Origin: Bacillota bacterium
GTDB lineage: Bacteria > Bacillota > Clostridia > Peptostreptococcales > Anaerovoracaceae
Reading direction: 5' to 3'
Assembly (NCBI GenBank): GCA_017405645.1
Contig: JAFQZZ010000030.1
Location: forward strand, 1-64,000
DNA length: 64,000 nt
Shown piece by piece: positions 1-64,000 of the stretch; position 1 is the first letter of the stretch, and each line of letters starts with the position of its first letter. The position numbers and the translations under genes are program-made. Below the pieces are notes generated by a model that was not told the DNA's origin, did no database searches, and saw nothing but the letters and a program-made list of their open reading frames with translations.

Positions 1-257
1 GTATGTCCCGAAAAGGGAATTGTTATGACAACTCCCCTATGGAGAACTTTTTCGGGATCATGAAACAGGAAATGTATTACGGGCAAGTCTACAGTAGTTT
101 CGATGAGCTCAAAGCTGCGATCGAAAAATACATATGTTATTGCAGCAAGGCATCTCTCGGATACCGAAGTCCGGTCGAGTACCGAAAAACCATGTTAGCT
201 GCATAGAAAAACTCCAGCGATTTCTCGCTGGAGCAAAAGTCTAACTTTTTGGGGTCA
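1..257 (+). mobile_element. Right end of an IS3-family insertion sequence
   Basis: The window opens inside an insertion sequence. It contains the end of a DDE transposase, a short hairpin (about 212-233) and a terminal sequence at 236-257. Read outward on the minus strand, that end begins TGACCCCAAAAAGTTAGAC, the form typical of IS3/IS150-group ends. The left end lies outside the window, so neither the target duplication nor completeness can be judged. Confidence 0.8.
3..206 (+). CDS. IS3-family transposase (OrfB), C-terminal part
   Basis: This is the last 67 or so residues of an IS3-family integrase-type transposase. The gene starts before the window, so the ATG at position 3 is an internal methionine. 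The segment has the family signature around the third catalytic acid of the DDE triad (CYDNSPMENFFGIMKQE, the E after PM). It is followed by the usual tail, in which YRSPVEYR stands in for the common 'R.P.ey' ending. It stops 51 bp before the element end. Function, by family: strand transfer during transposition. The visible part is intact, but activity cannot be judged from a fragment. Confidence 0.85.
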   Translation: MSRKGNCYDNSPMENFFGIMKQEMYYGQVYSSFDELKAAIEKYICYCSKASLGYRSPVEYRKTMLAA

Positions 258-283
258 CCTCAGCAGTTGCAGGGGGTGTTTTT

Positions 284-1168
284 TTATTCTTTCAACAGCC
301 AGTCCCGGATGCCCCGGTACATGCCTTCCGCCAGGGTCTCCCGGTATTCATCCGTGGCCATCTTCGCGTCTTCCTCATCGTTGGAGAGGAAACCCATCTC
401 CACCAGTATCACCGGCACTTCGGACCAGTTGAAGCCCGTCATATCCGTCCGCGCCACGATACCGTGGTCTTCCGCTCCCGTGGCGTCGATCAGGGCGTCG
501 TGGACCGCTTCCGCCGCCGCCCGGCTGGGCTCTATGATGGAGGGCGTACCCAGAAGACTGCCCTCCGGCACCAGCACGGAGATCCCGTGGGTGCTCTTGT
601 TCTCCGAGCCGTCGGCGTGGATCCTGACGCACAGGTCCGCCCCGGCTTCATTGGCGATCTCCGCCCGCTCGATATTGGAGACCGTGGCTTCGTGGGTGGT
701 CCGGGTCATGATCACCGTGGCGCCGTCCGCCTCCAGTTTTTCCTTCAGTATTTCCGCCACCGCCAGGTTCAGCTCCTCCTCGGTCTGGGCGTTTCCGGCG
801 GCGCCGCTGACGTAGGCCGGCTTGGTCTCCGATGATTTGGGCGACACCGGTTCCTGTTTGCTGGCTCCGGCAATGCCGTGGCCCGGGTCCAGGCAGACGA
901 TGAAGCCTTCCATGGAAGCCTTTTTGTCATCTTCCCCGGAGGGGGCGGCCGTGTTTTCCTCATCTGCGGCTTCGTTTTCGATCCCGGCGGTATCGCCGCC
1001 CTCCGGCGCCGGCTCCGCGTCCTCCAGCAAAAATGGATTGTGGCAGGCGCAGCAAAGCAGCACCGCCGCCAGCAAAGCTAAAATCAGGGCCGCTTTCCGC
1101 CCCGTTATTCTCTTCTGAAAGGAGCCCCGGGAAGTTTCCCCGGGGCTTGTGATATTTGTCTGTTTCAC
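284..1168 (-). CDS. N-acetylmuramoyl-L-alanine amidase (Amidase_3), lipoprotein-like
   Basis: A 294-residue zinc amidase that would cut the amide between MurNAc and L-Ala in peptidoglycan outside the membrane. A hydrophobic segment at about residues 26-39 ends in a cysteine-rich LLCCAC stretch, so a lipoprotein anchor is likely. An acidic linker of about 45 residues follows. The Amidase_3 domain begins near residue 88 and carries the expected zinc and catalytic positions: H97 in DPGHG, a glutamate in TEEELNLAV, the histidine in RIHADG, and the glutamate in LVEMGFLSN. The gene lies 18 bp beyond the YARHG-protein stop and is probably co-transcribed with it. Its 3' side is bordered by the insertion sequence. 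Confidence 0.88.
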   Translation of the reverse strand: MKQTNITSPGETSRGSFQKRITGRKAALILALLAAVLLCCACHNPFLLEDAEPAPEGGDTAGIENEAADEENTAAPSGEDDKKASMEGFIVCLDPGHGIAGASKQEPVSPKSSETKPAYVSGAAGNAQTEEELNLAVAEILKEKLEADGATVIMTRTTHEATVSNIERAEIANEAGADLCVRIHADGSENKSTHGISVLVPEGSLLGTPSIIEPSRAAAEAVHDALIDATGAEDHGIVARTDMTGFNWSEVPVILVEMGFLSNDEEDAKMATDEYRETLAEGMYRGIRDWLLKE

Positions 1169-1186
1169 TGTTCCTTTTCTCCTGCT

Positions 1187-1957
1187 CTATTTCCATCCCA
1201 TATCCTGTTCGTACTTGACGATGGTGTCCACATTGGCCCGTTCAATCTTGTTCATCCGCGACAAGGCCACGGACTGGGTACAGGAATTATCCCGCACGTA
1301 CCAGCTCTTGCTTCCGAAATAGTTCTTCCACCGCTGGGTCTGGAAAGCATATCCATGGCGGGCGTAGATCTCGTTCCGGATCGCCGCTACCGTATCGCTG
1401 TCATAGCCGCTCAGGTCCGCCCGGGTGATATACTGGGTGTCCGTAGGCCAGAGATAGCCGCTGGATTTCACGCTGGAGTAATAGGACCCGGAGGCATAGC
1501 CGGTGCCGTAATAATAGTAGTTGTTCACGGTCTGGGGCTGGGATGCCTGCGCCTGCTGCTGAGCCGCCGCATTAGCCTGCTCCTGAGCCACCTGGTCCTG
1601 GATCTGCTGTTCCTGGGCCGTCTGCTGCTCCGCTTTCGCCTTTTCGGCTTCCTGCTTGGCTTTTTCCGCCTCCGCTTCCGCCTGGGCCACCTGGGCCTCC
1701 ATCTGGGCGATCTGGGCCTGCTGCTTGCTGTGGGTCAGGGACGTGAACGCCAGGATCCCCGCCAGCAGCACCAATGCCGCTGCCGCGATGATGGCGATGA
1801 TGACGCCGGTGCTCAGGCCTTTCCTGACCGCCACCGCCGGTTCATCGTATTCTTCATATTCATATTCTTCCGGTTCCGCCTGGGCCAGCGGAACTCCGCA
1901 ATGGGGACAGAACGCCGCTCCGTCCCGGACTTCTTTTCCGCATTTGCTGCAATACAT
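1187..1957 (-). CDS. Zinc-ribbon membrane protein with C-terminal YARHG domain
   Basis: A 256-residue protein of modular build. A zinc ribbon (C3, C6, C17, C20) is followed by an acidic/tyrosine linker and one membrane helix at about 51-73. An Ala/Glu/Gln coiled coil covers about 75-140. The C-terminal YARHG domain (about 168-245) carries the diagnostic Y198-A-R-H-G motif and conserved tryptophans. YARHG domains are predicted extracellular modules, often in surface or peptidase-linked proteins. With the ribbon inside and YARHG outside, this could sense or organise the cell wall, which fits the amidase just downstream. That role is inference from context. Confidence 0.8.
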   Translation of the reverse strand: MYCSKCGKEVRDGAAFCPHCGVPLAQAEPEEYEYEEYDEPAVAVRKGLSTGVIIAIIAAAALVLLAGILAFTSLTHSKQQAQIAQMEAQVAQAEAEAEKAKQEAEKAKAEQQTAQEQQIQDQVAQEQANAAAQQQAQASQPQTVNNYYYYGTGYASGSYYSSVKSSGYLWPTDTQYITRADLSGYDSDTVAAIRNEIYARHGYAFQTQRWKNYFGSKSWYVRDNSCTQSVALSRMNKIERANVDTIVKYEQDMGWK

Positions 1958-2083
1958 GTGTTTTTCCTCCTTCGCCGCCCTGTCTTTGGGGTTTTCTTCT
2001 ACTCTGTTATTATCTCATATTTTTTCTCTTTCTTCCATAAAAAAAAAGAAAAAATACTTCCGCGGCGAAGGAATTGGCCAGCC

Positions 2084-2112
2084 TTGAAAACCGCCGCCCC
2101 GACTTGTATAAT
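2084..2112 (+). promoter_or_regulatory. Sigma-A promoter of the SLH protein gene
   Basis: TTGAAA (2084-2089) and TATAAT (2107-2112) are separated by exactly 17 bp. They lie about 42 bp before the ATG at 2155, which has an AGGAGGTG ribosome site a few bases upstream. Confidence 0.8.
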
Positions 2113-2154
2113 ATAAAAAAATGATAATACCCGACCTTTTTCAGGAGGTGCCTT

Positions 2155-4212
2155 ATGAGAACCATTCCCAAACCATTCCGGTTATTCTTTGTACTGCTGT
2201 TGTCTGTGTTGATGGTGGCGGCGGCGATTCCGCCCCTGACGGTCTTCGCCGATCCCGCCGAATACACTATCCCGGCCGGGCAGACGATAAATCTCAGCAG
2301 TATACCGGACACTGCGGATGTCAAACTCGCCGGCAGCGCCACCATCCGGATCGACTGCACTAAGACCCTGAACAGCATCGAATATGCCGGCAGCAATTAT
2401 AAAACGGATACCCTGACCATCGACCAGATGGGGCCTTCCCGTACGATGCGCGTTTCCGGGGATGTGGTAGTACCCAACCTCACCGTCGATGCAGTCGCCA
2501 CCTCGATCTACTTCGAGCATGACCTCTATGTCCAAAGAAACATCAACGACCATGGCGAAAGCGGTACAGCCCTCTTCAAAAACGGCGAACTCCATATCTG
2601 GGGCGGCGTGTACTTCGGTAAGACAATGAAAGTCACGGCCCCTGTCTACGTCACCGTCGGCGAGGGCATAAACACCTGGTCTACTTCCATCGGCGCCAGT
2701 TATACGCAGACCGGCGGCACCATGCTGATCTACAGGGGCCTGTACGGCGGACATACCGTCGATGTGTCCGGCGGGATCCTTCGGACCGGCAGGAGCAACC
2801 CGGTCAAGGGCAGTTACGGCATCAAGGCCCTCTATTTCCGGATGTCCGGCGGCGAAGTGGAAGCAAAGGGCAGGCAAGTCGGTCTGGATGCCGAGTATGA
2901 CGCGGAAATCACCGGCGGTACGATTACAGCCACCGGGACCGACAACGGCTCTCTCGGTTTTTATGCCCAAAACTACCTGAAACTGAACGGAGGCGATTTC
3001 ACAGCCACCGGAACAGCCGCGGGCTGCACCGTTTCCCGTTACACCGACAGCGCCGGGGAAGCGTTTCAAATCGAAGCTCCCTCGACAGTCGTCGAACCGA
3101 TCGGGACTCAGGTGAAAAAACTGAGTATCGATACCTATTTTGCCTCCGTAACCGATTTCTGGACCTTCACCAATGCGGCGGGCACGGCCCCGGCAAAGAC
3201 CGTGACCTTTGGCGAGGGTTACACCGTGACCTTTGACCTCAACGGCCATGGGTCTGCTACGCCGGCAGCCCAGACCGTGAAACCGGGGGATCATGCGGAA
3301 GCCGTAGCCGACCCCAGTGAAGAGGGCTGGCTCTTCGGCGGCTGGTATTACAACGCCGACTGCACCGGCCACCAGTTCGTGTTCTCCTCCGATACCATTA
3401 CCGGAAACACCACCCTGTACGCCAAGTGGACGAAACAGGCCAGCGCCATCTATACGGTAAGCTATAACACCCAGGGCCACGGCGTCACGCCGGGCAGCTC
3501 CGTGGTGGGAGCCGGGGGCACGGTAACGGAACCGACCCCGCCGACTGCCGGCGGATGGATCTTCGGAGGCTGGTACAAGGATGCTTCCTGCATCGGAACG
3601 CCCTACGATTTCAGCACTCCGGTAAATTCCAGCTTTACCCTGTACGCCAAGTGGAGCCACGACTGTCCTTCCAAGAACTTCACCGACGTTTCGGAAAGCG
3701 ACTGGTTCCACACCTATGTGGATTTTGCTGTGACTTCAAATATCACCAGCGGCACCTCCGCCACCACCTTCAGCCCCAACGACACCTGCACCCGGGCCCA
3801 GACGGTCATGTTCTTGTGGAATTCCCAGGGCAAACCGGAGCCTTCCGCCATATCGTGTCCTTTCAAGGATGTCAAGAAAGGCGACTGGTTCTACAAGGCA
3901 GTGATGTGGGCGGTGGAAAACGGTATCACCAACGGCACCTCCGCCACCACCTTCAGCCCCAATGACACGGTGACCCGGGGCCAGGTGGTCACCTTCCTGT
4001 ACGCCATGAAGGGCAGACCGGCGGTTACCGCCACCAACCCCTTTACGGACGTGAAGCCCGCCGACTGGTTCTATACCCCGGTGCTCTTCGCCGTGAAGAA
4101 CGACATCACCACAGGGGTCACGGCCACCACCTTCTGTCCTTATGACGGATGCACCCGGGCCCAGATCGTCACCTTCATCTACCGGTACATCACCGGGTTC
4201 GCAGCCGGGTGA
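2155..4212 (+). CDS. Surface protein with InlB-type repeats and three SLH domains
   Basis: A 685-residue exported cell-surface protein. It has an N-terminal signal peptide (about residues 1-31, ending near VFADP). A long Gly/Thr-rich region (about 32-350) with repeated GG.. turns suggests a beta-helix or carbohydrate-type repeat fold. Two Listeria-Bacteroides (InlB B-type) repeats follow, each ending in LYAKW. Three SLH domains (about 505-680) have DWF and TRAQ motifs, the usual anchor to pyruvylated secondary cell-wall polymer. It stands alone on the plus strand with its own promoter and a terminator shared with lysS. The ligand is unknown; adhesion is a guess. Confidence 0.85.
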   Translation: MRTIPKPFRLFFVLLLSVLMVAAAIPPLTVFADPAEYTIPAGQTINLSSIPDTADVKLAGSATIRIDCTKTLNSIEYAGSNYKTDTLTIDQMGPSRTMRVSGDVVVPNLTVDAVATSIYFEHDLYVQRNINDHGESGTALFKNGELHIWGGVYFGKTMKVTAPVYVTVGEGINTWSTSIGASYTQTGGTMLIYRGLYGGHTVDVSGGILRTGRSNPVKGSYGIKALYFRMSGGEVEAKGRQVGLDAEYDAEITGGTITATGTDNGSLGFYAQNYLKLNGGDFTATGTAAGCTVSRYTDSAGEAFQIEAPSTVVEPIGTQVKKLSIDTYFASVTDFWTFTNAAGTAPAKTVTFGEGYTVTFDLNGHGSATPAAQTVKPGDHAEAVADPSEEGWLFGGWYYNADCTGHQFVFSSDTITGNTTLYAKWTKQASAIYTVSYNTQGHGVTPGSSVVGAGGTVTEPTPPTAGGWIFGGWYKDASCIGTPYDFSTPVNSSFTLYAKWSHDCPSKNFTDVSESDWFHTYVDFAVTSNITSGTSATTFSPNDTCTRAQTVMFLWNSQGKPEPSAISCPFKDVKKGDWFYKAVMWAVENGITNGTSATTFSPNDTVTRGQVVTFLYAMKGRPAVTATNPFTDVKPADWFYTPVLFAVKNDITTGVTATTFCPYDGCTRAQIVTFIYRYITGFAAG

Positions 4213-4245
4213 TATCCGGATCCGATCTCAATGATGCAAAGATAA

Positions 4246-4276
4246 AACCCCGGCGAGGTTTCTCCCCGCCGGGGTT
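4246..4276. terminator. Bidirectional terminator between SLH gene and lysS
   Basis: The stem AACCCCGGCG pairs with CGCCGGGGTT across an 11-nt loop. A-rich and T-containing flanks lie on both sides of the stem. It sits between two convergent genes and can serve both. Confidence 0.75.
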
Positions 4277-4308
4277 CTTGATTATCGTCTGTTGATCCCA
4301 GGCATCTT

Positions 4309-6246
4309 CTAATACAGCTTCGCTCCTGCCGGGATGGAATCGTCCACCATCAGCAGGTTCAGGCCTGCCTCGCCGTCGTATTCGTGGATGGCGGAAATCA
4401 GCATGCCCCGGGACTCGATGCCCATCATGACCCTGGGTTCCAGGTTGGTGATGGCCACGCAGGTCTTGCCGATAAGTTCTTCCGGCTCATAGTATTCGTG
4501 GATGCCGGACAGGATCACCCGGTCTTCGCCGGAGCCGTCGTCCAGCACGAACTTCAGCAGCTTCTTGCTCTTCTTCACCGCTTCGCAGTCCTTGACCTTC
4601 ACGATCCGGAAATCGGACTTTTCAAAGGTCTCGAAATCGATCATATCTTCAAACAGCGGTTCGATCTTCAGCTTGGAAAAGTCCAGGTTCACCTTTGCCG
4701 CTTCCGCCGCCTGGGCCGCCTTCATTCTGGCGTTGGCCGCCGCGTTGACGCCGCCCTTGTCCAGGGGCTTCATGGTCGGGAAGAGGATGATGTCACGGAT
4801 GGAGGGCTGGTTGGTCAGCAGCATGATGACTCTGTCCACGCCCACGCCCAGGCCGCCGGTGGGCGGCAGGCCGACTTCGATGGCGTTGACGAAGTCTTCG
4901 TCCATCATGTGGGCTTCTTCGTCCCCGGCTTCTCTTTCCTTCAGCTGATCCAGGAAGCGCTGCTTCTGGTCGATGGGGTCATTGAGTTCGGAGAAAGCGT
5001 TGGCGATCTCCCAGCCGTTGGCAAAGGCCTCGAACCGGTTGGTCATGGCCGGGTCCTTCGGGTTTCTCTTGGCCAGCGGGGAAATCTCCACCGGATGCTG
5101 GGTGATGAAGATCGGCTGTTCCAGGTGGTCTTCGCAGTATTCTTCGAAGAAGGCGGCGATGGCCTTGCCCCGGTTCATCTTTTCCGCGTCTTCAATGCCC
5201 CGCTCCTTGCAGACCGCGATGGCTTCTTCGTCCGTCAGGATCTTGTCGAAATCCACGCCGGCATAATCCCGGACCATTTCCACCATGGTGGCTCTCTTCC
5301 AGGGAGTCTTGAAGTCGATGTCCGTGCCCTGGTAGTTGATCTTCGTGGTGCCGTTGACCTTGACGCACAGGTATTCCACCAGGCTCTCCGTCAGTTCCAT
5401 CATGTCATGGTAGTCCGCGTAAGCCTGATACATTTCAATAGCGGTGTATTCCGGATTGTGCTTGGGGTCCATGCCTTCGTTTCTGAACATGTGGCCCATT
5501 TCATAGACCCGGTCGAATCCGCCGACGATCAGTCTCTTCAGGAAGAGCTCGTTGGCGATTCTCATGTACATATCGATGTCCAGCGTATTGTGGTGGGTGA
5601 TGAAGGGTCTGGCCGCCGCGCCGCCGGCGATGGTGTCCAGGATCGGTGTCTCCACTTCCAGGAAGCCCCGGCCGTCCATGAATTCCCGGATGCCCTTGAT
5701 GATCTGGGTCCGCTTCAGGAATACTTCCTTCACTTCCGGATTCACGATGGTGTCCACGTACCGCTGGCGGTAGCGGATCTCCGTATCCGTCAGGCCGTGG
5801 AACTTCTCCGGCAGCACCTGCAGGGACTTGCTCATCAGCAGCACGCTGTGGGCCTTGATGGATACTTCGCCGGTCTTGGACTTGAAAACGTCTCCCTTGA
5901 CGCCCACGATATCGCCGATATCATAGGTGATGAACCAGCTGTATTCTTCGTCGCCGACCTCATCCTTCCGGACGTAGACCTGGATCCGGCCGTCCCGGTC
6001 CTGGATGTCGATGAAGGAGGCCTTGCCCATTCTTCTCTTGGCCATGATCCGGCCGGCGATGGACACTTCCTTGCCTTCATAGGCTTCGTAGTCTTCCTTG
6101 ATACCTGCGCTGTAGGCCGTGACGTCGTACTTTTCGATCTCAAAGGGGTTCCGGCCCGCTTCCTGCAGCTTGGCCAGCTTCTCTCTCCGTACCTTCAATA
6201 CTTCCGACAGATTTTCTTCCATTACATTATTCTTTTCTTCAGACAT
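4309..6246 (-). CDS. lysS: Lysyl-tRNA synthetase, class II, with C-terminal tRNA-binding domain
   Basis: Charges tRNA-Lys in the cytoplasm. The protein has about 645 residues. An N-terminal OB-fold anticodon domain is followed by the class II catalytic core, with motif 2 region [15 protein letters not shown] and motif 3 region [13 protein letters not shown]. The last 100 or so residues form an extra EMAP II/Trbp111-like OB domain ([28 protein letters not shown]), the same module that ends MetG in this window. Typical bacterial LysRS is about 490-500 residues. I chose the ATG at 6246 (MSEEKNN) over the upstream in-frame start because it fits GreA spacing and family starts. It is the last gene of the minus-strand housekeeping block. 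Confidence 0.95.
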
Positions 6247-6292
6247 TGTTACTCTCCTGCTTTCTTTGTACAATATTCACTCGTATTCAACT

Positions 6293-6784
6293 CTATGATA
6301 ATTCCCGTTTAAAGATTCCGAGGATCTCATACTTGATCGTGATCCCGTCCGGGATATCGATCTGGGCCACGTCGCCCACGCGTTTGCCCACCAGCTGTTT
6401 GCCGATGGGGGATTCGCTGGAAATGTAGTTCTTCTCCGGATCGATCTCGGAAGAACCCACGATAGCGTATTCTTCCTCTTCATCGAATTCCAGGTCTTTG
6501 ACCCTGACGGTCAGTCCTACGCCCACGAATTCCGTGTCGATGTCCTCGTCTTCAATAACGATGGCGTCGTTCAACAGTTCTTCCAGCCGGCTGATCTTTT
6601 CATCCAGTTCCGCCTTTTCATCCTGGGCCGCATCGTATTCCGCGTTCTCGGAAATATCTCCGTAAGAACGGGCTTCTTTGATCCGTTCCTGGACCTCCGT
6701 CCTTCTCGTACCTTTTAAGTATTCCAGTTCCGCTTCACGCTTGGTGTATTCGGATCTGGTCATCTGTCTTCCTTCCACCATCAT
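6293..6784 (-). CDS. greA: Transcription elongation factor GreA
   Basis: Rescues backtracked RNA polymerase by stimulating transcript cleavage. The roughly 163-residue protein has the N-terminal coiled-coil hairpin with the family signature GDISENAEYDAA and two acidic tip residues. The C-terminal FKBP-like domain contains SPIGKQLVGKRVGD. An AAAGGAG ribosome site lies just upstream; ATGs at 6784 and 6781 both fit, and GTG at 6790 is too close to it. It is 46 bp upstream of lysS, the common greA-lysS pairing of Bacillota. Confidence 0.95.
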   Translation of the reverse strand: MMVEGRQMTRSEYTKREAELEYLKGTRRTEVQERIKEARSYGDISENAEYDAAQDEKAELDEKISRLEELLNDAIVIEDEDIDTEFVGVGLTVRVKDLEFDEEEEYAIVGSSEIDPEKNYISSESPIGKQLVGKRVGDVAQIDIPDGITIKYEILGIFKRELS

Positions 6785-6844
6785 TAACACTCCTTTACGA
6801 ATTATTTTATAATGTTTCTATTATAAATTAGGCAGGGTTGCCTG

Positions 6845-7414
6845 TCAAGAAACCGCCAGCGCTTCCTTCCAGGCCTCTGCGAGTTTTTTCAGGCTCCAGG
6901 CCGCATTGGCGGGGCTGGAGGAGGGCAGTTTGATGATTTCGGGCACCGGGATCCCCCGGGCTAAGCACCAGGCCTCTACCTCCGGCAGGGCGTGCTTCAC
7001 GAACAGATCGTAGGAAGCCGCGCCGTTGCAGGCGATCTTCCGGATCGGGGCCGCCTCCAGAATGACGGCCATGTCATTCACCTGCACGTCCCGGATCGAG
7101 GCATCGGAAGAACCGGTGATCAGGCAGCTTTCGATGGTATCCCACAGGGCAAAATGCAGCCGCCGGGCCAGGGCCGCCCGGTCTTCGGTGGAGAGATCCG
7201 AAATGTCCACCGGCCTCCCCGCCCGGACATCTTCCATCACCGCCGGGTCGTCCAATGCCCGGAGGATCCGCCAGAAGCGGTTTTGGGGGTGACCGTAATA
7301 AAACTTCGCTTCCCGGGATTTCACGGACGGGAAGCTCCCGAGGATCAGCACTCTCGACTGTCCGTCATAAAGCGGTCCGAAATCCCGGTGGTCCAGCCTC
7401 TTTGTTTCCGCCAT
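6845..7414 (-). CDS. Hypoxanthine-DNA glycosylase (UDG superfamily, family 6)
   Basis: A 189-residue base-excision-repair enzyme. The N-terminal region LILGSFPSVKSRE and YYGHPQNRFWRIL matches the DNA-deoxyinosine glycosylase branch of the uracil-DNA glycosylase superfamily, which removes hypoxanthine arising from adenine deamination. The C-terminal KLPSSSPANAAW carries the SSSPAN element found in place of the classical HPSPLS loop. It is inserted between dusB and greA; stop and start are 13 bp from dusB, suggesting co-transcription. Mug/TDG-like specificity cannot be excluded from the sequence alone. Confidence 0.85.
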   Translation of the reverse strand: MAETKRLDHRDFGPLYDGQSRVLILGSFPSVKSREAKFYYGHPQNRFWRILRALDDPAVMEDVRAGRPVDISDLSTEDRAALARRLHFALWDTIESCLITGSSDASIRDVQVNDMAVILEAAPIRKIACNGAASYDLFVKHALPEVEAWCLARGIPVPEIIKLPSSSPANAAWSLKKLAEAWKEALAVS

Positions 7415-7427
7415 TGTCTTTCCTTTC

Positions 7428-8387
7428 TCATTCTCCGATCGAGTCGGTCAGGAACCGCCGCAGTTCGTCGATATCGGCGATCCGGTTCACCTCCGCCCGG
7501 ATATGGGCCGCGCCGGGAATGCCCCGGATGTACCAGCCCACATGCTTGCGCATCTCCAGGACCGCCACCCGGTTCCCCTTGAGCTCCGCCATCATCTCCA
7601 GCTGCCGCAGCATCATGGCCCGCACTTCTTCCATATCGGGCCGGGGCAGGGTCTCACCTGTTTTCCAAAGATGCACCAGTTCCCGGAAGAGCCAGGGATT
7701 TCCCAAAGCGCCCCGGGCGATCATCACCATTTCGCAGCCGGTATAGTCCATCATCCGGAGTCCGTCTTCGGCCGTGAAGATGTCCCCGTTGCCGATGACC
7801 GGGATGGAGAGATTCTGCCGCACCTCCCGGATCGCGTCCCAGTCGGCCTTGCCGCTGTAGTACTGGTCCCGGGTCCGGCCGTGGACCGCCACCGCCGCCG
7901 CGCCGCCGGCTTCCGCCTCCCCGGCGCATTTCACTACATTGACGTGGTCCCCGTCCCAGCCGATCCGCATTTTCACCGTCACCGGCTTGCCGGCGTATTT
8001 CACCGCCTGCTCCACCAGCCTCCGGATCTTCCAGGGCTCCTTCATCAGGGCCGAACCCTCGCCGTTCTTCACGACCTTCGGCACCGGGCAGCCCATGTTG
8101 ATATCCAGTATGCAGTTTTTCCGGTCCTTCAGCCTGTCCGCCGCAAAGGCCATCATCTCCGGTTCCGACCCGAAGATCTGATAAGCCACCGGCAATTCTT
8201 CCTCCGTCACCGCCAGCAGCCGTTCCGTCTTCTTGTCTTTATAATACAGCGCCTTTGCGCTGACCATCTCCGAATACGACAGGGCGCAGCCCATCTCCCG
8301 GCAGATCTGCCGGAACGGACTGTCCGTGATCCCCGCCATCGGCCCCAGCAGGAAGGGGTTTTCGAGTTGTACGTTTCCAATGTTCAT
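7428..8387 (-). CDS. dusB: tRNA-dihydrouridine synthase (DusB family)
   Basis: An FMN/NADPH enzyme that reduces uridine to dihydrouridine in tRNA. The protein is about 319 residues. It has the TIM-barrel start LLGPMAGITDSPFR, the catalytic cysteine in DINMGCPVPKVVKNGEGSAL, the flavin-contact lysine in VTVKMRIGWD, and HGRTRDQYYSG. The ATG at 8387 is chosen over an in-frame upstream start because the gene begins MNIGNVQLENP like relatives and has CTGGAG at a suitable distance. It follows the coaX terminator, so part of its expression may be from read-through. Confidence 0.93.
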   Translation of the reverse strand: MNIGNVQLENPFLLGPMAGITDSPFRQICREMGCALSYSEMVSAKALYYKDKKTERLLAVTEEELPVAYQIFGSEPEMMAFAADRLKDRKNCILDINMGCPVPKVVKNGEGSALMKEPWKIRRLVEQAVKYAGKPVTVKMRIGWDGDHVNVVKCAGEAEAGGAAAVAVHGRTRDQYYSGKADWDAIREVRQNLSIPVIGNGDIFTAEDGLRMMDYTGCEMVMIARGALGNPWLFRELVHLWKTGETLPRPDMEEVRAMMLRQLEMMAELKGNRVAVLEMRKHVGWYIRGIPGAAHIRAEVNRIADIDELRRFLTDSIGE

Positions 8388-8402
8388 AGTATACTCCAGA
8401 AA

Positions 8403-8427
8403 CAAAAACCGCCCTTCGGCGGTTTTG
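8403..8427 (-). terminator. Intrinsic terminator after coaX
   Basis: On the minus strand, AAACCGCCGAAGGGCGGTTT is followed by TTGTTT, between the coaX stop and the dusB ribosome site. It would reduce transcription from ftsH-coaX into dusB. Confidence 0.7.
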
Positions 8428-8430
8428 TGT

Positions 8431-9204
8431 TTATCGATTCTTTTTGTAGATCAGCCGCAGCCCGTCCAGCGTCAGATCCCGTTCGATGTGGTCGATCACC
8501 GAAGTGCTGTCACTGATCATCCCGGCCATGCCGCCCGTCGCCACCACTGTGACGGGGCCGCCGTCCGGCGCCAGCTCCTTCTTCATCCGGGCCACCACAT
8601 TCTCCACCATGCCCACGTGTCCGTAGACCAGTCCGGCCTGGATGGATTCGATGGTGTTCTTGCAGATGACCTTGCCCGGCTCCTCGATCTCGACCTTCGG
8701 CAGTTTGGAGGTCTTCTCCGTCAGCGCCTCGCTGGAGATCTTCAGTCCCGGCGCGATGGTGCCGCCCAGGTATTCGCCCTTTTCATTCACGGCGCAGAAA
8801 GTGGTCGCCGTGCCCAGATCGATGATGATCAGCGGGCCGCCGTATTTGTGATAGGCTGCCACGGCATTGACGATACGGTCGGACCCCAGGGCTTTGGGGT
8901 TGTCGTATTTAATGACCATCCCGGTCTTGACCCCCGGGCCCACAACGATGGCCTTGGTGTGGAAGTATTTCCGGGACAGGTGCTGCAGGGTGTAGAGCAC
9001 CGGCGGCACTACCGTGGATATGATCACGTCCGTGATGCTTTTAAAGTCGATCTTGTCGTATTCAAAGAGCTGGTGGATCAGCATTCCGTATTCGTCCACG
9101 CTCTTGTTGCGGTCGGTCTTCATTCTCCAGGACCGGATGAGTTTTTCTCCGTCAAACACGCCCAGTACGATGTTCGTATTGCCCACATCGAATGCTAATA
9201 ACAT
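8431..9204 (-). CDS. coaX: Type III pantothenate kinase
   Basis: First step of coenzyme A synthesis: phosphorylates pantothenate, with no feedback inhibition by CoA and no acetyl-CoA regulation in this family. The 257-residue protein has the ASKHA-fold motifs: the phosphate-1 loop DVGNTNIVLGVF at the N-terminus, GSDRIVNAVAAY, DLGTATTFCAV and the C-terminal VATGGMAGM. Its start is 3 bp past the ftsH stop. The ftsH-coaX order is conserved in Bacillota. Confidence 0.95.
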   Translation of the reverse strand: MLLAFDVGNTNIVLGVFDGEKLIRSWRMKTDRNKSVDEYGMLIHQLFEYDKIDFKSITDVIISTVVPPVLYTLQHLSRKYFHTKAIVVGPGVKTGMVIKYDNPKALGSDRIVNAVAAYHKYGGPLIIIDLGTATTFCAVNEKGEYLGGTIAPGLKISSEALTEKTSKLPKVEIEEPGKVICKNTIESIQAGLVYGHVGMVENVVARMKKELAPDGGPVTVVATGGMAGMISDSTSVIDHIERDLTLDGLRLIYKKNR

Positions 9205-9207
9205 AGT

Positions 9208-11193
9208 TTATAAATCCTCCTGATCCTGGGGCTGCGCTCCCCCGTATTTCTGCTGCAGGATCTTTCTCTGTTCCTCCTGCCGGGCCCGTGCTTCAGCCTG
9301 GCGGCGGACTTCCTCCTGCTTCTTTTCCTTTTCGGTCTGTTTCGCGTCGGCCTCTTCTTTCAGGCTTTCCAGCGGTTCGCCGTTAAACAGCCGTTCGAAC
9401 TGTTCCGCATCCAGGGTCTCCAGTTCGATCAGGCCTTCCGCCACCGCATGGAGCTTGTCCATATTGGCTTCCAGCAGCTCCACGGTCTTGCTGTAGGCGT
9501 CCTCGATGATTCGGCGGATCTCGTGGTCGATCTCGCTGGTGACCGCTTCCGAAATATTCTTCTTGGTGGAGAAGTCTCTCCCCAGGAAGACCTCTTCTTC
9601 CGAAGAGTAGTTCACCGGTCCGATGGCGTCGCTCATCCCGTAGCGGGTGACCATGTTCCGGGCGATGTTGGTGGCCCGTTCGATGTCGTTGCTGGCGCCG
9701 GTGCTGATGTCCTCCAGTACCAGCTGTTCCGCCACGCGGCCGCCCAGCAGGTGGATGATGGAATCGAACATCTCGTTCCGGGTGATGTAGCTCTTGTCCT
9801 CTTCCGGCAGGGTCATGGTGAATCCGCCGGCTCTGCCTCTCGGGATGATGGTGACCTGATGCACCTTGTCGGTTCCCGGCAGCAGGGTGGCCACCACGGC
9901 GTGACCGGCTTCGTGATAAGCCGTCAGGCGCTTTTCCTTGTCGCTGATGATCCGGCTCTTCTTTTCCGGACCGGCGATGACCTTGGTGATGGCGGTCTCG
10001 ATGGTATCCATATCAATGGTGGGCAGGTTGTGTCTCGCAGTGAGGATCGCTGCCTCGTTGAGCATGTTTTCAATGTCCGCCGGGGTGAAGCCCGGAGTTC
10101 TCTTGGCCAGGGTGGTGACGTTGACGTCTTTCCCCAGCGGTTTGTTGCGGGAGTGGACCTTGATGATGGCTTCCCTTCCCTTCAGGTCCGGTACGTCGAT
10201 GACCACCTGGCGGTCAAACCGGCCCGGTCTCAGGAGCGCCGGGTCCAGAACGTCCGGCCGGTTGGTGGCCGCGATGACGATAATGCCTTCGTTCTCGCCG
10301 AAGCCGTCCATTTCCACCAGCAGCTGGTTCAGGGTCTGCTCTCTTTCATCATGGCCGCCGCCGAGGCCCGCGCCTCTCTTACGGCCCACTGCGTCGATCT
10401 CGTCGATGAAGACGATGCAGGGCTTGTTCTTCTTGGCTTCCGTGAACATGTCACGGACACGGGACGCGCCGACGCCCACGAACATTTCCACGAAGTCGGA
10501 ACCGCTGATGCTGTAGAAGGGCACGCCCGCTTCGCCGGCGGTCGCCTTGGAAATGTAGGTCTTGCCGGTGCCCGGAGGGCCTACCAGCAGGACGCCTTTG
10601 GGGATCCTGGCCCCCATGCGCATGTATTTCTGCGGATCCCGCAGGAAGTCCACGATCTCCGCCAGTTCTTCTTTTTCTTCTTCCAGTCCGGCCACGTCCT
10701 TGAAGGTGACCTTCTTCAGGTCTTCCTGTTTATGGAGCTGGGCACGGCTCTTGCCGAAGCCCATGACCTTGCCTCCGCCGCCCTGGGTCTGGTTCATGAA
10801 GAAGATCCAGACGCCGACAAAGACCAGGAGTATCAGGAAGGTGGGCAGCATGGACAGCCACCAGGAAACCTCCTTGGGTTCATCCGAGGTGACTTCCAGT
10901 TTTCCCTCCTCCGCCTGAGGCATGATGTATTTCTGGAACACCGCATCCGCCTCCAGCGTCGTGGAGGAATAGGAGACCACCGAGGTTTCGCCGTCCTTCA
11001 GAACGGCCTGGAATTTGGTCTGGTCCATATGGATGCTCTTGACGTTTCCGCTGGCCAGTTCCGTGATCATCTGGGAGAAGGGGATCTCCTTCACGGTCTC
11101 TTCCGGTTTGTCGTAAAAGAAGAAGACCGCTGTCATAATGATCAGGAAAATGACAAAGTAGAGGCCGAGCCCCCGTGCTGTTTTTCTGTTCAC
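9208..11193 (-). CDS. ftsH: ATP-dependent zinc metalloprotease FtsH
   Basis: Membrane-bound AAA+ protease that degrades misassembled membrane proteins and short-lived regulators. The 661-residue protein starts at GTG. It has a first TM helix (about 10-26), an extracytoplasmic domain, and a second TM (about 106-127). The AAA module contains [21 protein letters not shown] and the second region of homology [18 protein letters not shown]. The M41 peptidase has HEAGH. The C-terminal tail (about 600-661) is unusually Glu/Gln/Lys-rich. It is followed at once by coaX. Confidence 0.96.
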
Positions 11194-11300
11194 TACTCTA
11201 TATAACCTCCGTAAAGAAATATCAATTCAATGGTAAGCCAAATTATTCTACCACATTACTTCCTTTATTTCAATCCTAAGTTATGTTAAGAAACAAAGTT

Positions 11301-11469
11301 GAAGAATCGCTTTGGTCGCTGCAGGCATTTCCCCCTCGGACGCTCTCGCTCACTGCCCTCACGCAGCGGTACTAAGCTCTGTCTTCGCCTTTGGCTCGCC
11401 ACTCGCTAAGGACCGGCGTTCGGGACTGCCTCGGGTGGAAATCCTGCAGCTCTTAGTGCGATTCTTCCA
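11301..11469. repeat. Long imperfect fold-back at the 3' end of tilS
   Basis: The left arm (11301-11338) begins GAAGAATCGC and includes GCTGCAGGCATTTCC. The right arm, read on the minus strand from 11469, begins GAAGAATCGC and includes GCTGCAGGATTTCC. The arms enclose about 90 bp with its own smaller hairpins. The right arm contains the last codons and stop of tilS, so the structure forms on the 3' end of that mRNA. Confidence 0.6.
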
Positions 11470-12895
11470 ATTCTACCAACAGGATTCTTTTACTGCTGGC
11501 TGCCGCCCGGAATTTTTCGTTGATCTCGTATCCGGGAATCCAAAGAACCTGTTGTCCGAGGCAGAGGAGCGGGAGTTTGTCCCGCAGGTCCCGGTCGATC
11601 TTCCGGTCCACGAAGTAGTTCTGGAGTTTTTTCGTACCGGAAAAGCCCTTCGGGGAGATCACGTCGCCGGGCTGACGGGTGCGCAGGACCAGATTGTCCT
11701 CACCGCCGGCGGCCCGGATCTTGTCCAAATCAAATCCGGCCTTCCCCCCGGGGGGAAGGTGGCCGAGCGCAGCGAGGTCGGATGAGGGGTTCTCCAAAAC
11801 GCTCATGGTAAACCCGGGCATTTTCAGATCTCCGCCTTCTTCCGCGGCCTTTTCAAAAACCACGTTCTCATACCGGCACTTCATCACGAAACCGTGGGGG
11901 AACGCTGTCTCCCCGGTGGTGCTGCCGGACTGCAGCAGCTTCACCGCCTGCTCCAGATGAACGGAAGTGATGTCCTGGGGCAGCCCCGCCTTTTCAAAGC
12001 AGCGCACGATGGCCCGCTTCATCACCGCAGGGTGCGTGCCTGCCAGCTGCTTCCTGGGAAGGGAAACGCGGCATTCTCCCGGTAAAGTCCCGGCCTTCCC
12101 CCTGGGGGGAAGGTGCCCCGAAGGGGCGGATGAGGGGATTGATTCACATTGGATTTCCTCCAGAATCTTTTCCACGAATCCGTCGATAAAATCCCGGTCC
12201 TCCCGGGCGATCTCCGACAGCCGGGCCAGGGACGCCGTCAGGTCGCCCCCCATCTTTTCATTGATATAGGGGATCACCTGAAGCCGCACCACGTTCCGGT
12301 TGTACACCGGCTCCAAATTGGTGTGATCGATGCAGGGCGTGAGCCCCTCCTCTTCCAGAAAGGCTTCGATGTCTTTCCGGGAACAGTCCAGCAGGGGACG
12401 GATGACTCCGTCCTCCCGTTTATAGTCCATGCCGCAGAGCCCCGCCGTGCCGGTGCCCCGGACGATCCGCAAAAACAGCGTTTCCCCCTGGTCCTCCCGG
12501 TTGTGGGCCACGGCGATCTTTGCGCCGCCCAGTTCTTCCGCCATCCGGGCAAAGGCCTCGTAACGGACCTGCCGGCCGGCTTCTTCCGAACTCATCTTCC
12601 ATTCCTTCGCCAGGGCTTCTACGTCGGAGCGCTCCGCCCGGAACGGGATCCCCCGCTCCCCGCAGTACGCCCGGCAGAATTCCTCGTCCCGGTCCGCCGC
12701 TTCGCCCCGGTACAGATGGTTCACGTGGACTGCCGTCAGGGTGCGGATCCCCAGCTCTTCTTTCAATATATATAGTCCGTGAAGCAGGCACAGGGAATCC
12801 GGGCCGCCGGAAAATCCCGCGACCACGTTTTCTCCCTTTTCGATAAGCCCCTGCTCCCGGATGGTTTTCTTCATTTTATTCAGGATATCGTTCAT
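11453..12895 (-). CDS. tilS: tRNA(Ile)-lysidine synthetase TilS with two in-frame repeat insertions
   Basis: Converts C34 of the tRNA-Ile CAU anticodon to lysidine, so it is essential for AUA decoding. The roughly 480-residue protein has the PP-loop SGGPDS at residues 29-34, NLEPVYNRNVVR of the TilS core, and a C-terminal substrate-binding domain. The ATG at 12895 (MNDILNK) fits the family. Two stretches are not TilS-like: about residues 253-268 (SGHLPPRGKAG) and 369-386 (GHLPPGGKAG). They are translations of a palindromic repeat also found outside genes here. Both keep the frame and probably lie in surface loops. The hpt gene often found between tilS and ftsH is absent. Confidence 0.93.
   Translation of the reverse strand: MNDILNKMKKTIREQGLIEKGENVVAGFSGGPDSLCLLHGLYILKEELGIRTLTAVHVNHLYRGEAADRDEEFCRAYCGERGIPFRAERSDVEALAKEWKMSSEEAGRQVRYEAFARMAEELGGAKIAVAHNREDQGETLFLRIVRGTGTAGLCGMDYKREDGVIRPLLDCSRKDIEAFLEEEGLTPCIDHTNLEPVYNRNVVRLQVIPYINEKMGGDLTASLARLSEIAREDRDFIDGFVEKILEEIQCESIPSSAPSGHLPPRGKAGTLPGECRVSLPRKQLAGTHPAVMKRAIVRCFEKAGLPQDITSVHLEQAVKLLQSGSTTGETAFPHGFVMKCRYENVVFEKAAEEGGDLKMPGFTMSVLENPSSDLAALGHLPPGGKAGFDLDKIRAAGGEDNLVLRTRQPGDVISPKGFSGTKKLQNYFVDRKIDRDLRDKLPLLCLGQQVLWIPGYEINEKFRAAASSKRILLVELEESH
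11739..11788. repeat. Palindromic repeat family A, copy inside tilS (C-terminal part)
   Basis: The core CCTTCCCCCCGGGGGGAAGG is a near-perfect palindrome. It is followed by a second small inverted pair and the tail GGATGAGGGG. The same layout occurs at 12092-12138 and, inverted, at 40017-40061. Here it is translated in frame. Confidence 0.8.
12092..12138. repeat. Palindromic repeat family A, second copy inside tilS
   Basis: Begins GGCCTTCCCCCTGGGGGGAA, then GCCCCGAAGGGGC, and ends GGATGAGGGG. It has the same orientation and structure as the copy at 11739-11788 and is read in frame within the same gene. Confidence 0.8.
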
Positions 12896-12964
12896 TTTCT
12901 CATTCTCCTGCTTCCTACTATAGCGAGTCGCCGGACCACTGTCAAATAGGGAGAAATAAAAAAA

Positions 12965-12988
12965 CCGCCCCGGCATTTGCCGGAGCGG
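12965..12988 (-). terminator. Terminator after the L,D-transpeptidase gene
   Basis: Minus-strand stem CCGCTCCGGC...GCCGGGGCGG with loop AAAT, followed by TTTTTTT. It separates the transpeptidase gene from tilS. Confidence 0.8.
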
Positions 12989-13000
12989 CAGTAACTCCTG

Positions 13001-13780
13001 TTACAGATTCAGGCTCTCCCAGGTCTCGGGGCTGAGGTTCTGCAGCGAATCGATCACTACGACGCAGTCCGTCTGCACGTTCTGCATCACCTTGATCATC
13101 TGATCCTTCGGGAGCGCGACGCATCCCCCGGTATAGGGCTTGAAGGGCCCCATGCAGTGCAGGAAGATGGCGGAACCCAGTCCCGGCGTACCTTCCTCAT
13201 TGTAGCTGATGTTCAGGCAATACTGATATTCCCTGTCATAGTCCACGATGTGCTCACTGTTTTCCGTATCCAGGTCCGGGTAATCGTTGATGTTCACCAT
13301 CTCATTGTAGTGATACCCTTCCCGCTGGTCGCCGGACCAGTAATCGTCTTCGTTCACCTGGTAGTAGTCAATGGAGCATACCGGGTCATCCGCGATGCCG
13401 AAGGCCTGGGTAAAGTGGAACGTCCCCACCGGGGTCATGGCGTCCCCTTCCTTGGTCTTTCCAAGGCCCTTCTTTCCGATGAAGGCCGGGGTGGTCATGA
13501 TCTGCTTCCAGTTCCCGTCGCTGTCCTTCTGGTGCATGGACACCGTGGCCGTGGTCGGACCGATGCCGGCGATCACGAAGAGCTGCTCCGCGTCCGCCGC
13601 CTGTTCCAGTTCACCGATCCATTCCGGGGAATCCTCCGCAGTCGCCGGATCAAAAAGATCTACCGCAATGGTTCCTTCCGTATTTTCCTGTATTTCTTCC
13701 TGGGAGCCGCAGCCCGCCAGCGGCAGGCATAAAAGCGCCGCCATCGTCAATATCATCACAACTGCTTTCCAGTGTTTCAT
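13001..13780 (-). CDS. L,D-transpeptidase (YkuD) lipoprotein
   Basis: A 259-residue enzyme predicted to make 3-3 peptidoglycan cross-links or attach proteins outside the membrane. The signal peptide ends in the lipobox LAGC (C24). The catalytic C220 lies in HCMGPFKPYTGGCVALP, matching the YkuD H...GC signature with the usual SHGC serine replaced. An acidic/aromatic insertion (about 130-175, DDYWSGDQREGYHYNE) lies before the active site. It follows the VanX-type gene by 14 bp and has its own terminator, so the two form a small wall-remodelling operon. Confidence 0.85.
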   Translation of the reverse strand: MKHWKAVVMILTMAALLCLPLAGCGSQEEIQENTEGTIAVDLFDPATAEDSPEWIGELEQAADAEQLFVIAGIGPTTATVSMHQKDSDGNWKQIMTTPAFIGKKGLGKTKEGDAMTPVGTFHFTQAFGIADDPVCSIDYYQVNEDDYWSGDQREGYHYNEMVNINDYPDLDTENSEHIVDYDREYQYCLNISYNEEGTPGLGSAIFLHCMGPFKPYTGGCVALPKDQMIKVMQNVQTDCVVVIDSLQNLSPETWESLNL

Positions 13781-13794
13781 GTTCCGCCTCCTTG

Positions 13795-14568
13795 TTACTG
13801 TCCCACTGAATCTCTGCTCACCGGGAATGTAAAGTAAGTATCCGGATAGGGCTCATCCGCCAGGGTGAAATGCCACCACTCGGTATCGATGGGCTTGAAC
13901 CCGTGGGCCAGCATGGCTTCCCGCAGGATCATCCGGTTCTGGTACTGCTCTTCCGTAATTCCTTTATAGTCCGGGTGGGATTCGATGCCGAACCAGTCGA
14001 AGGTCCCGCCCATGTCCACTTCTTTTTCCGTCCTCATGTCGAAGAGGGTCAGGTCCACGGTGCTGCCCCGGCTGTGGCCGGACTTCTCCGCAATGTAACC
14101 CTGGTCGAAGAGGACCGACTTGTCCAGGTCGGGATAGAAGTATTCCTTCATCCGGGTGTCGTCCAGGGCTTCGGCCCAGCGGACGAAATGCGCTACCGCC
14201 ATCTGCGGCCGGTAGGCGTCGTAGATCTTCAGCCGGTAGCCCTTCTGGATCAGGTCGTCGCTGACTTCCTTCAGCGCCTGGGCGCCTTCCTTTGTCATCA
14301 GGGCGATGGGCTCCTCATATCCGTCGATCCGGTCTCCCACGAAATTGTACGTGGAATAATAGCGGATCTCCAGGATCACATCCGGCACCGCTTCGCTCAG
14401 GACCACGAAATCCGACGCGTCTTCTTCCGGCAGCATCTCGCTGTCTGCCGCGGCAGACGGTTCTTCCGAATCCGCCGCATCAGCCGTCTGCGATCCGCAG
14501 CCCGTCAGGCCCGTGAAGGCCAGCAGCATGATCATGCAAAAGATGATGATAAGATTTGTCTTCTTCAT
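13795..14568 (-). CDS. VanX-family D-alanyl-D-alanine dipeptidase, lipoprotein
   Basis: A zinc dipeptidase that by family hydrolyses D-Ala-D-Ala. The 257-residue protein has the M15 metal ligands: H165 and D172 in SGHSRGSTVD, and the E230/H233 pair in EWWH. The ATG at 14568 starts a signal peptide with lipobox LTGC (C24), so it acts outside the membrane, unlike resistance-type cytoplasmic VanX. It neighbours an L,D-transpeptidase. I infer recycling or trimming of wall peptides rather than vancomycin resistance, because no vanH or vanA gene is present. Confidence 0.87.
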   Translation of the reverse strand: MKKTNLIIIFCMIMLLAFTGLTGCGSQTADAADSEEPSAAADSEMLPEEDASDFVVLSEAVPDVILEIRYYSTYNFVGDRIDGYEEPIALMTKEGAQALKEVSDDLIQKGYRLKIYDAYRPQMAVAHFVRWAEALDDTRMKEYFYPDLDKSVLFDQGYIAEKSGHSRGSTVDLTLFDMRTEKEVDMGGTFDWFGIESHPDYKGITEEQYQNRMILREAMLAHGFKPIDTEWWHFTLADEPYPDTYFTFPVSRDSVGQ

Positions 14569-14569
14569 T

Positions 14570-15349
14570 TTAGTCCCCCTGTATCCTGAAGTACCGTCTG
14601 GCATTCTCGTTGGTGGCATCGATAACGGCCTGCCGGTCCATCTGCAGCACTTCCGCCACCATCTGGGCGGTGTACTTCACGTAGGCCGGCTCGTTCCGGC
14701 GGCCCCGGAAGGGCACCGGCGTCAGGTACGGCGCGTCCGTCTCCACCATCAGGCATTCCAGCGGCACCGCCTTCACCACTTCCTTCTGCTTGCGGTTGTT
14801 CTTGAAGGTGATGGTGCCGGGAATCGACAGCATCGCCCCCAGCTTCACGTATTCCTTTGCCATCTCCGCGCTGCCGGAATAGCAGTGCATCAGCACGCCG
14901 TTCGGGAAAGCGTCTTCTTCCTTTAATATCTGCATGCATTCCTCATGGGCGTCCCGGTCGTGGATGATGATGGGCAGGCCCACCTCTTTTGCCAGCCGGA
15001 TCTGCCGGCGGAACCACTCCCGCTGCACGTCCCGGGGGGAATTGTCGTAGTAATAATCCAGCCCGATCTCCCCGATGGCCTTCACCTTCGGGTCCGCAGC
15101 CAGTTCCCGGAACTTTTCCAGGGTCTCTTCGTCCATGGTCTTCGCATCGTGGGGATGACAGCCTACCGCCGCATAGCACCACTCATAAGTATGGGCCTGC
15201 TCCAGGGCGGTCAGGGAACTCTCCAGGTCGTAGCCCACGTTCATCACGCATTCCACGCCGGCTTCCAGCAGCCGCTCCACCACCCCGTCGATGTCTTCCA
15301 TCAGGTCCGGGTTGTTCAGGTGGGTGTGGGAATCAAACAATCCTGCCAT
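14570..15349 (-). CDS. tatD: TatD-family metal-dependent DNase/hydrolase
   Basis: A 259-residue TIM-barrel metal hydrolase of the TatD family, with 3'-5' exonuclease activity in studied members. Motifs: LFDSHTHLNNPDL at the start, the glutamate in IGEIGLDYY, HDRDAHEE, MHCYSGSAE and VETDAPYLTPVPFRG. The ATG at 15349 begins directly with the HxH region. The gene starts 8 bp past the metG stop, the metG-tatD order common in Bacillota. Its stop overlaps the leader of the vanX-type gene. Confidence 0.93.
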   Translation of the reverse strand: MAGLFDSHTHLNNPDLMEDIDGVVERLLEAGVECVMNVGYDLESSLTALEQAHTYEWCYAAVGCHPHDAKTMDEETLEKFRELAADPKVKAIGEIGLDYYYDNSPRDVQREWFRRQIRLAKEVGLPIIIHDRDAHEECMQILKEEDAFPNGVLMHCYSGSAEMAKEYVKLGAMLSIPGTITFKNNRKQKEVVKAVPLECLMVETDAPYLTPVPFRGRRNEPAYVKYTAQMVAEVLQMDRQAVIDATNENARRYFRIQGD

Positions 15350-15357
15350 GGCTCCCC

Positions 15358-17298
15358 CTATTGAATGACGCAGCCGTCCGCCGCGTCGGCCGTCACGAAT
15401 TTCAGCGTGCCGTCCTCGTCCTCGGCAAAGAGGATCATCCCTTCGGATTTCTCGCCCCTCAGTTTCGCCGGCTTCAGGTTGGTCACCACCACCACGGTCT
15501 GTCCCACCATATCGTCCGGGGAATAGTACTCTGCCACGCCGGAGACGATCTGCCGGGTCTCCTGCCCGATCTCCACCTTGGAGACCAGGAGCTTGTCCGC
15601 CTTCGGGTGCTTTTTGCATTCCACGATCTTGCCGGTCTTCAGTTCCACTTTGGCGAAGTCCTCAATGGTGATCGCCGGCTTTTCTTCTTTCGGTTCTTCC
15701 TTCGGCTCTTCCTGCTTGGCGTTGCCGGTGCCGTCCATGTTCATCAGCACCGCCAGTTCCTTCTCGATGTCGATCCGCGGGAAGAGGGCCGGACCCTTTG
15801 CCACCTTCGTCCCCACCGGGATCAGGCCGAACTTGAAGGTGTCGTCCCAACCGGTGCACTGTCCTTCCGGAATGCCCAGCTGCTTCCAGATCTCCTTGGA
15901 AGTGTGGTGCATGAAGGGCAGGATCAGGATGGAGATGATCCGGATGGCTTCCGCCAGGTTGTACATCACCGTATCCAGCCGGCCCTGGTTCTCTTCATTC
16001 TTTGCCAGGATCCACGGCGTGGTCTCGTCGATGTATTTGTTGGTTCTCCGCACGATGGCCCAGATCTCGTCCAGGGCGCCGGAGAAGTTCATCTTTTCCA
16101 TATAGGCGTCCACCTTCGCTGCCGCGCCGGTGGCTACCGCCATCAGTTCGTCGTCGTGTTCGCCGGGCACGTCATGGGCCGGGATCACGCCGCCGTCGTA
16201 TTTCTCGATCATGGATACCGTCCGGCTTACCAGGTTCCCCAGATCGTTGGCCAGGTCGGAATTCAGCCGGTTCAGCAATACTTCATTGGTGAAGACGCCG
16301 TCGTTGCCGAAGGTATACTCCCGCAGCAGGAAGTATTTCAGGGCGTCCACCCCGTATTTCTCGATCAGCACCACCGGGTCCACCACGTTGCCCCTGGATT
16401 TGGACATCTTGCCCCCCTCCAGCAGGATCCAGCCGTGGCCGAAGACCTTCTTCGGCAGGGGTTCGTCGATGGCCATGAGCATCGCCGGCCAGATGATGGT
16501 GTGGAACCGGACGATCTCCTTCCCTACCAGGTGGATGTCCGCCGGCCAGTATTTCCGGTATTTTTCGTCGTCATCCGGGAAGCCCAGGGCGGTGATGTAG
16601 TTGGTCAGCGCGTCCAGCCAGACGTAGATGACGTGCTTTTCGTCGATGGGCACCGGGATGCCCCAGTCGAAGGTGGACCGGGAGATGCACAGGTCATCCA
16701 GCCCCTGCTTCACGAAATTGATCATCTCGTTCCGGCGGGATTCCGGCTCCAGGAATTCCGGGTGGTTTTCAAACAGATCCAGGAGTCTGTCCTGGTATTT
16801 GGAAAGCTTGAAGAAATAGGCTTCTTCCTTCATCTTTTCCACGGGCCGGCCGCAGTCCGGGCAGTTCCCGTCCACCAGCTGCGTTTCCGTCCAGAAGGAT
16901 TCGCAGGGGGTGCAGTACCAGCCTTCGTAGGCGCTCTTGTAGATGTCGCCTTTATCATAGATCTTCATGAAGATGTCCTGGACCCGCTTCACGTGCCGGT
17001 CCTCGGTGGTCCGGATGAAGTCGTCGTAGGAGATCTCCATGGTCTTCCACAGGTCTTTGACGCCGTCCACGATCTTGTCGATGTACTCGATGGGCTTCAT
17101 GCCGTTTTCCTCCGCGATCCGCTGGAGCTTCTGGCCGTGCTCATCGGTCCCCGTCAGGAACATGACGTCGTACCCCTGCAGCCGCTTGAACCGGGCCATG
17201 GCGTCCGCCGCCACGGTGCAGTAGGTGTGCCCGATGTGCAGGTTGGAGCTGGGGTAGTAGATCGGGGTGGTGATATAGAATGTTTCTTTGTTTTTCAT
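15358..17298 (-). CDS. metG: Methionyl-tRNA synthetase with C-terminal tRNA-binding domain
   Basis: Charges initiator and elongator tRNA-Met. The roughly 646-residue class I synthetase has HIGH at residues 21-24, a zinc knuckle with CTPC and CPDC, KMSKS in GGKMSKSRGNVVD, and an anticodon-binding helical domain. A C-terminal OB domain follows (DFAKVELKTGKIVECKKHP to about the end), reached through a Lys/Glu-rich linker that repeats KEEPKEE. The ATG at 17298 is preceded by GGAGGAAAGAC on the minus strand. It heads the block that runs through tatD. Confidence 0.96.
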   Translation of the reverse strand: MKNKETFYITTPIYYPSSNLHIGHTYCTVAADAMARFKRLQGYDVMFLTGTDEHGQKLQRIAEENGMKPIEYIDKIVDGVKDLWKTMEISYDDFIRTTEDRHVKRVQDIFMKIYDKGDIYKSAYEGWYCTPCESFWTETQLVDGNCPDCGRPVEKMKEEAYFFKLSKYQDRLLDLFENHPEFLEPESRRNEMINFVKQGLDDLCISRSTFDWGIPVPIDEKHVIYVWLDALTNYITALGFPDDDEKYRKYWPADIHLVGKEIVRFHTIIWPAMLMAIDEPLPKKVFGHGWILLEGGKMSKSRGNVVDPVVLIEKYGVDALKYFLLREYTFGNDGVFTNEVLLNRLNSDLANDLGNLVSRTVSMIEKYDGGVIPAHDVPGEHDDELMAVATGAAAKVDAYMEKMNFSGALDEIWAIVRRTNKYIDETTPWILAKNEENQGRLDTVMYNLAEAIRIISILILPFMHHTSKEIWKQLGIPEGQCTGWDDTFKFGLIPVGTKVAKGPALFPRIDIEKELAVLMNMDGTGNAKQEEPKEEPKEEKPAITIEDFAKVELKTGKIVECKKHPKADKLLVSKVEIGQETRQIVSGVAEYYSPDDMVGQTVVVVTNLKPAKLRGEKSEGMILFAEDEDGTLKFVTADAADGCVIQ

Positions 17299-17389
17299 GA
17301 TTGTCTTTCCTCCTTCGCAAGAGAGGCGAATGGAACCCTCTCCGAAAATGTGCCTCATATTATATCATAGATTTCCAAAAAAGTGTATA

Positions 17390-17413
17390 GGCGAACCGTC
17401 TTTTCGGTTCGCC
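17390..17413 (-). terminator. Terminator after the zinc-ribbon membrane protein gene
   Basis: Minus-strand stem GGCGAACCG/CGGTTCGCC with loop AAAAGA, followed by a T-rich tract (TATACACTTTTTT). Confidence 0.75.
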
Positions 17414-17419
17414 TTCTAT

Positions 17420-17878
17420 TTAGGATAATGTGCCGCTGTTCATCATGGATGCGAGGGAAAAGCCCGCGATCGCCGTCAGGACGATGCCGAGGGCGATGAA
17501 GACCGCCATGATGACGAATTGAGCGATGGCCCAGTTCCGCCTGGCGGGGAACTTCGGGGAGCCGCCCACGGCCCAGACGATCAGCATGATGAAGCCCGCG
17601 ATGGGGATGCAGGTGATCAGCAGGGTCACGATCCAGTTACCCACGGTCATCTCCCTGCCGGTTTCGGGCGCATAATACACCGGCGGGTCTCCGGCGCTCC
17701 GGAAAGCGTCCCAGTCCTTCTGTCCGCCGGCGGACTGGTAGCCGGTCTTCTTTTCGCCGGCGGCCGCGGCTCCTCCGGAGGGCCGGGTCTCGCCCGATGC
17801 CACCGGTCTCCCGCAGCCGGGACAGAATTGGTCAGTCATATGCAGCGGTGTGCCGCAGTGTTCGCAGAATTGTGCCAT
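17420..17878 (-). CDS. Small zinc-ribbon membrane protein
   Basis: A 152-residue protein with an N-terminal zinc ribbon (C5, C8 and CPGC near residue 19-22). A Gly/Ala-rich linker follows, then two hydrophobic helices (about 80-104 and 116-146) around a short loop containing GGSPKFPARRNWA. The build resembles DUF4190-type small membrane proteins common in Bacillota. No enzymatic motif is visible and the function is unknown. It has its own terminator and stands upstream of metG. Confidence 0.75.
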   Translation of the reverse strand: MAQFCEHCGTPLHMTDQFCPGCGRPVASGETRPSGGAAAAGEKKTGYQSAGGQKDWDAFRSAGDPPVYYAPETGREMTVGNWIVTLLITCIPIAGFIMLIVWAVGGSPKFPARRNWAIAQFVIMAVFIALGIVLTAIAGFSLASMMNSGTLS

Positions 17879-18303
17879 GTTTCTCTTCCTTTCCGCCGGG
17901 TTTCAAACCACTGCGAAACGGCTCGTTTTTGTCCGTTTTTTCCCGTTGGATTTTCGCATGATTTTGTTCCCGGATTTTTCGCTCATTTTTTTTAATTATT
18001 TTTTCAATATTTTTATTAAATATTTAATTTTTTTAATTTCCCACGGGTTTTCCACCTTTTTTTCACACTATTTTTTTAATTTATTATTCCATAAAAAAGC
18101 GGATTTCTCAACCGATACTTTGTTTTTTGGCCGGATTTTCGATGATTTTTTTCCACAATTCGTTGTCACAAAACTGCCACAAAGAGTTCAGAAAACCGTC
18201 AGAGGCCTGAAAAGGGCCAAATTCTTGCATTTTTCTGACTTTTGAGGTATAATAAGAGGGACCTGACAGCCGGAACCCCGGGTGTTCAGGGGAGGTATTT
18301 TTT
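17879..18303. other. T-rich intergenic region with promoter
   Basis: 425 bp without a gene. On the plus strand 17970-18110 is strikingly T-rich, with several runs of six to nine T. It ends in the promoter of the SLH lysozyme-like gene. No ORF, RNA gene or riboswitch fold was recognised. Confidence 0.6.
18225..18253 (+). promoter_or_regulatory. Sigma-A promoter of the SLH lysozyme-like gene
   Basis: TTGCAT (18225-18230), 17-bp spacer, TATAAT (18248-18253). It lies about 50 bp before the ATG at 18304, which is preceded by GGGGAGG. Confidence 0.8.
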
Positions 18304-19707
18304 ATGAGAAAAACTATTTTACCGTTATTTTTTACGTTCCTGATGTTATTGACTCTGCTTCCTGTAAATGTATTAGCGGAAGAACTTTCAGAAGATAATT
18401 TTGACGATATTTCATCAGATGAAGAGGTCCTCATTATCGAAGGAGAACTGACGGAAGAAGATCTGTCCGACAACGAATATCTCCTCCCGGATGAAGAATT
18501 CGAGGAGATCGTGGTTCTCGAAGGTACAGAGGAAGGAATCGTGTATGCCCTCGCAGCCAAAACCGCGGAAGCTCAGCCGAAAAAGGTCTGGGATTTCTTC
18601 GTGGCCAAGCTGGGTAATGAATACGGCGCCGCCGGCGTCATGGGGAATCTGAAAGCGGAAAGCGGCTTCCTGGCCACCAACGTACAGAATTCCTTCGAAT
18701 CCAAACTCGGTTACAACGACAATACTTATACAGATGCTGTAGACAACGGCAGCTACTCCAATTTCGTACACGACAGCGCCGGATACGGCCTGGCCCAGTG
18801 GACCTACTGGAGCCGGAAGCAGGGGCTTCTGAACTATGCGAAGTCCGTCAACGCTTCCATCGGCAACATCGACATGCAGCTGGAATACCTCTGGAAGGAA
18901 CTCCAGGGCTACCCCAGCCTGATCAGCACCCTGAAGAGCTCCACTTCGGTGGCCCAGGCAGCCAGTGCGTTCATGATCCAGTTTGAACGGCCGGCCGACC
19001 AGAGTGCAGCCGCACAGGCCAAGCGGGCGTCTTTCGGTCAGACCTACTATGATATGTACGCCGGAAAGACCGCAACGACCACCACTTATGTAGCCGCTCC
19101 TGCGACGAACTCCTCGGATACTTCCGTGAAGTTCCCGAAGCAGCTGACCTATAAGCAGGGAATGTTCAAGGATGTTCCGTCCAACGAATGGTACACGAAG
19201 TACGTGGCCAGCGCTTACGAAATGTCCCTGATGAAGGGCAAGCTGGAAAACCTGTACGAACCTTATGAAGAAGTCAACGTGGCTCAGGCCATCACCATGG
19301 CGGCCCGGATCCACAGCATTTATACCACCGGCAAAGAAAACTTCAAGCAGACCGGCAACAGCTGGTTCCGGGTCTACCTGGACTACGCTTACCAGAACGG
19401 CATCATCGATTACGCTATGTACTGGGGCAACGTGGAACGGACCGCGACCCGCGGAGAGTTCGCTCAGATCTTCTCCAAGGCCATGCCGGACGGCGGACTG
19501 AAAGCCATCAACAGCAAATCGGTAGGCTCCATCAAGGACGTTCCGAAGAGCAACAAATACGCCACCGCGATTTATAAGCTTTATAACGCCGGCGTGCTCT
19601 GTGGGAAAGAAGACGGCAAGTTCTACCCCAACGCGAAGGTGACCCGTGCGGAAGCCGCTGCGATCCTCACCCGGATGGCCGATTCCAGCCAGCGGATCAA
19701 ACAGTAA
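18304..19707 (+). CDS. Exported phage-tail-lysozyme-domain protein with SLH domains
   Basis: A 467-residue secreted protein. A signal peptide (about 1-23, ending VLAEE) is followed by a very acidic segment (24-80). A domain like phage tail lysozyme covers about 90-255 (AAGVMGNLKAESGF, GYGLAQWTYWSRK), with the catalytic glutamate probably in KAESGF. Two or three SLH-type repeats follow (about 280-467; NEWYTKYVASAYEM, RGEFAQIFSKA). Likely role: glycan-strand cleavage at the S-layer-covered surface, which is inference from domains. It has its own promoter and terminator. Confidence 0.82.
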   Translation: MRKTILPLFFTFLMLLTLLPVNVLAEELSEDNFDDISSDEEVLIIEGELTEEDLSDNEYLLPDEEFEEIVVLEGTEEGIVYALAAKTAEAQPKKVWDFFVAKLGNEYGAAGVMGNLKAESGFLATNVQNSFESKLGYNDNTYTDAVDNGSYSNFVHDSAGYGLAQWTYWSRKQGLLNYAKSVNASIGNIDMQLEYLWKELQGYPSLISTLKSSTSVAQAASAFMIQFERPADQSAAAQAKRASFGQTYYDMYAGKTATTTTYVAAPATNSSDTSVKFPKQLTYKQGMFKDVPSNEWYTKYVASAYEMSLMKGKLENLYEPYEEVNVAQAITMAARIHSIYTTGKENFKQTGNSWFRVYLDYAYQNGIIDYAMYWGNVERTATRGEFAQIFSKAMPDGGLKAINSKSVGSIKDVPKSNKYATAIYKLYNAGVLCGKEDGKFYPNAKVTRAEAAAILTRMADSSQRIKQ

Positions 19708-19726
19708 AAAATAACACGAACACAAC

Positions 19727-19753
19727 GCCCGGAGCGAATGCTCCGGGCTTTTT
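19727..19753 (+). terminator. Terminator after the SLH lysozyme-like gene
   Basis: GCCCGGAG/CTCCGGGC stem with loop CGAATG, followed by TTTTTC. It lies just downstream of the plus-strand gene and before the convergent hypothetical gene. Confidence 0.8.
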
Positions 19754-19768
19754 CTTTGTCTTCCTATT

Positions 19769-20131
19769 CTATTGCTCCGCCTCTTCCAGGCGGCGGATGC
19801 ACCGGTCCCGGATCTCCCCCAGGTCCAGGAAGTCCCCGTGGATCCAGCTGAAGGCCTTCAGCAGATATTCCGACGCTTCCAGCAGAGTCCGATATTCCTT
19901 TTTCTGCTCCAGGTCATCCAGGTAATCCTCCAGAAAACCGGAGAATCCGTAGTTCCATTCCGTTTCGTCCTCCAGGTCTTCCAGGGTCGTCTTCCCCTTC
20001 TTCTCCTTTTCCAGGGTCCGGCAGAAGATCCCGAAGGCTTCGTTCCACAGTTCCGGGGGCCGTTCCCCCTGCTCCAGTTTCTCGTAGCAGGCTTCCGCCG
20101 CCTGATCGAACCGGTCCCAGACGTTCGCCAT
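19769..20131 (-). CDS. Hypothetical acidic protein, last gene of the kinase operon
   Basis: A 120-residue soluble, acidic, helix-rich protein (WDRFDQAAEACYEKLEQG, WNYGFSGFLEDYLDDLEQK). There is no signal peptide, membrane segment or metal motif, and I do not recognise the family. It follows the GtrA gene by 30 bp on the same strand, so it is probably co-transcribed. The regular aromatic/leucine spacing suggests a small alpha-helical bundle, perhaps a partner protein. Confidence 0.6.
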   Translation of the reverse strand: MANVWDRFDQAAEACYEKLEQGERPPELWNEAFGIFCRTLEKEKKGKTTLEDLEDETEWNYGFSGFLEDYLDDLEQKKEYRTLLEASEYLLKAFSWIHGDFLDLGEIRDRCIRRLEEAEQ

Positions 20132-20161
20132 ATCCTTGTTCCTTTCCGGAGGGGTCCTCCC

Positions 20162-20614
20162 CTACCTGTTCTTCTCTTCCAGACGCTTCGCCCGCTTGTT
20201 GGTGTCCAAACTCTTCCCGAAGACGAAAAAGCGGTCGTACAGGAATTCCGTCACGAAATTGCAGGCCATGTTCAGCCCCGTCACCAGGTAATCGTTCCAA
20301 CCCAGCACCTCCGCCAGGTAGTTGCCCCCGATGGTGGTGACCGGCGTGAAGACGCAGTAGAAGGCTGCCACTTTCAGCATGGCGATGGGCACGTTGTTTG
20401 CCGACTGGAAGGTGAAATGCCGGTTCAGGGTGAAGTTCCACACCACCGAGCAGATCAGGGCCACCAGGTAGCAGGGCCAGTAAGGCAGGTCCGTCAGCTG
20501 CTCCATCAGGGTGAACACGATAATCTCGATGATCCCCGCGGACACGGAGAACAGCCCGAATTTGATGGCGCGGACCGCCTCTTTTTTCTTTTTGATACTC
20601 GGATTGTCAGCCAT
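20162..20614 (-). CDS. GtrA-family membrane protein
   Basis: A 150-residue protein with four predicted membrane helices, matching the GtrA/DPMS-like family thought to move or flip lipid-linked sugars. Recognisable features are the N-terminal IKFGLFSVSAGIIEIIVF, the conserved VWNFTLNRHFTF between helices 2 and 3, and the C-terminal FLYDRFFVF. It starts 6 bp past the kinase gene stop. In this operon it may handle a sugar lipid made by the neighbouring enzymes; that link is inferred only from position. Confidence 0.85.
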   Translation of the reverse strand: MADNPSIKKKKEAVRAIKFGLFSVSAGIIEIIVFTLMEQLTDLPYWPCYLVALICSVVWNFTLNRHFTFQSANNVPIAMLKVAAFYCVFTPVTTIGGNYLAEVLGWNDYLVTGLNMACNFVTEFLYDRFFVFGKSLDTNKRAKRLEEKNR

Positions 20615-20620
20615 GTTCCG

Positions 20621-22213
20621 TCATTCCCCCCTGATGTTCGCAAAATTCTTTCGGTTGCTGGCGTGGAGGCTCTTGAACACCTCGTAGTTCCGCCGGTAAG
20701 CGGCCCGGGGCTCTTCCCGGGGTTCGAAGCGCTGCTTCGCCGGAATCAGCCGGGCGATCTCCTCCATGCCGGCGATGCCGCCCAGTCCCACGGCCGCCGT
20801 CAGCGCGGCGCCCACGGAGCCCACGTTCTGGGGACTGTCCGGCACCTCCACCGTCCGCTCGGTGATGTCCGCCAGGATCTGGGCCGTCACCGGGCTCAAT
20901 GCCCCGCCGCCGCAGAAGCGGATCACCGGGGACGTCCGGACCTTCTTTTCCTGGCACTCCAGCATCCATTTCAGGTGATAGCAGATCCCCTCCACCACGG
21001 CCCGAATCATTTCGGTCTTTCCGGTTTCCAGGGTCAGGCCGAAAAACATCCCCGCCGCCTTCGGGTCTTCAAAGGGGCAGCGGTTTCCGTGGAGCCAGGG
21101 CGTGAAGACCACCCCGCCGGCACCGGGTTCCGCCCGGCGGATGACTTCCGACAGGTATTCGTACAGGCTGGTATAGACGTGCTCCGGGCCGCCGGTGATC
21201 TCCTTCTTTTCCAGATAGATGCCGATCTCATCCAGCGCCAGGTGATCCTTCACCCATTCCAGGCACTTCCCCGCCGTTTCCATTTCCGCAAAATAGTTGT
21301 ATTTCCCGCTCTGGGCTCCCACGATGGAGGCAATCATGGAACCGGTGTCCACCGTCTGCTTCTCCACGATGGTGGAGACCCAGCCGGAGGTCCCGCAGTA
21401 GATGTGGGTGTCCCCGGCGTTCACGCAGCCGGCGCCGATCCCGATCAGGGAAGCGTCCCCGCCTCCGCCGAAGACCGGCGTTCCGGGAACCAATCCCAGT
21501 TCCGCCGCCTGCTCCTCCCGGAGTTCCCCGGCGACGTCCGTGGTCTTGATGATGGGGGGCAGATGCCGCTCCTCCACGCCGAAGAGGCGGCACAGTTCCC
21601 CGCTCCAGCTCCGCTTTCCGTTCCGGGTGTCGCAGAGCATGGTGGCAAAAGCGCTGTCCTCCGTCATGATGAATTTTCCCGTCAGCCGGCCGATCAGGTA
21701 TTCCTTCACGTCCAGCCACCAGCGGGCCCGGGCGAAGTTTTCCGGTTCGTGATTCTTCACCCATAGGAACTTCCACATGGGGTCCTTGACGCTGCCGGAC
21801 ACCGCCCCCGTGATCCGCAGGGACTTCAGCAGCCGGCGGGCGTTCATTCCGGCGACTTTGAATCCGCCGGCGATGCCTTCCCGCATCTCCGCTTCCGCCC
21901 GCTGGTCCATGTAGCTCATGGGATGGCGGACGGCCTCCCCGGTCTCATCCGCCAGGACCAGCCCCTGCATCTGGGAGCAGAAGGAGATACCCCGGATCTC
22001 CTCCGGGCGGACCTTCGCCGTCTCCAGCATTTCCCGGGTGCTGCTTTTCATGGCTTCCCACCATTCCTCCGCATGCTGCTCCGCGCCGCCGTCCGGGAAG
22101 GTGTACAGTCCATACCCCGCTGAAGCGCCGCCAATCATTTCGAGGGTCTCCCCCACCTCGAAGAGGCAGGTCTTGACGCCGGTGGTGCCGATATCATAAG
22201 CCAGGATCTTCAT
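20621..22213 (-). CDS. FGGY-family carbohydrate kinase, xylulokinase-like
   Basis: A 530-residue sugar kinase. It begins with phosphate-1 motif ILAYDIGTTGVKTCLF. It has the YMDQRAEAE substrate region, GGGGDASLIGIGAG, and the ATP-binding GGGALSPVTAQILADIT near the C-terminus, all typical of FGGY kinases of the xylulokinase branch. The sugar cannot be assigned. Its start overlaps the aldolase gene stop by 4 bp, the tight coupling seen through this operon, so kinase and aldolase probably act in sequence on one sugar. Confidence 0.85.
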   Translation of the reverse strand: MKILAYDIGTTGVKTCLFEVGETLEMIGGASAGYGLYTFPDGGAEQHAEEWWEAMKSSTREMLETAKVRPEEIRGISFCSQMQGLVLADETGEAVRHPMSYMDQRAEAEMREGIAGGFKVAGMNARRLLKSLRITGAVSGSVKDPMWKFLWVKNHEPENFARARWWLDVKEYLIGRLTGKFIMTEDSAFATMLCDTRNGKRSWSGELCRLFGVEERHLPPIIKTTDVAGELREEQAAELGLVPGTPVFGGGGDASLIGIGAGCVNAGDTHIYCGTSGWVSTIVEKQTVDTGSMIASIVGAQSGKYNYFAEMETAGKCLEWVKDHLALDEIGIYLEKKEITGGPEHVYTSLYEYLSEVIRRAEPGAGGVVFTPWLHGNRCPFEDPKAAGMFFGLTLETGKTEMIRAVVEGICYHLKWMLECQEKKVRTSPVIRFCGGGALSPVTAQILADITERTVEVPDSPQNVGSVGAALTAAVGLGGIAGMEEIARLIPAKQRFEPREEPRAAYRRNYEVFKSLHASNRKNFANIRGE

Positions 22214-23247
22214 TCCTTGTCCTCTTTACCGTGTCTCAGTTTGGCGTATTTCTTCAGGTAAAAACTCCGCTCCGTCCGGGCGCTGAGGGCCGGCACGGAA
22301 GGCTGCGCCTTCTTCAGGGCCAGGTTGGCCACCCGGCAGTTTTTCTCCAGCACCAGGGCCACTGCTTCCGCTTCTTCCTGATCCGCGGCGTAGCACAGGG
22401 CGCCGTCCCCTCGGATCAGCACCGCATTCCGGTCTTTCAGAGCCTTTCGGACTTCCTTCCCGGAAGGCAACGATCCCACGCAGGGGATGGAAAGCCCGCC
22501 AATCTGGGCCATATCGTCCAAGTAGGGCTGCAGGGTCTTCCCCCGCCGGCTCATTTCCATCACGTAGGGGGTACGGGTGTGGATCAGCCAGCCGTCCTGC
22601 CATTCCCGGCCGAAGGAAATTCCCTCCTCCGTCAGGATCTTCTCGCCGCAGCGCTTTTCATAGAGCCGTTCACAGACCGCCTCCAGGGCCTTGGCCACCG
22701 CCATGGCCTCCTGCTCGTCCGCTCCCATGCACACTGCGCCGTGGAAACGCATCAGGATCGCCCGGCATTCCGGGTACAGTTTCGCCTGATAGGCCACGGC
22801 CTTGGCCAGTTTTACCGTAGAAGCCATCGCGTATACGGCGCAGGGAACGATGTCTCCCAGCAGTTTCCGCTCCTCTTCCGTTACCAGGCTGTCCGACATC
22901 TCGGAAAGCTTCAGGTCCTCCCGGAAAATGCTCAGGGCCGACGCATTGGTCTGGTGGGTATGGATGATGAAGCCGCACTCGGGCTTTCTCTTATAAAGCC
23001 GGGCGTGCATCCCCTTCTCGCTGGAGGGCTTCAGGTCCCCTTCCCATTTTTCGTCCCGGATCCGGACCTTCACCAGGTCGTCGCCGGTCATTTCGTTATA
23101 ATCCTTCCCGCTGGGGGTGATCAGGAACTCCTTGTCCGACAGCCGGGCGCTGACGTTCCCCCAGGTCCGGGCGATGAGATTCGCCCGCTGCATCTCGTGA
23201 CAGGCTTCCAGTATCTTTTCCTTCGCCTCTTCGATTTCGTATATCAT
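22210..23247 (-). CDS. Tandem class II aldolase/adducin-domain protein
   Basis: A 345-residue protein built from two class II aldolase (fuculose-phosphate aldolase type) domains. The N-terminal half keeps the zinc site: H96 and H98 (HTHQ), H169 (MRFHG) and a probable catalytic E78. The C-terminal half (about 205-345) aligns in layout but has HTR at 223-225 and RGDG at 279-282 where histidines would be, so it looks catalytically dead. The ATG at 23247 overlaps the aminotransferase stop (ATGA). Probable role: retro-aldol cleavage of a sugar phosphate, or decarboxylase-like chemistry. Confidence 0.8.
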   Translation of the reverse strand: MIYEIEEAKEKILEACHEMQRANLIARTWGNVSARLSDKEFLITPSGKDYNEMTGDDLVKVRIRDEKWEGDLKPSSEKGMHARLYKRKPECGFIIHTHQTNASALSIFREDLKLSEMSDSLVTEEERKLLGDIVPCAVYAMASTVKLAKAVAYQAKLYPECRAILMRFHGAVCMGADEQEAMAVAKALEAVCERLYEKRCGEKILTEEGISFGREWQDGWLIHTRTPYVMEMSRRGKTLQPYLDDMAQIGGLSIPCVGSLPSGKEVRKALKDRNAVLIRGDGALCYAADQEEAEAVALVLEKNCRVANLALKKAQPSVPALSARTERSFYLKKYAKLRHGKEDKE

Positions 23248-24728
23248 TCTTCCAGCCTCCCGCATTTTTCAAATACCCGGTCGAAACGGGCAATCACGTC
23301 GTCGATCATGGCCTCGTCATAGGCCGCACTGGTGTAGAGCCGGGACCCTGCCAGGGTCACGATTCCCTCCGCCATGTAGGCTGCGCCCATATGCTCCATC
23401 TCCTTCTGCCTGCGGCCGGTCTCCTTCATGATGGTGGGCAGGGTCCAGGGCTTCGACCAGTCGATGGCGAAGTGCATGGTCCCCACCGTGTCCACGTGGC
23501 AGATGGATCCCTGGTTGAAGATCACGAAGGGCAGTCCGTATTTCGCCGCGGACGCCTGCAGCCCCGCCACCAGGCGGTCCGCCATCCGGCCGGCCTTTTC
23601 GCAGGCCCCGGTCCGTTCGATCTCTTCCAGGGTATAATATCCCGCGCAGCAGGAGATGGGCGTCGCCGCCATGGTCCCGCCGCAGAGGGCCTTTTTCACT
23701 TTCTTGCCGGAGGAATCGATCCCCGCTCCCAGGTATTGCATGCAGTCCGCGTGGCCGCCGATGCCGCCGGCGCCGGGATAGCCTCCGGCGATGACCTTGC
23801 CGAAAATCGTCAGGTCCGGGTCCACGCCGAAATAGCTCTGGGCGCCGCCGGTCCCGATCCGGAAGCCCGTCACCACCTCATCGAAGATCAGCAGCGCGCC
23901 GTACCGGTGGGCCAGTTCCTCCGTGCCCCGGATGAATTCCCGGGTCACCGGCCGGGTGCCGCTCTCCGGTCCCACCGGTTCGATGTACACCGCTGCGGTG
24001 CCGCCACGGGTCCGGTTCCTCTTCAGCTTCTTCTCCAGGTCTTCCAGGTCCCCCGGGAAGAATTCATCGGTGTGGCTGAAAACGTATTTCGGGATGCCCC
24101 GGGACTGGAGCCCCTTGGTCCCCGGGATCCGGATCCCGTAGGCCAGCTGGTCCGACCAGCCGTGGTAGGCGCCTCCCATCTTCAGCAGGTTCTTCTTTCC
24201 GGTCTTCAGCCGGGCCACCCGGGCGGCGCACATGGCCGCTTCCGTGCCGGAACCCAGCATCCGGAACATCTCCACCGAGGGCACCAGTTCCGAGATCTTC
24301 TTCGCCAGCTTGTATTCGTACTCGTGGAACAGCCCCGTGGAGGGACCGCAGGTCTCCAGCAGTTCGATGACCTTTTCCCGCACCGCCGGGGGGTTGCTCC
24401 CCAGCACCGTGGGGCCGCCGGCCTGCAGCAGGTCGTAGTACTCGTTCCCGTCGATGTCCCATAGCTTCGCGCCTTCCGCCTTCGTCATCACGATGGGAAA
24501 GGGGTAGTTGAAGGCCAGGTTGTGCTGCACCCCGCCGGGGATGATGGTCTTCGCCTCGCTGATCCGTTCCTTCGAACCCCGGCATTTCGCCTCAAAGTAT
24601 TCCCGTTCGTATTTTTCCAGCTCCTCCGGCCGGATGCCCCAGACGGGCTGTCTGATCAGCTCGTCCAGCTGTTTTGTGACCGCGTCCGCATCCACGTAGC
24701 GGTCAATCGCAAATCCGTTATATGCCAT
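23244..24728 (-). CDS. Class III aminotransferase, glutamate-1-semialdehyde-aminomutase-like
   Basis: A PLP enzyme of 494 residues. Motifs: GSGTEAAMCAARVAR for cofactor phosphate binding, GAYHGWSD, the Asp of FDEVVTGFR that contacts the PLP ring nitrogen, and the Schiff-base K311 in TIFGKVIAGG. The fold is closest to glutamate-1-semialdehyde aminomutase. No heme genes are nearby, and the operon contains an aldolase, sugar kinase and GtrA protein. An aminotransferase acting on a sugar or keto substrate is therefore more likely than heme synthesis. It is the first gene of the operon. Confidence 0.83.
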   Translation of the reverse strand: MAYNGFAIDRYVDADAVTKQLDELIRQPVWGIRPEELEKYEREYFEAKCRGSKERISEAKTIIPGGVQHNLAFNYPFPIVMTKAEGAKLWDIDGNEYYDLLQAGGPTVLGSNPPAVREKVIELLETCGPSTGLFHEYEYKLAKKISELVPSVEMFRMLGSGTEAAMCAARVARLKTGKKNLLKMGGAYHGWSDQLAYGIRIPGTKGLQSRGIPKYVFSHTDEFFPGDLEDLEKKLKRNRTRGGTAAVYIEPVGPESGTRPVTREFIRGTEELAHRYGALLIFDEVVTGFRIGTGGAQSYFGVDPDLTIFGKVIAGGYPGAGGIGGHADCMQYLGAGIDSSGKKVKKALCGGTMAATPISCCAGYYTLEEIERTGACEKAGRMADRLVAGLQASAAKYGLPFVIFNQGSICHVDTVGTMHFAIDWSKPWTLPTIMKETGRRQKEMEHMGAAYMAEGIVTLAGSRLYTSAAYDEAMIDDVIARFDRVFEKCGRLEE

Positions 24729-24802
24729 AAACGCTCCTCCCGTTTCTTTCGTTTCTTCCTCTTTATTCTACTCCTCCGCCGGTTTTTCGTCCACCATAAA
24801 AA

Positions 24803-24826
24803 GGGCCCGATGCGAACATCGGCCCC
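24803..24826 (-). terminator. Terminator after the ion-channel gene
   Basis: Minus-strand GGGCCGATG/CATCGGGCC hairpin followed by CTTTTTATGG. It separates the channel gene from the aminotransferase operon. Confidence 0.75.
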
Positions 24827-24834
24827 CTTCAATT

Positions 24835-25254
24835 CTATTTCTTCCGGAACTTCTTCACCTGTTCCGACATCTCCTCCAGTTCCTCCCGGTTCATCTCCGG
24901 CAGATGCTCCAGCCGGTCCATGAATGACGCCAGGGTCTCCTTGTTCCTCAGGTCGGTCACCTCGTTGTAGAACTTGACCACGACGCCGGTCACGATGGCG
25001 ATCACCAGGACCGCATAGACCGACAGCACGATCGACAGGGCCCTCGACAGCGGGGTAGTCACCAGCACGTCGCCGAAACCGATGGTGGTTATGACCGAAT
25101 AACAGTACCACAGGGCCCCCCGGTAGGTGTCAATGCCCGGCTCCCGGATCCAGATGATGAGTCCGCAGATCAGGATGAAGCCCAGAAAACCCCAGAGGAG
25201 CCTGTCCGCCCGGGTCTCTTTCAGGATCCGGCCCAGAATCTTCAATCTTCGCAT
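24835..25254 (-). CDS. Two-TM potassium channel (Ion_trans_2)
   Basis: A 139-residue membrane protein with two helices (about 19-36 and 73-93) flanking a pore loop. The selectivity filter TTIGFGD is close to the canonical TVGYGD and is followed by VLVTTPLSRALS. A C-terminal cytoplasmic helix rich in Glu/Lys (about 95-139) could tetramerise the channel. There is no RCK or nucleotide-binding domain. It starts 8 bp after the upstream lipoprotein gene's stop and is probably co-expressed with it. Confidence 0.85.
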   Translation of the reverse strand: MRRLKILGRILKETRADRLLWGFLGFILICGLIIWIREPGIDTYRGALWYCYSVITTIGFGDVLVTTPLSRALSIVLSVYAVLVIAIVTGVVVKFYNEVTDLRNKETLASFMDRLEHLPEMNREELEEMSEQVKKFRKK

Positions 25255-25262
25255 AACTCCTC

Positions 25263-25907
25263 CTAGAAACTGACCATCCCGTACAGGTCGTCGTACATTT
25301 TATCCAGCGCCGCCTTCGTTGCGCCGCTGACCATGGAAACGCTCCAGCTGTACTCGTCCTCGTACCAGGTGATCATGCCCTGGCCGTCATCGGTCATGTA
25401 CAGGTAATACTCGGGCTCTTCCACGGCTTCTTCGGTCTCCGTCTCCGCCGGCTCTTCTTCTTCGGCTTTCGTTTCCTCCGCCGCTTCCTCTTCATCGCCG
25501 GTCTCTTCGTCCGAAGCCTCCGCTTCCTCCGGCTCCGAACCGGACTCCGTGACGGCTTCCTCCGCCGCCTCCGGCTCGTTGGTGTAGGTCCAGTCGTAAT
25601 TCATGCCGGAGATCTCCACCAGATTGTCCGTCTTCGCCAGCCGCACATCGTATTCCAGTCCGTTTTCATCCGTGATCTTCAGCCCGTAGATCACCGGGTC
25701 CGTGTTGATCTTGTACACATCCCCCAGCTCGTACCCTTCGTAAAGGTCCACGTCAAATCCCGTGTCCGCCTGGAACTGGGACAGGGAGATCTGGGCCAGG
25801 GGGTTGGGGACCCCCGCGCTGCCGGAGGAAGAGGAACTTCCGCCGCAGCCCGCCACCCAGGGAACCATCAGGCTCACCGCCAATATCAGAATAAGGAATC
25901 GTTTCAT
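25263..25907 (-). CDS. Acidic lipoprotein of unknown function
   Basis: A 214-residue exported protein. The signal peptide ends VAGC, a good lipobox. A globular region (about 30-110, with NPLAQISLSQF and YGLKITDENGLEYDVRLAK) is followed by a highly acidic Glu/Ala/Thr linker (about 112-160). A short C-terminal beta-like segment includes YYLYMTDDGQGMITWYEDEYSW. No catalytic motif was recognised. The linker resembles wall-spanning spacers. Its place upstream of the channel gene does not define a function. Confidence 0.7.
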   Translation of the reverse strand: MKRFLILILAVSLMVPWVAGCGGSSSSSGSAGVPNPLAQISLSQFQADTGFDVDLYEGYELGDVYKINTDPVIYGLKITDENGLEYDVRLAKTDNLVEISGMNYDWTYTNEPEAAEEAVTESGSEPEEAEASDEETGDEEEAAEETKAEEEEPAETETEEAVEEPEYYLYMTDDGQGMITWYEDEYSWSVSMVSGATKAALDKMYDDLYGMVSF

Positions 25908-26008
25908 GTCCGTCACGCCTTTCTGTTTCTTCTTGTTGTTGTCATTATACCACAGTGAGCGGTTCTTTCAAGTCGCGGAGGCTGTCATTCCCTCCGGCAG
26001 GAATCCTC

Positions 26009-26037
26009 TTGATATTTTTGCTCAATTATGGTATATT
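26009..26037 (+). promoter_or_regulatory. Sigma-A-like promoter of the PP2C phosphatase gene
   Basis: TTGATA (26009-26014), 17-bp spacer, TATATT (26032-26037). A small hairpin (CTCCGACTCACGGGTCGGAG, 26048-26067) follows in the leader, about 30 bp before the ATG at 26095. Confidence 0.65.
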
Positions 26038-26094
26038 ATTGTATATCTCCGACTCACGGGTCGGAGGGATCACTTTGAGAATTCGAGGAAATAC

Positions 26095-27432
26095 ATGAAT
26101 ACTTTATTTGTCAAACTGATCGGCACGCTGGCGGTCATTCTGGTAGTGGCCTCCATCATCGGCGGCAGCAATCTCCTGCACCGGTTTTTCGGCAACAGGA
26201 GAAGCTGGAAATACGTCCTCATCGCCGGGCTTTTGGGCGGCATCTTCGGGATCTACGGCAACATTTCCGGCATCGATTACAACGGTGCCGTGATTTCCGT
26301 CCGGGACATCGGTCCCATGCTGGCCGGATTCATCGGCGGCCCCTGGGGCGGCCTGCTGGGCGGTCTTATCGCCGGCGCCCACCGGTATACCATGGGAGGC
26401 ATCACGGCGGAGGCCTGCATCATCGCCACCTGCTGCATCGGCACCATGTGCGGCCTGTTGTCGGACCGCTACCATGAACGGATGATCAAGCCCTGGATGG
26501 CACTGCTCATCGGCGCCGCGATGGAAGTTTTCCATCTGTGCATCGTGCTGCTCATGGTCAGGCCTTTTGAAACAGCCCTGGACATCGTCCAAAGCATTGC
26601 GTTGCCTTTCATCATCGTCAACGCCGTGGGCTTCACCCTGATGATGGCCGTCATGGCCTACATCGAAAACCAGCGGACCATGACCATGGAACGAAGCCGC
26701 CTGCAGTCGGAACTGGAAGTGGCCACCATTATCCAGCAATCCCTGCTCCCGCCCATCTCGGACACATACCCGGGGCGTCCGGAATTCGATATCCGCGGGT
26801 ATATGAGACCGGCCAAGCAGGTCGGCGGGGACTTTTACGACGTCTTCTTCCTGACCCCGGATAAGATCGCTTTCCTGATCGCCGACGTTTCCGGGAAAGG
26901 GATCCCGGCAGCGCTGTTTATGGCATCCGCCAAGATCACCCTGCAGAACTGCGTCCGGGACTTTATCGATCTGTCCGAGTCGATCCGGCTGGCCAACGAC
27001 AGCCTCTGCAATAACAACGAGGCGGAAATGTTTGTCACCGCCTGGATCGGCATCCTGGACATTCCGACAGGCGAAGTGGATTTCGTCTGCGCGGGGCACA
27101 ACCCTCCGGTCCTGATCACCGGACAGGGCCCGGAATACATCCGCCACCGGGGCGGGTTCGTTCTGGGAGGAATGGAAGGGCTGACGTTCCGTCCGCAGCA
27201 CCTGGACCTGAAACAGGGGGATGTCCTGTTCCTGTATACCGACGGGGTGACGGAAGCGGAAAACGCTGCCAATGACCTGTACGGCGAGGAACGTCTGGAA
27301 AACCTCCTCTCCTCGCTGAAAACCCCGGACGCCGATTCCGTGATCGAAACTGTCCGGAAAGACGTGGCGGATTTTGTGGGCGGAGTCGATCCGTCCGACG
27401 ACATGACGATGCTGTGCATCCGGATGAACTGA
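26095..27432 (+). CDS. Membrane PP2C-type serine phosphatase with LytS-like 5TM domain
   Basis: A 445-residue protein with an N-terminal 5TM-LYT sensor module (about residues 1-195). The module has the family GDIGPMLAGF-type region RDIGPMLAGFIGGPWGG and GAHRY. A short linker helix (about 195-225) leads to a SpoIIE/RsbU phosphatase domain (about 230-445) with metal-binding motifs GGDFYD, IADVSGKGIPAALF, CAGHNPP and DDMTM. Such proteins dephosphorylate anti-sigma-factor antagonists. I chose the ATG at 26095 because the hydrophobic domain starts there. No anti-sigma gene is adjacent. Confidence 0.88.
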   Translation: MNTLFVKLIGTLAVILVVASIIGGSNLLHRFFGNRRSWKYVLIAGLLGGIFGIYGNISGIDYNGAVISVRDIGPMLAGFIGGPWGGLLGGLIAGAHRYTMGGITAEACIIATCCIGTMCGLLSDRYHERMIKPWMALLIGAAMEVFHLCIVLLMVRPFETALDIVQSIALPFIIVNAVGFTLMMAVMAYIENQRTMTMERSRLQSELEVATIIQQSLLPPISDTYPGRPEFDIRGYMRPAKQVGGDFYDVFFLTPDKIAFLIADVSGKGIPAALFMASAKITLQNCVRDFIDLSESIRLANDSLCNNNEAEMFVTAWIGILDIPTGEVDFVCAGHNPPVLITGQGPEYIRHRGGFVLGGMEGLTFRPQHLDLKQGDVLFLYTDGVTEAENAANDLYGEERLENLLSSLKTPDADSVIETVRKDVADFVGGVDPSDDMTMLCIRMN

Positions 27433-27440
27433 TCAAATGC

Positions 27441-27476
27441 AACGCCAAAGGCCGGTTTGCCTTTGGCGTTTTTTTT
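27441..27476 (+). terminator. Terminator after the PP2C gene
   Basis: AACGCCAAAG/CTTTGGCGTT stem with GCCGGTTTGC loop and eight T. It lies only 17 bp before the next start codon. Confidence 0.85.
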
Positions 27477-27492
27477 AAGAAAGGATGATACT

Positions 27493-30168
27493 ATGAAGAA
27501 ATACCTGTTCGTTTTGGGCCTGATCCTCACGGCAGTGCTTTTCATGACCGCCGCCGTTTACGCGGAGGAAAGCGATGAAGTCCGGGTGGACAACGGCATC
27601 CCTGTGGTGTACATCAATATCGATGAAAAACAGGGCTCCATTCAGGATATGCTCGACAGTCCCGACCACAGTGTCTACTGCTACGGCACGGTCACCATTG
27701 ATGTGCCGGAAGGATTCCACTACGCGGATTTTCCGGACCTGGATTGCAAAAGCTTCGAGAACCTTTCCATGAGCATCCGGGGCCGGGGCAATTCTTCCTG
27801 GCATAAACCGAAAAGGCCATTCAAGATCAAGCTGGACAAGAAGACGGATGTTTTCGGCCTGGGATCCAACAAACACTGGGCGCTGCTGGCCAACGAAGCG
27901 GACCCCTCCCTGCTCAAGGACCGGATCACCGCCTGGCTGGGGGATGAGATGGGCTTTGATTTCACTCCCCGGGGCGTGCCCGTGGACCTGGTCATGACCG
28001 GCAGTGAATACGGGTCCAAATACCTGGGCAGCTATTACCTCAGCGAGGTCGTCCGGGTGGACGACAACCGCCTGGAGATCCGGGAACTGAAAGAAAGCGA
28101 TACGGATCCCGCCGTCATCACCGGCGGCTACTTGCTGCAGAACGCCCTGCAGGTCCGGGACGGTTCTCCCGACCGGTTCTATACCCACCGGGGCGTGGAC
28201 TGGGCTACCCACACGCCTTCCTTTGACACGGAGGACGACGGCTACGTGAATCCCGCCCAGCAGCAATACATCCAGGAATACATCCGGCAGGCGGAGGACG
28301 TGCTGTACTCCGGAGGCACCGCCTACCGGGAGGTCATGGACGTGGAATCCGCCGCCAAGTACTGGCTGGCGCAGATGATACCCCTGAACGGCGACGCCTT
28401 TGCCACCGGCAGCACCTATATCTACAAAGACCGGGATCCGGAAGACGGCGTTGCCAAGATCTTCTGGGGGCCCGTCTGGGATTTCGACTATGCCTGGGGG
28501 TTCAATTACGGGACCGAAGGGTTCAGCTACGGCCACGACTGGCTGAAGCCCCTGTTTTACGACAAGTCGGAAGGCGGTTTCCTGCAGGAACTGCATAAGC
28601 AGTGGCCGGTGATGCGGGCCGGCCTCGTCGAACTGGTGAGAGAGGGCGGCCTCCTGGATCAGTATTATGAAGAAACGAAAGCTTCCGCCGAGCAGGACCA
28701 TCTGGCCCTCCATCCGGATGCTGAATTCGATTACAAAGCCGAAGTGGAAAAGCTGAGGACCTGGATCAACACCCGGCTCGCCTGGGTGGATGCGAACTTC
28801 GACACCCTGGACGATATGGTCCATCAGGTCACCTTCATGGCCGACGGCAAGGTGTTCGCCTATGACTACAAAACGGCGGACGAGGAACTGAAGGGCAGCG
28901 AACCCTTCCCCGAAATCGACGGCTTCACCTTCATGGGCTGGGCCGATGAAGACGGAAACATCATCAAGACCGCGACGCCGGTCACCGAGGACCGGACCCT
29001 GACGGCGGTCTACGCGCCGGACAGTTCACTGACCCACGCCGCAGACATAGCCCTCAGCAAGGACTGCGATATCGTGAAACACAACAACTTCTTCTGGACC
29101 TACCAGATTCCCTACACCGTGATTCCCACCGACGCGGAAGACCAGCGGGTCACCTGGACTTCTTCCGATGAAAGCTTTGCCACCATCGATGAAAAAGGAT
29201 TCGTCACCTACCACGGGACCGGAACGGCCACTTTCACCGGCAAGCTGAAGATGGGCGAGACCCGGACCTTTACCCTGACAGTGACCAGCGACCCGCTCCC
29301 GGTGGTGAAGTCCATTTCCCCGGTACAGGATACGATCCGGATGCTGACGGGCGGACAGGCGGCCCTGCCAATCCGCACGGACCCCTCTCCCGCCAAGATC
29401 ACTAACTATGAGTATGAATCGGAAGACGAAAGCATTGTCGCCGTGGGCGAAAACGGCGTGCTGACCGCTGTGGGACCGGGGACTGCCAAAGTGACCGTGA
29501 AGGCCACGGTCCAGGACGAGGAAGGAAATGACGTGGTTATGGAGACTTCCGCCACCGTGATCGTCTCGAAGAAGTTCTTTGAGGACGTGGTGGCCGGCGC
29601 CTGGTATGATGAGGCGGTGAACTACGCGGTGGAACACGAGCTCATGAACGGCGTCAGCGATACCCGATTCGAGCCGCAGGGAACCACCTCCAGGGCCATG
29701 ATCGTCACCATCCTCTGGCGCCTGGCAGGCAAACCGGAGGCGAAGGCTTCCGCCTTCACCGATCTGACGCAGGACTGGTATACCCCGGCGGTGAACTGGG
29801 CAAGCGAAAACGATATCGTCAACGGGATGTCCGAAACATCCTTTGCGCCGGACCTGCCTATTACAAGGGAACAGTTCGCGACGATACTGTATCGATATTC
29901 AAATAAGGAAACCCCCTCTCAGTCTGCTTCGCAGACAGCTCTCCCCCAAGGGGAGAGCCAGGACGTCTCTGCCTCGACCGGGGGAAGTATCGACAAGTAC
30001 ACCGACGCGGACCGGATCAGCCCCTGGGCAAAGGACGCCATGGAATGGGCCATCGGCGAAGGCCTGATCAACGGCATGAGCGAAACGAAGCTGGATCCCG
30101 CCGGCAGCGCCACCCGGGCCCAGGCCGCCGCCATCTTCATGCGGTTCTGTGAACGCGGGACGGAATAA
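27493..30168 (+). CDS. CotH-kinase-domain surface protein with Big_2 and SLH domains
   Basis: An 891-residue secreted protein. The signal peptide (about 1-24, ending VYAEE) is followed by a CotH-type protein kinase domain (about 35-430) with RGRGNSSWHKPKRPF and the metal-site WDFDYAWGFNYG. An InlB-like repeat covers about 445-510. Two bacterial Ig-like (Big_2) segments follow (about 515-690), then three SLH repeats (about 695-885). Relatives of CotH phosphorylate spore-coat proteins; here the surface location suggests another substrate. About residues 806-823 are a translated palindromic repeat between SLH repeats 2 and 3. The start is preceded by AGAAAGGATG. Confidence 0.87.
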   Translation: MKKYLFVLGLILTAVLFMTAAVYAEESDEVRVDNGIPVVYINIDEKQGSIQDMLDSPDHSVYCYGTVTIDVPEGFHYADFPDLDCKSFENLSMSIRGRGNSSWHKPKRPFKIKLDKKTDVFGLGSNKHWALLANEADPSLLKDRITAWLGDEMGFDFTPRGVPVDLVMTGSEYGSKYLGSYYLSEVVRVDDNRLEIRELKESDTDPAVITGGYLLQNALQVRDGSPDRFYTHRGVDWATHTPSFDTEDDGYVNPAQQQYIQEYIRQAEDVLYSGGTAYREVMDVESAAKYWLAQMIPLNGDAFATGSTYIYKDRDPEDGVAKIFWGPVWDFDYAWGFNYGTEGFSYGHDWLKPLFYDKSEGGFLQELHKQWPVMRAGLVELVREGGLLDQYYEETKASAEQDHLALHPDAEFDYKAEVEKLRTWINTRLAWVDANFDTLDDMVHQVTFMADGKVFAYDYKTADEELKGSEPFPEIDGFTFMGWADEDGNIIKTATPVTEDRTLTAVYAPDSSLTHAADIALSKDCDIVKHNNFFWTYQIPYTVIPTDAEDQRVTWTSSDESFATIDEKGFVTYHGTGTATFTGKLKMGETRTFTLTVTSDPLPVVKSISPVQDTIRMLTGGQAALPIRTDPSPAKITNYEYESEDESIVAVGENGVLTAVGPGTAKVTVKATVQDEEGNDVVMETSATVIVSKKFFEDVVAGAWYDEAVNYAVEHELMNGVSDTRFEPQGTTSRAMIVTILWRLAGKPEAKASAFTDLTQDWYTPAVNWASENDIVNGMSETSFAPDLPITREQFATILYRYSNKETPSQSASQTALPQGESQDVSASTGGSIDKYTDADRISPWAKDAMEWAIGEGLINGMSETKLDPAGSATRAQAAAIFMRFCERGTE
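29911..29960. repeat. Palindromic repeat family A-like, in frame in the CotH/SLH gene
   Basis: CCCCCTCTCAGTCTGC, then GTCTGCTTCGCAGAC (a hairpin), then CTCTCCCCCAAGGGGAGAG. The order (CCCCTC end, small hairpin, larger GC palindrome) mirrors the copy at 40017-40061. It is translated as part of the linker between SLH repeats. Confidence 0.65.
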
Positions 30169-30185
30169 GAACTTTTACAGATAAT

Positions 30186-30220
30186 AAAAAACCCTGCAGA
30201 AATGCAGGGTTTTTGTTTTG
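30186..30220. terminator. Bidirectional terminator between CotH gene and flavoprotein gene
   Basis: ACCCTGCA/TGCAGGGT stem with loop GAAA, A-run before and TTTTTGTTTTG after, between convergent genes. Confidence 0.8.
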
Positions 30221-30234
30221 CCTTTGGGTTCTTT

Positions 30235-30741
30235 CTAGTTGATGGATGCGCCGATCTGCCGCGCCTCCTCCTCTTTCCCGGCACCGAGAACCGTGCCCCA
30301 GTCCTTCCAGTTCAGTGCGTTGGTAAAGATGCCGTAGAAATTCAGCGCCTGGCCGTAGTAGTTTCCCCGCGCTGTCATGAGGAAGGCCGTTTCCTTCTTG
30401 AAGCCGCTCCATTTCAGCCTGTTGCACATCGCATACAGGCGGTCCACCACGATCTTCAGCTGTCCGGTAACCGTGCCCCAGTACATCGGGGATGCAAAGA
30501 CGATCACATCGCTCCACTCCACGGCTTCATTGACCCGTTCCATGTCATCCTTCTGGACGCAGCTGCCGCCGTTCCCGCTGCAGGCCTCACAGGCAAGGCA
30601 TCCGCCGATGCTCATTCCGGGGAGATACAGTTCCTTCACTTCATTGCCGGCGCTTTCCGCCCCTTCCGTAAAAGCTTTGATCAGGGAAGCCGTCGTTCCT
30701 TTTTTTCTCGGCGATCCGTTTAAGATCAGTATTTTTTTCAT
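30235..30741 (-). CDS. Flavodoxin-family NAD(P)H-dependent FMN reductase
   Basis: A 168-residue flavoprotein. The FMN phosphate loop is LNGSPRKKGTTASLIKAF. Later motifs are FASPMYWGTVTGQLK and FLMTARGNYYGQALNF. A cysteine-rich insertion (GGCLACEACSGNGGSC) resembles the CxxC segments of iron-sulfur flavoproteins, but the spacing is loose and cluster binding is uncertain. The ATG at 30741 has GGAGG upstream. The gene is 41 bp from the histidine-kinase gene on the same strand and could be its last co-transcribed gene. Confidence 0.82.
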   Translation of the reverse strand: MKKILILNGSPRKKGTTASLIKAFTEGAESAGNEVKELYLPGMSIGGCLACEACSGNGGSCVQKDDMERVNEAVEWSDVIVFASPMYWGTVTGQLKIVVDRLYAMCNRLKWSGFKKETAFLMTARGNYYGQALNFYGIFTNALNWKDWGTVLGAGKEEEARQIGASIN

Positions 30742-30799
30742 ATCCGTCCTCCTTCTCATGCGCAGGATTTACGCGTTTCAAATCTGTTTAAAAGGATTT

Positions 30800-33625
30800 T
30801 CATGAATCCTTTTTCCGTTCCGCTTCCAGCAATACGTCCGTCAGTGTCTTCATCATCGCATTGATATCCACCGGCTTGGCGATGTGAGCCTGCATGCCGG
30901 CTTCCTTTGCTGCCTCCTCGTCTTCCTTGAAGGCGTTGGCCGTCATGGCCAGGATGGGGACCTGCGAAAGGGTGCTGTCCGGCAGTGCCCGGATGATCCG
31001 GGTGGCTTCGTATCCGTCCATCACCGGCATTTGGATATCCATTAGGACCGCGTCGTAATAACCCGGTTCGGACCCGGTCATCATATCCACAGCAATCTTC
31101 CCGTTCTCCGCCGTCTCCACCGTGAAACCGGCCTGGGTGAGGATCATGGAGGCGATCTCCATGTTGACCATGTTGTCTTCCACCAGCAGCAGCCGTTTCG
31201 TGGAGAAATCGATCGCCGGTTCCCCGGTTTCTTCGCCGGTCCCCCCGCTCTTGCCGGCTTCCGGCACATCCTTTTCTTCCGCCAGCTGGAGTTTCAGCCG
31301 GATCAGGATCTCCGTGCCGCTGCCGGGAGCGGTGATCACTTCGATGGTGCCTCCCATCAGGTCCACGATGCTCTTGGTGATGGTCAGCCCGAGGCCCGTT
31401 CCCTCAATGCCGCTGACGGTGGAAGTCCGCTCCCGCTCAAAGGCGTAAAACATCTTCTCGACGAATTCCACGGACATGCCGATGCCCGTATCCTTCACCC
31501 GGATCTCGTAATTCCCGTAGCCGGTTTCCGTTACGCCGGCATCCCACAGGGAGGCGGTAACGGTCCCGCCCTCCGGAGTGAACTTGTAGGCATTGCTCAG
31601 TATATTCAACAACACCCGGTTCAGGTTCTTCCGGTCGCACCAGACGTACGGGTTCCTGACCTGTTCCGTGTGCACCTGATAATCCAGGTTCTTCTGCTTC
31701 ATCTGCTCGGCGAACAAGTCCCGCATACCCTCGAAAACAGCGCGCAGGTCCACCGGAACGAATTCCAGTTCGATCCGGCCGCTCTCGATCCGGCTCATTT
31801 CCAGGATATCATTGATCAGTGCCAGCAGGTGCTGGCTGGAATCCTCGATTTTTCCCAGGTATCCGTGGACTTCCTCCGAAGCCTCTCCCTTTTGGGCAAG
31901 GCTGGTGTAGCCGATGATGGCATTCATCGGCGTTCGGATATCGTGGGACATATTGAACAGGAACTGGCTCTTGGCCAGACTGCTTTCCACAGCGTGGATC
32001 TTTTCACGCTCTGCCGCCTCATGCTTCTCGCGGACCACTTTCTGCACATAGAGCATGACCGCCAGGCCCACGAAGATGATTATCAGAAGCAGGAAGCCGT
32101 TGCCCGTCAGGATATGCTTCATCTGCTCCTCACTGCCCGCTGCCATCAACCGCTTGGCCAGCCACATCAGGGCTGAGTAAAGCAGCAGCGCAAACAGCAC
32201 GATGCCGGAGGTGGACAGACCGCTGTATTCCGCCAGGCTGCTTTTTTTCACAGTTCGCCAGTAGAACAAGAATCCCAGCAGGCACCACAGGGACAACAGC
32301 AGGAATGCTTCGCTGCCCATGGCCTCCATCACGGTCAGATGGGGAACCAGCTGCACGATCATGAAGCTCACCGAAATCACCGTTCCAATGATCCCGCAGG
32401 CCATGATGCCTTTCCGGCCTTCCGTCCGGGCGATCTTCCAGGCGGCCGCCGACGTATAGCCGAAGCCGGCGATAGCGCCGAAGCAGGTCAGGTCCACAAA
32501 CCAGTACAGAGTGTTGCGCCCGAACAGGGACATGATGATTGCCAGTGCCATGATGAACAGGATGCTGACGGTAGTCTTGGAAAATTTCTCCGAAAGGATC
32601 TTATCTTCCGCCATGGTGGACAGGACCCGGGTGGTGGCACGGTAACCGCCAATGATGCCGGTGATGATGGCCGCCACGGCCGTCATGGTCATGATGAACA
32701 GCCCGGCGGTCCCCATGATGGATCTCGCTGCGTAGAAGGTGGGAACCGACGCCACGCCCTTCATTCCGTCCAGTCCGGCGATGTACTCCTGCCAGGAGGT
32801 GCAGCCGTCCGGCACGCAGGAAACGCTGATCAGCGCCATAGCGCTATAGGCAAACGCCGCCATGATGATGGAGACGATGATGATCTTTTTGGACCGCCCG
32901 ACGGGGAACTTGAAGTGGGCCGTGTCGAAGGAGGTCACTTCAAAACCCACGAAAGCCCAGGGAGCCAGGATGACGATGCTGAAGATGGCATAGCCCTTGC
33001 TCACACCGCTGATCCCGAAGGAATGCAGTACCCCGGCGGACAAGGCGTGGGGAACGCAAAATACCGCCGTCAGGACGACTCCGGCCATCAGGATAATAGC
33101 CAGGACGGTCAGCAGCTTCTGCAGCGCCGCCTTAGCCGCAATAAAGAACAGACCCACTGCTGCCAGCACCAACACGGAAATAAAGGTCTCACTGAGGTAG
33201 ACCGTGTTTCCGGCCACGGTGTAGTGCATCCCCTTGTGCACCGCATCTCCCAGCAGCGTCCGCACTACGAAAAACAGGGCGGTGCCGTTCAGGAAGACGA
33301 TGGTCAGGTAAGAAAGGCACAGGAACCAGGAACTCAGGAACGCATGGTCCCGGCCGAAAGCTTCTTTTGTATAAGTATAAACGCCGCCGGTCATGGGGGT
33401 ACGCTGCATCAGGTAGGAAAAATTTTTCCCGATGACGAGCATGATCGCCATACCGATCAGCATCGCGATAACGGTCCCCGCCGGTCCCGCTATCGGAAGG
33501 AAGGTGGTCCCGGGCATGGCAAACACGCCCCAGCCCACCATGCAGCCGAAGGCAATGGCCCACACATCCACCGGCGACAGATACCGGTCCAGCGGTTTGG
33601 TCAAATCTCTTTTCCTAATATCCAT
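30800..33625 (-). CDS. Fusion of an APC-type permease domain with a hybrid histidine kinase
   Basis: A 941-residue protein. The N-terminal 500 or so residues form an amino acid/polyamine/organocation permease-like region with about twelve hydrophobic helices (VGWGVFAMPGTTFLPIAGPAG, RTPMTGGVYTY; helix 1 carries the glycine-rich unwound motif). One more helix precedes a coiled linker, then the HisKA box with histidine in FNMSHDIRTPMNAIIGY. The HATPase has NAYKFTPEGG and GTGLGLTI. A C-terminal receiver has phosphoacceptor Asp in VLMDIQMPVMDGYEATR. It probably couples amino-acid sensing or uptake to phosphorelay. It lies 19 bp downstream of another hybrid kinase. Confidence 0.88.
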   Translation of the reverse strand: MDIRKRDLTKPLDRYLSPVDVWAIAFGCMVGWGVFAMPGTTFLPIAGPAGTVIAMLIGMAIMLVIGKNFSYLMQRTPMTGGVYTYTKEAFGRDHAFLSSWFLCLSYLTIVFLNGTALFFVVRTLLGDAVHKGMHYTVAGNTVYLSETFISVLVLAAVGLFFIAAKAALQKLLTVLAIILMAGVVLTAVFCVPHALSAGVLHSFGISGVSKGYAIFSIVILAPWAFVGFEVTSFDTAHFKFPVGRSKKIIIVSIIMAAFAYSAMALISVSCVPDGCTSWQEYIAGLDGMKGVASVPTFYAARSIMGTAGLFIMTMTAVAAIITGIIGGYRATTRVLSTMAEDKILSEKFSKTTVSILFIMALAIIMSLFGRNTLYWFVDLTCFGAIAGFGYTSAAAWKIARTEGRKGIMACGIIGTVISVSFMIVQLVPHLTVMEAMGSEAFLLLSLWCLLGFLFYWRTVKKSSLAEYSGLSTSGIVLFALLLYSALMWLAKRLMAAGSEEQMKHILTGNGFLLLIIIFVGLAVMLYVQKVVREKHEAAEREKIHAVESSLAKSQFLFNMSHDIRTPMNAIIGYTSLAQKGEASEEVHGYLGKIEDSSQHLLALINDILEMSRIESGRIELEFVPVDLRAVFEGMRDLFAEQMKQKNLDYQVHTEQVRNPYVWCDRKNLNRVLLNILSNAYKFTPEGGTVTASLWDAGVTETGYGNYEIRVKDTGIGMSVEFVEKMFYAFERERTSTVSGIEGTGLGLTITKSIVDLMGGTIEVITAPGSGTEILIRLKLQLAEEKDVPEAGKSGGTGEETGEPAIDFSTKRLLLVEDNMVNMEIASMILTQAGFTVETAENGKIAVDMMTGSEPGYYDAVLMDIQMPVMDGYEATRIIRALPDSTLSQVPILAMTANAFKEDEEAAKEAGMQAHIAKPVDINAMMKTLTDVLLEAERKKDS

Positions 33626-33644
33626 TCTATGTTACTCCTTCTGT

Positions 33645-36600
33645 TCAGGACTGTTCTTCTTCGTCGGCCGGGATCAGGCTCTCCAGCGTTTCAAACAGCG
33701 CTTCCGGCTGCACCGGCTTGGAAAGATGCGCATTCAGGCCTGCCTGCAGGCTGCGCTGAACGTCTTCGTCGAAAGCATTGGCGGTCAGGGCGATGATTGG
33801 GATCTCCTTCGCGTCTTTCCGGTCCATGGTCCGAATCCGGCGGGTGGCCTCCAGACCGTCCATTTCCGGCATCCTCATATCCATGAGGATCGCATCGTAA
33901 TAGCCTTCTCCGCGGGACGCGAACATCTCCACGGCGATCCTGCCGTTGGCAGCCAGTTCCGCCTCCATCTGACGGGAATGGAGCACCATCATCATAATCT
34001 CTGCGTTGATCTCCACATCCTCCGCCAGAAGGATATGGCGGCCGGTCAGATCCGCCTTTTTCTTCGTCTTGTCCGAGCTGACTCCCTTGCGCCTGGTCGC
34101 ACTTCGGAATTCCTCCATCACGCTGCTTGCGAACAGCGGTTTCGGAAGGAAACTGTCTACGCCGGAAGCAAGAGCCTCCTCCAGTACATCATCCCATCGG
34201 TAAGCCGTCAGGATGATGATGGCGGACTCATGGCCGATGATCTCACGCATCTTCCGGGTAGTCTCCACGCCGTCCATCTCCGGCATTTTCCAATCTACCA
34301 GAATCAGATTGTAGGGATCCCGTCTGGCGTGGCGGAGGGTCACTTTTTCGATAGCTTCCGGACCGGATCCGGCGATCTCCGACGGAATGCCGGCCTTTTC
34401 CAGTACCAGCTTCGCGTGTTCGCAGGCCACGGGGTCGTCGTCCACGATCAGCACGGTCATTTCATCCGGACGGAGCGCCCGCTCTTCGCCTTCTTCGTGT
34501 TCCGTGCCGTTGATGAGGGTGACGGTCACATTAAAGGTACTGCCCTTGCCCTTTTCGCTTTCCACCTGGATGTTGCCGTTCATCATCTCGATGATGTTCT
34601 TGGTGATGGCCATCCCCAGGCCGGAACTGCCATACTTGCTGGTAGTGGAGGAGTCTTCCTGAGCGAAGACTTCAAACAGCTTCGGCAGGAATTCCTTGTT
34701 CATGCCAATACCGTTATCCTGGACGGTAAATCGCAGGGTCGATTGGTTTTCAAACTGAGCCGTCCGCTGCACGGTGAATTCCACTTTTCCGCCCTCCGGC
34801 GTAAACTTCACGGCATTGCTCAGGATGTTGATCAGCACCTGGCGCAGCTTCATGCTGTCTCCCACGTAATAGTTGTCCACTTCCCCGAGGATATGGCATT
34901 GGTAATCCAGACCCTTGTCCGCACACTGGCCGCTGAACATGGTGTTGAGCGTCTCCAGCAGTTCCGGGAAGGAGAATTCTTCGTTTTTTATGGTCATGCG
35001 TCCGGATTCGATCCGGGACATATCCAGGATATCGTTGATGAGTGTCAGGAGGTGTTCAGCGGAATTGCCGATTTTCTCCAGATAACTCCTGGTCTTCTCC
35101 GGGGTTTCCGGATCGTTGAGGGCAATGTTGTCCAATCCGATGATGGCGTTCATCGGGGTCCGGATCTCATGGCTCATGTTGGAGAGGAATGCAGTCTTGG
35201 CCCGGTTGGCCTGCTCTGCCGTCTCCAGCGCATCCTTCAGGGTCTCTTTCTGTTCCATATCGTTCCGGGTCTCTTCATCCACGTCCACAAAGCAGGCGCC
35301 GACGGTGTGGACCATATGGTCTTCCCGCTCGTCCGGATGGCGGACGCCGGCAAATTTCACGGCCTCCCAGGATTCTTTTCCATCCACGCTGATCATATAT
35401 CGATAGGAAATGACCAGATGATTTTCCAGTCCCTTCCGGATGGCATCCGGCTCAATGAAGGCCAGGAAATCCTCCCGGTAGGGTTCCATAACGTAGTGGT
35501 TGCAGTATTCCGTGACGGCTTCAACATAGGGGAATCTTTCCCCGACCTTGAACCCGGGCATATCCGTTCTCGCCTGATAGCAGACCCCGGAGTTTTTATC
35601 CAGTTCCAGATAGTAGACGCTCCGATAGTCGGAGGACAGTGCCTTGATCATCCGGTTCTGCTGCTCACCCTGGGCCCGCTGGGCCAGGAGCTCTTCCTGC
35701 AGAGCCAGCCGCTGTTCCATTTCCTCCTGCTTGGCCCGGGCTTCTGCTTCCGCAGTTTCCTTTTCCATCAGCGCCATGGCATTTCTCCGGTTCTGGCGGA
35801 TGATGAAGAAGAACATGGCCAACAGTGCCAGCACCGTCAGCAGCGACTGCAGCGTGCTCCGGGTCAGAGTCCTGCTGGTAATGGAACTGATCTTGTCGCT
35901 GATCAGGGATTCCCGGATCAGGTAGGTCAGCAGCCAGTCGGTCCCTTCGATCGGCATATAGGACAGGGTCTCTTTCCGTTCGTTGTACAGGAAGGATATT
36001 CGTCCCTGTCTGCCTTCGCTGAAATCCTCCTTCACCTGCTCCAGGGAATAGCCTTTGTCCATCTCCGCGTGTTCCAGTGCCTCCAGCAGATTGCCTTCAG
36101 TCGCATACCCTCCCAATACATCTTCGGACAGGGGATTTCCTTCCCGGGTATAGAGGTTGCAGAAAGTCGCATTCTTCTCGTCGGACTTCATGGATATGCC
36201 CTGAAGCATCTGTGCTATATCCATTTCCATGAAGCAGACCTTCAGCGTGTCGCCCTGAAAATCCCGCGGAGCAATGGGGACGGCGATCACGATTTTTTTA
36301 TCTCCGTCTTCCGTAGTCCGGATCGAGATGTCCGGTTCGGCCATGGACTGATAATTAAAAGTATAGCTGCCGATATCATCGGAGATTCCGGTGGAGATGT
36401 AAATCGTGCCGCTTTCCCCTACGAAGGCGAAGCGGTCCAGTTTATACAGCGTTTTCATCCGCTTCTGATAAGCCTGCCGGTGGGCATCATCGCTCAGGTC
36501 CTCTTCCGTCATCAGATCCACTGCGACCCCGATCGTGTCGATTTTGTTCTGGAGCTCAGTCTCCACTACCTGCTGTCGCCGGCTTGCCAGCTCATCCAGA

Positions 36601-36746
36601 TACATTTCGCTGACCATCCGCACGGCGTCGTCCGTGTCCTGCCTGGCCGCCTGACCGATCCAGACGGTCCCTGCTACCAGGATAACCAGGACGATGACAG
36701 CGCCGATCCAGGCGGCGGTCCTTATACTGCTTCTCTTTGTATCCAT
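33645..36746 (-). CDS. Hybrid sensor histidine kinase with two receiver domains
   Basis: A 1033-residue sensor. An N-terminal TM helix (about 11-31) is followed by an extracellular cache-like sensing region (about 35-300) with GTIYISTGISDDIG and YMPIEGTDWLLTY. A second TM (about 308-328) leads to a coiled coil and a PAS-like region. HisKA has the phosphorylated His in FLSNMSHEIRTPMNAII, and HATPase has NAVKFTPEGG. Two receivers follow, with Asp in ILVDWKMPEMDGVETTR and ILMDMRMPEMDGLEATR. There is no HPt domain or output regulator nearby, so its partner must be encoded elsewhere. The ATG at 36746 is preceded by AGGAAGG. Confidence 0.9.
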   Translation of the reverse strand: MDTKRSSIRTAAWIGAVIVLVILVAGTVWIGQAARQDTDDAVRMVSEMYLDELASRRQQVVETELQNKIDTIGVAVDLMTEEDLSDDAHRQAYQKRMKTLYKLDRFAFVGESGTIYISTGISDDIGSYTFNYQSMAEPDISIRTTEDGDKKIVIAVPIAPRDFQGDTLKVCFMEMDIAQMLQGISMKSDEKNATFCNLYTREGNPLSEDVLGGYATEGNLLEALEHAEMDKGYSLEQVKEDFSEGRQGRISFLYNERKETLSYMPIEGTDWLLTYLIRESLISDKISSITSRTLTRSTLQSLLTVLALLAMFFFIIRQNRRNAMALMEKETAEAEARAKQEEMEQRLALQEELLAQRAQGEQQNRMIKALSSDYRSVYYLELDKNSGVCYQARTDMPGFKVGERFPYVEAVTEYCNHYVMEPYREDFLAFIEPDAIRKGLENHLVISYRYMISVDGKESWEAVKFAGVRHPDEREDHMVHTVGACFVDVDEETRNDMEQKETLKDALETAEQANRAKTAFLSNMSHEIRTPMNAIIGLDNIALNDPETPEKTRSYLEKIGNSAEHLLTLINDILDMSRIESGRMTIKNEEFSFPELLETLNTMFSGQCADKGLDYQCHILGEVDNYYVGDSMKLRQVLINILSNAVKFTPEGGKVEFTVQRTAQFENQSTLRFTVQDNGIGMNKEFLPKLFEVFAQEDSSTTSKYGSSGLGMAITKNIIEMMNGNIQVESEKGKGSTFNVTVTLINGTEHEEGEERALRPDEMTVLIVDDDPVACEHAKLVLEKAGIPSEIAGSGPEAIEKVTLRHARRDPYNLILVDWKMPEMDGVETTRKMREIIGHESAIIILTAYRWDDVLEEALASGVDSFLPKPLFASSVMEEFRSATRRKGVSSDKTKKKADLTGRHILLAEDVEINAEIMMMVLHSRQMEAELAANGRIAVEMFASRGEGYYDAILMDMRMPEMDGLEATRRIRTMDRKDAKEIPIIALTANAFDEDVQRSLQAGLNAHLSKPVQPEALFETLESLIPADEEEQS

Positions 36747-36880
36747 CCTTACCTTCCTCCTATCCGGTTCCGAATATTTCAAGAAGCGCTTCCCAAACGG
36801 AAGCACCTGCCTTCCAGTCGTAAATATATCTATCTTTATAATATAAGAAAATTCTCCTCCCCGCAACAAACTTTCATTCG

Positions 36881-37147
36881 ATGCGGCAGGGTTTTGCAGC
36901 CGGGTTCCCGCCCACGGCAGCATTTTTTTGCTATAAAGAATTGCAGGATGTTTCCGGAGGAGGCGGTCTTGCCGGGGGTCTTGCCGGGGGTCTTGCCGAC
37001 GAATCCCGTCTCGCAGCAGATAAGCTGGCCGGCGAAAAAGGCCTTGCACCATTAGCCGAAGAACTGATCAAAAAGGACAACCTGGCTGGTGGACTTGTCG
37101 ATAAAACATTAGCCTCGGACGATGATGGCCGGATCAACCCCAGATAA
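36881..37147 (+). other. Possible small low-complexity protein or gene fragment
   Basis: An 88-codon frame containing three tandem 12-bp units (GGTCTTGCCGGG, about 36967-37000) that translate to GLAGGLAGGLA. A helical, charged C-terminus ends SDDDGRINPR just before a stop. Codon use in the second half looks gene-like, but there is no clear ribosome site and I recognise no family. It may be the 3' remnant of a larger decayed gene. Confidence 0.25.
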
Positions 37148-37152
37148 CTGCG

Positions 37153-37440
37153 TTACAAACAATACTTTTCAATCAGCTTCTTTACCAGCCGCACATCCAG
37201 CGGCTGGTTTTTCGTTTCCATCGTAATGATCAGATCTTCCCCCGGATAGTATCCGGCTGCCTGGTACGCATTGATTTTCCGGACCGCTTTCTCCGAATAT
37301 TCCGGGTCATCCACTTCTGGACGAACTGCTCATCGGTTTCATGAAATGGCTCCAGGAGGACTCTTTTCGCCTCCGGAAGAGCATCGTACACATCTTCCAC
37401 CAACAGTTCCGGATAAAGAGACAGGGCTTTCGCCTTTAGT
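37153..37440 (-). pseudogene. Frameshifted C-terminal remnant of an unknown gene
   Basis: Minus-strand translation reads YPELLVEDVYDALPEAKRVL and then FHETDEQFVQKW in one frame. It continues in another frame from about 37310 as DDPEYSEKAVRKINAYQAAG, later ITMETKNQPLDVRLVKKLIE, to a stop at 37153. The two pieces look like one coding stretch broken by a small indel, with no start codon in context. The ending resembles C-termini of uncharacterised Bacillota proteins; function not assigned. Confidence 0.6.
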
Positions 37441-37570
37441 TTGGCGTTTTTACTTTTTTACAGAGTAAAAACGTCCTTGAAGTGGCGAAAGGGGGAGGGG
37501 CTTTCTTCGTGGAATCTGGTAATCTGATCAGTTTCTCTGAAAAATGGAAATGGGGCAAAAAAGCAACGGT

Positions 37571-37599
37571 GCCCGTCGCCATTGAAAATGGCGGCGGGC
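37571..37599 (-). terminator. Terminator after guaA-type gene
   Basis: Minus-strand GCCCGCCGCCATT/AATGGCGACGGGC stem, then TTGCTTTTTTG. Confidence 0.8.
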
Positions 37600-37635
37600 A
37601 TCGCTTCTGCTGTTATCAGAAGGGGATTCTGTGAA

Positions 37636-38616
37636 TTACTCGTATTCTACCGTAGCCGGGGGCTTCGGTGTGTAGTCGTACAGCACGCGGTTGATCCCGG
37701 GGACTTCGGTGGTGATCCGCTGCACCAGACGGTCGATCAGTTCCGGAGCCAGATGCTCCACGGTGACTTCCATGACGTCGGTGGTGTTGATGGCGCGGAT
37801 GATGCAGGGCCAGTTGAAGGTCCGCTTTCCGTCAGTGATACCGGTGGATTTGAAATCCGGCACCACGGTGAAGTACTGCCATACCTTGCCTGCCAGGCCC
37901 GCGGCTGCGAATTCCTCCCGAAGGATCGCGTCGCATTCCCGGACGGCTTCCAGACGGTCGCGGGTGATGGCGCCGGGGCACCGTACGCCCAGTCCCGGCC
38001 CCGGGAAGGGCTGACGATAGACCATGTTGTCCGGCAGACCCAGTTCCTTGCCGACTATCCGGACTTCGTCCTTGAACAGGATCCGTACCGGTTCCACCAG
38101 TTCAAACTGCAGGTCTTCCGGCAGGCCGCCGGCATTGTGATGGGCTTTGATTCCGGCTTCGCTTTCCAGGATGTCCGGCCAGATCGTGCCCTGGCCCAGG
38201 AATTCGATCCCTTCCTGCTTTTTGGCTTCTTCCGCAAACACATCGATGAATTCCTTGCCGATGATCATTCTCTTCTGTTCCGGATCCGTAACGCCCGCCA
38301 GCTTGTCCAGGAAGCGGTCCACCGCATCCACGTAGATCAGGTTCGCGTCCAGTTCGTCCCGGAAGACTTTGATTACCTGTTCCGGTTCGCCTTTTCTCAG
38401 GAGGCCGTGGTTCACGTGCACACAGACCAGCTGCTTGCCGATCGCCTTGATCAGCAGGGCCGCGCAGACGGAGGAATCCACCCCGCCGGACAGGGCCAGC
38501 AGGACTTTCTTGTCGCCGACCTGGGCCTGAATATCTGCGATCTGTTCCTCAATATAGGCTTTTGCCTGTTCCGGAGTGGCGATCCGCTCCATATTGTCAG
38601 GTCTTCTCTCTAACAT
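37636..38616 (-). CDS. guaA: GMP synthase ATP-pyrophosphatase subunit without glutaminase domain
   Basis: Converts XMP to GMP. This 326-residue protein holds only the PP-loop ATPase (LSGGVDSS, about residues 44-51) and the C-terminal dimerisation domain (RQPFPGPGLGVRCPG, ending in PPATVEYE). The N-terminal glutamine amidotransferase domain of standard 510-residue GuaA is missing. It starts cleanly with AAGGAG before the ATG, so it is not a truncation in the usual sense. It may use free ammonia or a separate glutaminase subunit encoded elsewhere, as in archaeal two-subunit enzymes. It lies 10 bp behind the CofE-like gene. Confidence 0.88.
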   Translation of the reverse strand: MLERRPDNMERIATPEQAKAYIEEQIADIQAQVGDKKVLLALSGGVDSSVCAALLIKAIGKQLVCVHVNHGLLRKGEPEQVIKVFRDELDANLIYVDAVDRFLDKLAGVTDPEQKRMIIGKEFIDVFAEEAKKQEGIEFLGQGTIWPDILESEAGIKAHHNAGGLPEDLQFELVEPVRILFKDEVRIVGKELGLPDNMVYRQPFPGPGLGVRCPGAITRDRLEAVRECDAILREEFAAAGLAGKVWQYFTVVPDFKSTGITDGKRTFNWPCIIRAINTTDVMEVTVEHLAPELIDRLVQRITTEVPGINRVLYDYTPKPPATVEYE

Positions 38617-38626
38617 CTTTTTCTCC

Positions 38627-39829
38627 TTATTTCATCGTATAGTTGTCAAAGTAACCCTGTACCAGGACCACCGGGGTTCCCTTGTCGCCGGAACCGCTGG
38701 TCAGGTCGCACAGCGAACCGATCAGGTCGGTCAGCTGACGGGGGGTGGTCCCCTGGGAGGCCATATTGCCCACCAGGTTGCTTTCCTTCTGCTTGATGCT
38801 GTCTTCGATGGCTTTTTTCAGTTCTTCGCCGGAAAGATCCGCAAAATCGTTGTCCGCCAGATACTTCAGCTTCAGCTCATTCGGCGTGCCGACGAGGCCG
38901 TCGGTGAAGGCCGGGGAAACTACCGGGTCCGCCAGTTCCCAGATCTTGCCCTGGGGATCCTTGAAGGCGCCGTCGCCGTAAACCATGACTTCCACGTGCT
39001 TGCCGGTAGCCTTTAAGATCCGGCCCTGGATATCCAGCACCAGGTCCTTGCATTCCTGCGGGAAGAGCTTGATCTTGTCTTCCGTGGACTTGTTGGAGCC
39101 TAACAGGCCGTACTTTTCATTGAAGCCGCTGCCGTTGACGGGAGCCGTCATGATATCGTCCAGGCTGCAAACCACCGCCGCGCCGTTTTCCTTCAGGATC
39201 CGCTTGGTGCGCTTCCGGGAGTGGATGTCGCAGTTGAGGACCTTGTCGGTGTAGTTCAGGATGGTCTTGGCCTGGTTGGCGAAGATCACTTCCACGTCGC
39301 ATCCGCAGGAGCGGATCAGGTCGCAGTAGTAATCCACGTAATCCACGCCGGTGAATTCATGCTTGTTCTCGCCGAACAATGCTCTGTATTTCTGTAAGGT
39401 CAGGACGTCGCTATATGGATTGACGCCGGCCGCATCGATCTTGTCGAGGCTCACCAGTTCATTCCCCACTTCGTCGGAAGGATAGCTCAGCATCAGCACG
39501 ATTTTTTTAGCGCCTTTGGCGATGCCTCTGAGGCAGATCGCGAAGCGGTTTCTGGACAGGATCGGGAAGATCACGCCGATGGTCTCGCCCCCCAGTTTGG
39601 CCTTCACGTCCGCGGCAATGTCATCCACGGAAACGTAGTTGCCCTGGGAACGGGCCACGATGGACTCCGTCACACAGACCACGTCTCTGTCTCTCAGTTC
39701 GAACCCTTCGTACTCTGCTGCCTCCAGTACGCTGGTGGTTACGATAGTAGCCAGATCGTCGCCTTCACGAATGATGGGGCACCGGATCCCTCTGGAAACG
39801 GTCCCGACTCTTCTTTCATGCTTTTCCAT
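38627..39829 (-). CDS. CofE-like (F420-0:L-glutamate ligase family) protein
   Basis: A 400-residue member of the family that includes coenzyme F420-0:gamma-glutamyl ligase. Signs are the N-terminal IIREGDDLATIVTTSV, RDRDVVCVTESIVARSQG, and C-terminal GDGAFKDPQGKIWELADPVV and GTPNELKLKYLAD. No F420 synthesis gene (cofC, cofD, cofG, cofH) is near and most Clostridia lack F420, so another glutamate- or amide-forming role is likely. It forms an operon with the ammonia-type GMP synthase. The ATG at 39829 (MEKHERRVG) fits its ribosome site. Confidence 0.8.
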   Translation of the reverse strand: MEKHERRVGTVSRGIRCPIIREGDDLATIVTTSVLEAAEYEGFELRDRDVVCVTESIVARSQGNYVSVDDIAADVKAKLGGETIGVIFPILSRNRFAICLRGIAKGAKKIVLMLSYPSDEVGNELVSLDKIDAAGVNPYSDVLTLQKYRALFGENKHEFTGVDYVDYYCDLIRSCGCDVEVIFANQAKTILNYTDKVLNCDIHSRKRTKRILKENGAAVVCSLDDIMTAPVNGSGFNEKYGLLGSNKSTEDKIKLFPQECKDLVLDIQGRILKATGKHVEVMVYGDGAFKDPQGKIWELADPVVSPAFTDGLVGTPNELKLKYLADNDFADLSGEELKKAIEDSIKQKESNLVGNMASQGTTPRQLTDLIGSLCDLTSGSGDKGTPVVLVQGYFDNYTMK

Positions 39830-40016
39830 ATACTTATTCCTCTTTTCCTGAAAATTTCTGTTCGTTATTATAACGCCCAACAAGATTATATTACTGCAAA
39901 TAATCGTAAAAATCAATGTTTTCTCGAGGAAAAATCCGATTATTTTGCAAAAAAACCTTGAATCTACGAACTAAAAATCATTGTTTGAAAATAATGTTCG
40001 TGTTTTTCTTTTATTT

Positions 40017-40061
40017 CCCCTCATCCGCCCCTTCGGGGCACCTTCCCCCCGGGGGGAAGGC
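40017..40061. repeat. Palindromic repeat family A, intergenic copy
   Basis: CCCCTCATCCGCC, then CCCTTCGGGG, then CCTTCCCCCCGGGGGGAAGG. This is the inverted orientation of the two copies in tilS. It lies between the macro-domain gene end and the CofE-like gene start and here has no coding constraint. Confidence 0.8.
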
Positions 40062-40105
40062 AAGGGTTCATATGGAAGGTCTTGCCGGATACCTCCCTCC
40101 TCCCG

Positions 40106-40633
40106 CTACTCCAGTGCTCTTTCGTAAGCCGCCAGGGTCCCCGAATCGAACAGCACCCAGACCACTTCATCGATGGCGCCGGGATTTTCATCGAGAAACT
40201 CCTTCACCGCCGCAACCGCCACCCGGCTGGCTTCCTCCAGCGGGTAGGAATAGATGCCGGTGGACACCGAGGGGAAAGCGATGGTGCGGACGCCGTTTTC
40301 CTTTGCTACCTTCAGGGAGTTCCGGTAGCAGTTTCCCAGCAGGTTCTCTTCATTGTAACCGCCGCCGCGCCAGATGGGGCCCACGGTGTGGATCACGTAT
40401 TTGCAGGGCAGCCGGTAGGCGCCGGTGATCTTAGCCCCGCCGGTCTCGCAGCCGTTCAGGGTCCGGCATTCCTTCAGCAGGTCCGGGCCCGCCGCCCGGT
40501 GGATGGCGCCGTCCACGCCCCCGCCGCCCAGCAGGGAGCGGTTGGCCGCGTTGACGATGGCTTCCACGTCGGTGATCTTCGTAATGTCCCCCAGGACCGT
40601 ATCGATGGTCGTGTTTCCGTAAATCATGTTCAT
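40106..40633 (-). CDS. Macro-domain ADP-ribose hydrolase (YmdB/MacroD type)
   Basis: A 175-residue stand-alone macro domain. Features: [17 protein letters not shown] with the ligand-binding Asn pair, [17 protein letters not shown] and [16 protein letters not shown], all hallmarks of the MacroD-type class that removes ADP-ribose from proteins and hydrolyses O-acetyl-ADP-ribose. The ATG at 40633 overlaps the HAD gene stop by 4 bp, so the two are translationally coupled. It differs from the DarG-like macrodomain at 56.4 kb, which lacks the GGGGVD loop. Confidence 0.92.
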
Positions 40634-41142
40634 TCTCCTTTCAGTTCCGCCAGCAGCAGCAGGCTGGAAATATGGACCGCCCGAAGCCCCTCCGCCTGGT
40701 ACTTTTCCAGGTGGTCCAAGGTGTCGTCGATGCACAGGTGCTTCGCGGAAAGGCCGCCGAAGCGCTCCTGAAGCACCTGCCGGGCGATGTCCGTCTTGGC
40801 CGTTCCCCGCACGAATAGGATATTCTCCGGCGGGATCTGCGGGTACTCCCGCCGGATGAACCGGATCTTCTGGTCATCCTCCACGTCGGTGTAGGACCGG
40901 GAGATCACGAAGGACTTCGCCGGGTCGCAGCACGCTTCCACGTAGGCCTTCATGAATTCCGGCGCCCGGGCGGTTTCGTACACGTCGTGGGTCTTCAGGT
41001 ATTCGTCGTAGTCCCGGTCGTCCTTCACCACGTAGACCCCGTCGTCGCCGAACCCGTACACCGCCAGGACTCCGTCCACGTCGAAAAACCGGATCACGTC
41101 CCGGTCTTTCAGCAGATCCTCGTCATGGCCCAATATATACAT
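40630..41142 (-). CDS. HAD-like hydrolase paired with a macro-domain gene
   Basis: A 170-residue protein. [14 protein letters not shown] resembles HAD motif I (nucleophile Asp), SRSY follows as a motif II-like serine, and the C-terminal [16 protein letters not shown] resembles motif IV with acidic residues followed by the usual IHISSL strand. The family and substrate are not recognised. The overlap with the macro-domain start suggests a joint role in ADP-ribose or nucleotide-phosphate turnover; that is inference. Confidence 0.65.
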
Positions 41143-41170
41143 AGTGGTTTTCTCCTTTCGCCTTTTCTGA

Positions 41171-41176
41171 TATAAT
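41171..41176 (+). promoter_or_regulatory. -10 element of the asparaginase gene
   Basis: TATAAT 29 bp before the GTG start. The -35 region is weak. CGGAGGAGG provides the ribosome site. Confidence 0.5.
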
Positions 41177-41204
41177 TATAAAAAAATCGGAGGAGGACTG
41201 CAAG

Positions 41205-42206
41205 GTGAAAAGAGTACTGATGATCGGAACCGGAGGCACCATCGCATCGGAAATGACGGAGGAAGGCTACGCTCCGGAGCTGACCGCGGAGAAACTCCTG
41301 GGCTACGTACCGGACATCTCTGGACTCTGCCGCGTGGACTGCCGGCAGCTGTTCAACCTGGACAGCACGAACATCACCCCGTCCCACTGGGTGGAGATCG
41401 CCCGCTGCGTCCGGGAAAACTACGACGATTACGACGGCTTTGTCATCTCCCACGGCACCGACACCATGGCCTACACCGCTGCAGCTTTGAGCTACCTGAT
41501 CCAGGACTCCCCCAAACCCATCATCCTCACCGGTTCCCAGAAACCTATCGGCAGCGAGACCACCGACTCCAAGACCAACCTGAGGGACAGCTTCATCTGC
41601 GCCTCCTCGGACCGGCTGGCGGGGGTGATGATCGTCTTCAACGGGAAGGTGATCATGGGGACCCGGGCCCGGAAGACCCACTCGAAAAGCTTCCAGGCCT
41701 TCTCCAGCATCAACTACCCCTTCATTGCCGTGCTCCAGGACGGGATCCTGATGCAGTACATCGACACGAAGCCCGAAGGAGGCCCGGTCTTCTACGACCG
41801 GCTGGACACGAAGGTGGGGCTGGTGAAAATGATCCCCGGCACCAACGCGGACCTGATTTCCTACATGCTGGAGCGCAATGATGCGCTGATCATTGAGAGC
41901 TTTGGCGTGGGAGGCCTGCCCGGCTACGAAGGCGCGGACTTTTACTCCGCCATTGAAGACGCCGTGGAAAAGGGCAAGACCGTGCTGGTGACCACCCAAG
42001 TCCAGCACGAAGGCAGCGACCTGACGGTGTACCACGTAGGGCACCGGCTGAAAAAGGGCCTGAGCATCCTGGAAGCCTACGACATGACCACGGAAGCCGC
42101 CGTGGCAAAGCTGATGTGGGTGCTGGGCCAGTCGAAGGACCCGAAGAAGATCCGGGAGCTGTTCTACCGCCCGGTGGCCCACGACATCCTCAGCACGATA
42201 AAATAA
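41205..42206 (+). CDS. ansA: Type I L-asparaginase
   Basis: Hydrolyses L-asparagine to aspartate and ammonia in the cytoplasm. The 333-residue protein has the first catalytic threonine in GTGGTIAS near the N-terminus and the second triad in ISHGTDTMAYTAAALSY. It then has GSQKPIGSETTDSKTNL. There is no signal peptide, which supports the cytoplasmic type I form. It starts at GTG with a strong GGAGGAGG. It is transcribed alone, divergent from the HAD/macro pair. Confidence 0.93.
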   Translation: MKRVLMIGTGGTIASEMTEEGYAPELTAEKLLGYVPDISGLCRVDCRQLFNLDSTNITPSHWVEIARCVRENYDDYDGFVISHGTDTMAYTAAALSYLIQDSPKPIILTGSQKPIGSETTDSKTNLRDSFICASSDRLAGVMIVFNGKVIMGTRARKTHSKSFQAFSSINYPFIAVLQDGILMQYIDTKPEGGPVFYDRLDTKVGLVKMIPGTNADLISYMLERNDALIIESFGVGGLPGYEGADFYSAIEDAVEKGKTVLVTTQVQHEGSDLTVYHVGHRLKKGLSILEAYDMTTEAAVAKLMWVLGQSKDPKKIRELFYRPVAHDILSTIK

Positions 42207-42243
42207 AAAATCGCCGGCAATGCCGGCGATTCCGTTCTTTTTG
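42205..42243. terminator. Bidirectional terminator after ansA
   Basis: TCGCCGGCA/TGCCGGCGA stem with A-run upstream and TTCCGTTCTTTTT downstream, between convergent genes. Confidence 0.8.
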
Positions 42244-42810
42244 CTATCGGTTGATCAGGAAATGCATGTGCGGGCGGATGGCCCGGTAGATCAGCGTTCC
42301 CTTCTCGTCCCCGTATTCTTTTACCAGGTCCCGGTGCAGTTTGGCCCGTTCGTCCCGTTTGCGGAACTTCACCGCAGTCTCCATGATCTTGTCGGGGTCC
42401 ACCCGCATATCCGTCAGGATCGGCTCGACCTTATCGTAGAAGTCCTGGAAGGACTGGCCGTACACGCCCTGCCGGCGGATGACCGCCCATCGGTTCCGGG
42501 AAAACCCCGCAATGAAATCCTCATAACCCTTGTCATTGGAAACGATGACGTACTCCCGCTTCACGAAATGCCGGGCGGATTTCCGGGCCACGAAACCGGC
42601 GATATAGATGTCCATGTCGTTCTTTCCCATCCCGATGCATTCCACGAATTCCACCTGCTTTTTCGGGAAGGGGATCGAATTCTTCAGCTTCCGCATCAGC
42701 TCCGCGTTGCTGACGAACACATAGACCATATCCTTGGGTGCCAGGGGAGAAATCTGCCGGATCCAGGCAGTCCCCACGTTTTCTGTGTCGATAAAAAACT
42801 CTCTTTTCAA
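42244..42810 (-). CDS. NYN/PIN-like domain protein
   Basis: A 188-residue protein beginning FFIDTENVGTAWI, a NYN/PIN-type metal-binding Asp motif. Further acidic positions lie in GKNDMDIYIAGF and VSNDKGYEDFIAGF, so it is a candidate Mg-dependent RNase. A basic C-terminal half (FRKRDERAKLHRDLVKEYG) could bind nucleic acid. It ends at the ansA terminator. Its start is 24 bp past the stop of the next minus-strand gene. Substrate unknown. Confidence 0.75.
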   Translation of the reverse strand: MKREFFIDTENVGTAWIRQISPLAPKDMVYVFVSNAELMRKLKNSIPFPKKQVEFVECIGMGKNDMDIYIAGFVARKSARHFVKREYVIVSNDKGYEDFIAGFSRNRWAVIRRQGVYGQSFQDFYDKVEPILTDMRVDPDKIMETAVKFRKRDERAKLHRDLVKEYGDEKGTLIYRAIRPHMHFLINR

Positions 42811-42833
42811 ACTATGCTCCTGTCTGCTGTCCT

Positions 42834-43430
42834 CTAAATCACGGCATCGCCGATGACAGGCATTTTGATGCGTTTCTTGTGCAGGTCGTCCAGCATTCCG
42901 CCTTTCAGCTGGGAGTCGAACCAGCCTTCACTGCGCAGAAGATCGATGGCTTCCTGCAGCGGCTTCGCCACCAGTTCCCGGTCGTATCCCGGAGTGTCCA
43001 CGCCGATGACCTTCTTGTAGGCATCGATGTTTTCGTGGTGGAAGCCCACGTCCAGGAAAAAGGCTCTCTTGAATATTTCATTGGCAACGTCCGCCTCGTA
43101 GGGGTCGTTCTGATTGTTTTCCAGGTAATCCACCAGTTCCTCGGTGGCCACGCTGTCCCAGGTCAGGTAGTAGCCCCGGCGGGTGGTGTTGGCGATGGAA
43201 CAAAAGGCCATGATCCAGTCCGCCGAGATCTTCCGGATCTCGATCTCCTGGCCTTCCACGGTCTTGGTGACGATTTCCGCCAGTACCGCGGATTCCGGCA
43301 CCAGCCCCTCTTCCTGACGGGCATATTCGTCCGCCTTGCGCTTCGCGTCCCGTTCGGTCCGCCCCTTGACCAGCGCGTGCCGGCGGTTTCTCTTTCCTTC
43401 TTCTTCCCAGCTCACTTCGTAAACTCTCAT
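42834..43430 (-). CDS. Hypothetical soluble protein
   Basis: A 198-residue protein, beginning MRVYEVSWEEEGKRNRRHAL at an ATG with GGAGGAGT-like spacing. The N-terminal 60 residues are basic and look like a small DNA- or RNA-associated module. The rest is alpha/beta, with WIMAFCSIANTTRRGYYLTW and FFLDVGFHHENIDAYKKVIG. No known catalytic motif or membrane segment was recognised. It lies upstream of the PIN-like gene and probably shares its transcript. Confidence 0.6.
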   Translation of the reverse strand: MRVYEVSWEEEGKRNRRHALVKGRTERDAKRKADEYARQEEGLVPESAVLAEIVTKTVEGQEIEIRKISADWIMAFCSIANTTRRGYYLTWDSVATEELVDYLENNQNDPYEADVANEIFKRAFFLDVGFHHENIDAYKKVIGVDTPGYDRELVAKPLQEAIDLLRSEGWFDSQLKGGMLDDLHKKRIKMPVIGDAVI

Positions 43431-43563
43431 TATATATACTCCTCCGTTCTTCTGTACTATACAAAAACAAGGCCGGAATTGCAAGTATTTTTGAAAAAAG
43501 ATTGCCCGATTTCCCGGGTTTTCTGTTATGATGTAAGAAATAAGGAGAGAGGGGGAATCTATT

Positions 43564-44502
43564 ATGAAACGAACTCTGAAAAAGATCCTCTGCGTAGCCA
43601 TGGCCATCGGCCTGCTGGCGGGGATGATGACCGTTACCGCGTCGGCGGAATCCTCCGACGTGAAGGTCGATATCTATACCAAATACGACGTGAACCAGGT
43701 GCAGTTCAACGACTACATGGGACGGCCCTTCATCAACGACGACGGCCGGACCCTGTGTCCCTTCCGGGTCATCGCCAACTTCATGGGCGTCCAGGTGTTC
43801 TGGGACAACCTGGCCCGGGAAGCCTGCTTCTCCCGGACCGGCTATGAGATCCAGTTCGGCCCGGACTCGAAAGGTACTTTGGACTTTACGGTCCGCTTCA
43901 CCATCGGGTCCAATGAGATTTGGACCTCCCACACCCTTCGGGACGAAAACGACAATGTGGTCATTGCCTTCGACGAAAGAAGCCTGATGGACACCCTGCC
44001 CATCATCCGGGACGGCCGGACCTATGCCCCGATCCGCTTTCTGGCGGAAGCCTTCAAATACACCGTAGGCTGGGACAACAACAGCCGGACTGTGCAAATC
44101 TTCTCGCCGGACACCGAGGACTGGGGACAGATGATGTTCACGGAATACTGGGCCAAGCCCTACCGGGAAGTCAACAGTGCCAAAGAAGCGGAGTACTGGG
44201 TGGAGGAATACATCAAGCGGATGTACGGAATGGCCAACGGCCGGTATCAGCTGCAGGGCAATCTCCTGCCTCCCGGCGAGGACCTGACCGGCGCAGCGTC
44301 CGGGGTCAACGCCAAACTGAGGCTGGCTAACGGGGTGGAGACCCTCGGCTGGATGTTCACCATTGAACCCACCTACGACAACGGAACGCCCATGGGCACC
44401 CGCTATGACGTCTTCATCGGCGAAGGCGGCGAGACCCTGGTCTGGAGCGCGGATGACGGCAAATACATCCAGATCCTCGGCACCACCAGCGCCGAAAACT
44501 AA
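43564..44502 (+). CDS. Exported protein with copper-amine-oxidase N-terminal-like stalk domain
   Basis: A 312-residue secreted protein. The signal peptide (about 1-29, ending VTASAES) is followed by a copper amine oxidase N-domain-like stalk (about 45-180). The stalk shows the repeated 'pfinddgRtLcPfRviANfmG' and 'pIIRDGRTYAPIRFLAEAFK' half-motifs, conserved even though no oxidase is present. A C-terminal domain (about 195-312) is of unknown fold. Such stalk domains occur in many Clostridia cell-surface proteins and do not imply copper binding. It is flanked by a terminator shared with the ClC gene. Confidence 0.82.
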   Translation: MKRTLKKILCVAMAIGLLAGMMTVTASAESSDVKVDIYTKYDVNQVQFNDYMGRPFINDDGRTLCPFRVIANFMGVQVFWDNLAREACFSRTGYEIQFGPDSKGTLDFTVRFTIGSNEIWTSHTLRDENDNVVIAFDERSLMDTLPIIRDGRTYAPIRFLAEAFKYTVGWDNNSRTVQIFSPDTEDWGQMMFTEYWAKPYREVNSAKEAEYWVEEYIKRMYGMANGRYQLQGNLLPPGEDLTGAASGVNAKLRLANGVETLGWMFTIEPTYDNGTPMGTRYDVFIGEGGETLVWSADDGKYIQILGTTSAEN

Positions 44503-44515
44503 ACCGGGCATAAAG

Positions 44516-44542
44516 AAACCCTCCCGTTTGGGAGGGTTTTTT
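44516..44542. terminator. Bidirectional terminator between stalk-protein and ClC genes
   Basis: AAACCCTCCC/GGGAGGGTTT stem with GTTT loop and T-run after, A-run before. Confidence 0.8.
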
Positions 44543-44547
44543 ACGTT

Positions 44548-45786
44548 CTAATCTTTTTTCATCAATAGCGCCGCCGCCTTGCCGCTGACCGCCGCCGCCA
44601 CGAACATCCACAGCAGCAGCCTTGCCGGGAAGCACAACAGCATCAGCATCGCCACGGCAAAGGGCTTCCGAATCTGCGCGCCCAGCGCCGCTCCCGTGAC
44701 CACCCCGGCCGCAAAGACCATGTGGTCCGCCGGGTTCGGAAAGACCAGCATCGCTGCGCCGAAGCCGATGCAGATGCAGGCGAAGATCAGCGGGAAGAAA
44801 TGCCCGCCTTTGAAACCGAATTTGATGCAGAAGGCCGTCAGCAGGATCTTGACCAGGCCGACTATGATCAGAAACCCGGCCGCGTAGCCGCCGAAACCTT
44901 CCGTGAACTTCCGGATCTCCTCCTCGCCGGAGAAGAGTACCATGGGCAGCAGGATCGCCGCCAGGCCGATCACGACGCCGCAGATCACTTCCCGCCAGAC
45001 GGGCGGGATCTTTTCCGCCAGCAGCCCCGTCCCCTTTTCCGACAGCCGGAACAGCAGGAAGGCTGCAAAACCGGCGGGGATGTAGACCAGGGCCATCGCA
45101 TAATCCGCTCCGTGGATCACCGCTTCCGAAAACGCCGGAAATCCTTCCACCGAAGACCCGGTCAGGTGGTTCCAAAAATAGATGGCCAGGAATCCCGCTC
45201 CCGCCGCCAGCCCGTAGTAGAGCAGCTTCGTGAGCCGGGGGATCCGCACCTCGTACAGGTTCCGGCTCTGGGTCTCTTCCTCCACGGCGAAGATGCCGAA
45301 GAGCGGGGAATAGAACAGGCTTCCCAGCGTGACCGCCGCGCCGATCTCCGAATACATAGCCGCATTCTCCCGGGCCGCTTTCACGTTGTCCCCCACCCAG
45401 TAACACAGGGCGGCCACCAGTCCTGTCAGGCCCGCTTCCGGACCCACGCTTCCGCCGAAGATCAGCGGCAGCAGGGCACAGACCAGCATGACACCCATGG
45501 GGTGGTAGTCATAATGCTTTTCCCTGCGGATCTTGCCGATGACGGTGCCCAGCTCATCCGGATAGTCGCCGAAGCGCTGATGGAGCTTGCCGATGGCCAG
45601 ACCCCCCAGCCCGCAGATAATGACCGGCAGGAACGGCAGGCCGATCTTCCCGGGCAGCAGGTCCCACAGGACCAACGTCCCCAGGGACACCGCCTTCAGG
45701 AACAGCCACACCACCGTGCCGGCGGCCAGTCCCAGAAGCACCGTCAAAATGCCCATTTTCAGTTGGTTGATGACCTTGGGCTCCAT
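44548..45786 (-). CDS. ClC-family chloride channel or transporter, gating glutamate replaced
   Basis: A 412-residue membrane protein with about ten hydrophobic helices and the ClC chloride-site motif in the form FGGSVGPEAGLTGL. In classical H+/Cl- exchangers the sequence is GREGP with the gating glutamate third; here a valine is at that position, as in some YfeO-like branches. Later pore motifs KFGFKGGHFFPLIFA and GVVTGAALGAQIRKPFAVAML are present. It may be an uncoupled channel. No neighbouring regulator. Confidence 0.82.
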   Translation of the reverse strand: MEPKVINQLKMGILTVLLGLAAGTVVWLFLKAVSLGTLVLWDLLPGKIGLPFLPVIICGLGGLAIGKLHQRFGDYPDELGTVIGKIRREKHYDYHPMGVMLVCALLPLIFGGSVGPEAGLTGLVAALCYWVGDNVKAARENAAMYSEIGAAVTLGSLFYSPLFGIFAVEEETQSRNLYEVRIPRLTKLLYYGLAAGAGFLAIYFWNHLTGSSVEGFPAFSEAVIHGADYAMALVYIPAGFAAFLLFRLSEKGTGLLAEKIPPVWREVICGVVIGLAAILLPMVLFSGEEEIRKFTEGFGGYAAGFLIIVGLVKILLTAFCIKFGFKGGHFFPLIFACICIGFGAAMLVFPNPADHMVFAAGVVTGAALGAQIRKPFAVAMLMLLCFPARLLLWMFVAAAVSGKAAALLMKKD

Positions 45787-45801
45787 TGCTTTCTCTCCGT
45801 T

Positions 45802-46284
45802 TTATTCTCTCGGGCGTCCCTTTGCGGAGAATTCGGATACATCTACCCGGATCACCGCCGTACCCTTCGCCGCAGCTTCCGGGATCTCGAAATCCTTCCC
45901 GGTCTGGCTCTTCATCAGGATCTTCAGTCCTGCGATCTTCTCATCCACATCTTCCACCAGGGCGGCCTTGCCGTCCGCCATGATGCTCAGGAAATAGGCC
46001 GCGTAGTTGCAGGCCTTGTCCGCCGGGATCAGGTCTCCGTCCAGATCGATTTCCACGAAGACCGTGGGGTTCGCCTTCAGCACGTCGATCTTCCGGCCTT
46101 CCTTCGCCCCGTGCATATAGAAAGTCAGCTTCCCGTCCTCCAGGGTGTAGCCGTAATGGAGGGGCACCACGTAAGGTTTGTCCCCGTCGATCATTCCCAG
46201 CCGCAGCACCCGGCCGGCCTTCAGAATCTCTTCGATCGTATTCAGATCCGTGATCTCTCTCTTTTTATTCCGCATTTCTCTCAT
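45802..46284 (-). CDS. NimA-like FMN-binding split-barrel protein
   Basis: A 160-residue member of the pyridoxamine-5'-phosphate-oxidase-like flavin-binding family. Key elements are GRVLRLGMIDGDKPYVVPLHYG, MHGAKEGRKIDVLKANPTV and CNYAAYFLSIMADGKAALVE. Nitroimidazole reductases (Nim) have this build, but the activity cannot be assigned. Its start overlaps the transporter gene stop by up to 20 bp, so translational coupling is likely. Confidence 0.82.
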   Translation of the reverse strand: MREMRNKKREITDLNTIEEILKAGRVLRLGMIDGDKPYVVPLHYGYTLEDGKLTFYMHGAKEGRKIDVLKANPTVFVEIDLDGDLIPADKACNYAAYFLSIMADGKAALVEDVDEKIAGLKILMKSQTGKDFEIPEAAAKGTAVIRVDVSEFSAKGRPRE

Positions 46285-47479
46285 AATGATTTCTCCTGTC
46301 TTTTCTCTTTTTAAGCCACAGCATCAGCGCTGCGCCGATGGCCGAGAAGATTCCCAGGTAGGTGAACACCACCAGGAAACTCCCGGTCTTCTCCAGGACC
46401 CATCCGGCCCCCGCCGGGCCCACGATGCCGCCCACCAGTCCGTAGGCGGTGTAGACGATCCCGAAGATCATTCCGAAATAGGTCAGTCCGAACCGTTTCG
46501 ACACCAGGGGACTGGAGACCGTGAACAGGCCCCCGAGCCCGATGCCCGCGCAGCTGGCGCAGATGGTCACGATCATCGCGGTTCGGACATGGGGAAGCAG
46601 CAGATACCCCGCTGCCATGACGGAAAAGGCCCCCACCAGGGTCACCTCCCCGCCGATCTTGTCCGTCAGGATGCCCATGATGATCCGGCCCACACCGTTG
46701 GCGATATTGTACCCCGCCAGGATCGAGACCCCGGCGATTCCCACCGCCAGTGAGTAATCCTTCGCCAGGGAGACCATGGAGATCCCCGCCGCGCCGGCAA
46801 AGGCCCACATGGTCCAGATGATCCAGAAGTCCCCGGTCTTCAGGGCCTGCTTCACGGTGTAGTCGCCCTCCGCCGGCACCACGTTCTTGCCGCCGCCTTT
46901 CATGCGGCCGCCTTCCCGGCCCATCAGCAGCGCGCCGGCCAGATAGAAGGTCCCGATGCAGACCGTCAGGATCAGGTTGGTTTTTTCATAACCCACATTA
47001 CCCAGCATCCACTCCAGCACCGGCGACATGAAGGCCGCCGACAGTCCGAACACCAGGTTCAGGATCCCGCTGGCCAGGCCCCGCCGGTCCGGCATGGCCT
47101 GCTGGCCGGTGGCCATCCCGGGGCCGTAGGTGAAACTGCAGCCCAGGTTCGCGACGAAGGCCCACACATACACCAGGAAGATGCTCTTCGCCATCATCAG
47201 GATCAGGAAGGACAGCACATACAGCCCCCCGCCGATGAGCAGGCATTTCTGCATCCCGAACCGCAGGTGGATCTTCCCGCTGAAGAACATGGACACCGCC
47301 AGCGCCACCAGCATGAAGGACAGCACCATCCCGGTCTCTGTGGGTCCCACGTTGAACCGCTGCTGCCAGTAGGTGGTCATGATGCCCGGGTAACTGAAAC
47401 AGATGACGCCGGCCCAGAAGATGGGCAGGGCGCACCCCAGCATCTCCCGGGCCGGGCTTTTTTGCTTTCGATTTTCCAT
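46265..47479 (-). CDS. MFS transporter, OFA (oxalate/formate antiporter)-like
   Basis: A 404-residue major-facilitator protein with twelve predicted helices. The inter-helix motif is GKIHLRFGMQKCLL, and GLASGILNLVFGLSAAF and SVMAAGYLLLPHV follow. The arrangement matches the oxalate/formate antiporter (OFA) family. Substrate is unknown, probably an organic acid. It sits between two FMN-binding split-barrel genes and is followed by a NimA-like gene that overlaps its end. Confidence 0.82.
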   Translation of the reverse strand: MENRKQKSPAREMLGCALPIFWAGVICFSYPGIMTTYWQQRFNVGPTETGMVLSFMLVALAVSMFFSGKIHLRFGMQKCLLIGGGLYVLSFLILMMAKSIFLVYVWAFVANLGCSFTYGPGMATGQQAMPDRRGLASGILNLVFGLSAAFMSPVLEWMLGNVGYEKTNLILTVCIGTFYLAGALLMGREGGRMKGGGKNVVPAEGDYTVKQALKTGDFWIIWTMWAFAGAAGISMVSLAKDYSLAVGIAGVSILAGYNIANGVGRIIMGILTDKIGGEVTLVGAFSVMAAGYLLLPHVRTAMIVTICASCAGIGLGGLFTVSSPLVSKRFGLTYFGMIFGIVYTAYGLVGGIVGPAGAGWVLEKTGSFLVVFTYLGIFSAIGAALMLWLKKRKDRRNHYERNAE

Positions 47480-47872
47480 TTAGAAGGTCACCGTCTTGGG
47501 CGCTTCCGTGAAGGAGTAGAAGATCGCCGTCGCATCCTTGAAATACAGGGTCTCCGTATTCCCGTCTTCCGGATCGTACATGGCCTTCAGGTCCGGATAG
47601 TGTTCCAGCATGTCCTTCTTCGGTTCTACCCGGTCGTCCCGGACCAGAGTCCCGGTCAGCCGGATCCATACGTGCCCGTCAAAAGCGGAGATCTCCACCT
47701 TCGGGTTCTTCTGGATCTGCTTCGACACGTCCTTGGATTTGCCGGTCTGGATGTAGAGTTTGTCCTCGAAAATGTTGATGGTGCCGAAGGGCCGCACTCT
47801 GGGCTGGTCCCCGTCCATCGTCGCCAGGTAATAGGTCCCGACTTTCTTTAAGAATTCATATACTTCTTTCAT
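47480..47872 (-). CDS. Pyridoxamine-5'-phosphate-oxidase-like FMN-binding protein
   Basis: A 130-residue split-barrel protein with VGTYYLATMDGDQPRVRPFG and NPKVEISAFDGHVWIRLTG. This layout is typical of small PPOX-family flavoproteins related to general-stress or heme-utilisation proteins. Its stop directly abuts the transporter gene start, giving an operon of two FMN proteins around one transporter. Confidence 0.85.
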   Translation of the reverse strand: MKEVYEFLKKVGTYYLATMDGDQPRVRPFGTINIFEDKLYIQTGKSKDVSKQIQKNPKVEISAFDGHVWIRLTGTLVRDDRVEPKKDMLEHYPDLKAMYDPEDGNTETLYFKDATAIFYSFTEAPKTVTF

Positions 47873-47945
47873 GGCTTACCGCCTCCTTTTCCTTTGGTTG
47901 ATTTCATTATATGGTCCGCTGTCCCAAGCGTCAAGACTACGGGTT

Positions 47946-48695
47946 CTAGCAGATCGCAAATACCCGGCAGGGAAGGCCGTTGGCGCCTTCGAAATTCGGC
48001 CAGGATGCGAAGAGGATCGCGCCTGCCGGCGGCACCTGGTCCAGGTTTGCCAGTACTTCGATCTGGATCTTGTCGTTGTCCAGCACGTACCGTTCACAGG
48101 CCAGGTCCCCGGCTTTTTCCGCCTCGGCGGAGCCGTCGGTGTCCAGGGTCTCATGGCCGTTCGCCGCCGCTTTCCGCACTTCATAAATGTACTTCAGCGC
48201 AGGCAGGGACCAGTCCGGGAAGTTCTCGGAGCCGTCCTCAGCGAGCCCGGACATTTTGTCCATATCCGGCCAGTTCTTATACCAGTCCGTCCGCAGGGCC
48301 ACAAAGGCACCCTCCGGAATATCGCCGTATTTGGCTTCGTATTCCTTGATGTCCTCCACGGTCACGCAGTAGTGAGGGTCTTCCGCCGCTTTGGCGGAGA
48401 TGTCGACGATGCAGAGCGGGAAGACCGCATCCTTCATGCCAAAGCTTTCCGCAAAAACGCCGCCCTTCTTGAAGTGGGCCGGGAAATCGATGTGCGTACC
48501 GAACTGACCCGGGAACTTGAACTGCTGGATCTGACACTCGAGCATGGGATTGCCCCAGTCAAAGACCACGTTCCCCAGTTCCACGGCTCCCTCCGGAATC
48601 CCGCCCCAGTAGGGGCTGTCATTATTCATCAGGTGGGACAGCTCCACCCATTTCTTTTCCTTCAATTCCGATAAAGTCTTCCAAAGCGGATACAT
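47946..48695 (-). CDS. Cyclase-family metal hydrolase (kynurenine-formamidase-like)
   Basis: A 249-residue protein with the family signature FGTHIDFPAHF, the metal-binding HxGTHxDxPxH region, and supporting segments VELSHLMNNDSPYWGG and CVIDISAKA-like VDISAKAAED. Members include arylformamidase, isatin hydrolase and polyketide cyclases; the substrate here is unknown. An upstream TATTATATC suggests its own promoter. Confidence 0.85.
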   Translation of the reverse strand: MYPLWKTLSELKEKKWVELSHLMNNDSPYWGGIPEGAVELGNVVFDWGNPMLECQIQQFKFPGQFGTHIDFPAHFKKGGVFAESFGMKDAVFPLCIVDISAKAAEDPHYCVTVEDIKEYEAKYGDIPEGAFVALRTDWYKNWPDMDKMSGLAEDGSENFPDWSLPALKYIYEVRKAAANGHETLDTDGSAEAEKAGDLACERYVLDNDKIQIEVLANLDQVPPAGAILFASWPNFEGANGLPCRVFAIC

Positions 48696-48755
48696 ATTTT
48701 TCGCCTCCTTGCAATAATTATATACGACACTCTTTCCGGATATTATATCACAGAA

Positions 48756-49124
48756 TCAAACCGACAGCACGTGCCGGCCGTTCTGCATCAGGAGCGACAG
48801 CTTTTCGCCCCAGCGGATCACTTCGATCCCCTCCGCCTGCAGTTTTTCCGTGGTCCTCAGGTTCGCCGCGCAGCTGGCGCAGGCGGAGATCTCCGCTCCC
48901 GCGAGCCGGGCCTCATTCATGGCCTCCCGGACCTCTTCATTTTCAAAGAGCGTCAACTGGGGCGCTCCCCAGACGATTACGGTCACCTTGTCCCACCAAT
49001 GGTTCAGCATGGAATTCCGGGCGTACATGAACACCATGTTCTTTGACGTCACCGGATCCCCATTGGTCCACAGGATGTGCAGGTGCCGTTCCGTGACTTC
49101 TTCAATCGTATTAAATGCCATCAC
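48756..49124 (-). CDS. DsrE/DsrF-like sulfur-relay family protein
   Basis: A 122-residue DsrE-fold protein. LHILWTNGDPVTSKNMVFMY at the N-terminus and the sole CASCA cysteine motif in the middle match the family, where a cysteine may carry persulfide in sulfur relay. Studied relatives move sulfur between proteins, and no sulfite-reductase gene is nearby. A TATAAT-like box lies just upstream of the start on the minus strand. Confidence 0.8.
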   Translation of the reverse strand: MMAFNTIEEVTERHLHILWTNGDPVTSKNMVFMYARNSMLNHWWDKVTVIVWGAPQLTLFENEEVREAMNEARLAGAEISACASCAANLRTTEKLQAEGIEVIRWGEKLSLLMQNGRHVLSV

Positions 49125-49176
49125 ACTCTCCTTTCACTCATTTTAAGCTATTATACCCTAATTCCAGAAACAAGTA

Positions 49177-49208
49177 CAGAGCCGTCAGACTGTTGTCCGA
49201 CGGCTCTG
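49177..49208. terminator. GC-rich hairpin downstream of the coiled-coil protein gene
   Basis: CAGAGCCGTC/GACGGCTCTG stem. Its arms resemble the GAGCCGTC stem of the candidate toxin-antitoxin terminator at 51150-51177. The flanking T-run is weak in both directions. Confidence 0.55.
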
Positions 49209-49237
49209 CGCTGTGGATTTTATATGTTACCCCTAAA

Positions 49238-50116
49238 TCATAGGATGGTTTGCCCGTCTGTTTCCGGGACGCTGAACCAATAGTCGAAGAGCGAACCCGC
49301 AGGATCGGAATCCTCCGTCCAGGAATCCCACCACTCCGAGGCGCTGTCCCGCAGGTCGTTGTAGACCCCGTAGAAGGGATCCGCTTCTTCCAGAACGTGC
49401 TTGCGGACTTCGCGCAGCTCCTCGCAGTCGCAGACCTCCAGGGCCTCGTCCACGATCGCCAGCGCAGTGGTGTAGTTCCGGTTCTCGATTTCCGCCTCGG
49501 CTTCCTCCGTTACTGCCGCAACATAGATGCTCCGGTATTCCTCCAGTTTTGCACTGATGAAGCGGTTCGTCCCGCTGCTCTCCAGCGCGTTCTCCAGCGT
49601 TTCGAGGGCAGCACTGTACTCCCCGCTTTCGAATTCAGCGGATGCGGTTTCGATCACCGACGCGGCTGCGATAAAGGCGTCCCGGTCGGCGACCAACTGC
49701 TTTTTCCTCTCCAGAAAGGCCGGACTCGATCTCACCTCCAGGTATTCGTTGACCTTCCTTTCGCATTCCAGGTATTCTTCAATGGTGGCGGGCGATGACA
49801 CCTCCGCCAGCAGTTTTTCTTCACACTCCTTTATCAGGTTTGACGCCTGGGCGTACTGGGGCCAGGTCTCATCAATCTGGGCCAGGGCCTTCAAAGCGCC
49901 CAGGTAGTCTCCGCTGCCGCTGTATTTTTCCGCCTGGCTGTACAGTTCCTCCGCCGACACGGGCAGCACCGCGCTGGCGGCGGCGTTCTCCGGAGCCGCG
50001 CTGCTGTTATTCCCCGTTTCCGGATGGATCTGCGCCAGCAGCATGAAAATCACCAACAGGATGGAGAGCACCATCACCACCAGGGAAATGCGGAGCTTTT
50101 CATCTTGCGTTCTCAT
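49238..50116 (-). CDS. Membrane-anchored helical-repeat protein (short paralogue of the 54.4-kb toxin-like protein)
   Basis: A 292-residue protein with one N-terminal membrane helix (about 10-27) and an outside or cytoplasmic helical-repeat region (about 50-260) of TPR-like type. Its order of segments (YSQAEKYSGSGDYLGALKAL, YLECERKVNEYLEV, FESGEYSAALETLENA, YDCDE-like VCDCEELREVRKHVLEE) matches residues about 110-340 of the nuclease-ended protein at 54411-56357. The C-terminal nuclease portion is absent, ending in 30 other residues. Function unknown. Its ATG overlaps the stop of the small DUF1232-like gene. Confidence 0.75.
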   Translation of the reverse strand: MRTQDEKLRISLVVMVLSILLVIFMLLAQIHPETGNNSSAAPENAAASAVLPVSAEELYSQAEKYSGSGDYLGALKALAQIDETWPQYAQASNLIKECEEKLLAEVSSPATIEEYLECERKVNEYLEVRSSPAFLERKKQLVADRDAFIAAASVIETASAEFESGEYSAALETLENALESSGTNRFISAKLEEYRSIYVAAVTEEAEAEIENRNYTTALAIVDEALEVCDCEELREVRKHVLEEADPFYGVYNDLRDSASEWWDSWTEDSDPAGSLFDYWFSVPETDGQTIL

Positions 50117-50252
50117 GTTTCAAACCCCTTTTCGCCGCCATTCCCAGGGCGATAATGATCGCGTCATCGATGGGTCCCGGGTACAGATCCATGGGAGAGA
50201 AAACATACATCAGGACTCCAACGAGCAATAAAATTTTGATTGATGTCTTCAT
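50100..50252 (-). CDS. Small DUF1232-like membrane protein
   Basis: A 50-residue protein not obvious from size. One hydrophobic helix (KILLLVGVLMYVF) is followed by SPMDLYPGPIDDAIIIALGM, which matches the DUF1232 'SPiDLIPdfIP.lGylDD' core in short form. It starts at ATG 50252 with AAAGGAG upstream and ends inside the next gene's start. Expected to be a single-pass membrane protein of unknown role. Confidence 0.65.
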   Translation of the reverse strand: MKTSIKILLLVGVLMYVFSPMDLYPGPIDDAIIIALGMAAKRGLKHENAR

Positions 50253-50358
50253 AGCGACTCCTTTCTTTCACTTCCACTCCGATATGTTTCGCGTATTCCG
50301 GGCGCCGTTCGATGCTCTTCAGTAGCCGAACGGCCCGTATTCTTTCTTTCACGGTCAA
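50164..50358 (-). CDS. Small basic protein upstream of the DUF1232-like gene
   Basis: A reading frame of 64 codons starting at TTG (50358) with AAGGGGG eight or nine bases before. The first 33 residues (VKERIRAVRLLKSIERRPEY, then AKHIGVEVKER) look like a small conserved helical protein seen in Clostridia beside DUF1232 genes. The C-terminal half overlaps the DUF1232-like gene and may not be under selection. Moderate confidence that the start half is real. Confidence 0.45.
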   Translation of the reverse strand: MTVKERIRAVRLLKSIERRPEYAKHIGVEVKERSRYEDINQNFIARWSPDVCFLSHGSVPGTHR

Positions 50359-50458
50359 AAGGCATACCCCCTTGAGATGATTATATGAAAACCCGTCCCG
50401 TTTTTTTACGACGGAAACTGCAGGATATGCCCCCCTATTCCCGCAAAAAATGAAAAAA

Positions 50459-50528
50459 GAGTCAATGGGGACGGTTCTCCTGGCTCACTCCCGGGGAGCG
50501 AGTCAGGAGAACCGTCCCCATTGACTCA
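50459..50528. repeat. Long palindrome, repeat family B
   Basis: GAGTCAATGGGGACGGTTCT reads inward from both ends, with a short CTCACTCCCGGGGAGCGAG-type centre. The right end includes the XRE gene stop codon, so it may also serve as that gene's terminator stem. Related single copies with GTCAAAAAGAACCGTCC occur at 51379-51408 and 54372-54403. Confidence 0.8.
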
Positions 50529-51041
50529 TTCGCTTTTCTGTTTCACCGCATTATAGGCTTCCAGGTCGATCTCCCCGGCGGCCACTTTCTGCTCCGCCCA
50601 GAGCTGCAGGGTCTCCACCGTCACGGAGATCCGCTCCAGGTCCTCCTGGATTCGGACAAAGTCTCCCACTTCGTCCTCCCCAATCCTGCCGTCCGCCGTG
50701 ATCTCGATCAGCCGGTCCCGGCGCTTCTCGATGGAATTCAGGGAAGCCAGCATCTCCAGCACGATCTGGGCCAGGTCCTTGATCTTGATCTCCGGCACGT
50801 ACTGCCGGCCGATCTCGCACTCGTTGGAACAGTAATAGTTGCACAATTCCGGCGCCTGGTACTTCTCCGCCATGACGATCACCTCGTCCGGGTGGGCCGT
50901 GTACTTTCCGTTTTCGATCCGTTCAATCCGCTCCGGCGGGATCACCTCCAGCAGGTCGCTGGCCTTCTCCCGGCTCAGACCCAGCTCCTCCCGGCGCAGC
51001 TGATAAACCGTTTTGTTCTCCTTCGTTGATGCACGTGACAT
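50526..51041 (-). CDS. XRE-family helix-turn-helix regulator
   Basis: A 171-residue protein. The helix-turn-helix occupies about 10-60 (LRREELGLSREKASDLLEVI, PERIERIENGKYT), a Cro/C1-type form. A cysteine-bearing segment (YYCSNECEIG) follows, then a helical C-terminal region (about 95-171) that could dimerise. DNA targets unknown; it lies directly beside the candidate type I toxin-antitoxin locus but is probably unrelated to it mechanistically. Transcribed away from that locus. Confidence 0.82.
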   Translation of the reverse strand: MSRASTKENKTVYQLRREELGLSREKASDLLEVIPPERIERIENGKYTAHPDEVIVMAEKYQAPELCNYYCSNECEIGRQYVPEIKIKDLAQIVLEMLASLNSIEKRRDRLIEITADGRIGEDEVGDFVRIQEDLERISVTVETLQLWAEQKVAAGEIDLEAYNAVKQKSE

Positions 51042-51067
51042 AATCTATCCTTTCTTTGGGAAACCCC

Positions 51068-51096
51068 TTGTCTCCGCAATCAAAACACGATATAAT
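51068..51096 (+). promoter_or_regulatory. Promoter of the candidate antitoxin RNA
   Basis: TTGTCT (51068-51073), 17-bp spacer, TATAAT (51091-51096) on the plus strand, with no reading frame downstream. It points at the convergent peptide gene. Confidence 0.7.
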
Positions 51097-51101
51097 GCTC
51101 A

Positions 51102-51187
51102 CATAAGGGATTACCGCTTTCACAGGGCGGTTGGTCCCAATATGGGTCAGAGCCGTCAAACTGCTATTTGACGGCTCGTTGTTATTT
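51102..51187 (+). ncRNA. Candidate antitoxin small RNA
   Basis: A predicted RNA of about 85 nt, starting just past the TATAAT box and ending in the GAGCCGTCAAA/TTTGACGGCTC hairpin (51150-51177) followed by GTTGTTATTTTAT. Its 5' part contains GGGATTACCGC and GGCGGTTGGTC. It would be complementary to the 3' end of the convergent peptide mRNA. No protein is encoded. Length and ends are inferred, not measured. Confidence 0.55.
51150..51177. terminator. Shared hairpin of the candidate type I toxin-antitoxin pair
   Basis: GAGCCGTCAAA pairs with TTTGACGGCTC across a six-base loop. A T-containing tract lies downstream on the plus strand; on the minus strand the run is weak, so the toxin mRNA may extend further. 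Confidence 0.6.
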
Positions 51188-51268
51188 TATCGCCAGCACA
51201 CAAACGGTGATGACTGTCAGAACTACCAGACAGAACTCACAGAGTTCTGAAAAAGTAAATTTCCTCAT
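51182..51268 (-). CDS. 28-residue hydrophobic peptide, candidate type I toxin
   Basis: A very short gene (28 codons) encoding a membrane-spanning peptide: MRKFTFSELCEFCLVV, then a hydrophobic LTVITVCVLA, then a basic end. The size, single helix and charged ends fit holin-like/Fst-type toxins of type I toxin-antitoxin loci in Bacillota. It has GGAAGGGGGTGATG before the ATG. It has its own convergent promoter and faces the small-RNA promoter at 51068-51096, with both arms of an inverted repeat (51107-51137 and 51291-51315) around it. Toxicity is inferred. Confidence 0.6.
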   Translation of the reverse strand: MRKFTFSELCEFCLVVLTVITVCVLAIK

Positions 51269-51320
51269 AACATCACCCCCTTCCGAGAGTGACCGAACCG
51301 CCAAACGGTAATCCCATACT

Positions 51321-51348
51321 ATTATACCATATAATGGGTAAATTTCAA
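51321..51348 (-). promoter_or_regulatory. Promoter of the 28-residue peptide gene
   Basis: On the minus strand TTGAAA (51348-51343), 16-bp spacer, TATAAT (51326-51321). The leader begins close to GGGATTACCG, the same 5' sequence as the opposing small RNA. Confidence 0.7.
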
Positions 51349-51378
51349 TATCATATTTAGTTTTTTCAGGCCGACGAT

Positions 51379-51408
51379 GAGTCAAAAAGAACCGTCCCCA
51401 ATGACTCC
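51379..51408. repeat. Repeat family B, single unit
   Basis: GAGTCAAAAAGAACCGTCCC followed by CAATGACTCC, a unit of the longer palindrome at 50459-50528. Confidence 0.65.
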
Positions 51409-51444
51409 CAGTCCCAGATAATCGATGTTGCTGATGTCCATGGT

Positions 51445-51900
51445 TTATTCCAGTTCCCCCAGCATCTGAGCCGGGTTGTCCGCGGCCTTTACCTTGCCGA
51501 AGGCCCTGACGATGGTCCCCTCTTCGTCGATGAGATAGGTGGTCCGAACCACTCCCATGGACACCTTGCCGTAATTCTTCTTTTCCTTCCATACATCGTA
51601 GGCCTGGATCACTTCCTTCTCCGTGTCGGAGAGCAGCGTGAAGGGCAGGCCGAACTTTTCCTCGAACCGTTTGTGGGACGCCACGCTGTCCTTGCTGATG
51701 CCGATCACCACGGCCCCCTTTTCCAGAAACTGCGGGTACAGTTCCCCGAACCCGCAGGCCTGCTTCGTGCAGCCCGCCGTATTGTCTTTGGGATAAAAGT
51801 ACAGGATCACCTTCCGGCCCCGGTAATCCTCCAGGGAATGCAGCTCCCCGTTCTGATCCGGCAGCGTAAATGCCGGCGCTTTCGTTCCGATCTCTAACAT
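51445..51900 (-). CDS. bcp: Bcp-type thiol peroxidase (peroxiredoxin)
   Basis: A 151-residue peroxiredoxin that reduces peroxides using a thiol partner. It has the thioredoxin-fold start GTKAPAFTLPDQNG. The peroxidatic Cys and a second Cys five residues on appear in NTAGCTKQACGF, the PrxQ/Bcp arrangement. GKVSMGVVRTTYLIDEEG lies near the end. The ATG at 51900 has GGAGG upstream. It is the last gene of a minus-strand series of small redox and detoxification genes. Confidence 0.93.
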   Translation of the reverse strand: MLEIGTKAPAFTLPDQNGELHSLEDYRGRKVILYFYPKDNTAGCTKQACGFGELYPQFLEKGAVVIGISKDSVASHKRFEEKFGLPFTLLSDTEKEVIQAYDVWKEKKNYGKVSMGVVRTTYLIDEEGTIVRAFGKVKAADNPAQMLGELE

Positions 51901-51952
51901 TTTTTCCTCCTCATTGTTCGAAGCAATGATTGTTCTTATGGTGATTCTCCCT

Positions 51953-52495
51953 TTAATCCTCAATAATGTATGAATCCACGATCTCGCCGAAGTACATGAT
52001 GTGCGCATCCCGGTTGGAGCCCGTATGACTGCCGTCCACACCCTGCGGGTAGAACCTTTCGGTGATCTCCGGCCCCAGCAGCGACACATCCTGCTGCTGG
52101 CGATAGATGACCCTGCACTCCAGCGTCAGCGGAAGCTCTTTGATGCCGGGCACCGAGATCTTCTCCGGCTCCACCGGCGTGAGACCGGCCGCCGCTATTT
52201 TATCCGAGTCCCGGCCGCTGGTCGTACCGCAGATCTCTATGATCTTCGGGTCCGCCTTCCCCAGGGGGATATTGACGGTGAATTCCGGGTTCCTGTCCAG
52301 CTGTTCCCTGGTGAACCGGCCCTCCCGGACAAAACAAATGAAGACCGGCTTCGACCAGCACGTCCCCAGCGCGCCCCAGCCGATGGTCATGGTATCGACC
52401 TTATCCCCCGTTTTGCTTGTCAGGAGGATCCCCCAAGGCAGCGCCTTCGTGATCTCATTTGCGTATTCTCTGACTTTGATTTTTTTCTTGTTCAT
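51953..52495 (-). CDS. Flavin reductase-like FMN-binding protein
   Basis: A 180-residue split-barrel flavoprotein with ALPWGILLTSKTGDKVDTMT and TIGWGALGTCWSKPVF, the usual flavin-binding segment of the flavin-reductase domain, and RFTREQLDRNPEFTVNIPL. The ATG at 52495 starts MNKKKIKVREY. Likely reduces FMN or binds it for a partner enzyme. It lies 52 bp upstream of bcp and 19 bp past the thioesterase gene stop, likely one transcript. Confidence 0.85.
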   Translation of the reverse strand: MNKKKIKVREYANEITKALPWGILLTSKTGDKVDTMTIGWGALGTCWSKPVFICFVREGRFTREQLDRNPEFTVNIPLGKADPKIIEICGTTSGRDSDKIAAAGLTPVEPEKISVPGIKELPLTLECRVIYRQQQDVSLLGPEITERFYPQGVDGSHTGSNRDAHIMYFGEIVDSYIIED

Positions 52496-52514
52496 AGTAA
52501 ACCTCCCTGCCGAC

Positions 52515-52910
52515 TCAAACTTTTTTAAACCCCGTGACCTGGACGAAAGCGACTTTCGTGCCAAGTTCATCCGTCACATCGATGTTGTACACGCAGGTCT
52601 TCCGCCCATCCTTCAGCGGCAAAGCTTCTGCGAAGAGTTTATTGCCCTTTGCGGTGTCCAGATAAGAGATCTGGCTGTTGATGGTCACCACGGTTTCGTC
52701 TCCCACATTGGAGGCAATGGCAAAGGCATAGTCCGCCATGGTAAAAATCACCCCGCCCATCACGATCCCCAAGGCATTGCGATGCTGCGGGCCGACCTCC
52801 AGACTGACCCGGGCATGTCCCGGTTCGGCGGCATCGATCCGGATGCCGGTGGTATCGGAGGCAAACACGTCCTTGCTGAAATACTCTCTTGCTTTATTCA
52901 AATAATCCAT
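52515..52910 (-). CDS. PaaI-family hotdog thioesterase
   Basis: A 131-residue hotdog-fold protein. RVSLEVGPQHRNALGIVMGG with MADYAFAIASN provides the PaaI-family catalytic region (N/Asp in the central helix), and AEALPLKDGRKTCVYNIDV forms the later strands. Likely hydrolyses acyl-CoA thioesters of aromatic or short acids; substrate not readable. Starts at ATG with a moderate ribosome site. Confidence 0.85.
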   Translation of the reverse strand: MDYLNKAREYFSKDVFASDTTGIRIDAAEPGHARVSLEVGPQHRNALGIVMGGVIFTMADYAFAIASNVGDETVVTINSQISYLDTAKGNKLFAEALPLKDGRKTCVYNIDVTDELGTKVAFVQVTGFKKV

Positions 52911-52934
52911 TGATTCTTCTTCGCTCCCTGTTCC

Positions 52935-53369
52935 TTAATCCGTCACGACCTCGCCGGTCCAGGTATTGATCCCGCCGAATTCGTAAATATTGGTATAGCC
53001 CATATCCGCCAGCTTCTGCGCTGCCTGTTTGGAACGGTTCCCGCTCCTGCAGTAGATCAGGATGACCTGGTCCTTGTCCGGCAGCTGGGCCGGCGGCACC
53101 GTGGAAATACTCTCGTTGGGGATCAGCACCGCCCCGGGGATATGCCCCTTGTCGTACTCATCCTGACGGCGGACGTCCACGATGACGTGCCCGTCGTCCT
53201 TCTTCATCATTTCCTTCGCTTCATCCTGCGAGATCTGATAATAGCTTCCCTTCATGGCGTCCTCCTCCGCGGCCTTCTCCTTGTCCAGATTTCCTGCGAT
53301 CCGGACGACCAGTAGGAGCAGGATTGCCAGGATCACCAGGATGCTCCAATAGTTTCTTAAAAACTCCAT
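52935..53369 (-). CDS. Membrane-anchored rhodanese-domain protein
   Basis: A 144-residue protein: one N-terminal membrane helix (about 7-25), then a rhodanese domain (about 45-144). The active-site loop is YCRSGNRSKQAAQ with catalytic cysteine, and the CH2 signature is VDVRRQDEYDKGHIPGAVLI. It probably carries or transfers sulfur at the membrane. The ATG at 53369 removes overlap with the glyoxalase stop. Confidence 0.88.
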   Translation of the reverse strand: MEFLRNYWSILVILAILLLLVVRIAGNLDKEKAAEEDAMKGSYYQISQDEAKEMMKKDDGHVIVDVRRQDEYDKGHIPGAVLIPNESISTVPPAQLPDKDQVILIYCRSGNRSKQAAQKLADMGYTNIYEFGGINTWTGEVVTD

Positions 53370-53386
53370 CGCTTCCACCTCAGGTA

Positions 53387-53767
53387 CTATTTCATCCACT
53401 GTGCTTTATATTCTTCCGAGTGTTCGATGAGGCAGATGCGGACCCCGTTCGGATCCTGCACAAAACACATCTTCCCCACCGAAGTCGGAACCACCTGAGT
53501 GGTGTGATAGCCCTGCTCCTCCAGGACACGGATCGCCTCATCCAGGTCGTCCACATCGGTCCCGACGGAATACAGGCCAATGTCGAAGGCCTCGTTCTGG
53601 ATCAGCTCCACACAGGCGCCGCCTTCGCTTTCCATGATCGTGATCCCGGAATTTCCCGGCAGATCCACGTGGTAGCCTTCCTTCATTCCCAGCACGTCCC
53701 GGTAAAACCGGACCGACTCCTCCAGGTTTTTTACGATCATCGTTGAATACTGTACACTTACTCTCAT
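53387..53767 (-). CDS. Glyoxalase/VOC-family protein
   Basis: A 126-residue vicinal-oxygen-chelate fold protein. YSTMIVKNLEESVRFYRDVL is the typical first half-motif, with metal-binding positions not all present (SVQYSTM and VELIQNEAF). The second module is DLDEAIRVLEEQGYHTTQV with CFVQDPNGVRICLIE. May bind or modify an aldehyde or antibiotic. Starts with a good GGAG sequence; upstream is a repeat-rich gap. Confidence 0.82.
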   Translation of the reverse strand: MRVSVQYSTMIVKNLEESVRFYRDVLGMKEGYHVDLPGNSGITIMESEGGACVELIQNEAFDIGLYSVGTDVDDLDEAIRVLEEQGYHTTQVVPTSVGKMCFVQDPNGVRICLIEHSEEYKAQWMK

Positions 53768-53797
53768 ATTGATTCTCCTTTTGTTTATTTATCCACT

Positions 53798-53896
53798 TGC
53801 CTCGCCCCTCCGGGGAGAGGTGTCACCGTGCCTTTTACTCTTGCCTCGCCCCTCTGGGGAGAGGTGGCACGGACGAAGTCCGTGACGGAGAGGGGC
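53798..53896. repeat. Two GC palindromic repeats of family A type
   Basis: CCTCGCCCCTCCGGGGAGAG occurs with a near-identical second unit 45 bp later (GCCTCGCCCCTCTGGGGAGA). The second continues with GGCACGGACGAAGTCCGTGAC and GGAGAGGGGC, the same order (large palindrome, small hairpin, GAGGGG) as the copies in tilS. Confidence 0.7.
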
Positions 53897-53949
53897 AAAC
53901 ACTCATAATTGTCTGTAATGCCATTATACCCCAACTCCGATTTCGGGTT

Positions 53950-54000
53950 CAATAAAAAAACAAGCCTTTTACTTTTTCGTTGAGTAAAGGGCTTGTTTTG
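53950..54000 (-). terminator. Terminator after the small zinc-ribbon gene
   Basis: CAAGCC(C/T)TTTACT stems either side of a TTTTTCGTTG loop, with A/T run. On the minus strand the hairpin is followed by TTTTTTTATTG. Confidence 0.75.
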
Positions 54001-54025
54001 TAGGGCCGGTGTCCATCGCTTCTCT

Positions 54026-54256
54026 TCAAAACCTTTCCAACACATCAGAAAGAGTACCCATAAAAACGAGAATAGAAAACATGCCTATCATCACCACCGC
54101 GAATGCGATAACCCCTATGACAGTTCTCTTTAGCATTCTCGAACTAATCTGAGTAGCTCTATCCACCTTTTCCAGGTTGTTTTCGATTGATTTCCCGCAG
54201 TTTTTACAGAAATGATCTCCCGGAGCCAGTTCCGCCCCGCAGTGTGCACATCTCAT
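54026..54256 (-). CDS. Short zinc-ribbon single-pass membrane protein
   Basis: A 76-residue protein. The ribbon is CAHCGAELAPGDHFCKNCG (C3, C6, C17, C20). A membrane helix covers about 45-69 (VIGVIAFAVVMIGMFSILVF). This is the gene next downstream of the nuclease-ended protein and is a formal immunity candidate, but zinc-ribbon plus helix is a common layout in this genome and argues against a specific role. GGAG-like ribosome site present. Confidence 0.6.
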   Translation of the reverse strand: MRCAHCGAELAPGDHFCKNCGKSIENNLEKVDRATQISSRMLKRTVIGVIAFAVVMIGMFSILVFMGTLSDVLERF

Positions 54257-54276
54257 AATTCTTCTCCAAATATCTC

Positions 54277-54325
54277 TTGCCTCCCCCTCCGGGGAAGGTG
54301 TCAGTGAAGCTGCCGAAGAGGGGCA
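54277..54325. repeat. Palindromic repeat family A-like
   Basis: GCCTCCCCCTCCGGGGAAGG, then GTGAAGCTGCCGAAGAGGGGC, the same components as the other family A copies, between the toxin-like gene and its downstream neighbour. Confidence 0.6.
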
Positions 54326-54371
54326 TAGGGGCCAATGCCCACATCAGTCCATAGTAATTCTTCAAATCGTC

Positions 54372-54403
54372 AGTGAGTCAAAAGAACCGTTCCTGGTAAC
54401 TCG
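54372..54403. repeat. Repeat family B, single diverged unit
   Basis: TGAGTCAAAAGAACCGTTCC with a short tail TGGTAACTC; directly downstream of the nuclease-ended gene. Confidence 0.5.
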
Positions 54404-54410
54404 CAAAATG

Positions 54411-56357
54411 TCAGCTGGCATTTTCAAGTGTTTCGTTTGATTGCTCTAAGGAGTTTTCTTCTATCTTGTCTTTATATCCTTTTCCCCAGTGATCATACCC
54501 GCCTGTATGACCAGTTCCTACATGATCGTTTTTATTTACTAACTGCATCCACCCTTCTTCTTCACTATGGTGCCACACATATCCATCGAGCTTTCCTTCT
54601 TCTATTATTTTCTTTATCTCTGATTTTTTGAAACGACCTTTTAGTTCCCCTGTTTTTGCCAAGGTCACAAGTTGTTCGTTACAAAAGTCAGTATGATCAC
54701 CTCTGTCTTCATAATACTTTTTTTCGGGCAGTTTTAAATCTATCCTTGACTTAAACTTCGGAGCCGCAACTTTCCAGTGCCTCCCATCGGAATAGATAAC
54801 ATCCTTTTCGATGATTTCAACATTTGTTTTAGGATGAAGCTGCCCCACTAAACTCTGATTTCTTGTCGATATTTTGACAAAATGATCAGCCTGTATCCGC
54901 GCCACTTCCGCTGCAGAATCTGCACCTTTTGCTAAGCTTATACTATCATCTACCAATCTCAGAGTGACTTTCTCAGCTTCTGTAGCCCCCTCAAATATTG
55001 CTTCAAATCTTTTTATGCTTTTTCCAGCTTCTTTTGAATACTTAAGATACTTAACAACACCTATAACCGGAACAAGAGCAATAATATCTGCTCCAAGCTT
55101 CACTTTAAAGTATTCATCTTCACCCCAATGAACAATGTCATGAGAAAAATCCCTAATATCCAACGGTAAATCTATACCGATCAGCGATGCGCCAATTTCT
55201 CCCGCCATTGATAATACTGTAACACTCTCTTCATCATAATCACCCAGGAATAGTTTCTTTCCACTTTTAATAATATATGCTCCAGTCTGATCTGCCTCAT
55301 GCTTAACGTCATATTCCTCAGTATTCCATGCTTTAAGTTTATTTGTTATAAAGGTTATTGTTTTATTTAAGAAAGCAAATAATTGACTTTTACTTTCCCA
55401 CACATATGCAACGATGAAACGCGTTTCATCACAATCATAAGTTCTTTGCACTTCTTCAGCAAGTTCAACCGCCTCATCTATCTTTTCCCTTTCAACGAGA
55501 TCTCTTACTTCCTGTGCCTTGCTTACGACAAAGGCGTTATGGAGTTCTTCCACAGTATCCGCAATAAAAGGATTCTCGGGCTGATTCTTTTGTGCTGTAT
55601 TTAGCGTTTCAAACGATTTCTTAAACTCTCCTCCTTCAAATTCTGATCTTGCCTTTTCGATGATTCGAGCGACCAGCATAAAATCATGTTTCTCGTTTTC
55701 CAGCTTTTCCTTCTGCTTGGTGAATTCGGGACACCTTTTTACTTTCAGATACTCATCTATTTTCTTTTGATAATCTTCGTATTCAGCTCGGCTAGTCGGA
55801 TATGACACTAAAGCTACAAGAATTCCTTCGCACTCTTTACAAAAGGTCTCAACTGCATCGATTTGCGAATAGCTTTTATCTATTTTGACCAGTGTCTTTA
55901 ATGCTTCAAAGTATTCTCCCTTCTGAAAGTAATCCTCTGCTGTGCTATAGAGTTTTTCAGACTCACTCTCAGTAATAATAAAATCAATTTGTTTCTTTGC
56001 CTCTTCAGATAAAAGATAACTGTCTATTTCACTTAGTTCATTCAAGGCGTTCACAGCGTCATCTGTACTGATGCTTTCCTCAGACCAAGATAGTGAAATA
56101 TCTGAGATTACACCTTTGATATCATTATCAAACTCTTCTTTTTTTACCTCATCATCAGCAATGTATTTATTATACGCCGCTACTACTTTCTCATAATCTC
56201 CCGAAGAAAGATACTCTGGGAACATTTCCAGTGAAGTATTGATTTGGTTGATTTCAACATGTGCTATACCCACAATAGCTACTGCGAATATAGCAATTAT
56301 AGTAATCCAGAAAACCTTTTCTACTTTATTTTTCTGCTTCTTCTTATGAATGTTCAA
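54411..56357 (-). CDS. Membrane-anchored polymorphic-toxin-like protein with C-terminal WHH/HNH nuclease
   Basis: A protein of about 648 residues. One membrane helix is at about 14-33. A helical-repeat region (about 40-340) is shared with the 292-residue protein at 49238-50116. A hydrophobic segment follows (about 400-465, IGASLIGIDLPLDIRDFSHD and LIALVPVIGVVKYL-like), typical of pre-toxin linkers. The C-terminal HNH/Endo VII-type domain carries W595-H-H, H612 and GHTGG (about 616-620), with GYDHWG. I prefer the TTG at 56357, which has GTGGAGG eight or nine bases upstream, over an in-frame GTG at 56387. DNA or RNA cleavage is inferred from family. No clear secretion signal or immunity gene. 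Confidence 0.75.
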   Translation of the reverse strand: MNIHKKKQKNKVEKVFWITIIAIFAVAIVGIAHVEINQINTSLEMFPEYLSSGDYEKVVAAYNKYIADDEVKKEEFDNDIKGVISDISLSWSEESISTDDAVNALNELSEIDSYLLSEEAKKQIDFIITESESEKLYSTAEDYFQKGEYFEALKTLVKIDKSYSQIDAVETFCKECEGILVALVSYPTSRAEYEDYQKKIDEYLKVKRCPEFTKQKEKLENEKHDFMLVARIIEKARSEFEGGEFKKSFETLNTAQKNQPENPFIADTVEELHNAFVVSKAQEVRDLVEREKIDEAVELAEEVQRTYDCDETRFIVAYVWESKSQLFAFLNKTITFITNKLKAWNTEEYDVKHEADQTGAYIIKSGKKLFLGDYDEESVTVLSMAGEIGASLIGIDLPLDIRDFSHDIVHWGEDEYFKVKLGADIIALVPVIGVVKYLKYSKEAGKSIKRFEAIFEGATEAEKVTLRLVDDSISLAKGADSAAEVARIQADHFVKISTRNQSLVGQLHPKTNVEIIEKDVIYSDGRHWKVAAPKFKSRIDLKLPEKKYYEDRGDHTDFCNEQLVTLAKTGELKGRFKKSEIKKIIEEGKLDGYVWHHSEEEGWMQLVNKNDHVGTGHTGGYDHWGKGYKDKIEENSLEQSNETLENAS

Positions 56358-56441
56358 TCTGGTTTCCTCCACTAAAAATGATAGCACAGTCCATTATGAT
56401 TCACTTCTGATGCAATCTTTGATTATCAAAAACGACAAGGC

Positions 56442-57137
56442 CTAAATATCCCATTTGATTTGTTCCTGATCATCCGGCTCTAAACGGTTGTTTTTATAAA
56501 AATACGTGAATAACCTTTCGTATGTCGTTTTTCCAATCGACCCAGTCATTGCTATTTCATAAAACCGTCTGTAAGGTCGGCTGTTTTCAAGTGCAGACTT
56601 TTGTTTCGCATTCAGTTTTATTACCTGTGAGATATCATCTACCGTCATAGCCTCGAATGCGTCCAGCATCTGTTTTTCAACGCCTTCCGCAACGGGCACT
56701 TCATCTAAACAGATGTACACATCGATATCGACTTGTCCAAGCATCTTTTCCATTACGGGTTTGACTTCGTTCCAATCCAGATTTCCCTTTCCGCATCCCA
56801 GTTTCGGAAATGCGACTGACGAGAAACCCTGCTGTTTGTATGTCAGCAGAAAGTCTGCCAGTCCCTGCCTGATCCAGGATAATTGAGAGGGATACTTAAA
56901 ATGATACTTGGTTGGAAAGTTCACTATGGTTACACCATCCGGATACTTATAATAATCGACTTTTCCGGTTTCGATTTGTTTTCTCTTACATTTTTCAGCA
57001 TAATCCTCAAACATCTCCGGATATCTGAGCTTGTATTCCAGAGCAATACCACCGCCCATGAATCCAACGCAGTTCACGGTATTTACTAAAGCCTCGGCTC
57101 CTGAATTAAATACGGTCCCTTTATAATAAATGATCAT
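56442..57137 (-). CDS. darG: DarG-like macrodomain antitoxin
   Basis: A 231-residue protein. The macrodomain (about 1-150) is of the DarG (NADAR-distinct, PARG-related) kind: AEALVNTVNCVGFMGGGIAL, FPTKYHF preceded by VN, and SSVAFPKLGCGKGNLDW. In known DarTG systems this domain removes ADP-ribose from thymidine in single-stranded DNA. A C-terminal helical region (about 150-231) is shorter than in many DarG proteins. It lies 30 bp downstream of a DarT-like gene on the same strand and is expected to neutralise it. It begins with AUG after GGTGAAGTGA. Confidence 0.87.
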   Translation of the reverse strand: MIIYYKGTVFNSGAEALVNTVNCVGFMGGGIALEYKLRYPEMFEDYAEKCKRKQIETGKVDYYKYPDGVTIVNFPTKYHFKYPSQLSWIRQGLADFLLTYKQQGFSSVAFPKLGCGKGNLDWNEVKPVMEKMLGQVDIDVYICLDEVPVAEGVEKQMLDAFEAMTVDDISQVIKLNAKQKSALENSRPYRRFYEIAMTGSIGKTTYERLFTYFYKNNRLEPDDQEQIKWDI

Positions 57138-57167
57138 TTCACTTCACCATTTCCCTATTTTTTAGCA

Positions 57168-58679
57168 TTATCTTTTATAATATAACACACAAGTGTCATT
57201 TAAATAGTATTGCAGTTCAAAGCATGTCTGCTGTTTGGTTAACGGAATATCGTATACTAGCTTTTGGGGTCCGTAAATATCTCCCCTTGGGAATGTCTTC
57301 TTATCCGTTTTTTTGATTTTCCCGGATGGCAACCTAAAAACGATACTCCTATCATATGCAAATGCATTACTATTCTTAAATACAACTTCCAAGTGAAGAT
57401 TGTATCCATTCATACCTTTCTTGTTTAAGGCAATATGATAATACATTAAATAGTTTCTATAGTATTGTTTATCCTCCTCGTCATTGAAGGGAGGACAATC
57501 TGGAAACTTATTTGGATCACATGAAAACAGTGGATTGTCTCCATATAAGTATAATGCATTTTTATACTCCGCTTCCGAACGGAATATGATCTTCCTAATA
57601 AATCCTGCTGATATAAGAAAAGGATACAAAAACTCTGCATTGCGTTGTCTGATTTTCAGAAACCTATCATCTTCCATTCTCAACGGGGTTCTCTCACAAA
57701 TATTATCCCAGTTGAACTGCTCTCGTGCCTCGTTAACATCATTTGTCCATTTCGTATGAGTACTTGCGGCGTTTCCATCTAAAAACCAAACTCCTTTATG
57801 ACTCATTATTACCGGATCAAATAATAGCAACACCGGTATCGGCATATGTGCTATGCCGGGTTCCTCAACTGAATGTATCCCCTGCCACTTGAAAACAGTT
57901 GGTGTATTAGGGAAAAAGTACATTCTAACAAAAGACTTTACTCTCTCCTGTGTATGTGACAAAACCTCAGCATCAGCCGCATTTCGTACCAGTATCCCTT
58001 TTTCCTCAGCAACGTGTCTGGAGTATAATGCCTTATTATCAAAGACATTTCTTAAATTTGAAATATCAGTGTAGTGGCACAACCCCTCGAATCCTTTTTT
58101 CTGAAGATATTTTTCTAATTCCTTGCAGCCGTTTCTTTTCTGTTCTAATTCATGATTCCTCCGTTCAAAATCTTCTCTCCATGATACCCTATGAGTATAT
58201 GATTCTCTTTTCTTTCGTTCTTCCTCTTCTTCTTTTTTCCTTAGTTCCCTGGATCTTCTTTCTTCCTTTCTTTTACGTTCAAGTTCTTCTATTTCCTTTT
58301 GCCTTCTTAGTTTTTCTCTGGCTAGTTTTTCTTCTTCCTCTTTTCGCTGTTTCTCCTTCAGTTCCCTTTCTTTATTTATTAACCTGATTTTTTCCTCTTT
58401 CTCTCTTTCCAGGCGTTTTTCTTCCTCTATATTCCTCCTCACTCTCTCTGTCTGATTCTTTTCAAAAGCGTCCGAGGTGACTTCTTCTTTTGAAAAAAAC
58501 AATTGGACTCCAATGTCCCCATATCGATACTTGGACTCAATTTGATTATCCAGTTTTTTATTGTATCTGACATGGATATGCTTTTCATCGAATCCTATTA
58601 CGGTTGCCTCGATATTATCGATTCTATGATATAACACCATTCCGATTTTTATTCTTGGTTTATCAATGTAAGCTGACAT
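57168..58679 (-). CDS. darT: DarT-like DNA ADP-ribosyltransferase toxin, copy 1, with N-terminal domain and coiled coil
   Basis: A 503-residue protein, about twice the usual DarT length. The C-terminal half carries the DarT/DUF4433 signs: HYTDISNLRNVF (202-213), YFFPNTPTVF (254-263), DGNAAS (301-306), and RNAEF at 346-350 with catalytic glutamate E349. Residues 10-65 form a small beta-rich domain (VLYHRIDNIEATVIGFDEKH), followed by a highly charged coiled coil (about 75-160). Residues 370-503 are a further C-terminal part. By family it attaches ADP-ribose to thymidine in DNA. The gene is coupled to the DarG-like gene downstream. Confidence 0.82.
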   Translation of the reverse strand: MSAYIDKPRIKIGMVLYHRIDNIEATVIGFDEKHIHVRYNKKLDNQIESKYRYGDIGVQLFFSKEEVTSDAFEKNQTERVRRNIEEEKRLEREKEEKIRLINKERELKEKQRKEEEEKLAREKLRRQKEIEELERKRKEERRSRELRKKEEEEERKKRESYTHRVSWREDFERRNHELEQKRNGCKELEKYLQKKGFEGLCHYTDISNLRNVFDNKALYSRHVAEEKGILVRNAADAEVLSHTQERVKSFVRMYFFPNTPTVFKWQGIHSVEEPGIAHMPIPVLLLFDPVIMSHKGVWFLDGNAASTHTKWTNDVNEAREQFNWDNICERTPLRMEDDRFLKIRQRNAEFLYPFLISAGFIRKIIFRSEAEYKNALYLYGDNPLFSCDPNKFPDCPPFNDEEDKQYYRNYLMYYHIALNKKGMNGYNLHLEVVFKNSNAFAYDRSIVFRLPSGKIKKTDKKTFPRGDIYGPQKLVYDIPLTKQQTCFELQYYLNDTCVLYYKR

Positions 58680-58709
58680 TTGTATCTGCCTCTTCGTTTT
58701 TGGGTTCTA

Positions 58710-58775
58710 ATTGACTGTGTTAATTTATGCCTCGGCTCCTGAATCGAATGTAGTTCTCTTATAATGAACAATCAT
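58710..58775 (-). pseudogene. Decayed 5' end of a second darG
   Basis: Minus-strand translation from ATG 58775 reads MIVHYKRTTFDSGAEA, a stop, then INTVN. This lines up with the intact DarG start MIIYYKGTVFNSGAEA, LVNTVN over 22 codons, with 15 or so identities and nucleotide similarity (GCCTCGGCTCCTGAAT shared). The remainder of the gene is missing. It sits between the two darT genes exactly where a darG would be if the locus had been darT-darG twice. Confidence 0.75.
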
Positions 58776-58795
58776 TGTAATCACAATCCAATCAT

Positions 58796-60235
58796 TTAGA
58801 ATTGATTCTCTTTTTCTTCTCCGTTATACAACACACGATGATCGTTTAAATAGTATTCCAGTTCTAACTGTTCAATGCATTCCATATATTTATTATCAAT
58901 AGAAAAATCGTATGTTAATGTTGCGTGCCGATCAGAACCCCATCTATAAACAGCCTCTTCTATAGTCTTCTTTTCAATCTTTTCATATATAATCTCTGTC
59001 GGGCTTTTCAAAACTAATCTTTTGTCATATCCTTCAAGATTATTGTTTTCAAACAGCAACTCCAGATGAATAATGCTTTCATTTTCACCATTGCTCACAT
59101 CAAAACTATAATACTTCAGATAGTTGATATAATACTTGTAATCATCCTTTTGATAAAACGGATCACAATTCGGAAACATATAAGGATTACAGGAAAACAA
59201 CTGATTTTTACCAAACAGAAAACATGCATTTAAATATTCTGCTTCCGAACGAAAAACTATTTTTTTGATGTATTCAGTAGAGATTTCATCTGGATAGTGG
59301 AACTCCGCATTCCTGTAATTCCGCTTAATTATACCTTCATCCGGGGGATATCCTCCTCTTTCTTGTATTTGATCCCAATTGAAACTATCCTTAGCCATAT
59401 AACAATCTATAGTACTATAGGAAAACGACGATGCTGCATTTCCTTCATAAAACCGAACGCCCTTATGACTCATTATAACGGGATCAAACACTAATAGTAC
59501 CGGCGCAGGCATATGGGGAATCTTATCTGCTTCAAATGAATGTACTCCCTGCATTCTATAGATAGTTGGGGTATTGGGATAATAATACATCCGCACATAG
59601 GATTTAACCCTACTCCCTGTATGATCTAATACTCCTATATCTGCCGCATCTGTAGTCAGGAGGCCTTTATCTTTTGCAACTATTCGAGAGTATACTTTCC
59701 CTTCTTTTAAAATGCTCTCTAGATTTGCTAAATCAGTATAATGACAAAGTCCCTCAAATGGTCTTGCTGGTTTTCTGCATTCCAATGACAGTAATAGTTC
59801 ATATAACTCTTTCCATCCCTTTTGATTTCTTTGATATGTTTCCTCTTCCCTTTTCAATCTCTCCTGTTCTCTTTTGGCCTGTTCTTCTTCCCAGGCTTTC
59901 GCTTGTGCCTCTCTTATTGCTCTTTCTTCCGCCTCTTGTCTTTTTCTTTTTTTTGCATTCTCCCTCTTATTTTCCTCTGCTTCTATTCTAGCCCTAGCAC
60001 TTTTCGTCAGATTATTCTCATATACATCCGATTTTGCTTCTTCTTTTGTGAAAAACAATTGAACACCAATGTCTTGATAACGATACTTGGTTTCTGTTTG
60101 ATCATACCATTTCTTGTTGTATCTGACATGAATATGTTCTTCATCAAATCCGATCACAGTCGCCTCAATGTCATCAAGTCTATGATACAAAACTGTTCCA
60201 ATTTCTATTCTTGATCTATCAATGATTTCTGGCAT
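58796..60235 (-). CDS. darT: DarT-like DNA ADP-ribosyltransferase toxin, copy 2, with N-terminal domain and coiled coil
   Basis: A 479-residue homologue of copy 1. The N-terminal domain is nearly the same (TVLYHRLDDIEATVIGFDEE, VRYNKKWYDQTE), followed by an Arg/Glu-rich coiled coil (about 75-140). The ART core has HYTDLANLESIL (165-176), YYYPNTPTIY (217-226), EGNAAS (264-269) and RNAEF (308-312; E311). The aspartate of DGNAAS is E here. The C-terminal region is related but diverged. Its matching darG has decayed, so the remaining DarG probably covers both toxins. It begins at ATG with GGGGAG upstream. Confidence 0.82.
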   Translation of the reverse strand: MPEIIDRSRIEIGTVLYHRLDDIEATVIGFDEEHIHVRYNKKWYDQTETKYRYQDIGVQLFFTKEEAKSDVYENNLTKSARARIEAEENKRENAKKRKRQEAEERAIREAQAKAWEEEQAKREQERLKREEETYQRNQKGWKELYELLLSLECRKPARPFEGLCHYTDLANLESILKEGKVYSRIVAKDKGLLTTDAADIGVLDHTGSRVKSYVRMYYYPNTPTIYRMQGVHSFEADKIPHMPAPVLLVFDPVIMSHKGVRFYEGNAASSFSYSTIDCYMAKDSFNWDQIQERGGYPPDEGIIKRNYRNAEFHYPDEISTEYIKKIVFRSEAEYLNACFLFGKNQLFSCNPYMFPNCDPFYQKDDYKYYINYLKYYSFDVSNGENESIIHLELLFENNNLEGYDKRLVLKSPTEIIYEKIEKKTIEEAVYRWGSDRHATLTYDFSIDNKYMECIEQLELEYYLNDHRVLYNGEEKENQF

Positions 60236-60296
60236 AAGAATCTCCCCTATTGTTCAATTCAACCGTGTCATTAGTGACGACTCATTAACTCCCAAA

Positions 60297-60980
60297 TTAA
60301 TAGTTCTCTAAATAAACAATCATATCATCTGTAACCATTCTCGGATTTACTCCACCAATCATTACCAAAAGTCCATTATACTTGATGATTGTCTCATTAT
60401 TGTATTTGAACATACTGGTTGGTTTTACATTCACTAAATCAAACTCAGGAGTATAATAAAACCGCACATTTCCATTACCCGCCAGATCCATGCTGAACCT
60501 TCCAATCCATATCCCCGAGTATTCCATATAGTAATCATAATATCTGTCCAATTTAATCAAAGAAACCAGTTTATCGCTATCCGACCAGCAAACACTATAC
60601 CCAAATGCCTCAGCGACCGCTCTGATCGGTAGATATGTCCGTCCTTGTTTGATCACAGCATTCGTATCAATATTCTTGTTTTTCCCATTGATTGTAATGA
60701 CCCTCTTGTCAATCGGTACCTTAACAATTGTGTACCCGTTAGTAACTGCCGCCTCTCTCTTTTCGCCATCCCAGGTAACTGTTAACCCGCAGGCTTCCAT
60801 AGAAGCACGAAGCGGCACCATCGTCCGGTTATTGCCATCGATATACGGCCGTGCATCCGTCCAGTTTACGAAAGTACCGTTCACCGTCACATCCGGATTT
60901 GTCGCCGCGAATCCCGGAATAGTGAAGCATCCCATTAACACAAAAGTGCATATCAATGTGACCAGAATTCTTTTAGTCAT
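60297..60980 (-). CDS. Secreted copper-amine-oxidase-N-like stalk-domain protein
   Basis: A 227-residue secreted protein. A signal peptide (about 1-26, ending GFAATNPD) is followed by a stalk domain (about 28-150) with NNRTMVPLRASMEACG and GRTYLPIRAVAEAFGYSV. A short C-terminal region covers about 150-227. It is the same domain type as the protein at 43.6-44.5 kb, but with base composition matching this AT-rich island. It stands between the darT genes and the DUF2075 operon and has no evident defence role. Confidence 0.82.
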   Translation of the reverse strand: MTKRILVTLICTFVLMGCFTIPGFAATNPDVTVNGTFVNWTDARPYIDGNNRTMVPLRASMEACGLTVTWDGEKREAAVTNGYTIVKVPIDKRVITINGKNKNIDTNAVIKQGRTYLPIRAVAEAFGYSVCWSDSDKLVSLIKLDRYYDYYMEYSGIWIGRFSMDLAGNGNVRFYYTPEFDLVNVKPTSMFKYNNETIIKYNGLLVMIGGVNPRMVTDDMIVYLENY

Positions 60981-61049
60981 AATTGTTCCTCCTTCAAATT
61001 GCTGTTCAATGGAATTGTTAATAATATTCTTTTACCAACCTGTCAACCC

Positions 61050-62777
61050 CTATACCACCTCAAAAAACCTTTCAAAATACTTCCTCAACTCATCATCACA
61101 AACGTAAATGTAAGTCCCCTTGATTCCCCTCGTCATGAGAGTGAGGTAAATATTTGTCAGGTAGCTGCACAGGGCTTCCGGGTCGTCTGCCACACCGGCT
61201 TTTCCCTGTTGATCGTAGTAGTTTTCCTTTACTGCGTAAATCTTCTCGGACATCGGGTCATACTTGATGTCCTCACCAATAATTACACCCGTGTAGTTCA
61301 GGTCATAACCCTGCACGGTATGGATACATCCGATTTCATCGATTGCCGTTGGCGACTGAATCCAGTTATCATAGGTTCTATTCCACCGGTACCGCTCCCC
61401 TTGAATCCCAATTGTGAACGGTTCGGGATTACTCCTGTTCCATGTCCAGGCGTATCCGGCAACCACCCGGCACAGCCGCATTTCATTATCCAATCGCTTA
61501 ATTTCTTTTATCATGTCCGCACAATTGCGGAATAGCTTCACATCATAATTCTTAACATTGACCTTGTATTCCTGTCTGCCGGAGAGAATCCGTCGAAGAT
61601 AATTGACATACTCCTTGCCACCTTCGCACCTCCACTGGGTTTCGAGCTGGGAATGTATCACACTTCCAGGATACTGTTTCTCCGTAATTCTGGTGAAATC
61701 CTCACTATCAATGTCGCAAGGCCGCACTGTCTGCAAGTCGTCCCGGAACAAGATGACGTTTTTACTGCACATCATCATCCAGTCCAGTTCCGTTCCCTTG
61801 AATTTGTCCAATCCCAAGTCCCTGTTGCACTTATCAAAAGAACTGTAATTGGCAAGATGGCCTTTGTTCCGGCATTTCAACCTGTGTGATTCGTCTACTA
61901 GAAGCAAGTCAAAGGCTTTGCCTGTCTTCATATAATCCTTTACGACCTCGTTGGGACTATAGACCATTTTCTTGCTCAGATTCCGGACCCCTTTAAACAC
62001 GTTCTGAATCGACGACCGAAGCGACTTTTGCGGAAATACAATCCCAATCTTTTGAATGTCCTTTAACTCCTTCCGGTCAAACTCCTCTACCAGTATTTCG
62101 CTTCCATCTTCCTGAATCAGGGCATAATCCGTCCTGGACACAGCCTCCAAATCAGCAAAGTATTTCATCAGATAAATGGCCAGGATCGTTTTACCGGTTC
62201 CTGCGCCTCCGTTAACAATCACTATGCTTCTTTTTCCGCTCCTGTGATTCTGAATCAACGCATCGATGATTTGCATCTCTACTTCCAGCTGCTCTTCACC
62301 AAGGGTCTTGAACGGAGAATACTTATACAACTCCGAGTTTTCAATCTCTTTGACCGTTTTCTGAACGACTCCCAATCGCTTCAGTTCTTCCCAGATTGCT
62401 TCAAACTCCTTTCTGTATTTCGAACGTTGATAGTATTCATGATCCTGCAACCCGTCATTTCCGTTCTGAAGATTATACTTACCATCTGCATGAATATGCC
62501 TGATCAGAAAAGCTTCCAAATCCAGAATCACCGACTTGTTGAATTCTTCATCACTGATAATCCGGATCTCCGTGAGTTTTTTCCGATCTTCGTTTTTAAG
62601 GTGCTGGGAAGCTCTTTGGGAAGCATGGATGGTTTCCCCAACGTAAGCCTCTTTGCTGTTGTTGATGATATAGGCGACCGGCCAGTTGGTGCCGACCGAA
62701 CTCTCCCCGTAATGGAGTTCGCTGATCTTATTGGGCGTATCATCATTAAAAGCAAAACGATCAATCCTAAACATCAT
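61050..62777 (-). CDS. GIY-YIG nuclease fused to a DUF2075 (SF1-helicase-like) ATPase
   Basis: A 575-residue protein. The N-terminal GIY-YIG domain (about 33-110) keeps AYI...AYVGET, R55, E88 and an Asn in YNLQNGND. The ATPase domain has Walker A NGGAGTGKT (189-197), Walker B-like DESHR (295-299), QGYDLNYTGVIIGEDI and a late RGIKGTYIYV segment. The DUF2075 core occurs in Schlafen-like and anti-phage proteins; a nuclease plus motor suggests DNA degradation on infection, which is inference. It overlaps the upstream MazG-like gene by 4 bp. Confidence 0.82.
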   Translation of the reverse strand: MMFRIDRFAFNDDTPNKISELHYGESSVGTNWPVAYIINNSKEAYVGETIHASQRASQHLKNEDRKKLTEIRIISDEEFNKSVILDLEAFLIRHIHADGKYNLQNGNDGLQDHEYYQRSKYRKEFEAIWEELKRLGVVQKTVKEIENSELYKYSPFKTLGEEQLEVEMQIIDALIQNHRSGKRSIVIVNGGAGTGKTILAIYLMKYFADLEAVSRTDYALIQEDGSEILVEEFDRKELKDIQKIGIVFPQKSLRSSIQNVFKGVRNLSKKMVYSPNEVVKDYMKTGKAFDLLLVDESHRLKCRNKGHLANYSSFDKCNRDLGLDKFKGTELDWMMMCSKNVILFRDDLQTVRPCDIDSEDFTRITEKQYPGSVIHSQLETQWRCEGGKEYVNYLRRILSGRQEYKVNVKNYDVKLFRNCADMIKEIKRLDNEMRLCRVVAGYAWTWNRSNPEPFTIGIQGERYRWNRTYDNWIQSPTAIDEIGCIHTVQGYDLNYTGVIIGEDIKYDPMSEKIYAVKENYYDQQGKAGVADDPEALCSYLTNIYLTLMTRGIKGTYIYVCDDELRKYFERFFEVV

Positions 62778-63094
62778 TTATCACCGATCTTATTGTATTT
62801 CGTGCTGATTCCTTTGAACTTTTCTGCCGGATACTTCTCTTTTGTGACTTCCAGCTTCTTCAACGCAATGTCTTCCAATTCTACCCCCAGCACATCCGCC
62901 ATCATCACTGCATAGGAATAAACATCTGCCAGCTCTTCCAGAACATCCTCGCGATTATATTCACTGTTCCACTGGAAGCATTCCAACAGTTCGGCAGCTT
63001 CAATGGAAATGGATTTGGCGAGGTTTTCCGGGGTGTGGAACTGGTCCCAGTCCATGGCTTTGTTGAAAGTTCTTAGTTCTTCTTTTAGGCTCAT
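62774..63094 (-). CDS. MazG-like nucleotide pyrophosphohydrolase
   Basis: A 106-residue all-alpha NTP pyrophosphohydrolase. The metal-binding signature is EAAELLECFQW and, after about 20 residues, EELADVYSYAVMMAD (ExxE...ExxD form). Members hydrolyse (d)NTPs to monophosphates. Its stop overlaps the DUF2075 gene start, so both are made from one transcript. Paired with that ATPase it may supply nucleotide sensing or depletion in defence. Confidence 0.85.
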   Translation of the reverse strand: MSLKEELRTFNKAMDWDQFHTPENLAKSISIEAAELLECFQWNSEYNREDVLEELADVYSYAVMMADVLGVELEDIALKKLEVTKEKYPAEKFKGISTKYNKIGDK

Positions 63095-63144
63095 AACGTC
63101 TTTCTCCAGTACTCAAATGATTTGCCCCATGGGTATAACTAATC

Positions 63145-63975
63145 ATTAGGGATCCATACTGATTTACACTACTCTCAAACATGGTTTCCGCAATTCAGCA
63201 AGTCGCACTTGGTTTGAGATCCATACTGATTTACACTACTCTCAAACGGCATGATTGATGGACTTGACGATCCAAAAGTTTGAGATCCATACTGATTTAC
63301 ACTACTCTCAAACCAGAGCGCCCTGCATCGTGTAGTCCAGCTGCGTTTGAGATCCATACTGATTTACACTACTCTCAAACTAACATAAGGCGATGCAAGT
63401 CACCCTTTTCGTTTGAGATCCATACTGATTTACACTACTCTCAAACAGTGATCTTGGCCTGTCTTCCAGTATCGGTGTTTGAGATCCATACTGATTTACA
63501 CTACTCTCAAACTTTGATGATCGTGCTAACATCCTGCACCAGGTTTGAGATCCATACTGATTTACACTACTCTCAAACGCCGTTCCTTTGGTTTGTAGAA
63601 TGGGCAAGGTTTGAGATCCATACTGATTTACACTACTCTCAAACGAAAGAGGTACAAAAGGTGCTGGGTGCCGAGTTTGAGATCCATACTGATTTACACT
63701 ACTCTCAAACTCTTCGGCTTGCTCATATCGTACCGGGATAAGTTTGAGATCCATACTGATTTACACTACTCTCAAACTGTGCCGTGCCATCGATATAAAG
63801 CCGTGTAGTTTGAGATCCATACTGATTTACACTACTCTCAAACTATGCTGTACCACCGATATAAAGCCGTGTTGTTTGAGATCCATACTGATTTACACTA
63901 CTCTCAAACGATTCTGTTCACAGCATAGGCAAAGTCCATGTTTGAGATCCATACTGATTTACACTACTCTCAAAC
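63145..63975 (-). CRISPR. CRISPR array, type II-like repeats, continuing past the window
   Basis: Thirteen 36-bp repeats (twelve well conserved, one degenerate at 63145-63180) and twelve 30- to 31-bp spacers. Repeats start at 63145, 63212, 63278, 63345, 63411, 63477, 63543, 63609, 63675, 63742, 63808, 63874 and 63940. On the minus strand the repeat begins GTTTGAGAGTAGTGTAA and ends CTCAAAC, the look of type II-A/II-C repeats. The degenerate copy at the low-coordinate end marks the leader-distal end. The leader, cas genes and tracrRNA must therefore be beyond 64000. 63976-64000 is a partial thirteenth spacer or leader. Confidence 0.95.
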
Positions 63976-64000
63976 CCTGGTCAGGTTAAGCGTAGCATTC

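Follow-up and report, generated by a model that had tools for sequence, protein, structure and literature searches.

The closest described relatives of the locus reported here belong to DarTG, a well-known kind of anti-phage system. In the DarT2-macrodomain systems of Thermus aquaticus and M. tuberculosis, darT is followed directly by a macrodomain darG (PMC5179494). The Thermus DarG macrodomain neutralises DarT on its own and requires its catalytic lysine to do so (PMC5179494), while the Thermus toxin depends on R51 and E160 (PMC9967889). Toxicity of DarT, its neutralisation by DarG and ADP-ribosylation of thymidine are among the properties that define a DarTG system. DarTG1, in which DarT1 is paired with a NADAR protein (PMC11543638), likewise combines a DNA ADP-ribosyltransferase toxin with a hydrolase antitoxin.

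The locus and its relation to described systems

The stretch of DNA that was analysed, referred to here as the window, comprises bases 1-64000 of a 129.6-kb contig from a draft genome of 1.43 Mb. It contains a DarT2-type DarTG locus with an unusual composition, two toxins and one antitoxin. Read along the minus strand, the order is darT_B, a remnant of a second darG, darT_A and an intact darG, with an uncertain further element ahead of darT_B:

60246..60323, minus strand: upstream of darT_B, a stretch that may be a third darG head in more advanced decay, from its score against the relic (uncertain)
58796..60235, minus strand: darT_B, 479 aa, with the architecture of darT_A (Pfam DarT, E=1e-24)
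58710..58775, minus strand: relic of a second darG (codons 1-22), from its match to the head of the intact darG and to 18 other DarG heads
57168..58679, minus strand: darT_A, 503 aa (Pfam DarT, E=2e-23)
56442..57137, minus strand: intact darG, 231 aa, with a macrodomain (residues 1-146) and a helical C-terminal tail of about 70 aa (PADLOC DarG, Pfam Macro, AF2 model)

A macrodomain DarG thus lies directly downstream of darT_A, the arrangement that marks a DarTG system. What sets the locus apart from the described DarT2 systems is the presence of two darT genes for one complete darG, a departure from the usual, if not strictly defining, pairing of one antitoxin with each toxin, and the darG remnant between the toxins. 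Its toxins also carry an N-terminal beta domain, a coiled coil and a C-terminal beta-sandwich, and its DarG is only 231 aa long, with a short helical tail. A DarT search of the genome itself returned darT_A and darT_B only.

Both toxins score above the Pfam cut-off for the DarT domain (PF14487) and, judging by their reading frames, both are intact: they are full-length, open over 503 and 479 codons, and 47% identical. In a tree of 24 DarTs the two are sisters (support 100/99) on branches of 0.69 and 0.68, and their N-terminal domains are about 70% identical. The stretches in which they are least alike, with nucleotide identities of 0.43-0.53, include the part just before the catalytic glutamate (A 314-351). 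As in the described DarT2 toxins, an arginine and a glutamate are invariant, R252 and E349 of DarT_A in 20 DarTs and R215 and E311 of DarT_B in 17; the glutamate falls in an RNAEF motif, and the arginine presumably corresponds to Thermus R51. In an AF2 model of DarT_A (pLDDT 85), a small N-terminal beta domain is followed by a long coiled coil, the DarT ADP-ribosyltransferase domain (197-393) and the C-terminal beta-sandwich. A sequence search of the PDB gave no usable DarT match. By structure, the modelled DarT domain is closer to DarT2 (Z 19.4 against Thermus DarT, 7omv) than to DarT1 (Z 15.9 against E. coli DarT1, 8baq), and the antitoxin is a macrodomain rather than a NADAR protein, both in contrast to DarTG1. 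The N-terminal beta domain of about 65 aa was also seen in four other loci (L013, L014, L015 and L019), and in most of the clostridial clade TPT replaces the methionine (PM) of other DarTs.

The intact DarG matches the PADLOC DarG model over residues 1-144 (E=1.2e-55) as well as Pfam Macro. N22 and the lysine of the NFPTK motif are invariant in 19 DarGs, again as in the described macrodomain antitoxins, and in an AF2 model (pLDDT 92) the macrodomain matches the T. aquaticus DarG structure 5m3e with Z 25.9 over 146 residues. Against the full-length DarG model NCBIfam NF048014 it scores 179 bits where the cut-off is 250, and the match ends at position 184 of 338, leaving the C-terminal DarT-binding region unmatched; neither DarT nor DarG reaches its curated NCBIfam cut-off at this locus. 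A length of 231 aa is usual for the clade, in which most ORFs have 223-253 aa. The modelled tail is a short helical bundle, a part that the fold comparison barely covered. A helix-hairpin-helix identity is only hinted at, by matches in 2 of 19 members (best E=6e-4).

A darG remnant between the two toxin genes

The minus strand from 58775 to 58710 translates as MIVHYKRTTFDSGAEA*INTVN, followed by TAG. The intact DarG begins MIIYYKGTVFNSGAEALVNTVN (MIIYYKGTVFNSGAEALVNTVNC). The first-pass annotation had aligned these 22 codons with the DarG start, and the alignment is borne out: without a gap, the relic and the start of darG (57137-57072) are identical at 47 of 66 bases and 15 of 22 residues, well above random expectation, the second-best ungapped 66-mer on either strand of the 64-kb window reaching 33 of 66. 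The local score of the pair was attained in none of 5000 dinucleotide shuffles, and in nhmmer searches of the 129.6-kb contig, on which chance levels were measured, the relic and darG found each other with E = 4e-5 and 7e-5. A comparison independent of the genome's own darG gave the same result: against the darG starts of 18 other organisms the relic had a summed score of 218, compared with 151 +/- 10 for shuffled sequences (0 of 1000 shuffles). Identity between the relic and darG ends abruptly past codon 22, the next 36 bases giving 4/18 and 6/18. These comparisons give good support to the identification of the stretch as what is left of a second darG.

The single stop noted in the first-pass annotation lies at codon 17; to it must be added a second in-frame stop, the TAG at codon 23 (58709-58707), and with these two stops the relic is dead as an antitoxin. 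Homology combined with such disabling changes is what characterizes a pseudogene of darG, and the relic shows both. Upstream of its start the intact darG carries GGTGAAG as a ribosome-binding site; a clear site of this kind is lacking ahead of the relic. From the darT_B stop to the relic ATG is 20 bp, and from the darT_A stop to the ATG of the intact darG 30 bp; in relatives, darG mostly starts at the darT stop or overlaps it.

The relic and darG share a perfect 16-bp direct repeat, ATTCAGGAGCCGAGGC, at 57086-57101 and 58724-58739, which flanks darT_A. An identical run of this length has P = 0.035 given 47/66 identity. Recombination between the repeats would delete darT_A and place darG behind darT_B.

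Divergence of the relic from darG

The differences between the relic and darG number 6, 2 and 11 at the first, second and third codon positions (Fisher p = 0.010), with 36 of the 44 first and second positions unchanged. Where the two have the same residue they use the same codon in 6 of 15 cases (0.40, compared with 0.46 expected from codon usage alone), and the corresponding fraction for darT_A and darT_B is 0.525, compared with 0.473 expected. Since these values are near expectation, synonymous sites appear to be close to saturation in both gene pairs. Of 25 first- and second-position sites that do not vary among 17 DarGs, 6 are changed in the relic, a moderate decay with K = 0.29 (0.08-0.57); had it been non-coding since the darT genes split (0.8-1.0 neutral substitutions per site), 12-14 changes would be expected (P = 0.009 to 0.0015). 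The relic has changed at Y4, G7, V9, N11 and V18, residues that are invariant or nearly so across DarGs.

The third-position bias and the near-saturated synonymous sites together suggest that, for a large part of its existence, the relic probably encoded protein and was under protein-level selection. A second darG that was once complete is therefore more likely than a copy already truncated when it arose. It is quite likely that the copy functioned as a darG through much of the period after the darT split and was lost later, with the qualification that the codon-position and decay tests rest on 22 codons (66 nt) and could be misled by gene conversion.

A possible third darG head

The stretch from 60323 to 60246, which was spotted post hoc, scores 21 against the relic where the background maximum over 5758 contig windows is 15, and its match to the relic was equalled in 2 of 5000 shuffles; the likeness takes the form ATGATTGTTTATT..AGAGAACTA. 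It starts 88 nt before darT_B, and the relic 96 nt before darT_A. No match was obtained between this stretch and the DarG heads of other organisms (p = 0.41), nhmmer did not find it on the contig, and no trace of another darT turned up upstream of it. It is possibly a third, more decayed darG head, which would complicate the history of the locus. The start of the stretch coincides with the last codons (MIVYLENY) of an ORF at 60297-60980, for which the family yielded no useful homologue against which to check the C-terminus.

Related loci in other genomes

An initial search of genome contigs with the two DarTs gave no relatives. Searching them with a DarG alignment yielded 80 DarG loci, nearly all of which are single darT-darG pairs. 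The first-pass annotation had looked to relatives for an intact locus with two full pairs, and this expectation failed: neither darT-darT-darG nor two tandem pairs occurred in any of the 80 loci or in 20 other DarT-bearing genomes, a result equally compatible with rarity, loss and true absence. In a sample of the phylum (398 genomes) DarT was present in 21, and the genome studied here was the only one with two separate DarTs; the double DarT entry of another genome (G1255) is a single gene split in two. Viral contigs, plasmids and phages held no relatives of either DarT, and viral contigs none of DarG. We also considered whether a darG-head-like stretch before darT is a general feature of the family and rejected this, as it was seen in none of 15 relatives.

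Among the single pairs, those of the clostridial loci L013, L014 (Mogibacterium MAG) and L015 are among the closest known to the present locus, with DarG ORFs of 239-253 aa that are 57-59% identical and a similar N-terminal domain in DarT, but each has one darT, one darG and no relic. Two darT genes near one darG were also seen on a Dokdonia MAG contig (L056), where darT genes at 125-478 (plus strand) and 1309-2265 (minus strand) surround a darG at 493-1170 (plus strand). There, in contrast to the present locus, the second darT is downstream of darG on the opposite, convergent strand, and the contig is short, with the first darT incomplete near its end. Other layouts include, in cyanobacteria (L055, L057, L062, L067, L075, L076, L083 and L086), DarT domains that form part of ORFs of about 1840-1970 aa lying immediately upstream of darG, and, in an Acholeplasmatales MAG (L035:1889-5107, plus strand), a fusion of part of a DarT domain with a DEAD-box helicase, encoded downstream of darG.

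Origin of the two-toxin, one-antitoxin arrangement

We propose that an ancestor carried two macrodomain-type (DarT2) darT-darG pairs in tandem, darT_B-darG1-darT_A-darG2. An internal deletion would have removed darG1 except for its first 22 codons, which now contain stops and lack a clear ribosome-binding site, and would have brought darT_A's own start region up behind the relic. Both toxins would have stayed intact, with the remaining DarG presumably guarding against both. The homology of the relic, its position, its stops and the intact toxins and antitoxin are read directly from the sequence; we infer the deletion and the double protection, and give this history as a whole a probability of about two in three. 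The sequence 3' to the relic resembles neither the end of darG nor the darT_B leader.

A variant of this proposal, with the same end state, differs only in the origin of the two pairs: two related DarTG systems would have been acquired separately and come to lie side by side by insertion, one darG then being lost. The modest identity of the toxins (47%) and their long branches are in keeping with such an origin; their position as closest relatives in the sample, together with the close similarity of their N-terminal domains, makes it unlikely, if still a serious contender.

It is somewhat less likely that a second darG was never complete, a single tandem duplication ending 66 nt inside darG having produced the relic. 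One event would then yield darT-darG'-darT-darG directly, and the lack of any relative with two full pairs agrees with it. However, the relic's divergence is biased to third positions, with synonymous sites near saturation and residues conserved, and the decay expected of a sequence non-coding since the darT split is about twice that observed. A duplication junction should also leave the sequence after the relic resembling the darT_B leader, which it does not (6, compared with 5.5 by chance). The ancestral darT-darG-darT-darG order put forward in the first-pass annotation is therefore upheld in part: two formerly complete pairs are the better of these two histories, with the codon-position pattern and the synonymous sites in their favour and the missing two-pair relative weighing the other way.

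That the relic has been retained because it still serves a purpose, such as encoding a short leader peptide or forming an RNA element that tunes darT_A expression, appears improbable. Its position directly before darT_A would suit such a role, as would the weaker similar stretch at a comparable distance before darT_B. Against this, the relic contains a stop and has lost near-invariant DarG residues, none of the 15 relatives has a counterpart before darT, and the relic showed neither a promoter-like nor a terminator-like site on the minus strand. Chance resemblance, to which a short stretch picked by eye is prone, is refuted by the shuffles, the contig search and the agreement of the 18 outside DarGs, as well as by a position and frame expected for darG.

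Presumed protection by a single DarG

Loss of an antitoxin gene beside an intact toxin is expected to be harmful unless another antitoxin provides cover. Because the DarG macrodomain strips ADP-ribose from the DNA base regardless of which DarT placed it there, one DarG presumably protects the cell against both toxins, as the first-pass annotation had suggested; a lesion-repairing antitoxin should serve any DarT that makes the same lesion. The bacterium probably relies on its one remaining antitoxin against two toxins. A distant further antitoxin may be present in the genome, the draft of which has an estimated completeness of 86%, and a short DarG tail that binds only one of the DarTs might make protection unequal.

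More tentatively, the locus may be a two-toxin, one-antitoxin operon in which a single lesion-repairing DarG counters two DarTs with different ssDNA target motifs. On such a reading, loss of one antitoxin would have been tolerated because the antitoxin targets the DNA lesion and no specific toxin. With a relic lying between two intact toxins, the locus offers a direct test of cross-protection by an enzyme-type antitoxin, and would show how lesion-repairing antitoxins let toxin repertoires expand without matching antitoxins.

Neighbouring genes

The DarTG locus lies in a defence neighbourhood that includes a Schlafen-type helicase (61050-62777), a MazG-like gene and a CRISPR array. Adjoining darG, at 54411-56387 on the minus strand, is a gene for a 658-aa protein with a C-terminal Colicin-DNase/WHH nuclease domain. 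At least 34 exact 36-bp repeats make up the CRISPR array, which spans 63212-64000 and runs on past the window into the following 1.4 kb of the contig. The ORFs that follow it resemble, by eye, Csn2, Cas1 and Cas9 (1336 aa), as in type II-A.
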